Below are positions 1 through 53,382 of a stretch of 53,382 nucleotides of DNA, in pieces. Position 1 is the stretch's first letter. Each line of letters starts with the position of its first letter. The stretch is taken from contig JAJZTK010000009.1 in assembly GCA_021849045.1 (NCBI GenBank), positions 1 to 53,382 of the forward strand. The letters run 5' to 3'. The translations under genes and the position numbers were made by a program. Under the pieces are notes generated by a model. The model worked only from the letters and a program-made list of their open reading frames with translations, ran no database searches and had not been told where the DNA came from. This stretch comes from Deltaproteobacteria bacterium. GTDB taxonomy: Bacteria; Desulfobacterota; Desulfuromonadia; Geobacterales; DSM-12255.

Positions 1-13
1 AGTAACGGGAAAA

Positions 14-1294
14 TTGATGCCCTACGAACTGTTCATCGGCCTGCGCTACCTGAAGGCCAAGCGGAAGTCGACCTTCATCTCCATCATCACCCTGATCTCC
101 ACGGCCGGCGTTGCCCTGGGGGTGATGGCCCTGATCATCGTCCTGGCGGTGATGACCGGCTTCGAGGAAGACCTGAAGGAGAAGATACTCGGCACCAACG
201 CCCACATCGTGGTGCTGGGCAGCGGCGGGAGCATCGACGATCCGAAGGCGCTCATGGCCCGGCTCGGGAAGTTCGACGGAGTGGTGGCGGCAACCCCCTT
301 CATTTACAATCAGGTGATGCTGGCTGCGGGCAAGAACGTCTCCGGCGTGGTGCTGCGCGGCATCGACCCCCGGAGTGACCGGCAGGTGACCAACCTGCAC
401 AAGGCGATGGTCCAGGGACGACTCGAAGCGTTGGCCGATGGCACGTCGCCGACCCCGGCGGCAGCGGCGGAACCGCGGCTTCCCGGCCTGGTGATCGGCA
501 AGGAGCTGGCCAGGAACCTGAACCTCTATGTGGGCGATACGGTGAATGTCATCTCCCCCATGGGAAACATCACCCCCTTGGGGATGATCCCGAAGATGAA
601 GCAGTTCCGGGTGGCCGGGATCTTCAATACCGGCATGTTCGAGTACGATACCACCCTGGCCTATGCGGGAATTGGCGAGGCCCAGTCGTTCCTGGGAATG
701 GGGACCTCGGTAACCGGCATTCAGCTCAAGGTGGCAGATGTCTACCGGACCGGCGAGCTTAGCCGGCGGATCAACCGGGAACTGGGCGGCGCCTTTTACG
801 CCAGGGACTGGATGCAGATGAACCGGAACATCCTCTTTGCCCTGAAGACGGAAAAGACGGTCATGTTCATCATCCTCACCCTGATCGTGCTGGTAGCGGC
901 CTTTGGCATCGCTTCCACCCTGTTCATGGTGGTTATGGAGAAGACCAAGGATATCGCGATCCTCAAGTCCATGGGGGCCACCGGTCGGAGCATCATGCGG
1001 ATCTTCGTCTTCGAGGGGTTGATCATCGGCCTGCTCGGCACGCTGATTGGCCTGCTGGGCGGACTTCTGGTCGCCCTGAACCTGGAGGCGATCGTCGGGG
1101 TGGTTCAGCGGCTGACCGGTTTCGAGCTGTTCAGCAAGGATGTCTATTATCTGGACCGTTTTCCTTCCCAGGTGGTCCCGGCCGACGTGGTCCTGGTTGC
1201 GGTGACGGCGGTGCTGATCTCCTTTGTGGCAACGCTCTACCCGTCGTGGCAGGCTGCGAAGCTTATGCCGGCCGAGGCCCTCAGGTATGAGTGA
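14..1294 (+). CDS. lolC: Lipoprotein-releasing ABC transporter permease (LolC/LolE family)
   Basis: 426 aa; N-term [27 protein letters not shown] and C-term FtsX-type permease typical of LolC/E; followed by LolD-like ATPase. Confidence 0.93.
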
Positions 1295-1967
1295 CCCTCT
1301 CATTCAGGTGGCGGGGCTCCAGAAATCCTATGGCAGCGGTGCTGCACGGGTGGAGGTGCTGAAGGGGATCGACCTGGCCGTGCAGGCCGGCGAGTCGGTG
1401 GCCCTGGTCGGGGCTTCCGGGGCGGGCAAGAGTACGCTGCTCCATCTGCTGGGGGCGCTTGACCGGCCAACAGCCGGCGAGGTCCGCTTCAGCGGTGAGG
1501 ATATCTTCCGGCGCAGCGACCAGCAACTGGCCTCATTCCGGAACCGGAGCATCGGCTTCGTGTTCCAGTTCCATCACCTGCTGCCCGAATTCACGGCACT
1601 GGAGAACGCCATGATGCCGGCCCTGATCGGTGGGATGAAGCGGGATGAGGCAAAGGGTATTGCCGCCGATCTTCTTGCCGCTGTCGGGCTCGCCCATCGG
1701 GTCACCCACAAGCCGGGGGAACTCTCCGGCGGGGAGCAGCAGCGGGTGGCCATTGCCAGGGCTCTGGTGCTTTCGCCGCGCTTGCTGTTGGCGGATGAGC
1801 CGACCGGAAACCTGGATATGAAGACCAGCAGCGAGATTCATGATCTCTTCGCCGGGCTCCGCGAACGGATCGGGATCACCCTGGTTGTCGTCACCCACAA
1901 CGAGCAGTTGGCCGCCCGTATGGGGCGGATCGTCAGGCTGGTGGACGGGAAGTTGGCTGATAGCTGA
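1287..1967 (+). CDS. lolD: Lipoprotein-releasing ABC transporter ATP-binding protein LolD
   Basis: Walker [10 protein letters not shown], signature [15 protein letters not shown], Walker [13 protein letters not shown]; start ATG overlaps the lolC stop. Confidence 0.93.
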
Positions 1968-1980
1968 TGGCTCAGCAGAG

Positions 1981-2063
1981 GTAGGTTGGGTTAGGCGGTT
2001 GTATCGCCGTAACCCAACGAAACTCGGCATCTGTTGGGTTACGCTGGCGCTAACCCAACCTAC
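1981..2063. repeat. REP-like palindromic element, GTAGGTTGGGTTA family, copy 1
   Basis: Perfect 13-bp inverted ends GTAGGTTGGGTTA...TAACCCAACCTAC; second copy at 42829-42928. Confidence 0.85.
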
Positions 2064-2070
2064 AGTCTCG

Positions 2071-2113
2071 TAACTGGTGACTGGGAAAAGCTTTTAACGA
2101 GTTACCAGTCACG
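2071..2113. repeat. Heptamer repeat TAACTGG/TGACTGG with inverted copy
   Basis: TAACTGG TGACTGG GGAAAAGC...AACGAGTTACCAGTCACGG; same family at 6631-6661 and a partial (GTAACGGGAAAA) at 2-13. Confidence 0.7.
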
Positions 2114-2133
2114 GTTTTTAAATTGGAGGGCAT

Positions 2134-4452
2134 TTGCTCCGTTCATTCAAAATTATAATAGTAGCCCTGCTGGGCGTCCTTCTCTGTGGTTCCGTGGCCT
2201 TTGCCGAGACCGAGCAGCGAATCGATCAGGTGGCCATCAAAGGAAACAGGCGAATCGAAAGCGCCGCGATTGCCAATATTCTCAAGGTGAAAGTCGGGGA
2301 TCCGTTTTTCCCTGAGAAGGTGGATGCCGATGTGCGGGCCATCTACAAACTCGGCCACTTCCAGGACGTGAAGGCTGAGACCTCGACGGGTGAAAAGGGA
2401 CTGGTCCTCACCTATCTGGTGACCGAGAAACCGGTTGTCAGGGTGATCACCATCGAGGGGAACAAGGAACTGAGCCTGGAAAAGGTTCGCGATGCCCTCG
2501 ATATCAAGCCGAACAGCATTTTCTCCCAGAAGGAACTGGCCAAGGGGATCAGGAAGGTCAGGAAGCTCTATGCCGACGAAGGTTACTACCTGGCCGAGGT
2601 TCAGGAAAAGGTCGAGAAGCGCGGGGAAAACGAACTGAATCTGCGGATTACCGTTACCGAAGGGGATAAAATCCTGATCCGGCAGATCCGCTTCGACGGG
2701 AACCGGGCATTTACCGCCGGCAAGCTCAAAAAATCGATGGAGACCACGGAGAAGTGGTTTATGTCCTGGCTCACCGGGGCCGGTACCTACAAGGAAGAGG
2801 TCCTGAAAAACGACACGGCAGCCATTGCCGACCTCTATTTCAACAACGGCTATGTCAATGTAAAGGTCGGCGAGCCGAAGGTAGAGCTTCTGCCGGATAA
2901 GTCCGGCCTGATGGTAACCATCGGGATCACCGAGGGGGACCAGTTCCGAACCGGTACGATTGATTTCAAGGGGGACCTGCTGGAGTCGCGCGACGAACTG
3001 GCCAAACGGGTCAAACTGAAAAGCGGCGAACTGTTCAGCCGGGCGACCCTGCGAATGGATATCTTTACCCTGACCGACCTCTACGCCGACAAGGGATACG
3101 CCTTTGCCAACGTAAACCCCCTTACCAGGCTCAACCCCGAACAAAAGAATGTCGACCTGACCTTCGACTTTGAAAAGGGGGAGAAGGTCTATATCGACCG
3201 TATCAATATCTCAGGCAACACCAAGACCCGCGACAAGGTCATACGCCGGGAATTGAAGCTGGCCGAAGGCGACCTGTACGGCAGCACGGCCATCAAGAAG
3301 AGCAAGCAGAACCTGATGAACCTGGGGTTTTTCGAAGAAGCCAACCTGGCCACGGCCAAGGGGGGGAGTGACAACAAGCTCAACCTGAATGTGGAGGTGA
3401 AGGAGAAACCGACCGGCACCTTCAGCATCGGCGGCGGTTACAGTTCCCTGGACGGCCTGATCGGCCAGGGGTCGATCCAGCAGGCCAACTTCCTCGGCCT
3501 CGGCCTGAAGATGAACGTCTCCGCCTCCATCGGCGGCAAGTCCCAGACCTACAACCTGGGCTTGACGGACCCGTACTTCATGGACAGTCGCTGGACCGTG
3601 GGGGGCGACATCTACCGGACCGAACGGCAGTATATCGACTACACCCGCCGGGCCACCGGTGGCGACATCAAGGCCGGCTATCCCCTGAGTGATACGGTGA
3701 GCAGCTTCTTCGTGTACAAGTACGAGGAGAAGCAGATCTATAACCAGTCCCAGAGCCTGCTGGACAGCATCCGGAACGGGCTCATAACCACGCCGGAGAC
3801 CACCGCTACCACCAGCGCCATCTCGGCCAGCCTGAACCGGAATACCACCGACTATCGGCTCGACCCGACCAGGGGGATGACGAATAGCCTGTCGGTGGAG
3901 TTTGCCGGCCTGGGCGGTACCACCCGTTATCTCCGCTATCTCGGCCAGAGTTCCTATTACATTCCGGCGTTCTGGAGTGCGGTCTTTTCGGCCCATGCTA
4001 CTCTTGGCCATATCCAGGCCCTTGGCAAGGAGATCCCGATCGACGAGAAGTTCTATCTCGGCGGTATCAGCACGGTGCGCGGCTATGGCGGCAGGACCGT
4101 CAGTCCGTTCCGAACGAACACGGTCGTGGGCACCGACGTGAACGGCATCAAATCCGTCTCCATTGCCCGTGCCTACATCGGCGGCGATACGGAGGCCATC
4201 GGGAACCTGGAACTGGTCTTCCCCCTCCTGAAAGAGGCCGGCCTCAAAGGGGTGCTCTTCTTTGATTCCGGCAACGCCTATGAGAAGGCCAGCGACATCT
4301 TTTCCAGCATGAGGACCAGCTACGGCTTCGGGGTCCGCTGGTTTTCACCCATCGGCCCACTCCGTCTGGAGTACGGCATTCCGCTCAACCCCCGCAAGGA
4401 TATCGACTCCAGTGGCGGCAAGCTGGAGTTTTCCATCGGCGGTTTTTTCTGA
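2134..4452 (+). CDS. bamA: Outer membrane protein assembly factor BamA
   Basis: 772 aa; signal peptide, POTRA repeats, C-terminal barrel with VRGYGGR motif and terminal GGFF. Confidence 0.95.
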   Translation: MLRSFKIIIVALLGVLLCGSVAFAETEQRIDQVAIKGNRRIESAAIANILKVKVGDPFFPEKVDADVRAIYKLGHFQDVKAETSTGEKGLVLTYLVTEKPVVRVITIEGNKELSLEKVRDALDIKPNSIFSQKELAKGIRKVRKLYADEGYYLAEVQEKVEKRGENELNLRITVTEGDKILIRQIRFDGNRAFTAGKLKKSMETTEKWFMSWLTGAGTYKEEVLKNDTAAIADLYFNNGYVNVKVGEPKVELLPDKSGLMVTIGITEGDQFRTGTIDFKGDLLESRDELAKRVKLKSGELFSRATLRMDIFTLTDLYADKGYAFANVNPLTRLNPEQKNVDLTFDFEKGEKVYIDRINISGNTKTRDKVIRRELKLAEGDLYGSTAIKKSKQNLMNLGFFEEANLATAKGGSDNKLNLNVEVKEKPTGTFSIGGGYSSLDGLIGQGSIQQANFLGLGLKMNVSASIGGKSQTYNLGLTDPYFMDSRWTVGGDIYRTERQYIDYTRRATGGDIKAGYPLSDTVSSFFVYKYEEKQIYNQSQSLLDSIRNGLITTPETTATTSAISASLNRNTTDYRLDPTRGMTNSLSVEFAGLGGTTRYLRYLGQSSYYIPAFWSAVFSAHATLGHIQALGKEIPIDEKFYLGGISTVRGYGGRTVSPFRTNTVVGTDVNGIKSVSIARAYIGGDTEAIGNLELVFPLLKEAGLKGVLFFDSGNAYEKASDIFSSMRTSYGFGVRWFSPIGPLRLEYGIPLNPRKDIDSSGGKLEFSIGGFF

Positions 4453-4501
4453 TCCCGTTATTACTTAAGAAGCTAACTTATCATAGTAAAAGGAGAATCC
4501 C

Positions 4502-5032
4502 ATGAAACACATCGTTGTATTCGTCTTTGCGGCACTGCTTGTTGCCGCGGCCCCGGCCATGGCCGAGGTGAAACTCGGCTCGGTGGATATCCAGAAAATC
4601 CTGCTTACCTCGGAAGCCGGCAAGGAGGCCAAGGACCAGCTTTCCCAGCGGGCCGCCCGGTATGAGCAGGAGAAGACCGGCAAGGAGGAGGAGCTCAAGA
4701 AGCTGAAGGGCGAGCTGGAGAAGCAGAGCGTGCTCCTCTCCGAATCGGCCCGGGGCGCCAAGGAGAAGGACTACCAGCAGAGGCTGAAGGAGTTCCAGCG
4801 GTTTCTGAAGGATGCCCAGGACGACCTCCAGACCAAAAACGACGAATTGACCAACCGGCTTGTCGAGGAGATCGTCAAGGTGGTTCAGGAGTATGGCCGC
4901 AAGAATGGCTTTACGTATATTTACGTCAAGAACGAGGGGATGATCTACATCGATGAGAAATCCGATGTGACGGACGAGATCCTTAGGCAGTTCAATGCCG
5001 TGAAGAAGATGAGCGATCAGATCAGGAAGTGA
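4502..5032 (+). CDS. skp: OmpH/Skp family periplasmic chaperone
   Basis: 176 aa; signal peptide, VKLGSVDIQKIL, coiled-coil; between bamA and lpxD. Confidence 0.9.
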   Translation: MKHIVVFVFAALLVAAAPAMAEVKLGSVDIQKILLTSEAGKEAKDQLSQRAARYEQEKTGKEEELKKLKGELEKQSVLLSESARGAKEKDYQQRLKEFQRFLKDAQDDLQTKNDELTNRLVEEIVKVVQEYGRKNGFTYIYVKNEGMIYIDEKSDVTDEILRQFNAVKKMSDQIRK

Positions 5033-5056
5033 TGAATCAGTCTTTGAGGTAGAAAC

Positions 5057-6097
5057 GTGGGCAAGACACTTCGAGAACTTGCGGAATATCTCTGCGGCCG
5101 GGTGAACGGCGATGCCGCTGTCGTGATCAGTGGCCTTGGGACTCTGGACGATGCCGGCGAGGGGCAAATTACCTTCCTGGCCAACCCCAAGTATGCTGCC
5201 AAGGTCGCTACAACCAGGGCTGCGGCGGTGATCCTGCCGCCGGGGGCGGATAATCACGGCCGAAACGCCATTGAGGTTGCCAATCCCTATCTTGCCTTTG
5301 CAAAGCTGCTTACCCTGTTTAGCAGTAGCCCCCGTGTTGCCCATGGAGTCATGGAAGGGGCATTCGTAGCGGCTACTGCGGTCATTGGCGCCGACGCCAC
5401 GGTGTACCCCGGGGTGTTCGTTGCCGACAACGTGCGGATCGGCGAGCGGGTAACCCTCTTTCCCGGCGTCACCCTCTATCCCGGTGCGGTGCTGGGGGAC
5501 GACGTCACCCTTCATAGCGGAGTCGCCATACGGGAAGGGTGCCGGATTGGCAGCAGGGTCACCATTCATAACGGTTCGGTCATCGGCAGCGACGGTTTCG
5601 GCTATGCGCCGGACGGCCCTGCCTGGTACAAGATTCCCCAGATCGGCATCGTGGTGATCGAAGACGATGTGGAGATCGGCGCCAACACGGTCATCGACCG
5701 TGCCGCCTTGGAGGCCACCGTGGTGAGGCGCGGCACCAAGATCGACAACCTGGTCCAGGTCGCCCACAACTGCGTGATCGGCGAGAACTGCATGATCGTT
5801 TCCCAGGTGGGGGTTTCTGGCAGCACGAAGCTGGGAAACCATGTGACCCTCGGCGGACAGGTGGGGATTGCCGGCCACCTGAACATCGGCGACAATGTCA
5901 TGATCGCGGCCCAGTCCGGGGTGCCGGGGAACGTGCCGGCCGGTCAGGTGTTGAGCGGCAGTCCGGCCATCCCTCACCGGGAGTGGCTGAAGGCTTCGGC
6001 CGTTTTCAACCATCTGCCGGAGATGCGCAAGACCATTGCCGGCCTGGAGAAGCGTCTAGCCGAGCTGGAAAAGGACAGGGACCAGGGACTGGCGTAG
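5057..6097 (+). CDS. lpxD: UDP-3-O-(3-hydroxyacyl)glucosamine N-acyltransferase LpxD
   Basis: 346 aa hexapeptide-repeat protein; [29 protein letters not shown]; stop codon lies inside a GTAGGGGC repeat. Confidence 0.95.
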
Positions 6098-6152
6098 GGG
6101 CAGGCCCCTGTGCCTGCCCTGAACATGGGTACCCACAGAGGGGCCCCCCTAC
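6094..6152. repeat. GTAGGGGC palindromic repeat, copy A
   Basis: GTAGGGGCAGGCCCC...GGGGCCCCCCTAC; overlaps the lpxD stop. Confidence 0.75.
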
Positions 6153-6180
6153 GGAAAATTACAATGCAACGGAGTGGCAG

Positions 6181-6627
6181 ATGATAATGGACATCAACGA
6201 GGTCATGAGAATCCTTCCGCACCGCTATCCGTTCCTCCTGGTCGACCGGGTCGTGGAACACGAGGCGGGTAAGCGGATTGTCGGCATCAAGAACGTGACG
6301 ATCAACGAACCGTTCTTCCAGGGGCATTTCCCCGGCCACCCGGTCATGCCCGGGGTGCTGATCATCGAGGGGATGGCCCAGGTGGGGGGGATTCTCGCCT
6401 ATCTCGCTTCGGATGACGAGGTCAGGAAGAAGGTCTGCTATTTCGCCGGGATCGATAACGCCAAGTTTCGTCGCCCGGTCCGGCCCGGCGACCAGCTCCG
6501 GATCGAGATGACCGCCACTGCCTGCAAGCGCGGCATCTGGTGCTTCAGCGGCAAGGCATTCGTTGACGACAAGCTGGCGGCCGAGGCGGAACTGAAGGCG
6601 ACGTTCGCCGAGATGGACAGACAGTAA
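6181..6627 (+). CDS. fabZ: 3-hydroxyacyl-[ACP] dehydratase FabZ
   Basis: [45 protein letters not shown]; start ATG 6181 or 6190. Confidence 0.95.
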
Positions 6628-6630
6628 AAA

Positions 6631-6661
6631 CGGTGACTGGTAACTCGTGACCGGTGACGGG
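6631..6661. repeat. Heptamer repeat GGTGACT/GGTAACT, 4 degenerate units
   Basis: GGTGACT GGTAACT CGTGACC GGTGACG followed by GGGAAAA as at 2084. Confidence 0.7.
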
Positions 6662-6719
6662 AAAATAGCTTCCTGAATCCGGCTGCGAGTCACTTGTTGC
6701 GTTCCTGAGGAGCATATTT

Positions 6720-7496
6720 ATGGTTCATGCAACAGCAATTATCCATCCCGGCGCCGAACTGGCCGGGGATGTGGAGATCGGCCCCTATGCCGTCATCGGC
6801 GGTAATGTCAAGATCGGCAAGGGGACCAGGGTCGGCCCCCATGCGGTGGTGGAGGGGTGGACCACCATCGGCGAGTACAACCATATCTTCCAGCTGGCTT
6901 CTGTCGGCGCCATTCCCCAGGACCTCAAGTACAAGGGGGAAGAGACCTATCTGAGAATCGGCGACCGGAATATCATCCGCGAGTTCTCCACCATCAATCT
7001 CGGCACGGTCACCGGCGACGGCGAGACCACCATCGGCAACGACAACCTGTTCATGGCGTACTCACACGTGGCCCACGACTGCCATATCGGCAACAGCGTC
7101 ATCATGGCCAATGCCGCCACCCTGGCGGGCCATATCACGGTGGAAGACTTTGCCAACATCGGCGGTCTGTCGGCTGTCCACCAGTTCACCCGGATCGGCG
7201 CCCATTCCATGATCGGTGGCGGGACACTGGTGGGCCGGGATCTCCCCCCCTTCACCATTGCCGCCACCGGCAACAAGCGGGACGCCGAACTGCGCGGCGT
7301 GAACCTGATCGGCCTGAAAAGGCGCGGCTTCAGCGACGAGGCGATCTCCTCCATCAAAAAAACCTACCTGATCTTCACGTCGGACTGCAAGGCCGACGAG
7401 GCGTTGGCCCGGATCCGGTCCGAGGTGCCGCAGACGCCGGAGGTGCAGCAGTTCCTGGCGTTTGTGGAATCTTCGCAGCGGGGCTGCATCAGATAG
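6720..7496 (+). CDS. lpxA: Acyl-[ACP]-UDP-N-acetylglucosamine O-acyltransferase LpxA
   Basis: 258 aa; VHATAIIHPGAELAGDVEIGPYAVIG, MAYSHVAHDCHIGN, VNLIGLKRRGFS. Confidence 0.95.
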   Translation: MVHATAIIHPGAELAGDVEIGPYAVIGGNVKIGKGTRVGPHAVVEGWTTIGEYNHIFQLASVGAIPQDLKYKGEETYLRIGDRNIIREFSTINLGTVTGDGETTIGNDNLFMAYSHVAHDCHIGNSVIMANAATLAGHITVEDFANIGGLSAVHQFTRIGAHSMIGGGTLVGRDLPPFTIAATGNKRDAELRGVNLIGLKRRGFSDEAISSIKKTYLIFTSDCKADEALARIRSEVPQTPEVQQFLAFVESSQRGCIR

Positions 7497-7561
7497 GCGG
7501 AGAAGAGGCCTTCCCGTCGGTTGGGAAGGACGGGAGATACCGTTCGTTGGGCAAGCGGATC

Positions 7562-8692
7562 ATGATAGTTGCCGGCGAGGCCTCCGGTGACATGTACGGC
7601 GCCAGGCTCGTCGAAGAGGCGCTTCAACTGGAGCCGGACGTCCGGTTCTTCGGGATTGGCGGCGCCGACATGCGGGCCGCCGGTGTCGAGACCCTGGTGG
7701 ACGCCAACACGCTGGCCGTGATGGGGCTGGTGGAGGTGGTTTCCCAGTTCCGGGTCATCGCCAGGGCCTTTAGCACCCTCAAACGGATCATCCGCACCAC
7801 CCCCCCGGACCTGCTGATCCTCATCGACTATCCCGGCTTCAATCTGCGTCTCGCTGCCGTGGCCAAGGCTGCCGGCGTACCGGTCCTGTACTACATCAGC
7901 CCCAAGGTCTGGGCCTGGCGTCCCGGGCGGGCGAAGAAGATTGCCGCAACGGTGAGTCACGTGGCAGTCATTTTCCCCTTCGAGGTGCCGATCTACGAGC
8001 AGGTAGGGGCGCCGGTCACCTTTGTCGGCCACCCGCTGCTGGAGATGGTAGCGCCGACCATGACCCGTGCCGGGGCGCTGGAGGCGTTCGGGCTCAAGGG
8101 TGGGCGTGTCGTGGGGCTGTTTCCGGGGAGCCGCAGGAGCGAGATCACTGCCCTCCTGCCGGTGATGCTGGAGGCGGCAACACTCCTCAAGGACCGCTTC
8201 CCCGACCTGCGGTTTGTCCTCCCCCTGGCGTCCAGCATCGAACGGAGCCTGGTGGACGGTCTGCTGGCCACTGCCGGCGTGGAGGCAACCATCGTCCAGG
8301 GGAAGAACTACGATGTCATACAGGTCTGCGATGCCATCATTGCCGCGTCGGGAACCGTCACCCTGGAGATAGCGCTCATGGGCATCCCCGAGGTCATCAT
8401 CTACAAGGTTGCGCCCCTTACCTATGCCGTGGGGAAACGACTGGTTAAGGTGGCGCATATGGGGATCGGCAATATCGTGGCGGGCGAACGGGTGGTGCCC
8501 GAACTCCTGCAGCACGAGGCAGAGCCGGTGCCGATCGCCGACGCAATCGGGCGGTATCTGACCGATGGCGGCTATCGGGATACGATCGTCGCAAAACTGC
8601 GTGCGGTACGCGAGAAACTCGGCACCTCAGGGGCCTCGCGGCGCGTTGCCGCTCTGGCCCTGGGTATGGCCGTAATCGAACACGGGAACTAA
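7562..8692 (+). CDS. lpxB: Lipid-A-disaccharide synthase LpxB
   Basis: MIVAGEASGDMYGARLVEE, YYISPKVWAWRPGRAKKI, LFPGSRRSEI; longer ORF from 6857 trimmed to this start. Confidence 0.94.
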   Translation: MIVAGEASGDMYGARLVEEALQLEPDVRFFGIGGADMRAAGVETLVDANTLAVMGLVEVVSQFRVIARAFSTLKRIIRTTPPDLLILIDYPGFNLRLAAVAKAAGVPVLYYISPKVWAWRPGRAKKIAATVSHVAVIFPFEVPIYEQVGAPVTFVGHPLLEMVAPTMTRAGALEAFGLKGGRVVGLFPGSRRSEITALLPVMLEAATLLKDRFPDLRFVLPLASSIERSLVDGLLATAGVEATIVQGKNYDVIQVCDAIIAASGTVTLEIALMGIPEVIIYKVAPLTYAVGKRLVKVAHMGIGNIVAGERVVPELLQHEAEPVPIADAIGRYLTDGGYRDTIVAKLRAVREKLGTSGASRRVAALALGMAVIEHGN

Positions 8693-10420
8693 ATGGAAGC
8701 GTTCAAGCGTCTGCTCACCTACAGCAAGCCCTACACCTGGCGCATCGTCATATCCGCCATCGCGTCCCTGGTTGTCGGCGGTATGGACAGTGGCTTCGCC
8801 TATCTGGCCGGACCGGCGCTGAAGCAGATCTTTTCCGACAACAACCGGCTGCTGCTCCAACTCCTGCCCATGGCCATCATTGCCATTTTCCTGTTGCGGG
8901 GCTTAAGCCGCTACGTGAACGAATACTTCATCCGCACCGCCGGCCAACTGGCAATCCAGGATATCCGCAACGAAATCTACCGGAAGAACATGGCCCTGAG
9001 CATCGGGTATTTCGTTCGCCACCAGACCGGCAGCCTCATGTCACGGGTCCTGAACGACGTGACCATGATGCAGGAGGGGGTGGCGAACGTCATTACCAGC
9101 TTCTTCCGTGACGGATTCGGCGCGCTTTCCCTGCTGGGGCTGATCTTCTATCTCAACTGGAAGCTGGCGCTCATCGCCTTTCTGGTGATTCCAGCCTCTG
9201 TGGTGCCGGCCCAGAAGATCGGCCGGAAGATCAAGAAGGCGTCCCAGGAGAGCCAGGGGCGGATGGGGGATCTGACGAGCATTCTCCAGGAAAGTTTTTC
9301 CGGCATCAAGGTGATCAAGGCCTTTGCCCTGGAGCCGCGGGAGGTGGCCAAATTTGCTGCCGCCAACCTCGATTTTTACCGGTTCATGCGGAAAGGGATC
9401 AAATACGAGGGGGTGTCGGTGCCGGTCATGGAGCTCCTCACCTCACTGGGGATCGCCGGCGTACTCTGGTTCGGCGGGTATCAGGTCATCAGCGGTGCCA
9501 TGAAGCCGGAGGCGCTGCTGTCGTTCATCACGGCCATGGTCCTGCTGTTCAATCCGATCAAGAAGCTGAGCGGCACCTTTAATACCCTGCAACGTTCCCT
9601 GGGCGCCGCAGAACGGGTCTTTGCCTCCATCGACGAACTGCCCGAGATCGTCGATCCCGCTCTGCCGGTCACCCTGGAACGGGCGCGGGGGGACGTGCAG
9701 TTCCGCGATGTCTGGTTCACCTACGGCGACCAGGAAGAGTGGGTCCTCAGTGGAATCGACATCGAGGCCAGGCGGGGGGAAATCGTCGCCCTGGTAGGTC
9801 CTTCCGGAGGAGGCAAGACCACCCTGGTTTCCCTGATCACTAGGTTTTACGACGTCAGCCGGGGGGCTGTCCTGCTCGACGGCAATGACATCCGTTCCCT
9901 CAGACTGCGGGACCTGCTCGGTAACGTGGCCCTGGTCGATCAGGAGACGATCCTGTTCAACGACACCATTGCCAACAATATCCGCTACGGCAGGCCGGAT
10001 GCGACCGATGCCAGTGTGGAGGCGGCTGCACGGGCCGCCTTTGCCCACGACTTCATCATGGAGATGCCCGAAGGGTATGCCACCGGCATCGGCGATCGTG
10101 GTGTCCGCCTTTCCGGCGGCCAGCGCCAGCGGCTCTGCATTGCCCGGGCCATCCTGAAGGATGCGCCGGTCCTGATCCTGGACGAGGCAACCAGCGCCCT
10201 GGATACCGAGAGCGAACAGATGGTGCAGCAGGCCTTGAACAACCTGATGCGGAACCGGACCACCTTTGTCATTGCCCACCGACTCTCCACCGTCCTTCAT
10301 GCCGACCGGATCGTGGTGCTGGAGGGGGGGCGGATCGTGGAAAGCGGCAGCCACAGCCAGCTCCTGGCCCTTGACGGTACCTACCGGCGTCTGTACGACA
10401 TGCAGTTTCAGGAATCATGA
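8693..10420 (+). CDS. msbA: Lipid A export ABC transporter MsbA
   Basis: 575 aa; fused TMD-NBD, GPSGGGKTT, LSGGQRQRLCIARAI; in lipid A operon. Confidence 0.92.
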   Translation: MEAFKRLLTYSKPYTWRIVISAIASLVVGGMDSGFAYLAGPALKQIFSDNNRLLLQLLPMAIIAIFLLRGLSRYVNEYFIRTAGQLAIQDIRNEIYRKNMALSIGYFVRHQTGSLMSRVLNDVTMMQEGVANVITSFFRDGFGALSLLGLIFYLNWKLALIAFLVIPASVVPAQKIGRKIKKASQESQGRMGDLTSILQESFSGIKVIKAFALEPREVAKFAAANLDFYRFMRKGIKYEGVSVPVMELLTSLGIAGVLWFGGYQVISGAMKPEALLSFITAMVLLFNPIKKLSGTFNTLQRSLGAAERVFASIDELPEIVDPALPVTLERARGDVQFRDVWFTYGDQEEWVLSGIDIEARRGEIVALVGPSGGGKTTLVSLITRFYDVSRGAVLLDGNDIRSLRLRDLLGNVALVDQETILFNDTIANNIRYGRPDATDASVEAAARAAFAHDFIMEMPEGYATGIGDRGVRLSGGQRQRLCIARAILKDAPVLILDEATSALDTESEQMVQQALNNLMRNRTTFVIAHRLSTVLHADRIVVLEGGRIVESGSHSQLLALDGTYRRLYDMQFQES

Positions 10421-11103
10421 AGCAACTACGCCGTGACATTGCCAGGTTCCTGAGTGCCGGACTCGCCCCCTATCTTCTCCACTTTCTGATCCGGCTCTTG
10501 TACGCCAGCATGCGGATCGAGGTACGGGGCAGTCGGGTCATGCCCTCCTTTACCGAGCGGGGGGAGGGTTTTGTCGGCATCTTCTGGCATGGCCGTCTGT
10601 TGATGATCCCCTTTCTCTATCCGGGGAAATGGATGCATGTCCTGATCAGTACCCACCGCGACGGAGAGATCATTGCCAGGGTCATGGAGCGGTTCCGGTT
10701 CCGGCTGGTACGGGGGTCGTCGAAAAAGGGTGGCACAGCGGCACTGAAGGAGATGGTCAGGCTGCTGCGGGAGGACAAGGACGTCGCCATCACGCCGGAC
10801 GGCCCCAAAGGTCCCCGTGAAGTGGCCAAGCCCGGCGTTGCCCAGGTGGCCAGACTTTCCGGCAAGGCGGTCATACCGATGGCCTTCGGGGCGTCCCGGG
10901 CCTGGCGACTGGGGAGCTGGGACCGGTTTTTCATCCCCAAGCCGTTTTCCCGTGGGGTTTATGTGGTCGGCGAACCGCTCCGCTACCGTGATGGCGAGGA
11001 GCCGGAGGCGTTCCGGGTCCGGATCGAGGCTGCCCTGCGGGACGTGACGGAGAGGGCGGACGGGTACTTCGGTTCGAGGTTCGAGGTTCGAGGTTCGAGG
11101 TAA
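10417..11103 (+). CDS. DUF374 / lysophospholipid acyltransferase-like protein
   Basis: 228 aa; STHRDGEIIARVMERF, ITPDGPKGPREVAKPG motifs; C-terminal RFEVRGSR tail encoded by heptamer repeat. Confidence 0.85.
   Translation: MKQLRRDIARFLSAGLAPYLLHFLIRLLYASMRIEVRGSRVMPSFTERGEGFVGIFWHGRLLMIPFLYPGKWMHVLISTHRDGEIIARVMERFRFRLVRGSSKKGGTAALKEMVRLLREDKDVAITPDGPKGPREVAKPGVAQVARLSGKAVIPMAFGASRAWRLGSWDRFFIPKPFSRGVYVVGEPLRYRDGEEPEAFRVRIEAALRDVTERADGYFGSRFEVRGSR
11073..11100 (+). repeat. TTCGAGG x4 perfect heptamer tandem repeat
   Basis: TTCGAGGTTCGAGGTTCGAGGTTCGAGG immediately before the TAA stop of the acyltransferase gene. Confidence 0.95.
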
Positions 11104-11193
11104 CTGCAACTTCGGGCAGGTTTAGGCTGTTTTGCGGGAAGTGACCGTAAAGAAGCGAATATATACGTCGGTTTGATGTCCGAAATTGCTTTT

Positions 11194-11218
11194 AACATCG
11201 AACATTGAACATCGAACA
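11194..11218 (+). repeat. AACATCG heptamer tandem repeat
   Basis: AACATCG AACATTG AACATCG AACA just upstream of kdtA. Confidence 0.9.
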
Positions 11219-11228
11219 GGTATTGTTT

Positions 11229-12533
11229 ATGTACGTTCTTTACAACTTTCTTCTCTGGCTGGCCCTGCCGTTCATTCTCGCCTACCACCTCTACCGTTCC
11301 GTCAGTAGAGGGCGACCGGCGGCATTTGGCGAGCGTTTCGGCTTTGTCGACAGCGCCATTACGGTGCCAGTCGCCGGTCGGGCTCCGATCTGGGTCCATG
11401 CCGTGTCGGTCGGCGAGACCGTCGCCGCCAAGTCGCTCCTGAAGGGGCTGAAGGAGCGGTGGCCGGACCGGCCGCTCATCCTCTCCAATATGACCGAGAC
11501 CGGCCGTGCCATCGGCCAGGGGATCGGTGAGGTGGACCTGGCCCTCCACTTTCCCTTTGACTACCCCTTTGCGGTCCGCAGTCTCCTGGAGCGGGTCAGG
11601 CCGGCGCTCATCGTCATCGTCGAGACCGAGATCTGGCCGAATTTTGTCAGGATTGCCAGGGAAAGGGGGATTCCGGTGGTGATGGTGAACGGCCGCATCT
11701 CCGACCGCTCGTACCGCCGTTACCTGCGGCTGCGCCGATTTTTCGGGCCGGTCCTTGCCCACTTTTCCGCCCTGTGCATGCAGAGTGCCGAGGACGGCAG
11801 GCGCATAGCCACCATCGGCGCAGACCCCGCCAGGGTCTTTGTCGCGGGCAATCTGAAGTACGATATTGCCGTGACCGTCCCGACCCCGGATGAACGCCTT
11901 GCCATCCGCACCGCTTACCGCCTGCCGTCGGAAGCGCTGGTGGTGACGGCCGGCAGTACCCATTCCGGTGAGGAGAAGCTGGTGATTGCCGCCTTCCGGG
12001 CCTTGCTGGCTGCCGGTCTGCCAGTGGTGTTGGTTCTGGTGCCACGCCATCCGGAGCGGGCCGACGAGGTGGCCGGTCTCCTGGAAAAAGCCGACCTTGC
12101 CTATGTCCGTCGTTCCGGGCTGGGAGCGGCTACCCCCTTGATTGTGCCGGGACGGGTGCTCCTGGTGGACACCATCGGCGAGCTCATGCGTCTGTATGCC
12201 GTGTCGGACCTGGTGTTTGTCGGCGGAAGCCTGGTGCCGGTCGGCGGGCACAACCTCCTGGAGCCGGCATCCCTGGGTGTTCCGGTCGTCTTTGGACCGT
12301 ACATGGAGAACTTTCGCGAGATATCGCGGCTGGCGCTGGCTGGAGAGGGCGGGGTGCAGGTCGCGGATGAAGGCGCCCTTGGCGCGGCCCTGGCTACCCT
12401 GTTGCAGGATGCCGACCGGCGCCTCACCATGGGGGAACGGGGCCGGCGCATCGTCGCGGAGAATGGTGGGGCAACCGAGAGGCATCTGGAGGTAATTGCG
12501 CGGTTGCTGGATGAGGGGCCGGCAAAGACGTGA
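11229..12533 (+). CDS. waaA: 3-deoxy-D-manno-octulosonic acid transferase KdtA/WaaA
   Basis: WVHAVSVGETVAAKSLLKGL, ETEIWPNFVRIARERGIPVVMVNGRISDRSY, GGHNLLEPA. Confidence 0.95.
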   Translation: MYVLYNFLLWLALPFILAYHLYRSVSRGRPAAFGERFGFVDSAITVPVAGRAPIWVHAVSVGETVAAKSLLKGLKERWPDRPLILSNMTETGRAIGQGIGEVDLALHFPFDYPFAVRSLLERVRPALIVIVETEIWPNFVRIARERGIPVVMVNGRISDRSYRRYLRLRRFFGPVLAHFSALCMQSAEDGRRIATIGADPARVFVAGNLKYDIAVTVPTPDERLAIRTAYRLPSEALVVTAGSTHSGEEKLVIAAFRALLAAGLPVVLVLVPRHPERADEVAGLLEKADLAYVRRSGLGAATPLIVPGRVLLVDTIGELMRLYAVSDLVFVGGSLVPVGGHNLLEPASLGVPVVFGPYMENFREISRLALAGEGGVQVADEGALGAALATLLQDADRRLTMGERGRRIVAENGGATERHLEVIARLLDEGPAKT

Positions 12534-12557
12534 GGAGTGAGGAGTGAAGGGTGAGGA
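12530..12557 (+). repeat. GTGAGGA heptamer tandem repeat, 4 units
   Basis: GTGAGGA GTGAGGA GTGAAGG GTGAGGA spanning kdtA stop and lpxK start. Confidence 0.9.
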
Positions 12558-13629
12558 GTATTACAAGGCCCTGCTGACCGGCGAGCGGCGCTCGCTTGCT
12601 GACCGGCTGCTGCTGGGTCTGCTGCGGGGCTGTGCCGTGCCGTACTCACTGGCCATGCGGCTGCGGGCCGCTGCCTATAGGGCTGGTCTGCTCCGGTCGC
12701 GCCGGCTGCCCCGGCCGGTGATCTCGGTGGGGAATATTACCGTTGGTGGCACCGGCAAGACCCCCATGACCGCCTGGCTTGCCCGCTACTTCATGTCACG
12801 GGGGAAACGGGTGGCGGTTCTCAGCCGGGGGTACGGCGGTAGGCTGGAGGGAACCGTTGCCGTTGTTGCCGACGGCGACCAACGGCTCCTGACTCCGGAA
12901 GAGGCCGGCGACGAGCCGTGCCTGTTGGCCGACCTGGTGCCGGGTCTGATGGTGGTGATCGGCAGCGATCGCTACCGGGCCGGCTGCCTGGCCATGGAGC
13001 GGCTGAATCCCGACATCTTCATTCTGGACGACGGGTTTCAGCATCTGCGGCTGCAACGGGACCTGGATATCCTGCTCCTCGATAGCAGGCAGCCGTTCGC
13101 CAATGGCCGTACCCTCCCGGCCGGCCTTCTGCGGGAGCCGGTCTCGGCAATTGGCCGGGCCGACCTGGCGCTGTTCACCCGCTGTGTCGATGGTACGTTG
13201 CCTGACATCAAGCTTCCGGGGGGGCTTCCGGTTTGCCATGCCCGACACCGGCTGGGCGGTTTTACCACCCTGTCCGACGGGCCGGTACGCCCGTTCGGGG
13301 AACTGGCCGGACAGCGGGGACTGGCCTTTGCCGGGATCGCCGACCCGGCGGTTTTTTTTGACGAACTGGAGCGGGAAGGGATTGTTCTGGCCGCCACCCT
13401 GGCCTTTCCCGATCATACCGTGTACGGTGATGAGGAGTGCGCGGCCCTGGCCAGGCTCCGCACGTCGGCGCGGGCCGATTACCTGATTACCACCGCCAAG
13501 GATGGGGTCAAGCTGAAGGCGCTGGGGGCGGATGGTGTCCCCTGCTACGTGGCGTCACTGGAACTGGAGATACGAGATACTGGACCCCTGTGCCGGCGAC
13601 TGGACAAACTGCTTCAAAACGGGAGATAG
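12544..13629 (+). CDS. lpxK: Tetraacyldisaccharide 4'-kinase LpxK
   Basis: PVISVGNITVGGTGKTPMTAWLARYF, LSRGYGG, DDGFQHLRLQRDLDILLLD; GTG start inside heptamer repeat. Confidence 0.94.
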   Translation: MKGEEYYKALLTGERRSLADRLLLGLLRGCAVPYSLAMRLRAAAYRAGLLRSRRLPRPVISVGNITVGGTGKTPMTAWLARYFMSRGKRVAVLSRGYGGRLEGTVAVVADGDQRLLTPEEAGDEPCLLADLVPGLMVVIGSDRYRAGCLAMERLNPDIFILDDGFQHLRLQRDLDILLLDSRQPFANGRTLPAGLLREPVSAIGRADLALFTRCVDGTLPDIKLPGGLPVCHARHRLGGFTTLSDGPVRPFGELAGQRGLAFAGIADPAVFFDELEREGIVLAATLAFPDHTVYGDEECAALARLRTSARADYLITTAKDGVKLKALGADGVPCYVASLELEIRDTGPLCRRLDKLLQNGR

Positions 13630-13631
13630 AT

Positions 13632-13802
13632 ATGGCACTATCCGAGGAACTTCTGGCGATCCTTGCCTGCCCGCAATGCAAGGGTGGGCTCCAATACGAG
13701 CAAGAACTGCCTGCCCTGACCTGCAACGCCTGCCGGCTTCGTTATCCGGTCCGGGAAGGGATTCCGGTCATGCTGGTGGATGAGGCGGAGTTGTTGTCGT
13801 AA
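13632..13802 (+). CDS. Trm112-like / UPF0434 zinc-ribbon protein
   Basis: ILACPQCKGGL...LTCNACRLRYPVREGIPVMLVDEA. Confidence 0.88.
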   Translation: MALSEELLAILACPQCKGGLQYEQELPALTCNACRLRYPVREGIPVMLVDEAELLS

Positions 13803-13803
13803 G

Positions 13804-13831
13804 GGGTGAGGTGCAAGGAGTGAGGAGCCAG
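13804..13831 (+). repeat. Degenerate GTGAGGA-type heptamers
   Basis: GGGTGAG GTGCAAG GAGTGAG GAGCCAG, containing possible waaF GTG starts. Confidence 0.5.
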
Positions 13832-14932
13832 ACAATCGATCCGGCAACTATCGGGAAAATTCTCATTCGTGCCGTCAACTGGCTGGGTGATGCGGTGATG
13901 ACCACCCCGGCCATCGGGACGGTGCGGGAGTTCTTTCCAACGGCACGGATCACGCTCCTGGCCACGCCGCTTGTTGCCGAGATGTTCACCCCCCATCCCT
14001 GGGTTGACGAACTGCTGGTGTACGACCGAAACGGGCGCCACCGTGGCATTGGTGGCAGGCTGAGGCTGGCTGCGGAGTTGAAGGCGTGTGCCTTTGATCT
14101 GGCGATCATCCTGCCGAACTCCTTTGATTCCGCACTGGTTCCCTGGCTGGCCGGGATTCCCCGCCGGCTGGGTCTGCGAAGCGACGGACGGGGGATGCTT
14201 CTGACCCATGGAGTGCCCCAAGAAGAGCGACGGTTGACTGGTCACCAGACTGGCTACTACCTTGCCATACTTGACTATTTAGGCATTGTTGCTACGCCCA
14301 GATCCCAATACCTCTGTACGACTCCGGATGAAGATTGGGTGAATGCTTCACTTCTTCAGAACGGCGGGATTCTGCCCGGTGATTTCGTTATAGGCATAAA
14401 CCCCGGTGCTACATACGGTTCGGCCAAGCGGTGGTATCCTGATCGATTTGCGGCAGTGGCGGATATGCTCGCCAAACGTTGGGGAGCCAAGGTGATAGTG
14501 ACCGGCGGACCTGGCGAGACTGAAATTGCGTCCGACATTGTAGGGGCCATGTCGTCACCTTGCATGAATCTGGCGGGTAAAACCGGGGTACGTGGCCTGA
14601 TGGCGGCGATCAAGAGGTGCAACATTTTTATCACCAATGATTCCGGACCGATGCACATTGCCGCGGCTTTTGGTGTCCCCTTGGTGGCTATCTTCGGCTC
14701 TACCGACAACATGACGACCTATCCTCTGGCAGAACATGCACTGGTCGTGCGTCAAAAGGTCGACTGTGCTCCGTGCATGAAGCGGGAGTGCCCAACCGAC
14801 CACTGCTGCATGACCGCCGTTACCCCGGCGATGGTGATCGAAGCTGCTGAGAGGCTGAAAGAACAGATTGATGTGCATGGTTCGATACTGTCAGTTCCGA
14901 ACCCCGAGTCTCGAACCCCGAACCAGTCATGA
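13811..14932 (+). CDS. waaF: ADP-heptose:LPS heptosyltransferase II (WaaF family)
   Basis: ILIRAVNWLGDAVMTTPAI, NPGATYGSAKRWYPDRFA, NDSGPMHIAAAFGVPLVAIFGSTD; start uncertain (13811 or 13820). Confidence 0.9.
   Translation: MQGVRSQTIDPATIGKILIRAVNWLGDAVMTTPAIGTVREFFPTARITLLATPLVAEMFTPHPWVDELLVYDRNGRHRGIGGRLRLAAELKACAFDLAIILPNSFDSALVPWLAGIPRRLGLRSDGRGMLLTHGVPQEERRLTGHQTGYYLAILDYLGIVATPRSQYLCTTPDEDWVNASLLQNGGILPGDFVIGINPGATYGSAKRWYPDRFAAVADMLAKRWGAKVIVTGGPGETEIASDIVGAMSSPCMNLAGKTGVRGLMAAIKRCNIFITNDSGPMHIAAAFGVPLVAIFGSTDNMTTYPLAEHALVVRQKVDCAPCMKRECPTDHCCMTAVTPAMVIEAAERLKEQIDVHGSILSVPNPESRTPNQS
14895..14929 (+). repeat. CCCCGAA-type heptamers, about 4 units
   Basis: TTCCGAA CCCCGAG TCTCGAA CCCCGAA encoding the WaaF C-terminal tail SVPNPESRTPNQS. 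Confidence 0.65.
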
Positions 14933-15972
14933 GAGTATTGATCGTAAAAACCTCCGCTCTCGGCGACATTATCCATGCCCTGCCGGTGCTCGACTACCTG
15001 CACCAGGTGGTGCCCGGCATTGAAGTGGACTGGGTGGTGGAAAAGCCGTTCCGGGAGCTGCTGGCGGGTAATCCTCTCGTCTCGCAGCTGCATACGGTGT
15101 GCACCAAGGTATGGCGCCGGTTTCCCTTTGCCGTGGAGACCCGACGCGATATTGCAGCACTGAAGGAGACCCTGCGCGAGCGGCGCTACGATATAGTGTT
15201 CGACATTCAGGGGAATCTGAAAAGCGGGATCTTTACCCGGCTCTCGCAGGGAGTTCGCCGCTACGGTTTTGACCGGGACGAACTGCAGGAGGTGTATAAC
15301 CTGCTGTTCACCACGCATCAGGTTCCGGTCCGGCGACAGGACCGGCATGTGACCGACAAGTGCCTGCGGGTGGTGAGTGTTCCGTTTGGCAAGGATTTCA
15401 TCGGCATGGAGTTGGTTTCCACCATCGCCACCGCCCCTGAGGATGATGCCGCGGCAGAAGCCTTGATGCAGACCATGGGGGACGGGCTGGTTTTTCTGTT
15501 TCATTACGGGACGACCTGGCAGACCAAATTCTGGTCTGAGCAGGGGTGGGCGGAACTGGGGAAATCTGTGCTGGACCGATATCACGATTCGACGATCCTC
15601 TTTTCCTGGGGTAATGAGCAGGAGCGTCAGGTGGTGACCGGCATTGCCCGTGCCATCGGCCCGGGGGCACGGGTCATGGAGCGTTATTCGTTGAAGGGAC
15701 TGGTGGCGGTTCTGAAAAAGGTCGATCTGGTGGTCGGTGGCGACACCGGGCCGGTACATCTCGCTGCGGCAGTGGGGACACCGACGGTATCATTCTATCG
15801 CGCCAGTGATGGCAGCCGGAGTGGACCGAGGGGGAAGCATCATGCAGTGATCCAGTCTCCCCTGTCATGTACCCGCTGTTTCAAGACCAAGTGCGAGCGG
15901 GACGTGGAGTGCCGGGGAAGCATTACATTGGAAATGATCATGGACGGTGTTATGTCAGTTCTCAGGTTATAG
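14929..15972 (+). CDS. waaC: LPS heptosyltransferase I (WaaC family)
   Basis: RVLIVKTSALGDIIHALPVLDYL, WVVEKPFRELLAGNPLV, VGGDTGPVHLAAAVGTPTVSFY. Confidence 0.9.
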   Translation: MRVLIVKTSALGDIIHALPVLDYLHQVVPGIEVDWVVEKPFRELLAGNPLVSQLHTVCTKVWRRFPFAVETRRDIAALKETLRERRYDIVFDIQGNLKSGIFTRLSQGVRRYGFDRDELQEVYNLLFTTHQVPVRRQDRHVTDKCLRVVSVPFGKDFIGMELVSTIATAPEDDAAAEALMQTMGDGLVFLFHYGTTWQTKFWSEQGWAELGKSVLDRYHDSTILFSWGNEQERQVVTGIARAIGPGARVMERYSLKGLVAVLKKVDLVVGGDTGPVHLAAAVGTPTVSFYRASDGSRSGPRGKHHAVIQSPLSCTRCFKTKCERDVECRGSITLEMIMDGVMSVLRL

Positions 15973-16070
15973 GTAAACATTAGATGCCGTTTTAAATATG
16001 CCAAGGCGATGGGACGTAATAACGTTCTGAGATTCTAGTTAACAACTGATTGACTGACGATGAGGGCTGC

Positions 16071-16436
16071 ATGAAAGTTGCAATTAATTACCGTGGTGCA
16101 TTGGTAAAGCTTAAAGAAGGTTTTGAAGAGCTGGGTCATGAGGTGGTCGAGAATGTCTGGGATTACCGGCGATACCTGGAAGAGAGGATCGATGCCCTTA
16201 TTTTTGAGTTTCCGACCATATTTAATATGAAGTCTCAGTCTCTTCCATTGATGTGGCAGCTGAAGCGGAAGGGAATCCCGGTAGTTGTTTGGAACGTTGA
16301 CTCTCCGTGGCATATGAAACGACTGAATGCTTTTCGCCTTCCACCCCTCTTGCTGTTAAGGTTTATTTCGATTTATGCCACCCATTCCTTGCAGAATACT
16401 TCGTGGATCAAAGGGGTGAAAGTTCTTCCTGATTAG
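16071..16436 (+). pseudogene. N-terminal fragment of a glycosyltransferase-like protein
   Basis: MKVAINYRGALVKLKEGFEELGHEVVE...VVVWNVDSPWHMKRL...SLQNTSWIKGVKVLPD*; ends exactly in the inverted repeat of a MITE-like element; no continuation seen. Confidence 0.6.
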
Positions 16437-16611
16437 TACCAATCTTCCGCAACACACTCTCCCCCTCCCTTGACGGGAGGGGGGCGGGGGGGTGGGTGAA
16501 GCTGCAACCAGCGGACTTCGTGGCAACTTCCCCCCCACCATCACCCTCCCCCGCCAGGGGGGAGGGGATTTTTTTCAAGCGGGCGGAAGATTAGTGCTAA
16601 TCAGGAAGAAC
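16422..16611. mobile_element. MITE-like element, 190 bp, 29-bp terminal inverted repeats
   Basis: Left gttcttcctgattagtaccaatcttccgc; right gcggaagattagtgctaatcaggaagaac (27/29 complementary); G/C-homopolymer-rich interior. Confidence 0.8.
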
Positions 16612-16677
16612 AAATAGCTAGGTAGCGTTCTCAATTGAGATTTCCTGTTATTTTCCGATAAGGGTAAAAATAGAGAG

Positions 16678-16720
16678 GTCAGACCTACACAATTGACATC
16701 GTAAAATGTGTAGGTCTGCC
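16678..16720. repeat. Palindromic element AGACCTACACA...TGTGTAGGTCT
   Basis: Perfect 11-bp inverted repeat 16681-16691 / 16707-16717. Confidence 0.75.
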
Positions 16721-16903
16721 CCCTAGCAGCGTTTCTATTTCCAGTTGATTTGATGCGACGACAACAACGATAAGAGAATGAGAGCCCAACATGGCCAGTG
16801 GATCGCTCACAAAAAAGCCGCGCCCACCGCTACGTTCTCAACCGTTTGGCAAAAACAATACATCCCGCTTGACGTTTAACACCACTCGTTATACCATCCC
16901 CTT

Positions 16904-17182
16904 ATGATAAAAACCTTCCGCTGCAAGGACACACTGGCATTGTTCAAGGGCAAATGCCCGCGGAAGTTCAAGGCGTTTGCATCTGTTGCCGAACGTAAAC
17001 TGCAACTACTTGACGACGCTTATTCATTTGAAGACCTCCGAGTACCACCTGGCAACAGACTGGAAGCATTACGCGGCGACCGCAAAGGTCAGTGGAGCAT
17101 TCGCATTAATGACCAGTGGCGCATCTGCTTTCGCTTCGAGGACGGCAATGTTTTTGATGTCGAGATCGTAGATTATCATTAA
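16904..17182 (+). CDS. higB: HigB-type toxin (RelE superfamily)
   Basis: 92 aa; LRVPPGNRLEALRGDRKGQWSIRINDQWRICFRFEDGNVFDVEIVDYH. Confidence 0.92.
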   Translation: MIKTFRCKDTLALFKGKCPRKFKAFASVAERKLQLLDDAYSFEDLRVPPGNRLEALRGDRKGQWSIRINDQWRICFRFEDGNVFDVEIVDYH

Positions 17183-17192
17183 GGAGACAGCC

Positions 17193-17498
17193 ATGAACCC
17201 AACCAATAAAATGCGCCCTATTCATCCAGGCGAAGTATTACGCGAAGAGTTCCTTGTTCCTCTAAACATGAGTGCACACGCACTGGCATTGGAACTAAAG
17301 GTGCCGGCACCACGGATCAACGATATTGTGCGCGAACGACGCGCAATAACACCTGATACGGCCCTTAGGCTGGCACGCTACTTTGGCAATACCCCACAGT
17401 TCTGGATGAACTTGCAGACCAGCTATGACCTAAAACGCGCTGAGCATGAAATTGGCAGCAAGATCGCGAAAGAAGTTCATTCCCGACTCGCAGCATAA
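17193..17498 (+). CDS. higA: HigA-type antitoxin (XRE)
   Basis: 101 aa; IHPGEVLREEFLVPLNMSAHALALELKVPAPRINDIVRERRAITPDTALRLARYFGNTPQFWMNLQ. Confidence 0.94.
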   Translation: MNPTNKMRPIHPGEVLREEFLVPLNMSAHALALELKVPAPRINDIVRERRAITPDTALRLARYFGNTPQFWMNLQTSYDLKRAEHEIGSKIAKEVHSRLAA

Positions 17499-17602
17499 CC
17501 CGGCCGGGCCGTTACTACGCAGAAATCCGGTTGTTTTTTCCGCCGGATAAGGATAATCTCTACCAAATTTTACACACTCCCCTGCAATGAGGAACCTTAC
17601 CC

Positions 17603-18010
17603 ATGATGACCGTCGAAGAAGCGCGAGCTTTCACTGACCGCTGGCTTCCCTGCTGGACCGGAAACAATCCCGAAAAACTGCTGGCGTTTTATGCCGACGA
17701 CGCGTTCTTTCTCGACCCCGGCCGTCCGGCAGGCATCAGGGGGATGGAGGAGTTGACCGCGTATTTCATAAAGGTGCTGGGAAACAACCCCACCTGGGTC
17801 TGGACGCAGGTCGAACCGATCCCGATCGAAGGGGGGTTCATGAACCGGCTGCAGGCGCGGATCCCTGTGGGGGAGAAGATCGTCGAGTGTTCGGCTCTCT
17901 GCTTCATGCAGTTCAACGACGAAGGCAAGATCCGCCTCAACGAGATCTACTTCGACCGGACCGAACTGATCCGGGAGATCAACAAGTACCGGCAGTCCAT
18001 CGCGCACTGA
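17603..18010 (+). CDS. SnoaL-like / nuclear transport factor 2-like protein
   Basis: 135 aa; DRWLPCWTGNNPEKLLAFYADDAFFLDPGRPAGIRGMEEL. Confidence 0.8.
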   Translation: MMTVEEARAFTDRWLPCWTGNNPEKLLAFYADDAFFLDPGRPAGIRGMEELTAYFIKVLGNNPTWVWTQVEPIPIEGGFMNRLQARIPVGEKIVECSALCFMQFNDEGKIRLNEIYFDRTELIREINKYRQSIAH

Positions 18011-18025
18011 GAAACGACCGGCGCT

Positions 18026-19330
18026 TCAGCTGTCAATGGTCAGATTGCGGCAATGGGTTTCCTTGATCCTGCTGGCTCCGGCAATCGCTATCACCGCAAA
18101 CCCGAGCATGAACAGAAAGCCGGAGTGATAGTCACCGGCCGCGTACACGCGCAGACCGTTCATTGTCCTGCCATCCCAGGCCAGATCCATGGCCCAGCCG
18201 AACAACGGCTGCATCACGGCTGCACCGAAGAACAGGCCGGTGTTGACCATGCCGACGGCCATCCCGGCCAGGGCCGGCGCCACCACCTCCTTGGCGGCGG
18301 CAAAGGTGACGATGAAACCGCCGGTGCCGAACCCGAGCAGGGCGAACAGGGCCAGCCCCGCCGGACCGGGAGTCCAGGGTGCGTACGCCAGGCCGAGACA
18401 GGCCAGCGTGTAGATCAGGGTGCCGGCAATGATGACCGGCTTGCGCCGCCCCATCCTGTCGGAAAACCAGCCGAACAGCATCGAACCGACGGCAAAGCCC
18501 GCCAGCGAGATGGTGGTGTACACGGCCGCCGCGGAGCGGCCGAGGCCATGCACATCGCGCAGGTACGGAATCGCCCACAACCCCACGAAGCCCAGCATTC
18601 CCCCCACCATCCCCAGATCGACCCACAACACCGGCCAGGCCGCGCCAGTCCTGACGACACTCTTCAACGCCTGCCACCAGTGCTGGTGGCGAGCCGCATG
18701 GCTGGCCTTTCCCTCCATCTCCCTCATTGACGGAAAACCGAGGTCTTCCGGTTGGTTGCGCACGAGCAGCGCCGTCAACAGTGCCAGGACGATGGTGACG
18801 ATCCCCAGCACCAGGAAGACGGAACGCCAGGAATACGTCCGGAGCAGTCCGGCCAGGGGGCCGGCCGAGGCAATCGCGCCGATGTTGCCGAGCAGCAGGG
18901 TCAGTCCGCTGATCAGGCCGAAATTGCGCTCGCGGAACCAGACGCTGTTGCTCTTGAAGAGCCCGACGAAGACCACCGAAACGCCCAGTCCCACCAGGGC
19001 ACGGCCGGTGGAGACCCCGGCGAATGTCCCGGCCAGACCGAACAGCAGGGAACCGGCCCCGGCAATGAGGCTGCCGCCGGTCACCGTGACCCGCGCACCC
19101 AGGGTGTCCGCCAGCACGCCGGCCGGAATCTGCATGGCCGTGTAGATGTAGAAATACATGGCTGCCAGCGACCCGAGGGCGGCGCCCGAGGTGTTGAACG
19201 CTTTCATCAGGTCGGCCGAGATCACCGCCGGTGCCATCCGGTGAAAAAAGACCAGCATGTAGGTAATGACAAGGATGGTATAGATCGTCCAGCGGGCGAG
19301 GAGAAAGCGGGTACGGTTATAGGAAGGCAT
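18026..19330 (-). CDS. MFS transporter
   Basis: 12-TM protein; HRMAPAVISADLMKAFNTSGAALGSLAAMYFYIYTAMQIPAGVLADTLGAR; start set at MPSYNRT. Confidence 0.88.
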   Translation of the reverse strand: MPSYNRTRFLLARWTIYTILVITYMLVFFHRMAPAVISADLMKAFNTSGAALGSLAAMYFYIYTAMQIPAGVLADTLGARVTVTGGSLIAGAGSLLFGLAGTFAGVSTGRALVGLGVSVVFVGLFKSNSVWFRERNFGLISGLTLLLGNIGAIASAGPLAGLLRTYSWRSVFLVLGIVTIVLALLTALLVRNQPEDLGFPSMREMEGKASHAARHQHWWQALKSVVRTGAAWPVLWVDLGMVGGMLGFVGLWAIPYLRDVHGLGRSAAAVYTTISLAGFAVGSMLFGWFSDRMGRRKPVIIAGTLIYTLACLGLAYAPWTPGPAGLALFALLGFGTGGFIVTFAAAKEVVAPALAGMAVGMVNTGLFFGAAVMQPLFGWAMDLAWDGRTMNGLRVYAAGDYHSGFLFMLGFAVIAIAGASRIKETHCRNLTIDS

Positions 19331-19459
19331 GGCCGGGGCTCCGTCTCGTTTTCGGTCACACGAGCGTGATTGGAGGGCTTTTGTGCTCTGCGGCCGCGGC
19401 AGAGCCGATATGGTCACCAGCCAGGCCCGGCGCCCAGTCTCTCATCTGCCCATGGGGCG

Positions 19460-20278
19460 TCAGTGGGAGATCAGGACCGGGACCGTCATGTGGGCCATCA
19501 AGTGCCGGGCGATCGGTCCCAGCACGAAGGCGCCGCGCCGGGTCGGGGCGAATGCCCCCATGGCGAGCAGGTCCATCGTCTGCTCGCAGGCATGATTGAG
19601 GAGCACATCCCCGATCGGGAAATTCGAGGTAGTCAGAATCCAGTCGTGCGTGGCCGTTATGCCGTGCCTGGCCAGATAGGTACAGACGGACCGGGCATCG
19701 CGCTCGACGGAGTCATCCTGCTTGCCCTGTGCCCCAACGGTCACAATGCTGACATGGGCTGCCTTCCGCAGGATGGGGAGCGAATCGTGAATCACGCGGG
19801 ACGACTCCCGGCCGGTTTTCCAGGCAACCATGACCCGGTTGATTACGGAAGGGAATATGCCGGCATAGGGGACCACCAGGAGCGGCCTGCCGATTCCCAG
19901 TCCCAGCCGCTCGGGAAGGTCATCGGGTGTTCCGGCGTTCCGGGAGGCGAGATCCGGTTGGCCGACAATCAACAGGTCGGAGTAGTATGCGTAGAGATCA
20001 ACGACCTCGGAAACACCGACGCCGACAACGGACCAGTTCACATAGAGCCACTCGGCGGAAATGCCTGCCTGACCCGTCTTGTCGAGAAACTGTGCCTTGA
20101 CCGCCTCGACCTGATCCGCCTCACCCTTGTCGTGACGGGAGGCGTAATAGGGGTGCGTCAGCACGTAGAGCCCTTTCAGATGGGCTCCATGGCTGAGCGC
20201 CAGGTTGACGGCAAACTCGATCCGTGACGGGCAACTCGGCGAATTGTCCAGATGGAGCAAGATGTCCTTGATTGCCAT
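19460..20278 (-). CDS. Universal stress protein, tandem-domain
   Basis: 272 aa; MAIKDILLHLDNSP...DLLAMGAFAPTRRGAFVLGPIARHLMAHMTVPVLISH. Confidence 0.87.
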   Translation of the reverse strand: MAIKDILLHLDNSPSCPSRIEFAVNLALSHGAHLKGLYVLTHPYYASRHDKGEADQVEAVKAQFLDKTGQAGISAEWLYVNWSVVGVGVSEVVDLYAYYSDLLIVGQPDLASRNAGTPDDLPERLGLGIGRPLLVVPYAGIFPSVINRVMVAWKTGRESSRVIHDSLPILRKAAHVSIVTVGAQGKQDDSVERDARSVCTYLARHGITATHDWILTTSNFPIGDVLLNHACEQTMDLLAMGAFAPTRRGAFVLGPIARHLMAHMTVPVLISH

Positions 20279-20298
20279 GGCTGATACTCCTTATCGCA

Positions 20299-20727
20299 TC
20301 AACTGCCCGGTACCGGCTTGTCAGGTTCAAGCTGGAACCGTTTGATCATCCTGTGCCGGTATTCGACGATCTCCTGCCTTAGAGAGGCCAGTTTGGCCAT
20401 CTTTTCGTCAAGGTTGTTGATATGGTGATCGAGCATTTCGATCAGGCGGGGGATGATCCGGTCGGTTTCCTTTGCCTCGGCGTACACGGCGTCAAGCTCC
20501 TGCATCTCCTTTATGGTCAGGCCCAGCTCCTTCAACCTGAGGATGAACTTGAGCTTGCGTACATCACTCGGGGCATACACCCGGATGGCTCCCTCAAGAC
20601 GCTGCGGCGGCGTCATGATCCCCATCTCTTCATAATAACGAAGGGTCCTGGTCGTCAGACCGATCTCCTTGGCCAGGTTGCCGATCGAAATGTATCCTTC
20701 GTTGTTGTCATGCATCATGGGCCTCAC
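20299..20727 (-). CDS. MerR-family transcriptional regulator (LiuR-like candidate)
   Basis: YISIGNLAKEIGLTTRTLRYYEEMGIMTPPQRLEGAIRVYAPSDVRKLKFILRLKELGLTIKEMQEL; adjacent to acyl-CoA/Liv cluster. Confidence 0.9.
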   Translation of the reverse strand: MRPMMHDNNEGYISIGNLAKEIGLTTRTLRYYEEMGIMTPPQRLEGAIRVYAPSDVRKLKFILRLKELGLTIKEMQELDAVYAEAKETDRIIPRLIEMLDHHINNLDEKMAKLASLRQEIVEYRHRMIKRFQLEPDKPVPGS

Positions 20728-20819
20728 CTGTCGCGTCCTGTTTCACATGACGCATCCATCGCTGAGCAGAGCGTTGAACTGCTCTTTAGGTCATGTTCGG
20801 CCGTAGTGCCGGCTTCCCG

Positions 20820-21611
20820 TTACAGCCATCTTTTCCTGCGGCGATACTGCTTGAGATCCCGGTAGCTCTTTTTCCCGGCCCCTTCTGCCATCCCCAGATA
20901 GAACTCCTTCACGTCCTCGTTGGCCTTCATCTGTTCCGTAGTGCCATTGAGGACGATCCTGCCCCCTTCCATGATATAGGCATAATCGCAGATGCCAAGC
21001 GCCACGTTGGCATTCTGCTCCACCAGGAGAATGGTGGTCTTCTCCTCGGTGTTGATCTTCTTGATGAGCTGAAATATCTCCTGCACCAAAAGAGGAGCGA
21101 TCCCCAGGGACGGTTCGTCCAGGAGCATCAGCTTCGGCCTCGCCATGAGCGCCCGGCCGATGGCGAGCATCTGCTGCTCGCCGCCGCTCAGGTAACCGGA
21201 AAGCTGGTTCCTCCGCTCGCGCAGCCGGGGGAAGTAGTCGTACACCAACTCCCTGTCGCGCTTGAAACCGGCAGCATCCTTGCGGGTGTGGCCGCCGACG
21301 GTGATGTTCTCCTCGACCGTCATGTCCTCGAATACCCGCCGCCCCTCCATGACCTGAAAAATACCCTTGCGGACGATCTCCTCGGGGTGCAGGTTGTTGA
21401 TCGACTCCCCCATGAATTCGATGGTCCCGTCGGACACCTCCCCCTCTTCCGACCGGAGCAGTCCGGAGATCGCCTTCAGCGTGGTGCTCTTGCCGGCACC
21501 GTTCGCCCCGAGCAGGGCAACGATCCGCCCCTCTGGAACCTCCATGGTCAGCCCTTTGAGGACGAGGATGACGCGATTGTAGATCACTTCGGCATTGTTG
21601 ATACGCAGCAT
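20820..21611 (-). CDS. livF: Branched-chain amino acid-type ABC transporter ATPase (LivF-like)
   Basis: Walker A GANGAGKST, YLSGGEQQMLAIGRALMARPKLMLLDEPSLG. Confidence 0.9.
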   Translation of the reverse strand: MLRINNAEVIYNRVILVLKGLTMEVPEGRIVALLGANGAGKSTTLKAISGLLRSEEGEVSDGTIEFMGESINNLHPEEIVRKGIFQVMEGRRVFEDMTVEENITVGGHTRKDAAGFKRDRELVYDYFPRLRERRNQLSGYLSGGEQQMLAIGRALMARPKLMLLDEPSLGIAPLLVQEIFQLIKKINTEEKTTILLVEQNANVALGICDYAYIMEGGRIVLNGTTEQMKANEDVKEFYLGMAEGAGKKSYRDLKQYRRRKRWL

Positions 21612-21680
21612 GTCGATCCCCTCGCGGCCGGAGAAGAGCGCTGCAGGGAGTCGCCCCCTGCAGCGCCGTGACGGTCCCGG

Positions 21681-22862
21681 TTACAGCCCCAGCCACTCTT
21701 TCTTGCGCGGGGTCTCCTGGTCTTCGACCTTGGCCATCTTCCCACCCTTGATCACGTAGATCGTGGTCTTGGTGGTCGGCCGGTGGTCGGTGGCAGTATA
21801 GGTCACGGGCGGGGTCAGGCCGCCGGTGTCGAAGTTTTTCAGGGTTTCCAGCGCCTTCTTCACCCCTTCGCCGGTCAGCTGCCTGTTCTTGTCGGCGATC
21901 CTCAGCCCCTCGGCCCAGGTGAGGCCATAGGCCCAGCCACGGATATACACGGTGTCGGCGCTGTTGGCCGGGTTTTTCTTGTTGAACTCCAGAATCTGTT
22001 TCATGCCGGGGACATTGGCGCCGTAGGGTACATGGGTTGCCATGCCGTACACCCCTTCAGCAGCATCTTTCGCCAGGGCGGGCAACGCCTCGGTCATGCC
22101 GTAATTGCCGAGAAAGAATACGGTCTTGATCCCCAGTTTCCTGGCATCCTTGAGGAGCACCGCGCACCAGGAGACCGTGGTCTGCACATAGGCATAGTCA
22201 GGGGCCTTCTTCTGCATGTTCAGCAGGTTGGAGGTGACATCCTGGAAGCTGGCCGGGATGATCTCCTCATGCACCAGGTTGATCCCCAGCTCTTTGGCGT
22301 ACTGCCTGCCCGCCTCGATGGGGGCCTTGCCGAAGCCGTGATTCGGGTAGATGAAGGCGACCTTGGGGGCACGGGACTTGTCCTTCCAGTTTTTCTTTAC
22401 GTACTGCAGGAAGCCGCGAATCTGGTCCGAGTAGCTGGCGCCGACAAAGAAGTTGTACGGGGTCTTGGCCGGGTCGGTCAGGTGGCCGGAGAAGGAGGCG
22501 GAGAAATAGGGAATCTTGTCCTTGGAGATGGTGTCCTTGAGCGCCTCGGTGTCACCGGTTCCCCAGCCGTTGATCATGACGACCTTGTCCTGCTCCACAA
22601 ACTTTTTGTAGGTGGCATTAGCCTGGGGAATCTTGTAGCCATAATCCACGTTGATCAGCTCGATCTTCTTGCCGTTCACCCCCCCTTTGCTGTTGACGTG
22701 GGCAATGGCATCCTGGACCCCTTCGGCGAACGGTTTCCCGACATCGGCGGTGACGCCGGTCAGATCCCACAGCCCGCCCACCTTGATCGATTCCGCTCCC
22801 CACGCCGGGAGAGCCAGCAGCAATGCTGCCGCCATTGCCAACATGCCGGTGTACTTTTTCAT
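21681..22862 (-). CDS. ABC transporter substrate-binding protein (Liv type)
   Basis: Signal peptide MKKYTGMLAMAAALLLALPAWGAES then IKVGGLWDLTGVTADVGKPFAEGVQDAIAHVN. Confidence 0.9.
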   Translation of the reverse strand: MKKYTGMLAMAAALLLALPAWGAESIKVGGLWDLTGVTADVGKPFAEGVQDAIAHVNSKGGVNGKKIELINVDYGYKIPQANATYKKFVEQDKVVMINGWGTGDTEALKDTISKDKIPYFSASFSGHLTDPAKTPYNFFVGASYSDQIRGFLQYVKKNWKDKSRAPKVAFIYPNHGFGKAPIEAGRQYAKELGINLVHEEIIPASFQDVTSNLLNMQKKAPDYAYVQTTVSWCAVLLKDARKLGIKTVFFLGNYGMTEALPALAKDAAEGVYGMATHVPYGANVPGMKQILEFNKKNPANSADTVYIRGWAYGLTWAEGLRIADKNRQLTGEGVKKALETLKNFDTGGLTPPVTYTATDHRPTTKTTIYVIKGGKMAKVEDQETPRKKEWLGL

Positions 22863-22921
22863 CCGCTCCTCCTTTTTGCTGGTTGATACTGCCCATGCTG
22901 CTCGTCGCCAATGACTCTTCG

Positions 22922-23965
22922 CTAATGCGAAAACGGGTACAGCTTCCAATAGTTCTTTATGCTGTGCCACCGTGCAGCCATGCCGGATGGCTCGAAGATG
23001 AGGAAGACGATGACCAGAACCCCGAACACCAGCTCCTTCAGGGAGGAAAACACCGTGACCAGTTGCGGATAACTGGCCGACATGGCCGTTGTCACCAGGC
23101 GCAGGAGTTCCGGCAGCAGGGTGATGAAGACGGCGCCGAAAATGGAGCCGAGGATGCTCCCCATGCCGCCGATGATGATCATCCCCAACTGGTCGATGGC
23201 CACGGTGATCGGAAAGGTTTCCGGGGAGATGATCTTGGCTTGGTAGGCCATCAGGGCGCCGGCGGTCCCCACGAAATAGGAGCTGATGCCGAAGGACATC
23301 AGCTTGTACTTGAGCAGGTTGACCCCCATGACCTCGGCGGAGATCGCTTGGTCGCGGATGGCGATGAACGCCTTGCCCGGCTTGGTCCGGAACAGGTTGC
23401 GACCGAACAGCACGGCGGCCACAACGACGATGTAGATCAGGTAGAAGATCTTCCGGTCGTTGTCGAGAGCAATCGTCCCCATCGTCGGGGTCGGCATGGT
23501 GAGGCCGGCAACCCCGCCGGTGACCGATTCCCATTTGATGATAAGGAATTCGACGATGAAGTGGGCGGCAAGGGTGGCCATTGCCAGATACAGCCCCTTG
23601 ATCCTGAGGGACGGGATGCCGACGACCATCCCCATGATAGCGGTCACCATGCCGGCCAGCGGGATGCAGAGATAGAACGGCAGCCCGAACCGGATTCCCA
23701 GGTAGCCTGCCGAAAATGCGCCGATGGCCATGAATGCCGCATTGCCGAGGGAGATCAGGCCGGTGAAGCCGGTCAGGATATTGAGGCCGATGGCACCGAT
23801 GATGGCAATGCCGATCCGGTTGCCGACATCGAGGAGATAGCTCGTCGAGTAGAACGGCACGGAAAACAGCAGGCAGACGAACAGAAAGACCAGTATCCGG
23901 GTCGAGCGGGTGTCGAAGATGGTCATGTCCGCTGCATAGCTTGTGTTGAAATCGCCGCATTGCAT
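22922..23965 (-). CDS. livM: Liv-type ABC transporter permease (LivM-like)
   Basis: GLNILTGFTGLISLGNAAFMAIGAF, AIRDQAISAEVMGVN. Confidence 0.9.
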   Translation of the reverse strand: MQCGDFNTSYAADMTIFDTRSTRILVFLFVCLLFSVPFYSTSYLLDVGNRIGIAIIGAIGLNILTGFTGLISLGNAAFMAIGAFSAGYLGIRFGLPFYLCIPLAGMVTAIMGMVVGIPSLRIKGLYLAMATLAAHFIVEFLIIKWESVTGGVAGLTMPTPTMGTIALDNDRKIFYLIYIVVVAAVLFGRNLFRTKPGKAFIAIRDQAISAEVMGVNLLKYKLMSFGISSYFVGTAGALMAYQAKIISPETFPITVAIDQLGMIIIGGMGSILGSIFGAVFITLLPELLRLVTTAMSASYPQLVTVFSSLKELVFGVLVIVFLIFEPSGMAARWHSIKNYWKLYPFSH

Positions 23966-23966
23966 A

Positions 23967-24860
23967 TCAGACCCTTTCTATCTTGCGTTTGCCGAACAGG
24001 CCGTACGGTTTGAACATCAGGATCAGGATCAGGGCGATGTACGGGGCGACCTCCTTGATGCCGCCATTGACGAGCGGATCGAGATAGCCGCCGGAGAGGT
24101 TCTCCAGAATGCCGATGATGACCCCTCCCACGATGGCGCCGAGGATGCTGTCGAGGCCGCCCAGGATCACCACCGGCAGCACCTTGAGCCCCATGAACGC
24201 CAGCGACATGTCGACCCCGCCACGGATCGTCCCCAAGAGGATGCCGCCGACGGCGGACACGACGGCCGAGATGCTCCAGGCAAGGGCAAACATCTTCTTG
24301 ACGCTGATCCCCATGGAGAGCGCGACCTGCTGATTCGACGCGGTCGCCCGCATGGCAACGCCGGCCTTGGCATACTTGAAGAAGAGCGTCAGCAGTGTCA
24401 CCAGGATCGAGACGCAGACCAGTGCGTAGAGATAACCCTGGGAAACGGGAATCGGGCCGATCCGGACCGGCGTGGAGGGGAAGACCTCCGGGAAGGGGAT
24501 CGTGCTCGTGCCGTAGGCCATCTGCAGGAGTGCCTTCAGAATGCTGCCCAGACCGAGGGTGACCATGATCACCGAGATCAGGTGTGATCCGATCAGGGGC
24601 CGGAGGATGGTGCGCTCGATCAGGAGCCCGAGCAGGGCGGAAAATACCAGGGTGATCAGGAATGACTGAAAGAAGGGAACGTTGTGCTTGGTCAGCAGAT
24701 TCAGGCAGATATAGGCGCCGACCATCAGAAACTCGCCCTGGGCCAGGTTGAGTGCGCTGGTTGCCTTGTAGATGATGACAAAACCGGTTGCGACCAGTGA
24801 ATAGATGCTGCCCACCACCAGGCCGTTGATCAGCAGCTGCAGCAGGAAGGTCATGTCCAT
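23967..24860 (-). CDS. livH: Liv-type ABC transporter permease (LivH-like)
   Basis: LLQLLINGLVVGSIYSLVATGFVIIYKATSALNLAQGEFLMVGAY. Confidence 0.9.
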   Translation of the reverse strand: MDMTFLLQLLINGLVVGSIYSLVATGFVIIYKATSALNLAQGEFLMVGAYICLNLLTKHNVPFFQSFLITLVFSALLGLLIERTILRPLIGSHLISVIMVTLGLGSILKALLQMAYGTSTIPFPEVFPSTPVRIGPIPVSQGYLYALVCVSILVTLLTLFFKYAKAGVAMRATASNQQVALSMGISVKKMFALAWSISAVVSAVGGILLGTIRGGVDMSLAFMGLKVLPVVILGGLDSILGAIVGGVIIGILENLSGGYLDPLVNGGIKEVAPYIALILILMFKPYGLFGKRKIERV

Positions 24861-24871
24861 CTGTTTTTCCC

Positions 24872-26794
24872 CTACCCTAGATTCCTGAAATGGACCGTGG
24901 AGACGATCCGGGCGCTCTTGCCGTCCTGCAGGTCGATGGTGACGTCGACGGGGAGCTGGTCAACGTCCGCATGGAGGGCCTCGATAATCTCCCGGTACCG
25001 CTCCATCACTACTGCCCGGCGTACCTTGCCGGTCCGGGTGAGTTCATCCTCGTCGGCATCGAGGTCCTTGTAGAGCAGGGCGAGACGTTTGATGCGGGAG
25101 GCTTCGGGCAGCTCCCGGTTCGCCTTGGCCAGCTCGGCGGCGATGAAGTCCGCCACTTCCGGCTTGGCAGCGAGATCGCTGTAGGTGGTGAAGGCGATCT
25201 TGTTGTCGCCGGCCCATTTGCCGACCACGCGCCCATCCATGCAGACGAGTGCCGTCAGGAACGGGTTTCCCGAGCCGATGACCACGGCCTCCTTGATGTA
25301 GGGGGAGAACTTCAGCTTCCCTTCCACGCTTTGCGGCGCCAGCACTGAGCCGTCGGCAAGCGTGAGCACGTCCCGGAGCCGGTCGATGACGACCAGGTGG
25401 CCGCGCTTGTCCAGACAGCCCGCATCGCCTGTGTGGAGCCAGCCATCCTTCTGCGCTGCCGAGGTCCCCTCGCCGTCGTTGTAATAGCCGGTGCAGATGC
25501 CGCTCCCCTTCAGCAGGATCTCCCCGTCAGCGGCAATGGCGACTTCAATGCCCGGCAGCGGAAGGCCGACGGTTGCCCCCCGGATGTCGCCATCCCGGTG
25601 GATGGAGACAATCCCGGCAGCCTCGGTCAGGCCGTAGACCTGTTTGAGATTGACGCCGATGGCATGAAAGAAGGTGAAGACATCCTCCCCCAGGGCCGAT
25701 CCGCCGGTCATGGCCGAACGGACGCGGGAGAGGCCGAGACGGTCCCTGAGTGCCCGGAAGAGGCAGACGTGGGCAATCCCGCGCAGGATGCGCGCGGTCA
25801 GGGGGACCGGTTTGCCGGCGAGCCGCAGTTCGGCGACCTTTTCCCACATGGGCATGAAAGTCCGAAACATGAACCGTTTGAAGGGGGTCGTCTCCATGAT
25901 CCTGACCTGGACCGACGAGGCGAGCTCGGCCCAGACACGGGGCGGGAAAAAGATGATCTGCGGGCCGATCTCCCGCAGGTCGGCCAGGGAGGTTTCCGGT
26001 TTTTCGGGAAAATTGACGGTAAAGCCGACAGTCAGGGCGCTGGCGAGGGCGGTCAACTGCTCGCCGAACCAGGCCAGCGGCAGATAGGAGACAAATTCAT
26101 CGGTTGGCCGCTTGGCATCCACCTGATCCAGGCTTTGGGCCATGCCGAGCATGTTCCGGTAGGTGAGCATCACACCGCGGGGGGCGCCGGTGGTGCCCGA
26201 GGTGGTGCAGATCATGGCGAGGTCGTCGCCGGAGCCCGCGGCAATGTTCTGCTCGAAGACCCCGGGATGCTCCTTGTCCGCTGCGCTGCCGGCGTTCAGC
26301 AGTTCGGCGAAGGGGTGCAGGATCTCCTCCCGGTAGCGGCGCATCCCGCGCGGGTTGCAGAAGATGATCCCGGCCAGCGCCGGCAGCTCACTCCTGACAT
26401 CCAGGATCTTGTCCACCTGCTCCTGGTCTTCGGCGATGACATACTTCACGCAAAAGCGCTTCAGGAGTTCCGCCACTTCTGTCGGGGTGGCATCGTGGTG
26501 CAGGCAGACGGCTGTGCCTCCGGCCGCCTGGGTGCCGATTACGGCATACAGTGAGGTAGCCCTGTTGTTGCCGATAACGGCGGCGACATCACCTTTCCCG
26601 AGTCCGAGAGCAGCTATGCCCAGGGAAAAGTGCTTTACCTGTTCATAGTACTGCCGCCACGAGGTCGTCTGCCAGATCCCGTGACTCTTTGTCCGCACGG
26701 CAGCCCTTGTGTCGCCGAATCGTTCGGCGTTGGCCTTGAGCAGCTTGACGAATGTGGCCTCATCCAGATTGATAGTCGACGGCATCGCGCTCAC
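24872..26794 (-). CDS. AMP-dependent (long-chain-type) acyl-CoA synthetase
   Basis: 640 aa; AMP-binding ICTTSGTTGAPRGVMLTYRN, GLTEAAG, LHTGDAGCLDKRGHLVVIDR. Confidence 0.92.
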   Translation of the reverse strand: MSAMPSTINLDEATFVKLLKANAERFGDTRAAVRTKSHGIWQTTSWRQYYEQVKHFSLGIAALGLGKGDVAAVIGNNRATSLYAVIGTQAAGGTAVCLHHDATPTEVAELLKRFCVKYVIAEDQEQVDKILDVRSELPALAGIIFCNPRGMRRYREEILHPFAELLNAGSAADKEHPGVFEQNIAAGSGDDLAMICTTSGTTGAPRGVMLTYRNMLGMAQSLDQVDAKRPTDEFVSYLPLAWFGEQLTALASALTVGFTVNFPEKPETSLADLREIGPQIIFFPPRVWAELASSVQVRIMETTPFKRFMFRTFMPMWEKVAELRLAGKPVPLTARILRGIAHVCLFRALRDRLGLSRVRSAMTGGSALGEDVFTFFHAIGVNLKQVYGLTEAAGIVSIHRDGDIRGATVGLPLPGIEVAIAADGEILLKGSGICTGYYNDGEGTSAAQKDGWLHTGDAGCLDKRGHLVVIDRLRDVLTLADGSVLAPQSVEGKLKFSPYIKEAVVIGSGNPFLTALVCMDGRVVGKWAGDNKIAFTTYSDLAAKPEVADFIAAELAKANRELPEASRIKRLALLYKDLDADEDELTRTGKVRRAVVMERYREIIEALHADVDQLPVDVTIDLQDGKSARIVSTVHFRNLG

Positions 26795-27558
26795 CCCTCG
26801 TCACCCAGATAGGCCTTGATGACCTGCGGATCCTGCTGCACCTCTTCCGGTGTGCCGCCGGCGATTTTCTTGCCGAAGTCGAGCACGCAGACGGCATTGG
26901 AGATGTCCATGACGACCCCCATATCGTGCTCGATCATGATTACGGTAACGCCCCGCTCTTCGTTGGTGTCGAGGATGAAACGGGACATGTCCTCTTTCTC
27001 GCCCAGGTTCATGCCGGCCATCGGCTCGTCGAGGAGCAGGATCTTCGGCTCAAGGGCCAGTGCCCTGGCCAGTTCGACCCTCTTCTGGAAACCGTACGGG
27101 AGTGTGCCGACCACCTTCTTGCGGATGCTCTGGAGGGAAAGGAACTCGATGATCTCTTCGACGAACTCCCGGTTGACGATCTCTTCCTTGCGGGCCGGGC
27201 CCAGGAAGATGCCCCCCTTGACAAGGCCGGCATGCTGATGCAGATGGCGACCGATCATCAAATTGTCGATAACGGTCATCCCTTTGAAGAGGGCTATGTT
27301 CTGGAATGAGCGGGCAATGCCCATTTTGGAGCGCTGGTAGGGGGGATGACCGGAGATATCGGTGTCTTCGAAAACGATCTTGCCTTTTTGTGGCTGGTAG
27401 ACGCCGCTGATGCAGTTCAGCATGGAGGATTTGCCTGCGCCGTTCGGTCCGATGATGGCAAATATCTCGCCCTTGGTGACTTCGAACGAAACCCCGGACA
27501 AGGCGCGCACACCGCCAAAATTGAGCTGGATATCGGTGCAGGAAAGCTGGGCCAGCAT
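26791..27558 (-). CDS. livG: Liv-type ABC transporter ATPase (LivG-like)
   Basis: GPNGAGKSSMLNCISGVYQP, KRVELARALALEPKILLLDEPMAGMN. Confidence 0.92.
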   Translation of the reverse strand: MLAQLSCTDIQLNFGGVRALSGVSFEVTKGEIFAIIGPNGAGKSSMLNCISGVYQPQKGKIVFEDTDISGHPPYQRSKMGIARSFQNIALFKGMTVIDNLMIGRHLHQHAGLVKGGIFLGPARKEEIVNREFVEEIIEFLSLQSIRKKVVGTLPYGFQKRVELARALALEPKILLLDEPMAGMNLGEKEDMSRFILDTNEERGVTVIMIEHDMGVVMDISNAVCVLDFGKKIAGGTPEEVQQDPQVIKAYLGDEG

Positions 27559-27806
27559 TGCAGTCTCCTCCGATCGAAACGAAACATTCTAAAACATCGT
27601 TAAATCCATTTCCCCATGTACGACTGTACTGGCACCAGCAGTCACGCATTACCCATAAAGCTAACGTAAACCGCAGATCTTTACTCAATTATCGGCCGTT
27701 TCCAGCATACCCTGAAGCGTCACCCGGCCCGAATGCCACGACTATATATCAGATACAACAGAAGTTACAATCAAATTTTGATATCCATAAAAAAATGTTT
27801 TACAAA

Positions 27807-27838
27807 TGCTTGACATGTACGTAAACGAAGTGTAGTCT
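27807..27838 (+). promoter_or_regulatory. Candidate sigma70 promoter with operator in spacer, upstream of icmF
   Basis: TGC TTGACA tgtacgtaaacgaagtg TAGTCT; 22-nt core is 21/22 identical to 34063-34084. Confidence 0.6.
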
Positions 27839-27986
27839 AGCTTTTACAAAAATCTTTGGAATAGTTGACAACGGTGCCCCACACACAATCACTCAAATTA
27901 ATTAACGCATATTCACACTAATTACAAAACATGGGTTTATTGACTTGCGACACACAACGACACCCCGTGAACAGGAGGGATTTTTA

Positions 27987-30900
27987 ATGCATCAGACGAA
28001 TCCTCAACCCTATAAGACCACCCACAAGGTCCGCTTCGTCACGGCAACCAGCCTCTTTGACGGACACGACGCCTCCACCAACATCATCCGCCGCATCCTC
28101 CAGTCCTCAGGTGCCGAGGTGATCCACCTGGGGCACAACCGCTCCGTAAGCGAGATCGTCACCGCCGCCGTCCAGGAGGATGCCCAGGGGATCGCCGTCA
28201 GCTGCTACCAGGGCGGCCATATCGAGTTCTTCAAGTATATCCACGACCAGCTGAAGGAGCAGAATGCCGGCCACATCAGGATCTTCGGCGGCGGCGGCGG
28301 GGTGATCATCCCCGACGAGATCCGGGAACTGGAGAAGTACGGCATTGCCAAGATCTTCTCTCCCGAGGACGGCCGCCGCATGGGGCTTCAGGGGATGATC
28401 AACCTCATGCTGGAGCAGTGCGACTTCGCCCCCAAGCGCGATATCCGGGCCGAGCTGCAGAAGCTCCCCGAAGGCGACCTGCGGTCGGTGAACACCCTGA
28501 TCACCGCCTTTGAGGAGGCTGTCCACGAGGCCACCACCGAGGTCAAAGAACTGCGGCGTGAGATCCTGAGCATGGCACGGGAGGTCCCGGTCGTGGGGGT
28601 CACCGGCACCGGCGGCGCCGGCAAGAGCTCGCTGAACGACGAGCTGGTCCGCCGCTTCCTCAAGGATTTCCCGGACAAGAAGGTGGCGATCCTGGCGGTC
28701 GACCCCTCCCGCCAGCGCACCGGTGGGGCACTCCTGGGGGACCGGATCAGGATGAACGCCATCAATACCAGCCGGGTCTACATGCGCTCCCTGGCGACGC
28801 GGGATTCCCGCTCCGAGCTCTCGGCAGCCATCAAGGACGCCATCGACACGGTCCGGGCCGCCGGCTTCGACCTGATCGTGGTGGAGACCTCGGGTATCGG
28901 CCAGGGGGACGCCGCCATCGTGGAGATCTGCGACCTCTCCCTCTACGTCATGACCTGCGAGTTCGGCGCCCCGACCCAGCTGGAGAAGATCGACATGCTC
29001 GACTTCGCCGACCTGGTGGCCCTCAACAAGTTCGAGCGCAAGGGGGCCGAGGATGCCCTGCGTAACATCCGCAAGCAGTACCGCCGCAACCGGGAGCTAT
29101 TCGAGCAGCCGGACGAGGCGCTCCCCATCTTCGGCACCATCGCCAGCCAGTTCAACGATCCCGGCACCAATAACCTTTATGGCAGAGTGATCGAGATTCT
29201 GAACGAGAAGAAAGGGCTTGCCTGGCACTCCACGCTGCCGACCACCGACAGCGGGAGCCGGCAGAACAACGTCATCCCCCCGGACCGGATCCACTACCTG
29301 GGGGAGATCGTCCATGCGGTCAGGAACTACAAGAAACATGCGGCCGACCAGGCACGGGCGGCCCGCTCCCTGTTCCAGCTGAAAGGGGCACGGGAGCTCG
29401 TTGCCGGGGCAGGAACGGTGGCTGAACTGGACGACAGCATCAGGCAGCACGAGGCAAAGCTCTCGGAGGAGACCCGCGGGATACTGACAGAGTGGCCACG
29501 CCTCAAGGAAAGCTACCGCCAGGACCAGCTGGTCACCAAGGTCAGAGACAAGGAGATCCGGACCGACCTCTACACCACCACCCTGTCGGGCACCCGCATC
29601 CCCAGGGTCTCCCTCCCCGACTTCGAGGATTTCGGCGAGATCGTCAAATGGAGCTACCGGGAGAACCTGCCCGGCCTCTTCCCCTATACCGCAGGGGTCT
29701 TCCCGTTCAAGCGGGTCGAAGAGGACCCGAAACGCCAGTTCGCCGGCGAAGGGACCCCGGAGCGGACCAACCGCCGCTTCCACTACCTGTGCAAGGACGA
29801 CGACGCCAAGCGCCTTTCCACCGCCTTCGACAGCGTCACCCTCTACGGCGAGGACCCGGACTACCCGCCCGACGTCTACGGCAAGGTGGGTGAGAGCGGG
29901 GTCTCCATCTGCACACTGGAGGACATGAAGAAGCTATTTGCCGGCTTCGACCTCTGCGCCCCCAACACCAGCGTCTCCATCACCATCAACGGCCCTGCCC
30001 CCATGATCCTGGCCATGTTCTTCAACGCCGCCACCGACCAGCAGGTGGAAAGGTTCCGGACGGAAAAGGGACGGGAGCCGTCAGCGCAAGAGTATGCCGA
30101 GATCCGGGAGTGCACCCTGCAGACCGTGCGGGGAACGGTGCAGGCCGACATCCTCAAGGAAGACCAGGGGCAGAACACCTGCATATTCTCCACCGAGTTC
30201 GCACTGCGGATGATGGGGGACATCCAGTCCTATTTCATCGACCACAAGGTGCGCAACTACTACTCGGTCTCCATCAGCGGCTACCACATCGCCGAGGCCG
30301 GCGCCAACCCGATCTCCCAGCTTGCCTTTACCCTGGCCAACGGCTTTACCTACGTGGAATACTACCTCTCACGGGGGATGCAGATCGACGACTTCGCCCC
30401 CAACCTCTCCTACTTCTTCTCGAACGGCCTCGACCCGGAATACACGGTCATCGGCCGGGTGGCGCGCCGGATCTGGGCCGTTACCATGCGGGAGAAATAC
30501 GGGGCCGGCGAGCGGAGCCAGAAGCTCAAGTACCATATCCAGACGAGCGGCCGGTCGCTCCATGCCCAGGAGATGGACTTCAACGATATCCGGACCACCC
30601 TGCAGGCCCTCATGGCCATCTACGACAACTGCAACTCCCTGCACACCAACGCCTTTGACGAGGCGGTCACCACCCCCACCGAGGGTTCGGTACGGCGGGC
30701 CATGGCGATCCAGATGATCATCACCAAGGAGCTCGGGCTGGCCAGGAACGAGAACCCGTACCAGGGGGCGTTCATTATCGACGAGCTCACCGACCTGGTG
30801 GAGGAAGCGGTGCTGGCGGAATTCGAGCGGATCGACCAGCGGGGCGGCGTGCTGGGGGCAATGGAGACCCAGTACCAGCGCTCGAAGATCCAGGACGAAT

Positions 30901-31235
30901 CACTCCTCTACGAGCACAAGAAGCACTCGGGCGAGCTGCCGATCATCGGCGTCAACACATTCCTCAACCCGCGGGCCGACGAGGAGGGGTACCAGGTGCC
31001 GGGCGAACTGGCCCGGGCCACCAGGGAGGAGAAGGAACAGCAGATCAGAAACCTCCGCGCCTTCCAGGAACTGAACCGGGACAAGGCCCCGCCAGCACTG
31101 GCCAAGCTCCAGCAGACCGCCACGAGCGGCGGCAACATCTTCGGGGAGCTGATGGAGGCGGTAAAGCACGCGTCGCTGGGGCAGATCACCCGGGCGTTGT
31201 ATGAGGTGGGGGGGCAGTACAGAAGGAACATGTGA
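27987..31235 (+). CDS. icmF: Fused isobutyryl-CoA mutase IcmF (B12-binding, MeaB-like GTPase and mutase domains)
   Basis: About 1082 aa; N-term [39 protein letters not shown], GTPase [20 protein letters not shown], mutase [39 protein letters not shown] aggaggga before ATG 27987. Confidence 0.93.
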
Positions 31236-31246
31236 TCGGACAACAA

Positions 31247-31273
31247 GGGGGCAATCCATGAATTGCCCCTACA
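31247..31273. repeat. GGGGGCAAT...ATTGCCCCTAC short palindrome (GTAGGGGC-like fragment)
   Basis: ggggcaatccatgaattgcccc after icmF. Confidence 0.5.
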
Positions 31274-31421
31274 TACGAGGCCATTATTTCTACTTGTTTC
31301 ACATTTGGTTTCGTCCCATCGGACCCAAGGGGCCTACGGGACGTAATCAGATTACTTTACGAATGAGCTGTTCGGTGTAAACTTACCCCGATGCTATTTC
31401 ATTAAGCTCAGGAGTCATGTT

Positions 31422-32465
31422 ATGACAACCCCGCACGAGACCTCTTTCTATCAGACCCTGTCGCTGTCCGACCCGGCGCTCCGCCGGCGCTTCATGGTCA
31501 TCGACGAGCCGCTCCAGGGGAATCTCCGCTTTGGCCTGCTGCTGGAGATCCTGGACAAGGTAGCCGAGGAGACCGCCCTTAACTACGTCAACCGCTTCTA
31601 CCCCGAGGCAAGGGTGGTGACCGCGGCCATCGACAACATCCTGGTGCGCCATGCCGCCGATGTCACCAAAGACCTGGTGTTCGAGGCAAGGATCAACCAT
31701 GTGGGGCGGTCTTCACTGGAGATCGGCATCCGGGTGGAGCAGCCGGGCGAGCCGGCCAACCATATCGCCTCCTGCTACTTCACCATGGTCGCCCGCTCCG
31801 GCATGGGGGACGATGCGGTCAGCGTTGCGCTCCCCCCCCTGGAGTACAATGAGATGACCGAACAGGCCCGGGCCCGCAAGGCCCTGGAGCGCAGGGAAGA
31901 GTACAAGCAGCAGCAGGTGGCCCTCCACGAACCGCCGACCCGCGAGGAGTTCGAGCTGCTTACCTCGCTCCATGCGGCCCAGGAGGATCACGACTTCCGG
32001 GGGCTCCTGGCCGGGCGGCTGGTGGCCGATGCCTGGGAACGGATGTATCCCGAACAGGAGAACGTGCCGAAGAAGATCTTCGGCGGCTACCTGATCCGCC
32101 GGGCCTACGAGGTCGCCTCCATCTGCTCGGAACTGGTGGCGCCGGACCGCTCCATTATCGCCGCCGTGAACCGGATAAATTTTTTCCACCCGGTCAGGAT
32201 GGGAGACAAGCTTCACCATACCAGTCGAATAGTGTACACCAACGGCAGTTTCGTCTGCGTGGAGGCGAGCATCGAGCGGATCAGCCGCGAACGGACCGCC
32301 AAGGCCCTCTCCAACTCCTGCCTGTTCACCTTTGTCAACGTGGACCGGAACCTGGTCCACCGGCCGGTGCCGCCGGTCTACCCGACCACCTATGCCGAGG
32401 ACGCCCGCTATCTGGCGGCCCACCGCAGCTACCAGGCGATCGTCAGCCACCACGAAATCATCTGA
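31422..32465 (+). CDS. Acyl-CoA thioesterase with two hotdog domains (ACOT9/BFIT-like)
   Basis: RRRFMVIDEPLQGNLRFGLLLEILDKVAEETALNYVNRF and second hotdog half VPKKIFGGYLIRRAYEVASI. Confidence 0.82.
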   Translation: MTTPHETSFYQTLSLSDPALRRRFMVIDEPLQGNLRFGLLLEILDKVAEETALNYVNRFYPEARVVTAAIDNILVRHAADVTKDLVFEARINHVGRSSLEIGIRVEQPGEPANHIASCYFTMVARSGMGDDAVSVALPPLEYNEMTEQARARKALERREEYKQQQVALHEPPTREEFELLTSLHAAQEDHDFRGLLAGRLVADAWERMYPEQENVPKKIFGGYLIRRAYEVASICSELVAPDRSIIAAVNRINFFHPVRMGDKLHHTSRIVYTNGSFVCVEASIERISRERTAKALSNSCLFTFVNVDRNLVHRPVPPVYPTTYAEDARYLAAHRSYQAIVSHHEII

Positions 32466-32532
32466 TAGGAACCATGAACATTTGCTCCGGCCATGCCGGC
32501 AACTGCTTCATTTACTACCAGGGGGATTGCAC

Positions 32533-33702
32533 ATGCTTACAAAAATGGAATCGGAACAGCGGATAATCCGCCTGCAACAGGAACTGCGCGCCAAGGGGAT
32601 CGACGGAGCGCTCATCATCCATGCCATCGATGTCTACTACTTCAGCGGCACCCGCCAGACCGCCACCCTCTGGGTTCCGGCCGACGGCAACCCGCTGCTC
32701 ATGGTGCGCAAGAGCCTTACCCGCGCCGTAAAGGAGAGCATGATCGAAAAGACCGTGCCCTTCCCTTCCAGCAAGGAGTTTCCAACCCTGTTCAGCGACG
32801 CGGTGAAAAAGGTCGGCATCACCTTCGATGTGGTGCCGGTGCAACAGTACAACTACTTCGCCAAGATGCTGGCCGGACGGGAGTTCGTGGACATTTCCGG
32901 CATCAACCGGGAGATCCGCTCGGTCAAGTCGGCCTGGGAACTGGACCGGATGCGCAACTGCGGGACAAAGCTCGTCGCCATCTTCCGGCAGGTGCCGGAG
33001 TTTCTCCGTACCGGCATGCGGGAGATCGACGTGGCCGCGGAGTTCGAAGTGCGGCTCCGCAGGAGCGGTAGCGAGGGGAATGTCAGGATGCGGGCCTACA
33101 ACCAGGAGCTGTTCCACGGGTTGACGGTCTCTGCAACCAGCGCCGCCGAGCCCGGGTTCTTCGATGGTGCCGTCACCGGGCAGGGGCTCTCCAGCGCCTT
33201 CCCCCACGGCGCCTCCACGGCGGAGATCCGGCGGGACACGCCGGTCATGCTCGACTACACCGCCACCTTCAACGGCTACAGCGTCGACATGTCCCGCTTC
33301 TTCGTGATCGGCACCCTGGCCCCGGAACTGCGGCACGCCTTCGACACCGCGCTGGCCATCCAGCGGCAGATCGTGGAGAACCTGAAACCGGGCGTCATCT
33401 GCGAAGAGCTGTTTCTGAAATCCCTGGAACTGGCCGAACAGGCCGGACTGGCTAAGAACTACATGGGAGTGCCGGGCGAGAACGCCAGGTTTGTCGGCCA
33501 CGGCGTCGGGCTGGAACTGGACGAATTCCCGGTCCTGGCCCAGGGGTTCAAGGTGCCGCTCCAGGCCGGCCAGACCATCGCCGTTGAACCGAAGTTCGTC
33601 CTCCCTGGTTTGGGCGTGATCGGCATTGAGAATACCTTTGCCGTCACCCCCCACGGTGGTGAGAAACTTACCGACCTGCCGGACGATATCGTCTGCCTGT
33701 AA
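32533..33702 (+). CDS. M24 family Xaa-Pro peptidase-like protein
   Basis: RIIRLQQELRAKGIDGALIIHAIDVYYFSGTRQ, MLDYTATFNGYSVDMSRFFVIG, FVGHGVGLELDEFPVL. Confidence 0.9.
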   Translation: MLTKMESEQRIIRLQQELRAKGIDGALIIHAIDVYYFSGTRQTATLWVPADGNPLLMVRKSLTRAVKESMIEKTVPFPSSKEFPTLFSDAVKKVGITFDVVPVQQYNYFAKMLAGREFVDISGINREIRSVKSAWELDRMRNCGTKLVAIFRQVPEFLRTGMREIDVAAEFEVRLRRSGSEGNVRMRAYNQELFHGLTVSATSAAEPGFFDGAVTGQGLSSAFPHGASTAEIRRDTPVMLDYTATFNGYSVDMSRFFVIGTLAPELRHAFDTALAIQRQIVENLKPGVICEELFLKSLELAEQAGLAKNYMGVPGENARFVGHGVGLELDEFPVLAQGFKVPLQAGQTIAVEPKFVLPGLGVIGIENTFAVTPHGGEKLTDLPDDIVCL

Positions 33703-34062
33703 CGGGGCTTCTCTGCCAGCAGCCCTTGCAACACGGGGCGGTCGACGGGCCGCCCCTCTTTCCCGACTTCCTATTCCGCCTGCACGCACCTCCTGTCCCG
33801 TAACGCCGAAAACAGCATCAAAATACTAGGCATCCTCACGCAGATGTTGCAAAAAACGCAGAGCAATCAAACAGCTTTAAAAAACATGTCAGCTCTGGAA
33901 CGTGACATACGCAGCAGTTTGAATCCTTAGATTCTTCCGCGGCCTCCGCGCCTTCGCGCGAGTCAATGTCGTCAGCAAGTCATTTTTTGCCCTTTACTGC
34001 CGCTTCCTCATGACCGTATACTCATAAGACTTTTTTGCTGCACAATAATTGCGTTTTAAAAT

Positions 34063-34094
34063 TGCTTGACTTGTACGTAAACGACGCATATACT
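34063..34094 (+). promoter_or_regulatory. Candidate sigma70 promoter with operator in spacer, upstream of thiolase
   Basis: TGC TTGACT tgtacgtaaacgacgca TATACT, 17-bp spacer; near-identical to 27807-27828. Confidence 0.65.
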
Positions 34095-34123
34095 CAACCT
34101 CAAAACCAACCCGGAGGAGCTGG

Positions 34124-35299
34124 ATGAACGAACTCTTTGTGGTGGAAGCATTACGGACCCCGTTTGGCTCGTTCGGCGGCATATTCGCCGACATCGATGC
34201 CCCGCAGCTTGCCGCAACGGTAATGCGCGGTCTCCTGCAAAAGACCGGATTGCCCGCCGACCAGGTGAACGAGGTGATCGTCGGCCAGGTCCTCTCCGGC
34301 GGCTGCGGCCAGGCCCCTGCCCGACAGGCGATGCGGGCTGCCGGCATTCCCGACTCTGCCCATGCCCTGACCATCAACAAGGTCTGCGGCAGCGGCCTCA
34401 AGGCGATCATGCTCGGTGCCGACAGCATAAGGCTCGGCGAGTCGAGCGTGGTCATCGCCGGCGGCATGGAGAACATGTCCCTCGCCCCCTATATCCTGCC
34501 AAAGGCCCGGACCGGTTACCGGATGGGGCACGGCCAGATGCTGGACCTGCTGATCTACGACGGCCTGCAGGACCCTTACAGCGGCCGCCACATGGGAGAG
34601 ATCGGCGAAGCGAGCGTAGAACGGGGCGGGCTGCCCCGCGAGGAGCAGGACGCATTTGCCATCCGCTCCTATGAACTGGCGCGGGCCGCGGTGCAAAACG
34701 GCGTCTTTGCCGACGAGATCGTCCCGGTGGTGAAGAAGGGGAAAAAGGGGGAAGAAACCCTGACCATGGACGAGGAACCGCTCAAGGGGGATACAACCAA
34801 GCTGCCACAACTGAAGGCGGCCTTCAGGAAAGACGGCACCATCACCGCCGGCAACGCCTCCAGCATCAACGACGGTGCTGCCCTGGCCCTGTTGACCGAC
34901 ACCAACGGACTGAAGAAGCACAACCTCACCCCCAAGGCGCGCATTGTGGCCACGGCCACGGAAAGCCGCCATCCCGACAACTTCCCCGAGGCCCCCATCG
35001 GCGCCATCGAAAAGGTCTGCGCCAGGGCAGGGCTGAAGCCGGCCGACATCGACCTGTTCGAGATCAACGAGGCGTTCGCCTCTGTGGCACTGCTGGCGAT
35101 CAAGGGGCTCGGCCTGCCGCTGGACAAGGTCAACGTAAACGGTGGCGCCTGTGCCATCGGCCACCCCATCGGCGCCAGCGGCGGCCGGCTGGCGGCCACG
35201 GTCATCCGCGAACTGCACAAGAGGAAACAGCGCTACGGTCTGGCCACGCTCTGCATCGGCGGTGGCGAGGCGGTGGCGGTGATCTTCGAGAGGGTGTGA
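34124..35299 (+). CDS. Acetyl-CoA acetyltransferase (thiolase)
   Basis: 391 aa; NKVCGSGLKAIMLGADSI, GGMENMSLAPY, NVNGGACAIGHPIGASGGR, LCIGGGEAVAVIFE. Confidence 0.95.
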   Translation: MNELFVVEALRTPFGSFGGIFADIDAPQLAATVMRGLLQKTGLPADQVNEVIVGQVLSGGCGQAPARQAMRAAGIPDSAHALTINKVCGSGLKAIMLGADSIRLGESSVVIAGGMENMSLAPYILPKARTGYRMGHGQMLDLLIYDGLQDPYSGRHMGEIGEASVERGGLPREEQDAFAIRSYELARAAVQNGVFADEIVPVVKKGKKGEETLTMDEEPLKGDTTKLPQLKAAFRKDGTITAGNASSINDGAALALLTDTNGLKKHNLTPKARIVATATESRHPDNFPEAPIGAIEKVCARAGLKPADIDLFEINEAFASVALLAIKGLGLPLDKVNVNGGACAIGHPIGASGGRLAATVIRELHKRKQRYGLATLCIGGGEAVAVIFERV

Positions 35300-35314
35300 T
35301 ATTCGTCGGGACAT

Positions 35315-35395
35315 AACTCCCCCCTGCCCCCTCTTAACTAAGAGGGGGAGAATCACGTTCCTCCCCTTAACATAAGGGGAGGACAGGAGGGGTTA
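35315..35395. repeat. Palindromic repeat with two internal hairpins
   Basis: CCCCCTCTTAACTAAGAGGGGG and CTCCCCTTAACATAAGGGGAG flanked by AACTCCCCCCTG/CAGGAGGGGTT. Confidence 0.7.
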
Positions 35396-35420
35396 CAGCA
35401 CTTTCAGGAGGAGGAAACAG

Positions 35421-36266
<846 letters not shown>

Positions 36267-36276
36267 TTTCGGATTC

Positions 36277-36349
36277 TGTAGGGGCGGCCCCGTGTGGCCG
36301 CCCTGTTTTAGGCATAAAAGGCTGGCAACCACATGGGGTTGCCCCTACA
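36277..36349. repeat. GTAGGGGC palindromic repeat, copy B
   Basis: TGTAGGGGCGGCCCC...GGGGTTGCCCCTACA. Confidence 0.75.
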
Positions 36350-36360
36350 GGGGGAATTAT

Positions 36361-37143
36361 ATGGACTACAAAAACCTGCTCATCAATAACGTTGCCGGAG
36401 TCGCCACCCTGACGGTCAACCGGCCTGAGAGCCTGAACGCCCTTAACAGCGAACTCCTGGGGGAGCTGGCCTGCGCCCTGTACGAGCTTGAATACGACCC
36501 GGCCGTCAAGGTGGTGGTGCTGACCGGCGCCGGTGAAAAGGCCTTCGTGGCCGGGGCCGACATCAAGGAGATGTCCGTCATGTCCTCCTATGAGGGGCAC
36601 CGGTTCGCAATCAAGGGACAGCATGTCATGATGGCCATGGAGAAGATGAAGAAGCCGGTCATTGGCGCAGTCAACGGCTTTGCCCTGGGTGGCGGCCTGG
36701 AACTGGCGCTCGGGTGCGATTTCATCTATGCCTCCACCAGGGCCAAGCTCGGCTTCCCGGAAGTGACGCTGGGAATCACGCCCGGCTTCGGCGGCACCCA
36801 GAACCTGGCGCGGCTGATCGGCAAGAGCAGGGCCAACGAGCTGATCTTCACCGGCAGGATGATCACGGCGGACAAGGCCCTGGCATGGGGGATCGTCAAC
36901 GAACTGTTCCCCCCGGAAGAGCTGCTGGCCAAGACACAGGAGACGGCCGCCGCCATTGCCGGCGCAGGGCCGCTCGGCGTGTCCTACGCCAAGGACGCCA
37001 TTGCCAACGGTCTGAACATGACCAAGGAGGACGGCTTCCGCTACGAGGCCTCCCTGTTCGGGGTCCTGTTCTCCACCGAGGACCAGAAGGAAGGGATGGG
37101 GGCGTTTGTGGAGAAGCGGAAGGCGGCGTTCAAGGGAATATAG
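36361..37143 (+). CDS. Enoyl-CoA hydratase/isomerase family protein
   Basis: VTLTVNRPESLNALNSELLGEL-type motif, AFVAGADIKEM, GFALGGGLELALGCDFIYAS. Confidence 0.94.
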   Translation: MDYKNLLINNVAGVATLTVNRPESLNALNSELLGELACALYELEYDPAVKVVVLTGAGEKAFVAGADIKEMSVMSSYEGHRFAIKGQHVMMAMEKMKKPVIGAVNGFALGGGLELALGCDFIYASTRAKLGFPEVTLGITPGFGGTQNLARLIGKSRANELIFTGRMITADKALAWGIVNELFPPEELLAKTQETAAAIAGAGPLGVSYAKDAIANGLNMTKEDGFRYEASLFGVLFSTEDQKEGMGAFVEKRKAAFKGI

Positions 37144-37146
37144 GAA

Positions 37147-37218
37147 TGTAGGGGCGCTGCTTGCCGCGCCCCTGTCCAACATGCGTAAAAAGCGGGCGCA
37201 GCAAGCAGCGCCCCTACA
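37147..37218. repeat. GTAGGGGC palindromic repeat, copy C
   Basis: TGTAGGGGCGCTGCTTGCCGCGCCCC...GCAGCAAGCAGCGCCCCTACA. Confidence 0.8.
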
Positions 37219-37238
37219 AAAATAGCGGAGGATACAGA

Positions 37239-38378
37239 ATGAATTTCGAACTGAGCCAGGACCACAGGGTATTGCAGGACAGCGTCAGGGATTTTGTCAA
37301 CAAGGAGATCAAGCCGCTTGCCATGAAGATCGACGAGGACCATATGATCCCGGACGCCCTGGTAAGGAAGATGGGGGAGATGGGGTTCCTCGGCAGCTAT
37401 CTTCCCGAAGAGTACGGCGGGGCCGGCATGGATATGCTCTCCTACGCCATCGTCGTTGAAGAGGTCTCCAAGGCCTGCGGCTCCAGCGGCGTCCTGATCT
37501 CGGCCCACACCTCTCTTGCCTGCGGTCCGATCTACACCTTCGGCACCGAAGAACAGAAGAAGAAGTGGCTGCCGGCCCTGAACCGCGGCGACATCATCGG
37601 CTCCTTCCTCCTCACCGAGCCGGACGCGGGAAGCGATGCCGGCGCCATCGCCACCACCTACAAGCGGGATGGCGACGAATTCGTCGTCAACGGCTCCAAG
37701 ATCTTCATCACCAACGGCGGCTACCGGGGAACCGGCGTCCTGTTCGCCACCTCCGACAAAAGCCTCAAGCACAAGGGAGTGTCTGCCTTCATCATCGACC
37801 TCCGCTCCCACGGCGTCGAGATCCTGAAGAACGAGAACAAAATGGGGATCAGGGGGAGCTACACCACCGCCTTTGCCCTGGACAATGTCCGGATTCCGGC
37901 GGAGAACCTCCTCGGCCAAGAGGGACAGGGGTTCAAGATTGCCATGGACACCCTGAACGGCGGCCGGATCGGCATCGCCTCCCAGGCGCTGGGGATCGCC
38001 GAAGGGGCCTTCGAGCGGGCACTGGCTTACTCCAAGGAGCGTAAGCAGTTCGGCGCCCCGATCTGCGACCTGCAGGCGATCCAGTTCAAGCTGGCCGACA
38101 TGTATGCCCGGATCGAGACCAGCAAGCTAATGACCTACAAGGCGGCCTGCCTGAAAGACAGCAAGAAGAACTACACCATGGAATCGGCCATGTGCAAGAT
38201 GCTCGCCTCGGAGGCGGCTACCTACGTCACCCATCAGGCGATCCAGATCCACGGCGGCTATGGATTCATCTGCGATTACGAGGTGGAACGGATGTACCGC
38301 GACGCCAAGATCACCGAGATCTACGAAGGGACCAACGAAGTGCAGCGGGTTGTCATCTCCAAGCTGCTGCTGTCGTAG
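37239..38378 (+). CDS. Acyl-CoA dehydrogenase
   Basis: MNFELSQDHRVLQDSVRDFVNKEIKPLA, LLTEPDAGSDAGAI, IHGGYGFICDYEVERMYRDAKITEIYEGTNEVQR. Confidence 0.94.
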   Translation: MNFELSQDHRVLQDSVRDFVNKEIKPLAMKIDEDHMIPDALVRKMGEMGFLGSYLPEEYGGAGMDMLSYAIVVEEVSKACGSSGVLISAHTSLACGPIYTFGTEEQKKKWLPALNRGDIIGSFLLTEPDAGSDAGAIATTYKRDGDEFVVNGSKIFITNGGYRGTGVLFATSDKSLKHKGVSAFIIDLRSHGVEILKNENKMGIRGSYTTAFALDNVRIPAENLLGQEGQGFKIAMDTLNGGRIGIASQALGIAEGAFERALAYSKERKQFGAPICDLQAIQFKLADMYARIETSKLMTYKAACLKDSKKNYTMESAMCKMLASEAATYVTHQAIQIHGGYGFICDYEVERMYRDAKITEIYEGTNEVQRVVISKLLLS

Positions 38379-38392
38379 GAACCCAACCTAAT

Positions 38393-38467
38393 GTAGGGGC
38401 ACCCCCCTGTGGGTGCCCTTCTCCTGTGGTGCCCCTGATTTGGGCAGGCACGGGGGCCTGCCCCTAC
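38393..38467. repeat. GTAGGGGC palindromic repeat, copy D
   Basis: GTAGGGGCACCCCCCTGTGGGTGCCC...GGGCAGGCACGGGGGCCTGCCCCTAC. Confidence 0.75.
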
Positions 38468-38480
38468 GAGGAACCGAACC

Positions 38481-40472
38481 ATGGAATCAACCCGCGAGAT
38501 CTACTGGAACGTCGGCCACGGCGTGGTCATCCCCATGTACATCCTGAGCTTTGTGGCCGTGGCACTCCTGGCATGGGGGTTCTGGAAGCGCCTCCCCATG
38601 TACCGCCTGGGCAAGCCGCTCGACCGGTTCGACCGGTACGAGGAGCGGGTGAAGATGCTCATCGCCGACGTCTTCAGCCAGGAAAAGATCCAACGGGTCA
38701 AGGATGGCGGCATCCCCCATGCCATCTTCTTCTGGGGGTTCCTCACCCTGTTCGTCGGGACACTCATCGTGATGGCCCAGGCGGATTTCTTCACCCCGCT
38801 GATGCAGGTGAACATCCTGTCCGGCCCGTTCTACGAGGCATTCTCCCTGGTGCTGGACATCGCCGGCATCGTGGCGATCCTGATGCTGGCCGGCCTTCTC
38901 ATCCGCCGTTTCATCATCCGGCCGCCGGGACTGGAGACCATCGACCAGGACTACATCATCCACCTGCTTCTGTTCGCCATCCTGATCACCGGCTTTCTGA
39001 TCGAAGGGGCGCGGATGGCCGTGACCGAACTGCAGCAGAACCCCCGCCTGGCGCAGTTCTCCCCTGGCGGCTTACTCGTGGCCCAGCTCTTCACGGGCTT
39101 CACCCCGGACTCCGTCAGGACAATGCACAAGATCCTCTGGTGGTTCCACTTCTTCCTGGTGCTCGGCTTCTTCTGGGCCATCCCGTACACCAAGCTGCGC
39201 CACATCTTCACCACCAGTGCCAACTCCTTCTTCGCCCCGTTCGAGACCAAAGGGTTCATCCCCACTATCAACATGGAGGAGGAAGGGGTCGAACAGTTCG
39301 GCGCGGCCAGGGTCACCGACCTCACCTGGAAGGACATCTTCGACGCCGATGCCTGCACCACCTGCAAGCGGTGCCAGGACCGCTGCCCGGCCTGGGCCAC
39401 TGACAAACCGCTCTCCCCCATGAAGGTGGTGCAGCAGGTCGGCGAGGCAGCCCTCGGCGACCCGACGGCCGACCTCTGTGCCACGGTGAGCCAGGATGTC
39501 CTCTGGGCCTGCACCACCTGCCGGGCCTGCCAGGACGTCTGCCCGGCCAACATCGAGCATGTGAACAAGATCCTGGAGATGCGCCGCAACCTCACCCTCA
39601 TGGAGGGCGCCTTCCCCGGCGACGAGGTCCGGACCGCCACCGGCAACACCGAGGTGAACGGCAACCCCTTCGGCCTCGCCTATGCAGGCCGGGGCGACTG
39701 GGCCGAAGGACTCGACGTCACCCTCATGGAGAGCGGCGTCGAGGTGGACATACTCTACTTCGTCGGCTGCTACGCCTCCTTTGACAAGCGAAACCGGGAG
39801 GTGGCCAGGAACTTCGTCAGGATCTGCTCCAGCGCCGGGATACGGGTCGGCATCCTCGGCAAGGAGGAGAAGTGCTGCGGCGAGCCGGTCAGAAAGCTGG
39901 GAAACGAGTACCTCTACCAGATGATGGCGGCTGAGAACATCGAGCTGATCAAGGGGTATGGCGTGAAAAAGATCGTCACTACCTGCCCCCACTGCTTCAA
40001 CACCCTGGCCCGCGACTACAGGGACCTGGGGCTCGACCTGCCGGTGGAGCACTACACCACCTTCATCCACGCCCTGCTGAAAAAGGGAGCGCTCAACCTC
40101 AAGGCAACCGAGGAACCGTTTGCCTTCACCTATCATGACTCCTGCTATATCGGGCGCTACATGGACATCCTCAATCAGCCGCGGGAGATCCTTGCCCGGG
40201 TCGGCGGCAGACTGACGGAAATGGCCCAATCGGGGTACGACAGCTTCTGCTGCGGCGCCGGCGGCGGCCGGATACTGGCCGAGGAGAAGATAGGCACCAA
40301 GATCAGCGAAACCAGGGTCAGGATGGCCACCGACACCGGGGCCCCGCTCCTGGTCTCCAACTGCCCCTTCTGCCTCACCATGTTCGAGGACGGCATCAAG
40401 ACCGGCGGCGCCGAAGGGACGATCGTCGTCAGGGACCTGGCGGAAATCGTGGCCGAGCGGATTGTATCGTAA
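38481..40472 (+). CDS. Membrane FeS oxidoreductase with CCG domains (candidate ETF:menaquinone oxidoreductase, EMO-like)
   Basis: 663 aa; N-terminal TM/heme-like region, ferredoxin motifs CTTCKRCQDRCPAW and CTTCRACQDVCPANIEH, CCG domains KCCGEPVRKLGN and SFCCGAGGGRILAEE. Confidence 0.85.
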   Translation: MESTREIYWNVGHGVVIPMYILSFVAVALLAWGFWKRLPMYRLGKPLDRFDRYEERVKMLIADVFSQEKIQRVKDGGIPHAIFFWGFLTLFVGTLIVMAQADFFTPLMQVNILSGPFYEAFSLVLDIAGIVAILMLAGLLIRRFIIRPPGLETIDQDYIIHLLLFAILITGFLIEGARMAVTELQQNPRLAQFSPGGLLVAQLFTGFTPDSVRTMHKILWWFHFFLVLGFFWAIPYTKLRHIFTTSANSFFAPFETKGFIPTINMEEEGVEQFGAARVTDLTWKDIFDADACTTCKRCQDRCPAWATDKPLSPMKVVQQVGEAALGDPTADLCATVSQDVLWACTTCRACQDVCPANIEHVNKILEMRRNLTLMEGAFPGDEVRTATGNTEVNGNPFGLAYAGRGDWAEGLDVTLMESGVEVDILYFVGCYASFDKRNREVARNFVRICSSAGIRVGILGKEEKCCGEPVRKLGNEYLYQMMAAENIELIKGYGVKKIVTTCPHCFNTLARDYRDLGLDLPVEHYTTFIHALLKKGALNLKATEEPFAFTYHDSCYIGRYMDILNQPREILARVGGRLTEMAQSGYDSFCCGAGGGRILAEEKIGTKISETRVRMATDTGAPLLVSNCPFCLTMFEDGIKTGGAEGTIVVRDLAEIVAERIVS

Positions 40473-40478
40473 GAGAGA

Positions 40479-40641
40479 TTACGTCCCGTAGGGACAGAAT
40501 GCCTGTAGCTCGGCGATTTATCGCCGGGATTCATGAATTATCCAATTGTTTTCGTCACGTACGTGACGGGAGTGGCATATTGCCGAGATAACCGGGGAAT
40601 AAATTCCCCGGCTACAGGCATTCTGTCCCGATGGGACGTAA
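40479..40641. mobile_element. MITE-like element, 163 bp, 31-bp terminal inverted repeats
   Basis: ttacgtcccgtagggacagaatgcctgtagc ... gctacaggcattctgtcccgatgggacgtaa (29/31); internal perfect palindrome CGTCACGTACGTGACG at 40553-40568. Confidence 0.8.
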
Positions 40642-40680
40642 GCAAGAACATTGCTGGAGCAAGCTCTAAAAGGAGTCTCC

Positions 40681-41502
40681 ATGAACCTTCTTGACGGCAT
40701 AACGATTGTCAACCTCTCGGTCAACCTGCCGGGCCCGGCAGCGGCGCGGCAACTGGCAGAGCTGGGAGCGGCCGTGATCAAAGTGGAATCGCCTGCCGGC
40801 GACCCGATGGTGCTGTACCACGCCGACTGGTACCGGGACATGGCCACGGGCTCGACCATCGTCACCCTCGACCTGAAGGCGGCCGAAGGGCGTGCCCAGC
40901 TGATGGCGCTCCTGGCCGATGCGGACCTCCTCATCACTTCCAGCCGACCGGCGGCCCTGGAGCGGCTGGGACTGGACTGGACAACCCTGCACGAAAAGCT
41001 TCCGCGGCTCTGCCAGGTGGCCGTTGTCGGTTATCCCTCCCCCCGCGAGAACGAGGCCGGCCACGACCTCACCTACCAGGCCACGCTGGGGCTCCTGAAT
41101 CCTCCCCATATGCCGCGTTCCCTGCTGGCCGACATGGCCGGGGCCGAAAAGACGGTCAGTGCCGCCCTGTTGCTGCTGTTGGCCCGTGAACGGGGCCGTG
41201 GCGGCGGCTACGCAGAAGTTGCCCTGTCCGACGCGGCCGCAGCCATGGCCGAACCACTCCGCTTTGGCACCACGGCGCCGGGCGCCATCTTCGGCGGCGG
41301 CATTCCCGAATACAATGTGTACCGGACCATGGACGGCTGGGTTGCCGTGGCAGCCCTGGAACCCCATTTCAAGACGCGGCTGGAAGAGGCCCTGGCAGTT
41401 CGGACCAGGGAGGAATACGGGACGGTATTCCTGCAACGGAGTTCCGCCGACTGGCAGCAATGGGGCCAGGAGGCGGATGTTCCAATCGTGGCAGTCAACT
41501 AG
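40681..41502 (+). CDS. CaiB/BaiF (family III) CoA-transferase, short or C-terminally truncated
   Basis: LLDGITIVNLSVNLPGPAAARQLAELGAAVIKVESPAGDP; ends at ADVPIVAVN* next to a palindromic repeat. Confidence 0.85.
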   Translation: MNLLDGITIVNLSVNLPGPAAARQLAELGAAVIKVESPAGDPMVLYHADWYRDMATGSTIVTLDLKAAEGRAQLMALLADADLLITSSRPAALERLGLDWTTLHEKLPRLCQVAVVGYPSPRENEAGHDLTYQATLGLLNPPHMPRSLLADMAGAEKTVSAALLLLLARERGRGGGYAEVALSDAAAAMAEPLRFGTTAPGAIFGGGIPEYNVYRTMDGWVAVAALEPHFKTRLEEALAVRTREEYGTVFLQRSSADWQQWGQEADVPIVAVN

Positions 41503-41511
41503 TTGAAATCT

Positions 41512-41634
41512 CAAGGTTGCTCAAAAATAGTCATATCGTCGCACCCGCAGCAGGCTCCGCGGAGGCGTAGCAGCGCTACGCCGCACAAGGAAGCTTGCGA
41601 GGACGGCGGCGAGATGGCTGTTTTTCAGCAACCG
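41512..41634. repeat. Imperfect palindromic element (GGTTGCTcAAAAA...TTTTTCAGCAACC)
   Basis: Outer arms ggttgctcaaaaatagtcatatcgtcg / cggcgagatggctgtttttcagcaacc; internal GCGGAGGCGTAGCAGCGCTACGCCGC. Confidence 0.7.
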
Positions 41635-41648
41635 TCCACGGAGGGAGT

Positions 41649-42806
41649 ATGTTTCTCGATCTGACGGAAGAACAGAAACTGATTCAGGACACCGCCAGGG
41701 AGTTCGCCAAGGCCGAGCTGGAGCCGGTGGCGGCCCAGCTTGACCAGGGGCATGACCGGGCACCGATGCTCGCCAACCTGAAAAAGCTGGCCGAACTGGG
41801 GTTCATGGGGCTGAACGTCCGCGAGGAGTTCGGCGGCACCGAGGCCGGGTCCATCGGCTTCAGCCTGGTCATGACCGAGATCGCCCGGGCCTGTGCCTCC
41901 ACGGCCGTGACCGTGTCGGTCAGCAACATGGTCTGCGAGGTGATACAGGCCATCGGCAACGAAGCGCAGAAAAGGGCGTACATCCCGAAGATCTGCTCCG
42001 GCGAGTATGCCGCCGGCGGCTTTGCCCTGACCGAGACCGGTGCCGGCTCCGACCCGTCCGGCATGGTCACCCGGGCAGTGGACGACGGCGACAGCTTTGT
42101 GCTGAACGGCACCAAGATCTTCATCACCAGTGCCCCCTATGCCGGGGTCTTCGTGGTCTGGGCGGTCACCGACCAGTCGGCTCCCAAAGGAAAGGGGATC
42201 AGCTGCTTCCTGGTGGAGGCGGGCACCAAGGGGCTGGTCATCGGCAAGGAAGAGAAGAAGATGGGGCAGAACGCCTCGGCCACCAACGAGGTCATCTTCG
42301 ACGACTGCCGCATCCCGAAATCGGCACTCATGGGAAAACTGAACGACGGCTTCCGCACCGCCGTGGCGGAACTGGCCGGCGGCCGGATCGGCATCGGGTC
42401 GCTGGGGCTGGGGGTGGGTCTGGCAGCCATGGACCATGCCACCCGCTACACCACGGAGCGGACCCAGTTCGGCCAGAAGATCAGCAACTTCCAGGCGATC
42501 CAGTGGATGGTCGCCGACCATTACACCGAACTTGAGGCGGCCCGCCTGCTGCTGATGAACGCGGCCTTCCGCAAGGACAGCGGCAGGACGTTCGCCAAGG
42601 AGGCCTCCATGGCCAAGATGTACGCCACAGAAGCGGCCAACCGGGCCTGCTACGCCGCCATACAGATGCTCGGCGGCTACGGCTACACCCAGGACTTCCC
42701 GGTGGAGCGCTACGCCCGCGACGCCCGCATCACCGCCATCTACGAGGGGACCAACGAGATCCAGCGGGTGATCATCTCCCGGGAGATCCTGCGGAACTTC
42801 ACCTAG
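41649..42806 (+). CDS. Acyl-CoA dehydrogenase
   Basis: MFLDLTEEQKLIQDTAREFAKAELEPVA, ALTETGAGSDPSGM, YGYTQDFPVERYARDARITAIYEGTNEIQR. Confidence 0.94.
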   Translation: MFLDLTEEQKLIQDTAREFAKAELEPVAAQLDQGHDRAPMLANLKKLAELGFMGLNVREEFGGTEAGSIGFSLVMTEIARACASTAVTVSVSNMVCEVIQAIGNEAQKRAYIPKICSGEYAAGGFALTETGAGSDPSGMVTRAVDDGDSFVLNGTKIFITSAPYAGVFVVWAVTDQSAPKGKGISCFLVEAGTKGLVIGKEEKKMGQNASATNEVIFDDCRIPKSALMGKLNDGFRTAVAELAGGRIGIGSLGLGVGLAAMDHATRYTTERTQFGQKISNFQAIQWMVADHYTELEAARLLLMNAAFRKDSGRTFAKEASMAKMYATEAANRACYAAIQMLGGYGYTQDFPVERYARDARITAIYEGTNEIQRVIISREILRNFT

Positions 42807-42828
42807 TACACTGCAACTCATATTTTTC

Positions 42829-42928
42829 GTAGGTTGGGTTAGCGGCCTCATCGCGTAACCCAACAGCCTCGAATGTTGCCAGCTTGGTCATGTTGGGTTA
42901 CGGCATACACCCGCCTAACCCAACCTAC
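42829..42928. repeat. REP-like palindromic element, GTAGGTTGGGTTA family, copy 2
   Basis: GTAGGTTGGGTTAG...CTAACCCAACCTAC. Confidence 0.85.
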
Positions 42929-42979
42929 AAAATCAGCACTGGAAAAAAGTAATACAAATCTGCTTGCAAGGAGGCACGC

Positions 42980-43945
42980 ATGAGTACGGGAAAACGCATT
43001 ACCCTGCAGCAGGCCGCCGAGATCGTCAAGGACGGCTCAAGTCTCACCTTCTCAGGCTTCACCATCTGGCGACGCCCCATGGCCCTGGTCTACGAGCTGA
43101 TCAGGCAACAGCGCAAAGGGCTCCACCTGATCGAGGTGAACGGCGGCCCCCATACCGAATTCCTGGTCGGCGCCGGCTGCGTCGATATCTGGGAATCGTG
43201 CTGGGTCGGTCACGAACTGTACGGCAAGTACGGCGCCAACCTCTCCCGCAGGGTGGGGAACAAGGAGATCCTGGTCGAGGACTACAGCCACGCGGAGATG
43301 ATGTTCCGCTTCGCTGCCGCGGCCAGCGGCGCCCCCTACGCCGTCACCCAGACCTCGCTGGGGACCGACATCCACAACCCGGCGTACGATACCCTGGGCA
43401 ACGCCGGCAGGCGCGACGGCAAGCGGATTGCGAAGCAGAAGTACGTCTTCACCGAGGACCCGTTCTTCGGTGCCGGCTCCCAGGTACTGGTGCCGGCAGC
43501 CAAGGTGGACATCGCGATCATGTGCGTGCAGCAGGTGGGCGAGGAAGGGACGGTGCGGGTGAGCGGCCAGTACTACTCCGACCCGGAAGCGGCCCGGGCC
43601 GCGGACATCACCATTGTCATGGCCGAGGAGATCGTGCCCGAGGAGTACCTGCGGCGCAATGCCGACCAGAACACCATCGTCAGCTTCGAGGTGGACCACA
43701 TCATGGAGTGCCCCTTCGGCGCCCACCCCACCGGCATGTTCGGCCGCTACGACGTGGATGGCGCATTCCTCAAGGATTTCTACGGCAAGACCCGCACCCA
43801 GGAAGGGTTTGACGAGTTCGCCAAAGAGTGGATCTTCGGCCTGGACCAGATGAGTTACCTGGACAAGCTGGGGTGGCCGCGGATGTTGAATCTCAAGGCC
43901 AATACCGCGCTCAACTACTCCACATCGGTGAAAAGGGGGCAATGA
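42980..43945 (+). CDS. CoA-transferase subunit A (family I, glutaconate CoA-transferase-like)
   Basis: MSTGKRITLQQAAEIVKDGSSLTFSGFTIWRRPMALVYELIRQ. Confidence 0.87.
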   Translation: MSTGKRITLQQAAEIVKDGSSLTFSGFTIWRRPMALVYELIRQQRKGLHLIEVNGGPHTEFLVGAGCVDIWESCWVGHELYGKYGANLSRRVGNKEILVEDYSHAEMMFRFAAAASGAPYAVTQTSLGTDIHNPAYDTLGNAGRRDGKRIAKQKYVFTEDPFFGAGSQVLVPAAKVDIAIMCVQQVGEEGTVRVSGQYYSDPEAARAADITIVMAEEIVPEEYLRRNADQNTIVSFEVDHIMECPFGAHPTGMFGRYDVDGAFLKDFYGKTRTQEGFDEFAKEWIFGLDQMSYLDKLGWPRMLNLKANTALNYSTSVKRGQ

Positions 43946-43946
43946 G

Positions 43947-44768
43947 ATGACCACGAACTATGCGAATCCGGAAGAGTACGGGCTGGCCGATCTGCTCTGC
44001 TGTGCCGCCTCCCGCGAGGTGCAGGACAACGAGATCGTCTTTGCCGGCACCGGCCTCCCCATGGTGGCGATCATGCTGGCCCAGAAGACCCATGCCCCTT
44101 CACTCAAGCTGATCTTCGAGGCCGGCACCCTGGACGGGCGGCCGCCGGAGATCCCCACCTCCGTGGGGGATGCCCGCTGCGAGATGGGGGCATCCCGCGC
44201 CTCGGGGCTCTATGACGCCTTCAGCATCGCCCAGCGGGGGTACGTGGACCTCGGCTTCCTCGGTGGCGCCGAAGTGGACGAGTACGGCAACGTGAACACC
44301 ACCGTCATCGGCGACTACCTGAATCCCGAGCTGCGCCTCACCGGCAGCGGCGGCAACCCGGACATCAACTCATTCGCCAAACGGACCGTGTTCATCATGG
44401 TCCACGAAAAGCGGCGGTTCACCCCCAGTGTCAGCTACATCACCAGCCCGGGATGGCGGGTGAAGAAGTGGCCCGGCGGCGAGTTCGTCCACCGCCGGGA
44501 GCTGTACGGCGCAGCCTTCCGGGGAGGACCGTCGGCGGTGATCAGCACGGCCGGGGTCTTCCGGTTCGACGACGAGACCGGCCGGATCTACCTGGATACC
44601 TGCCACCCCGGCAAGAGCCCAGCGGAGATCCGGGAGATGTGCCACTTCGATCTGGACATCTCCCGCGTCAGCGGCGAAACTCTCCCCCCGACCAGGGAGG
44701 AGCTCCGCCTGATCCACGAGGTGCTGGACCCGGAGCAGATCTTCATCCCGAAGGTGAAGAAGGGGTAG
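43947..44768 (+). CDS. CoA-transferase subunit B (family I, glutaconate CoA-transferase-like)
   Basis: YGLADLLCCAASREVQDNEIVFAGTGLPMVAIMLAQ, GYVDLGFLGGAEVDEYGNVNTT. Confidence 0.88.
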   Translation: MTTNYANPEEYGLADLLCCAASREVQDNEIVFAGTGLPMVAIMLAQKTHAPSLKLIFEAGTLDGRPPEIPTSVGDARCEMGASRASGLYDAFSIAQRGYVDLGFLGGAEVDEYGNVNTTVIGDYLNPELRLTGSGGNPDINSFAKRTVFIMVHEKRRFTPSVSYITSPGWRVKKWPGGEFVHRRELYGAAFRGGPSAVISTAGVFRFDDETGRIYLDTCHPGKSPAEIREMCHFDLDISRVSGETLPPTREELRLIHEVLDPEQIFIPKVKKG

Positions 44769-44784
44769 GTTTCCGACTCTGATG

Positions 44785-44824
44785 ACGCAAAGAGGCCCTT
44801 CTCGCAGGAAGGGCCTCTTTGCGT
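44785..44824 (+). terminator. Strong hairpin terminator after CoA-transferase genes
   Basis: Perfect 17-bp stem ACGCAAAGAGGCCCTTC-TCGCAG-GAAGGGCCTCTTTGCGT; no long T tract. Confidence 0.75.
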
Positions 44825-44936
44825 TCGATGATGTAAAAGTCACGCGGCATGCTCCAATTCCTTGTTTTACCGGCTTGCCAACTCTTTCTTTATTTAGTAC
44901 GCTATTTTGTACAAAATTAAATATGTGAGGCTCGAC

Positions 44937-45218
44937 ATGCAAAGAATGCAACTCGATCAGGATATTCGTCCTCTGTCCGACTTCAGGGCACAAGCATCCA
45001 TGTTCATCAAGCAGGTACAGACAACCAGGCGCCCTCTCGTTATCACCAGTCACGGCAGGAGTGCGGCAGTACTGCTTGATGTTCGCGAGTATGACGCTCT
45101 TGTTGAAAAGATCGAACTTCTCCAGGATGTGCAAACAGCTGAACTGCAGCTTGCTGAAGGCAAAGGGACCGAATCGGAAGATGCCAGAATGATGCTGCTT
45201 GACAGGATTGCCGGATGA
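44937..45218 (+). CDS. Phd/YefM-type antitoxin
   Basis: MQLDQDIRPLSDFRAQASMFIKQVQTTRRPLVITSHGRSAAVLLDVREYDALVEKIELL. Confidence 0.92.
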   Translation: MQRMQLDQDIRPLSDFRAQASMFIKQVQTTRRPLVITSHGRSAAVLLDVREYDALVEKIELLQDVQTAELQLAEGKGTESEDARMMLLDRIAG

Positions 45219-45505
45219 AAGTGAAATGGTCGCCGCTTGCACTTGAGCGGATGAGCGAGATAGTTGATTTCATTTCTCAGGACAACCGGGTGGCAGCCAG
45301 AGAGTGGATTGAAGCGGCACTTAAACGGGTCGAACAGCTTGCGCAATTCCCCGAAAGCGGACGGCATCTGCCGGAACTCCCGAGCAGGAACGATCTACGC
45401 GAACTCGTATACGGAAATTACAGGATCATCTACCGCATTGGCGGCGATCTGGCCATTCTTACCGTACGGCACGGCAGACAATTGCTGCGGGAAGAGGAAA
45501 TCTAG
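45215..45505 (+). CDS. RelE/ParE family toxin
   Basis: MKVKWSPLALERMSEIVDFISQDNRVAAREWIEAALKRVEQLAQFPESGRHLPEL...LVYGNYRIIYRI. Confidence 0.93.
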   Translation: MKVKWSPLALERMSEIVDFISQDNRVAAREWIEAALKRVEQLAQFPESGRHLPELPSRNDLRELVYGNYRIIYRIGGDLAILTVRHGRQLLREEEI

Positions 45506-45537
45506 CTGATGGAGGTAGAACTCCGCTCTGGCAACAC

Positions 45538-45771
45538 TCACGCAACGTTTTTCAATTCCTCCCTGATGACCTGGCGGATAATTTCGGCAAGGGGCGGCTC
45601 GCTGATCTGTTTGCGCAGATCGTTCAACCCTCAATTTTTCTCAATCCGTAACCTGAGATAGTCCTTATTGCTGCCGGTTCGGTCAGTTCATTTTTTCGTG
45701 CCGTGGATTTCATCCCATTTCTCCGTGAGCAGAGTCGCATGCTTATACACAAGCTTTTCGACTTCAATGCA
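45538..45771 (-). pseudogene. Decayed small-module remnants (DUF4160-like C-term plus unrelated tail)
   Basis: Minus-strand fragments CIEVEKLVYKHATLLTEKWDEIHGTKK* and LNDLRKQISEPPLAEIIRQVIREELKNVA*. Confidence 0.4.
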
Positions 45772-45774
45772 TGT

Positions 45775-48741
45775 TCACCCCTTGGCCGGAAAATTCCTCG
45801 CCAGATACAGACGGAGCGTGTCCGCAAAGTCGGCCTCCTGGTCGCCACGGTAGACCATGGACGAGGCGATTTCCGCAGCCAGGATGGCAAAGAGGTATTT
45901 CCTGGGCATCCGGCCGATCCGCTTGCGGTAGCGGGGCTCCTCGCGGATGATCCGCGGCAGGTGGGAGAGAATCGCCCGCCTGAACAGCGGCTGGTCGCAG
46001 AGTTCGGGCCGTCCCTGGAAGAAGCGGAACAGCCGGGCATAGTGGGCGTTGATCTCGCTGCTCAGGGCATCGGAGATCTCGGTGCAGAGCAGCCCCGGGT
46101 GCTCGCGACGGCGCTTCAGGATAAGCCTGGCCTCGTCCTCGGCCCGCTTCTCCAGGATCGCCAGCACATCCCCCACGTAGTGCTCCTTGTCGGCCAGGAA
46201 CTCCTGTTCGCTCAAGAGCAGGTTGGCGATGATCTCGTATGACGAGGAGATGACGCCGCACTTGTTGGCCGAGGCGTCGCGCATGATCAGGATACCCTTC
46301 TTCTGCAACTGGACGCGCGCCTCGGGGGTGATGAACGAGTTGGCCCCCTCCACGATCGCCCTGGCCGACGGACTGCCGTCCGGCTGGCAGAACCGCTCCC
46401 AGTTGTCGCTGTCGATGGTCTCGGGACGGCCGCCGCCCGGGATGAACAGGTCAGCCGGTACAGAGAAAACCAGGTCGCCATACTCCCGTGAGAACTCGTC
46501 GATGGAGATCCATTCCTCCTGCAGGACTGCACCGCGCTTCGTCACCTTCCGGTAAAGCTCCCTGAGCCCTTCCCGGCGGCTGCCGGTGCGGAAGAGCATG
46601 AAGCCGCCCGGGTGGAGTGCCGCAGGATCAAAGGCGTCCAGATCCTGCTTGAGCAGAATCCGCTTGAGCACAGCGTGATCTGCCCCCTCCAGGTCGCACA
46701 CGGCAGCGGTACCGTCCAGGATCAACCGGATCCGCACCTGGGGACAGCGCTCCAGGATCAGCCGCATGGCGTTGCCGGCCACGTCGCCGTTGGGCCCGCC
46801 GGTGAACTTCATCGAGAACGGCTCGGTCCGTATATCGATCCCCAGCTCCTGCATGGTGATTTCGGCGAACTTCACCACCCCAGTGGAGGTGACCCCGTAC
46901 TCCTTGTGGTTGATCCCCACCTTTTTGCTGGACATGATGCCGATCCCCAGCAGATATCCCCGCCGGCTGGAAAGCTTGGCAATCGCCTCGATCATGCTGT
47001 CGTGCATGTTCTCGTCCGGCCCGAGCTCGATCGGCTCTTCTTCGCGGTAGTAGTCCACCACCGCCGGGTGACTGGCCACGCCGTCCGAGGTGGTGAAGAT
47101 ATCCAGAAAGGCACTGGTGACGCCGTACTGGAGTTTGAAGAGCCGCCAGTTCTCCATCTCCCGCTCCCGCTCCCGCATCATGTCCGAGGCGTCCAGGATC
47201 ATCACCAGCTTGGAGCCCCCTTCATAGATATCCTTGTTCTTCAGGTGCTGGGTGTGGGCCAGGACGAAGTTCTCCCGGAACAGGGTGTTGGCATTGGTGA
47301 TGAAGTCGTCGGCATTGCGGGCAATGACCGTCCGCCACCCCCCCCGGGCGATGTCCGAGAAGCCGATGTGATAGCCGAAGCCGTACCGGCTGAAGAAAAA
47401 GGTGATCCGAAACGGCGCCGTCTGGGGGAGGTCGGCAATGAATTCGTGGCCAAGTCCGGTCAGGTAGGCCGGGTCGAGACGGAAGGCCAGGGCCTGCTTC
47501 TCGACGACGAAGAAATTGGTCTTCAGGGTGTGGGTGATGAAGGCCAGGCAGCAGCGAAAGATGGAGCGCCGCACCTCGTCCAGGTAGCGGTGCCCGGTGT
47601 TGTACTCAACGACGGCCCGCACCGTTTCGTCCAGCAGCCGCTCATAGAGCGCGGTCCGGTCGGCAACGGCCGGGTCGAAACGGGCCCGGAAGAGCTGCGC
47701 CATCTGCAGAGAGATTTCGGGATGGGAAAGGAACGCCCCCCGCACATCGTCCAGGCCGAAGCGGTCCGGCTGGTTGTGGGCCAGGTTGGTGTGGCAGAAG
47801 GCGATAAAGGCGTTGACCAGCGAGGCGTCCTCGCCGGCCATGAGGCCGGTGGTCACCAGTTCGCGGTAGGCCTGGGATCGGGTAGACAGGACCTGGGTAT
47901 TGGAAAGTTCCTGCTGGAGCGCGGTGAACGACCGGTCGCACTTCCCCAGCACCCCGCCATCCCGGCACCGCACGTAGAACGTTCCCAGGAAGTACGGGTG
48001 GATGCCGTTGGAGATGGTGAGACAGTAGGCCCTATTCACCGCCAGATCGAGCCGGTTGAACACCTCCATCACCTGGAGGAGGAAATCATACTGGGGCGGG
48101 TTGCCGACCGCGAAGAAGACCCGTGACTCCCTGACCGCACCGCTGTTTTCCATCTCCTCCACATCCAGGTAGAGCCCGCCCCGCCGGTTCGCCTCCTGGT
48201 AGAGGCGGAGCAGTTGTGCCACCCGGCGGGGTGGCGAGATCCGGACATAATTCTCGTTGTTCAGCCAGATGATCCTGAGGAGCCGGTCCAGGTTCTTCAG
48301 GTCGAATTCGGGGTAGTATTTCCGCAGAGCCGTTGCCACCTGCCGCCTGATCCGGGAAGGGACAACCACCTTGCTGCCGGCGAGGATATCTTCGTTGCTC
48401 CTCCGGTCGAACTCGAAACGCTGGATCTCCAGCACCTGTTCGAGTCCCGGGATCTGATCGTCCGAATGGGCGATCATGGCGTAGGAGATCTCACGTTCCT
48501 GCACCCGGCGCAGGGTGTCGTACAGGGTTCCGGGCTGATTGACCAGGGCCATGATGAGGGAGTTCTCCCGGTCGGCCAGGAGGAGGCGGCGGTTCCTGCG
48601 CAGGCTTCCCAGCTCCCGGCCCAGCATGGCGAGCGCTTCTGGCTCGTCTTTCATGGCGATGAAGAAATAGGGGTTCATCTGTTCCCGGAGCCAGCGGCGG
48701 TTCGCCGCCCGCTCGGAGGCCGGGGTGGAAGCTGCGTTCAT
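45775..48741 (-). CDS. NAD-dependent glutamate dehydrogenase, large type
   Basis: About 988 aa; HIGFSDIARGGWRTVIARN, GGSKLVMILDASDM, GPNGDVAGNAMRLILERCPQV, VEGANSFITPEARVQLQKKGILIMRDASANKCGVISSSYEI; RBS AGGAG before ATG at 48741. Confidence 0.9.
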   Translation of the reverse strand: MNAASTPASERAANRRWLREQMNPYFFIAMKDEPEALAMLGRELGSLRRNRRLLLADRENSLIMALVNQPGTLYDTLRRVQEREISYAMIAHSDDQIPGLEQVLEIQRFEFDRRSNEDILAGSKVVVPSRIRRQVATALRKYYPEFDLKNLDRLLRIIWLNNENYVRISPPRRVAQLLRLYQEANRRGGLYLDVEEMENSGAVRESRVFFAVGNPPQYDFLLQVMEVFNRLDLAVNRAYCLTISNGIHPYFLGTFYVRCRDGGVLGKCDRSFTALQQELSNTQVLSTRSQAYRELVTTGLMAGEDASLVNAFIAFCHTNLAHNQPDRFGLDDVRGAFLSHPEISLQMAQLFRARFDPAVADRTALYERLLDETVRAVVEYNTGHRYLDEVRRSIFRCCLAFITHTLKTNFFVVEKQALAFRLDPAYLTGLGHEFIADLPQTAPFRITFFFSRYGFGYHIGFSDIARGGWRTVIARNADDFITNANTLFRENFVLAHTQHLKNKDIYEGGSKLVMILDASDMMREREREMENWRLFKLQYGVTSAFLDIFTTSDGVASHPAVVDYYREEEPIELGPDENMHDSMIEAIAKLSSRRGYLLGIGIMSSKKVGINHKEYGVTSTGVVKFAEITMQELGIDIRTEPFSMKFTGGPNGDVAGNAMRLILERCPQVRIRLILDGTAAVCDLEGADHAVLKRILLKQDLDAFDPAALHPGGFMLFRTGSRREGLRELYRKVTKRGAVLQEEWISIDEFSREYGDLVFSVPADLFIPGGGRPETIDSDNWERFCQPDGSPSARAIVEGANSFITPEARVQLQKKGILIMRDASANKCGVISSSYEIIANLLLSEQEFLADKEHYVGDVLAILEKRAEDEARLILKRRREHPGLLCTEISDALSSEINAHYARLFRFFQGRPELCDQPLFRRAILSHLPRIIREEPRYRKRIGRMPRKYLFAILAAEIASSMVYRGDQEADFADTLRLYLARNFPAKG

Positions 48742-48806
48742 AGTGAAGAACTCCTCTCGCTGATCATTTGGCTTAACCAAGTATACACATTTTCCGCACA
48801 AGCATA

Positions 48807-49205
48807 AGTGAGCAGCCGCGTTACGACCGGCTGACCCGTGTTTTCTCTCTTTTCGGCCAACTGCTCATCATCATTAACCTGCCCCTGGTTTTTCTGAGCG
48901 ACCACCCTCTCCCGTGGCTACCGCTCCTGGTCATGGCCTTTGCCCCCTCCCTGAGCGCCCTGATCAAGCTCGAACGGCTCCGGCACCCCCCCCTGCAGCA
49001 GCTGTTCAGACCGGGGCACGGCGATCCGGAACCGTCGCTCCTGCGGACCCACCCGGCAACGGAAGAGCGCATCAACCGCCTGCAGCGGTACGCCAGCGAC
49101 CTGCAGAACCACCGCCAATCGAACGGCGACGAGGGGGTAGCGCTCGCCGGCCTGACGCCGGTGAACCGCAAGCCGCGCCGCCACCTCACCGGACTGTGGC
49201 ACTGA
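48807..49205 (+). pseudogene. M48 (HtpX-like) peptidase C-terminal remnant
   Basis: Open frame reads PRYDRLTRVFSLFGQLLIIINLPLVF...SALIKLERLRHP...EPSLLRTHPATEERINRLQRYASDLQ; no HEXXH half present. Confidence 0.55.
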
Positions 49206-49312
49206 CAGCTGACATTCCTCCTCTGTGCCCTCCCCCACCCTTTCACGCTCACTGCAATATTTTGTTACAGTCACCTGTTAACCAGTACTGCTACTGGCTT
49301 TACCGGTCAAGA

Positions 49313-49344
49313 TGTAACATTTTGTGGCGCCACATTTTGTTACA
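49313..49344. promoter_or_regulatory. Nested palindrome TGTAACA-...TGTGGCGCCACA...-TGTTACA, possible operator
   Basis: TGTAACATTTTGTGGCGCCACATTTTGTTACA; ATTTTGTTACA also at about 49258-49268. Confidence 0.4.
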
Positions 49345-49372
49345 CCGGCTCCGCATTCTCTTGTTAACATGG

Positions 49373-49624
49373 CTAAATCATTAGGAATGAACTTTTGCAT
49401 GGAAATTGGTATATAAACATCCTATTGTCTTCGTTCAGCGACCTGCTGGTATCAAGAAGCATGGGAGAACTATTACACATCTCATCATAGGGATGGCTAG
49501 CGTCTACTTTCTTGATTATGCGATGGGCGAAGAAAACGAAAGGTTTACTCTTTTCAACCAAAGGATAAACGCCATCGTGAAATTTGCAGAGAACGAGCCG
49601 TTTCGTGATTTTACTATCAGCCAT
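49373..49624 (-). CDS. Hypothetical protein, 83 aa
   Basis: Strong SD aaaggagatagcta-ATG on the minus strand; no family recognised. Confidence 0.45.
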   Translation of the reverse strand: MADSKITKRLVLCKFHDGVYPLVEKSKPFVFFAHRIIKKVDASHPYDEMCNSSPMLLDTSRSLNEDNRMFIYQFPCKSSFLMI

Positions 49625-49789
49625 TAGCTATCTCCTTTCCTCTCCTGTGAAGGAGGCCAAGGAGTGCTTACCGGAAACGCCAAAAATGGCATAACCATGC
49701 CCTCGGACGCGGACGGCTAACGCCGCCGGTCAAGGGCGCACCCCGGTCAATGAATAAGATGGCTTATCAGAGGGAAAGAGAGGTAAGAA

Positions 49790-50137
49790 ATGGAAGATGA
49801 TGAGCTTATTGCCAACTTCGAAAAAGAAATGTACAGGATTTATAGGGAAGCTTATGCAAAATGCAGGCACAACGCGCACATCTTCCATGGGATGTTACAA
49901 GATCATGGTGGAATTGTCACAGCAAAGAGACTCTTGAGTCAACATGGTCTACAATACGGATTCGAAAAACTATGCGAGTGCGGCTGTCCTGATATAACAA
50001 TGGAGTCATTAATATTGCGCGAACCATGGAATTCCCTATTTACAAGAAAAGAGAAAGAAGTATCTATTGCAAGGCTGAAAACGTTTGGTTATAAGTTTGA
50101 CCATGGCGAACTCATTGATTTGACAGACGAAGACTGA
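49790..50137 (+). CDS. Hypothetical protein of a widespread family (RLLS..GLQYGFEKLCECGCPDITMESLIL..PWNSLFT)
   Basis: 115 aa; SD gagaggtaag-aaATG; recognisable conserved hypothetical pattern. Confidence 0.75.
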   Translation: MEDDELIANFEKEMYRIYREAYAKCRHNAHIFHGMLQDHGGIVTAKRLLSQHGLQYGFEKLCECGCPDITMESLILREPWNSLFTRKEKEVSIARLKTFGYKFDHGELIDLTDED

Positions 50138-50162
50138 CATTTAATAAAGGAACTTAGAACCA

Positions 50163-50528
50163 CTAAAGAAATCGGCGATAATCACAGTTCAAAGCATTTG
50201 CCAACTTTTTTGCAGTTTCCTTACCAATAGGCCGTTTGCCGTGTTCCATGGCGCTAATATTTGACCGAGAAATGCCAGTCAATTCTGCCAAGGCATCCTG
50301 AGTTAGGTCTTCACGCAAACGTATGCCACGCAGGTAAACCCCAGCAGGGTTGGTGTCTAACTCCGGTGAAATATCGGAAGCAGAGATACTGTCAGAAGCC
50401 TCAATAATACCAGCACCGACCTTTAGTGCATATTTGCGCAGTCGGTTTATGACTTCAGGAGAACCTACAACACGGATACTTTCAGTAGGGTGCTTTTTCG
50501 TGTGTGCCAACATAAGTAATCTCCACAA
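50163..50528 (-). CDS. XRE-family antitoxin
   Basis: GIRLREDLTQDALAELTGISRSNISAMEHGKRPIGKETAKKLANALNCDYRRFL. Confidence 0.85.
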   Translation of the reverse strand: MWRLLMLAHTKKHPTESIRVVGSPEVINRLRKYALKVGAGIIEASDSISASDISPELDTNPAGVYLRGIRLREDLTQDALAELTGISRSNISAMEHGKRPIGKETAKKLANALNCDYRRFL

Positions 50529-50760
50529 TATGAACTTCGTTATCCTGAACTCGCCAGACTGCGACGTAAGTTGGTTGCCCTTTTTTCAAATGGCAATGGT
50601 GCAACCCTCAGGAAAGTTTAGAATAATTTGGCCAATCGCCACGTACCGGACCTGTGGCGCGCATGTCAATGATGAGAGCGTCAAGCACGGCCTTTATTCG
50701 TTCCGGAACTTTTTCACGGAGCTTTGCCGCCTTCCGGCTATAAACAACATTCCATGTCAT
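50482..50760 (-). pseudogene. RelE/HigB-type toxin with in-frame TGA
   Basis: Translates MTWNVVYSRKAAKLREKVPERIKAVLDALIIDMRATGPVRGDWPNYSKLS*GLHHCHLKKGQPTYVAVWRVQDNEVHIVEITYVGTHEKAPY*; TGA at 50610-50608. Confidence 0.75.
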
Positions 50761-51044
50761 GACCCACAATGTATCAATAGCTGATACATTGTCAAGGCAA
50801 AATTGTAAGGCTTGAAAAATTGATTAGCTGCTGTAATGGACGGTAATGAAGGAGTTCAAGGGAAACGAGGGTGTCCAACCACCGGCACGACCGGTCCAAA
50901 AACCGCCCGGTCAGCCTCAGCCCCGTTAAATAGGTCATGCCGTGTATGCGATGATGTTCGATAGTGTTCCATCCAGCGAGTTTAACTGAAGTTTTCGCCT
51001 GAAGGCGAGGGTTTTTCTCCCATAGTCAGACAATAAAATGTACG

Positions 51045-51344
51045 TTATGCTTGAGCCTCATGCATCGGTTGTATGGTAATGGTCAGCCCCATGCCATGAA
51101 GCACATTAAAAAGACTGGTGAGTTCCGGGTTGCCGCGTTTGGAAAGCATCTGGTAAAGACTCGCGCGCTTTACGTGTGATCTTTCGGCAATTGCCGTCAT
51201 GCCGCCGTTAGCCTGCGCCACTTCCCGCAAGGCTAGAAGCATCGCTGATTTGTTCCCCTCTTCCAAAACGGCATTCAGATATGCAGCGGCATTTTCAGGG
51301 GATTTCAGCCATTCGATTCGTAGTCGGTCATACGTTTCATTTTC
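51045..51344 (-). pseudogene. HigA-like addiction-module antidote with N-terminal frameshift
   Basis: Intact part EWLKSPENAAAYLNAVLEEGNKSAMLLALREVAQANGGMTAIAERSHVKRASLYQMLSKRGNPELTSLFNVLHGMGLTITIQP; upstream start MKRMTDYES is in another frame. Confidence 0.65.
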
Positions 51345-51552
51345 GTTGCTCCTGATGGTTTTTTCAAAACCGTTGGGCGCTTTCTATATCGCGCTGTTGA
51401 GTCCGTTACATTCTGGTTCATGTGACACCTCCCTGGCGAGTCAGTATACCATATCACCCGCAGGCAAAGAGCCGCCCATCCCCGGGGATGACAGCAGGCT
51501 TGATTTCTGCTCTACCATGGGCTATTATGCAGCCGTCTCAAAATTGTTCCTA

Positions 51553-51637
51553 AGTATACGATAATACTAAACCATCCGCGAGGATGGGGCGGAAAGCCTA
51601 CAGGGTCTCAACGAGACAGCCGGGTTGCCGAAATACT
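51553..51637 (+). ncRNA. GEMM-I cyclic-dinucleotide riboswitch aptamer, cGAMP-type (GEMM-Ib) candidate
   Basis: agtatacgataataCTAAACCATCCGCGAGGATGGGGCGGAAAGCCTACAGGGTCTCAACGAGACAGCCGGGTTGCCGaaatact; GNRA-capped P2, P3 GTCTC/GAGAC, P1 agtat/atact; A at the position equivalent to Vc2 G20. Confidence 0.88.
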
Positions 51638-51661
51638 CCAGATTTCGGCCCCGGCTTTTTT
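51619..51661 (+). terminator. Intrinsic terminator overlapping the riboswitch 3' side
   Basis: GCCGGGttgCCGAAAT-actccag-ATTTCGGcCCCGGC-TTTTTT; mutually exclusive with P1 and the 3' aptamer strand. Confidence 0.88.
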
Positions 51662-51763
51662 GTTGCCGCTGGCTGGGGGTAAAAGAGGAGGTGATTCCAC
51701 GCAAAGCGGCACGCATTTCAGGGCCTGATTGCCCGACATTCAATTGTTACAGGAGGAAGAACA

Positions 51764-52387
51764 ATGAAAAAGATAACCGTAGCTGCATGCTTTGTCCTTA
51801 TCGCTTCCATGGCATCCACTGCCCTCGCAGACAGCATCCAGAACAGGTTCGGCGTCACCGGCCGCATCGGATTCCTGATCCCCGGGGACAGCGAATTCAT
51901 CGACTACCCGCACTATCGGAGGTCTGATACCGACACGGGAATAATCGGAGGCGGCGGATTCATCTATGGCATCGACAGGAACTGGACAGCGGAGCTGGAT
52001 ATCACCCGAACGGAGTTCCGTGCCCATGACGGTTACGGATTCGAAGAAGCCGATTTCGCTACCACCAACATCTCCCTGGGAGCCCAATACCGCTTCATCA
52101 ACCTGCCCGTGAAGAAGCTCGTACCCTATGCCGGTGCCGGTCTCGACATCCTCCTCAACGACTTCTCGCCGGTTGACGGTTCCGGCGGGAGCGCGGACAG
52201 CGTCGTAGGGGTACACGTGTCGGGCGGAGTCGACTACTTCGTGCTCAAGCAATTGGCCGTAACCGGCCAGTTGAAGGGAGTATTTGCGCCCGATGCGGAC
52301 ATCAGGGATTACCGCGGCGTCAAGGTCGGCAACTTCGCCCCCTCCAGCCTCTCCGTGACGTTCGGCGTCCGCTATTTCTTCGATTAA
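51764..52387 (+). CDS. Outer membrane beta-barrel protein
   Basis: Signal peptide MKKITVAACFVLIASMASTALAD; aromatic/Gly alternating strands; terminal SSLSVTFGVRYFFD; SD aggaggaagaacaATG. Confidence 0.88.
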   Translation: MKKITVAACFVLIASMASTALADSIQNRFGVTGRIGFLIPGDSEFIDYPHYRRSDTDTGIIGGGGFIYGIDRNWTAELDITRTEFRAHDGYGFEEADFATTNISLGAQYRFINLPVKKLVPYAGAGLDILLNDFSPVDGSGGSADSVVGVHVSGGVDYFVLKQLAVTGQLKGVFAPDADIRDYRGVKVGNFAPSSLSVTFGVRYFFD

Positions 52388-52411
52388 CGAGCCATTTTGC
52401 CCCACAGATCG

Positions 52412-52441
52412 AAAAAAGCCCCGGGTTCCGGGGCTTTTTTC
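52412..52441 (+). terminator. Intrinsic terminator after the beta-barrel gene
   Basis: aaaaaaGCCCCGGgttCCGGGGCttttttc. Confidence 0.93.
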
Positions 52442-52498
52442 GTCACGGGAAGAGGCCGGCACTGCGGGTTAACGTGCCTGTTCCCCTTTATCTTTTCA

Positions 52499-52870
52499 CT
52501 ACAAAGTCTGCGTAACGGAATCAATGGACACAGCCAAGGTGGCGCGCAACCAATCGAATTTTGACTTCAGAAGATCAAAGTCTGGTCCGGAAGTTATAAA
52601 CGTTGCTTTGCCCTTGATCAGGAAACCGGTGCCTGTTCCATGCAAGCCTTGCACTTTGCTGCTCCCCAGGGTAATCAACACCTCAGGGTTAAAGGCGATA
52701 TTCGCCTCGGTACGATGCATATATCCGGCCGGAATCAGCAAACGGCCGTCGGGGGAGATACGCAGGTAACTATTCCAGGTATTGACCATATGCGGCCCAT
52801 CCTGGCCCAACGTAGCAATGGCAACCACGCCATCCTGTTTCATTATTTCCAGCAGTTTTTCGGGAATCAT
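52499..52870 (-). CDS. Pyridoxamine 5'-phosphate oxidase-family protein
   Basis: MIPEKLLEIMKQDGVVAIATLGQDGPHMVNTWNSYLRISPDGRLLIPAG. Confidence 0.82.
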   Translation of the reverse strand: MIPEKLLEIMKQDGVVAIATLGQDGPHMVNTWNSYLRISPDGRLLIPAGYMHRTEANIAFNPEVLITLGSSKVQGLHGTGTGFLIKGKATFITSGPDFDLLKSKFDWLRATLAVSIDSVTQTL

Positions 52871-52959
52871 TGTTACTACCTCCTGTGGTTTGATGGTCAT
52901 GCAGCCTTACACTATGAATTGGAAGCGCGTGATGGCGGCGGAGCCGACAACAGGCCTTT

Positions 52960-53181
52960 TCAGGCAGCGCTGCCGTTCAGATAGGCATTGATCTCCGTCT
53001 CTACCGCCGCCTCCTGCTCCGGCGAGAGGCCGTGGATGCTGACCACGTCCTTGAGCAGACAGATCCCCACCTTGCAGGTGACGCAGCCGATGTCGTAACG
53101 GCCGAGAATCTCTCCCACCGTCGGGTGCTGCGCAATCACATCCTGTATGGCCATCTCCCCTAATCCGTTTTGAAAGGTCAT
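52960..53181 (-). CDS. DUF1858-like small protein with CxxC
   Basis: AIQDVIAQHPTVGEILGRYDIGCVTCKVGICLLKDVVSIHGLSPEQEAAVETEINAYL. Confidence 0.75.
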   Translation of the reverse strand: MTFQNGLGEMAIQDVIAQHPTVGEILGRYDIGCVTCKVGICLLKDVVSIHGLSPEQEAAVETEINAYLNGSAA

Positions 53182-53382
53182 GTGCGCTCTCCTGTTGTTC
53201 ATTGTTAGGGATACGCTACACTCTTCCTACGGACAAACAGATGACCAAGGTCAAAAACAGCCGTTTTCCCGGCCAGGCCGGCGATCTGCCGGAACGCACG
53301 TCAGCCCGGATGCTCTACAGTTTTTCCCGGATCTGCCGAAGTAAATGCATACCCTTTTCACCAGAACAAAAGAGCGCGCTAT

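Follow-up and report, generated by a model that had tools for sequence, protein, structure and literature searches.

Which signal governs the small outer-membrane barrel gene described here, behind a leader that has the appearance of a cyclic-dinucleotide riboswitch, and does that signal turn the gene on or off? The cGAMP regulon of Geobacter governs respiration on metal particles and has been mapped chiefly in G. sulfurreducens. The window (the whole stretch of DNA analyzed, 53,382 nucleotides) is one contig, C258, of a 4.33-Mb draft genome (G000) that comprises 271 contigs and carries 15 GEMM-I aptamers. The reading that we favor, with a probability of roughly 0.86, is that cGAMP turns on the barrel gene through a GEMM-Ib ON switch, within a regulon of surface proteins and cytochromes; we infer the ligand, the direction of switching and the link with electron transfer from the evidence that follows.

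The leader and its gene

The original prediction had placed a GEMM-I core at 51553-51637 and suggested a covariance-model search as a check. This search (Rfam cmscan) returned RF01051 at 51556-51632 on the forward strand, with 48.2 bits against a gathering score of 35 (E 2e-6) and a match to model positions 1-87, which is the full length; within the 53-kb window, no other Rfam match exceeds its gathering score. The outer pairs of P1 extend the element to exactly the predicted coordinates, and P1, a GNRA-capped P2 and P3 are all present (table 1), with one possible extra P1 pair between U51557 and A51633. The leader folds with a z of -4.6 versus shuffles. Weak matches to a miRNA, to CsrC and to a Brucella sRNA had scores under the cut-off and were dismissed as chance.

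Comparative evidence came from 30 distinct aptamers of A-type, namely those with A at the position equivalent to G20 of Vc2. In these sequences 97.6% of the helix cells are paired, and two-sided changes are found in seven helix pairs distributed over P1, P2 and P3, versus 2.2 in shuffles, a signal that is lost when the partner strand is slid. The P1 pair 51554-51636, which is G-C here and in some others, is A-U in most sequences.

The target was expected to be a small outer-membrane barrel, and so it is: the 207-residue product matches PF13505 (OMP_b-brl) with 43.8 bits against a gathering cut-off of 28.7 (E 4e-11), the only family matched in the Pfam scan. The AlphaFold2 model, built with 50 homologues, has a mean pLDDT of 87.6, and its nearest solved folds in Foldseek are OmpW (2f1t and 8qxp) and OprG (2x27), with TM values of 0.69/0.77 against OmpW 2f1t. 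A PDB profile search, independent of the fold search, returned OmpW 8qxp with an E of 1e-6. OmpW and OprG are consequently the best structural neighbors and the best profile matches of the barrel, but at about 20% identity; the NCBIfam search of the protein gave no name, and the single-sequence PDB search no match.

Since a strong hairpin and a convergent gene follow the barrel gene, the riboswitch appears to control a single-gene unit, with the barrel alone downstream. The convergent gene (window 52499-52900, reverse strand) encodes a PNPOx-like flavin protein, and a short protein resembling DUF1858 or hybrid-cluster-associated proteins is encoded at 52960-53202. Upstream, and divergent from the riboswitch gene, lies a gene for a HI1420-type antitoxin-like protein (51045-51266, reverse strand). 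The promoter candidate is the sole match of the consensus scan in 51420-52480, where shuffles expect 0.6, and a TTG-TTTC..GCTAT-ATGC block in its region is kept in three related loci.

Table 1. Features of the riboswitch and barrel locus, in window coordinates
Feature	Coordinates	Strand	Evidence
Sigma-70-like promoter candidate, TTGATT, 17-nt spacer, TATTAT	51500..51528	+	consensus scan, 9/12 matches
GEMM-I aptamer (GEMM-Ib, predicted cGAMP-type) including full P1	51553..51637	+	RF01051, helices, covariation over 30 distinct A-type aptamers
P1 outer pairs, A51553-U51637 to A51556-U51634	51553-51556/51634-51637	+	
P1 inner pairs	C51559-G51630, G51560-C51629	+	
J1/2 pocket, GATAATAC	51560..51567	+	Rfam alignment and pocket residues in PMC6274999
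P2 stem 51572-51577/51582-51587 with GCGA (GNRA) loop	51572..51587	+	compensatory changes, 3/6 pairs
P3 apical stem GUCUC/GAGAC, 51605-51609/51613-51617	51605..51617	+	two-sided changes, 2/5 pairs
Intrinsic terminator, AGCCGGG..GCCGAAAT/ATTTCGGCCCCGGC + TTTTTT	51618..51661	+	hairpin -23.5 kcal/mol; T6 at 51656-51661
Ribosome-binding site AGGAGG, 7 nt ahead of the start codon	51751..51756	+	sequence
OmpW/OprG-like outer-membrane beta-barrel, 207 aa, apparent signal peptide	51764..52387	+	PF13505, AlphaFold2, Foldseek, profile search
Hairpin AAAAAAGCCCCGG-GTT-CCGGGGCTTTTTT, probable two-way terminator versus the convergent flavin-protein gene	52412..52440	.	sequence

Ligand and direction of the switch

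Aptamers of this family follow a rule for position 20 of Vc2, where G marks aptamers for c-di-GMP and A those for c-AMP-GMP (PMC9481103). An A had been predicted at the equivalent position of the present aptamer, and both the Rfam alignment and the family alignment place A51566 there, corresponding to A14 in the structure of the 3',3'-cGAMP riboswitch. The other pocket equivalents are G51560 for G8, A51561 for A9, A51563 and A51564 for A11 and A12, C51567 for C15, G51592-A51594 for G40-A42 and C51628 for C75; all the pocket nucleotides are identical to those published for this structure (PMC6274999), and the G8-A41 distance, 33, is also the same. Given A51566 and a pocket identical to that of the cGAMP structure, the sequence predicts cGAMP as the ligand, in a class where a dual response is known. 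Compared with Vc2, a c-di-GMP-I riboswitch, the fold and the family model (RF01051) are in common, whereas A replaces G at position 20, and C and U replace G and C at the J1/2 positions 21 and 22. The C that appeared at position 20 in some aptamers was an artefact of a pattern matched too far upstream; the sequence AATACTAAAC has A.

This evidence needs to be weighed against the alternative of a switch that responds to c-di-GMP, or to both dinucleotides to a similar degree, and reports the total level of cyclic dinucleotides. RF01051 carries c-di-GMP in its very name, the omcST switch of G. sulfurreducens responds to cGAMP and c-di-GMP alike (PMC6456294) and, as a partial precedent, a Desulfobacca aptamer of A-type retains affinity for c-di-GMP (PMC9481103). 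However, the present aptamer has A51566 instead of G in a pocket arranged as in the cGAMP structure, separate G-type aptamers exist in the same genome, and the pgcA switch, a member of this class, prefers cGAMP by a factor of about 1200 (PMC6456294). A c-di-GMP or dual sensor is consequently unlikely, even if it deserves more attention than the other alternatives considered below.

As to the direction of switching, the terminator, which as RNA reads AGCCGGG..GCCGAAAU/AUUUCGGCCCCGGC-U6, starts 15 nt inside the Rfam match and uses the aptamer 3' strand (the base of P3, J1/3 and the 3' strand of P1) as its 5' arm. The original prediction had located this hairpin at 51619-51661 and considered it mutually exclusive with P1. 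The hairpin, at 51618-51661, is indeed strong and its overlap real; because the aptamer 3' strand doubles as the terminator 5' arm, the two folds are incompatible. A simple terminator scan that requires T's after the stem misses both terminators of the locus, one of which is bulged while the other pulls T's into its stem. The full leader folds in the terminator form, at -46.6 kcal/mol, versus -24.2 kcal/mol with the aptamer helices imposed, so that in the full-length RNA the terminator state is favored over the aptamer fold by about 22 kcal/mol; hence, switching must be kinetic, during RNA synthesis.

The best reading of the overlap is a ligand-ON transcription switch, and the predicted ON logic agrees with the published behavior of the class, since deletion of gacA in G. 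sulfurreducens lowers all the genes lying behind GEMM-Ib switches (PMC6456294). The opposite possibilities, that the ligand favors termination or else acts on translation by masking the ribosome-binding site, draw upon reported cyclic-dinucleotide riboswitches whose aptamers closely resemble each other and yet function as either ON or OFF switches (PMC9262584). They are quite improbable here: the aptamer 3' strand is itself the terminator 5' arm in an exclusive fold, no competing antiterminator is seen in the leader, and the ribosome-binding site at 51751 is 114 nt away from P1.

In the ON mechanism that we favor, transcription would begin from the promoter near 51500-51528 and the leader would fold co-transcriptionally into the GEMM-Ib aptamer. 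The ligand, 3',3'-cGAMP, would then fill the junction of P1, P2 and P3, touching A51566, A51593 and C51628, and lock P1 and P3; segment 51618-51637 would be barred from the terminator and RNA polymerase would continue into the barrel gene. In the absence of ligand, 51618-51637 would pair with the stretch preceding the T-run and transcription would stop. In this way cGAMP would switch on a single small OmpW/OprG-like barrel from a transcript with no other gene, and this barrel would belong to a regulon of surface proteins and cytochromes.

Recurrence and history of the pairing

In evolutionary terms, the locus raises a further question: How frequently does the same switch precede the same kind of gene? 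Barrel relatives are present in 89 of the 141 genomes of the order, and for about 113 distinct barrel genes the DNA upstream was scanned with a covariance model derived from the aptamer set. The search for the pairing in other genomes, which had been suggested together with the original prediction, found a same-strand upstream aptamer at 21 of these barrel genes, in 20 genomes and three families, against a chance expectation of about 0.5, a rough estimate derived from some 15 aptamers per approximately 4,000 genes, the gene number itself being taken from genome size. All 22 barrel-associated aptamers are of A-type, and every one of them has a terminator starting within its 3' strand. The barrel gene of one genome (G058) has a tandem aptamer pair before it, and that of another (G074) is separated from its aptamer by about 730 nt. 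Geobacter argillaceus (G007) belongs to the same genus as the window genome (match at G007:C27:17892-18512, with the coordinates of NZ_VLLN01000027.1 in L018), and its aptamer differs by 1 nt only, with diverged DNA on both flanks.

That about 92 of the 113 checked barrel genes of the order are without the switch, including the paralogue in the window genome itself (L017, 45%), could suggest a decayed or bystander aptamer placed before the barrel by accident, an idea scarcely tenable in the face of a conserved aptamer and terminator with compensatory changes, the same arrangement at 21 barrel genes where about 0.5 would be expected, and the single nucleotide of difference retained between diverged flanks in G. 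argillaceus. Also without the switch are the checked barrels of genus g11, which is presumably Geobacter proper, the genus of G. sulfurreducens.

A tree of 59 barrel proteins requires at least eight changes of switch label, five of which are forced by well-supported branches, versus 17.5 in shuffles; the switch-bearing rows were added on purpose and the others are a sample, so that the tally of gains and losses gives an indication only. With eight changes instead of 17.5, the switch is inherited within clades, yet gained or lost repeatedly. The window barrel clusters with those of G. argillaceus and of two other genomes (G019 and G064), all of which bear the switch.

The regulon in the host genome and its meaning

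In the genome containing the window, 11 of the 15 aptamers are of A-type and the remaining four of G-type (L001, L002, L003 and L014). The A-type aptamers precede, among others, the genes for a lipoprotein cytochrome with nine CxxCH motifs (C246), for a cytochrome-domain protein with two CxxCH motifs, behind a tandem pair (C209), for an acyltransferase or autoinducer-synthase-like protein (C233) and for Ig/FN3 surface proteins (C32). These targets make up the sort of list reported for G. sulfurreducens (PMC6456294).

Some leaders before the Ig/FN3 surface proteins are mixed tandems (G000:C32:33985-34280 and 37661-37950; L198), with the A-type aptamer first and the G-type second, each with its own terminator-like hairpin; a mixed tandem in G004 (C26:1328-1741; L206) has A, A and G, in the same order. 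Such tandems predict a gate requiring cGAMP AND c-di-GMP, a combination that PMC9481103 does not list among its tabulated tandem logic gates. Also on contig C32 (28762-30323; L198) are two adjacent secreted proteins with weak polysaccharide-lyase matches, one behind a G-type aptamer and the other behind an A-type aptamer.

Regarding the enzymes that could produce the ligand, a HAMP-GGDDF protein on contig C106 is a Hypr candidate with Ser at the selectivity position (NDRYGYVKASEV), the same GGDDF/Ser pattern as described for GSU1937 (PMC8835794). Enzymes of GacA type, which have Ser and match the G. metallireducens structure 6d9m at 64-71%, are found in full in 10 of the 12 other genomes of the family, including that of G. 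argillaceus, and in part in G006. No GacA orthologue was found in the 271-contig draft of the window genome, and a DNA search there for the GacA neighborhood of G. argillaceus found nothing either, which may reflect an assembly gap as well as a loss; this counts against the favored reading. A membrane GGDEF protein of the same draft (G000:C191:56847-57317; L067) has Thr (GHLAGT) at the position held by Asp in canonical enzymes and by Ser in Hypr enzymes.

The locus shares with the GEMM-Ib riboswitches of Geobacter, for instance that of pgcA (Gs1761), the aptamer architecture, the A at the G20 position and the pocket residues, as well as the overlapping terminator, the structure-based ON logic and a clade that encodes Hypr GGDEF enzymes; whereas the published targets are cytochrome, pilus and transpeptidase genes (PMC6456294), the target here is a small OmpW-like barrel. 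In the open literature compared, this barrel is not named as a GEMM-Ib target. The riboswitch class, the ligand rule and the ON logic are already known; what is new is a recurrent, probably under-recognized barrel target. The electron-conduit porins and OmpJ of Geobacter are outer-membrane proteins that the literature ties to metal reduction (PMC6148476, PMC1186022). Porin-cytochrome clusters have cytochrome neighbors, whereas the barrel is a 207-residue protein from a single gene without an adjacent cytochrome gene. Its link to extracellular electron transfer may be surmised, by analogy, from the cytochromes that lie under the same type of switch in the same genome and from the published regulon.

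More tentatively, and somewhat short of an even chance, we propose that an OmpW-like barrel recurs in the cGAMP regulon throughout Geobacterales, the switch having been gained or lost several times before different paralogues. If so, contact-dependent metal respiration would seem to have an outer-membrane step of its own, unrecognized in the model species because the checked barrels of their presumed genus, g11, do not carry the switch. A single-gene barrel that this switch precedes in many genera would be a candidate for a missing outer-membrane component, and its switch may offer a clean one-gene reporter of cGAMP for non-model species.
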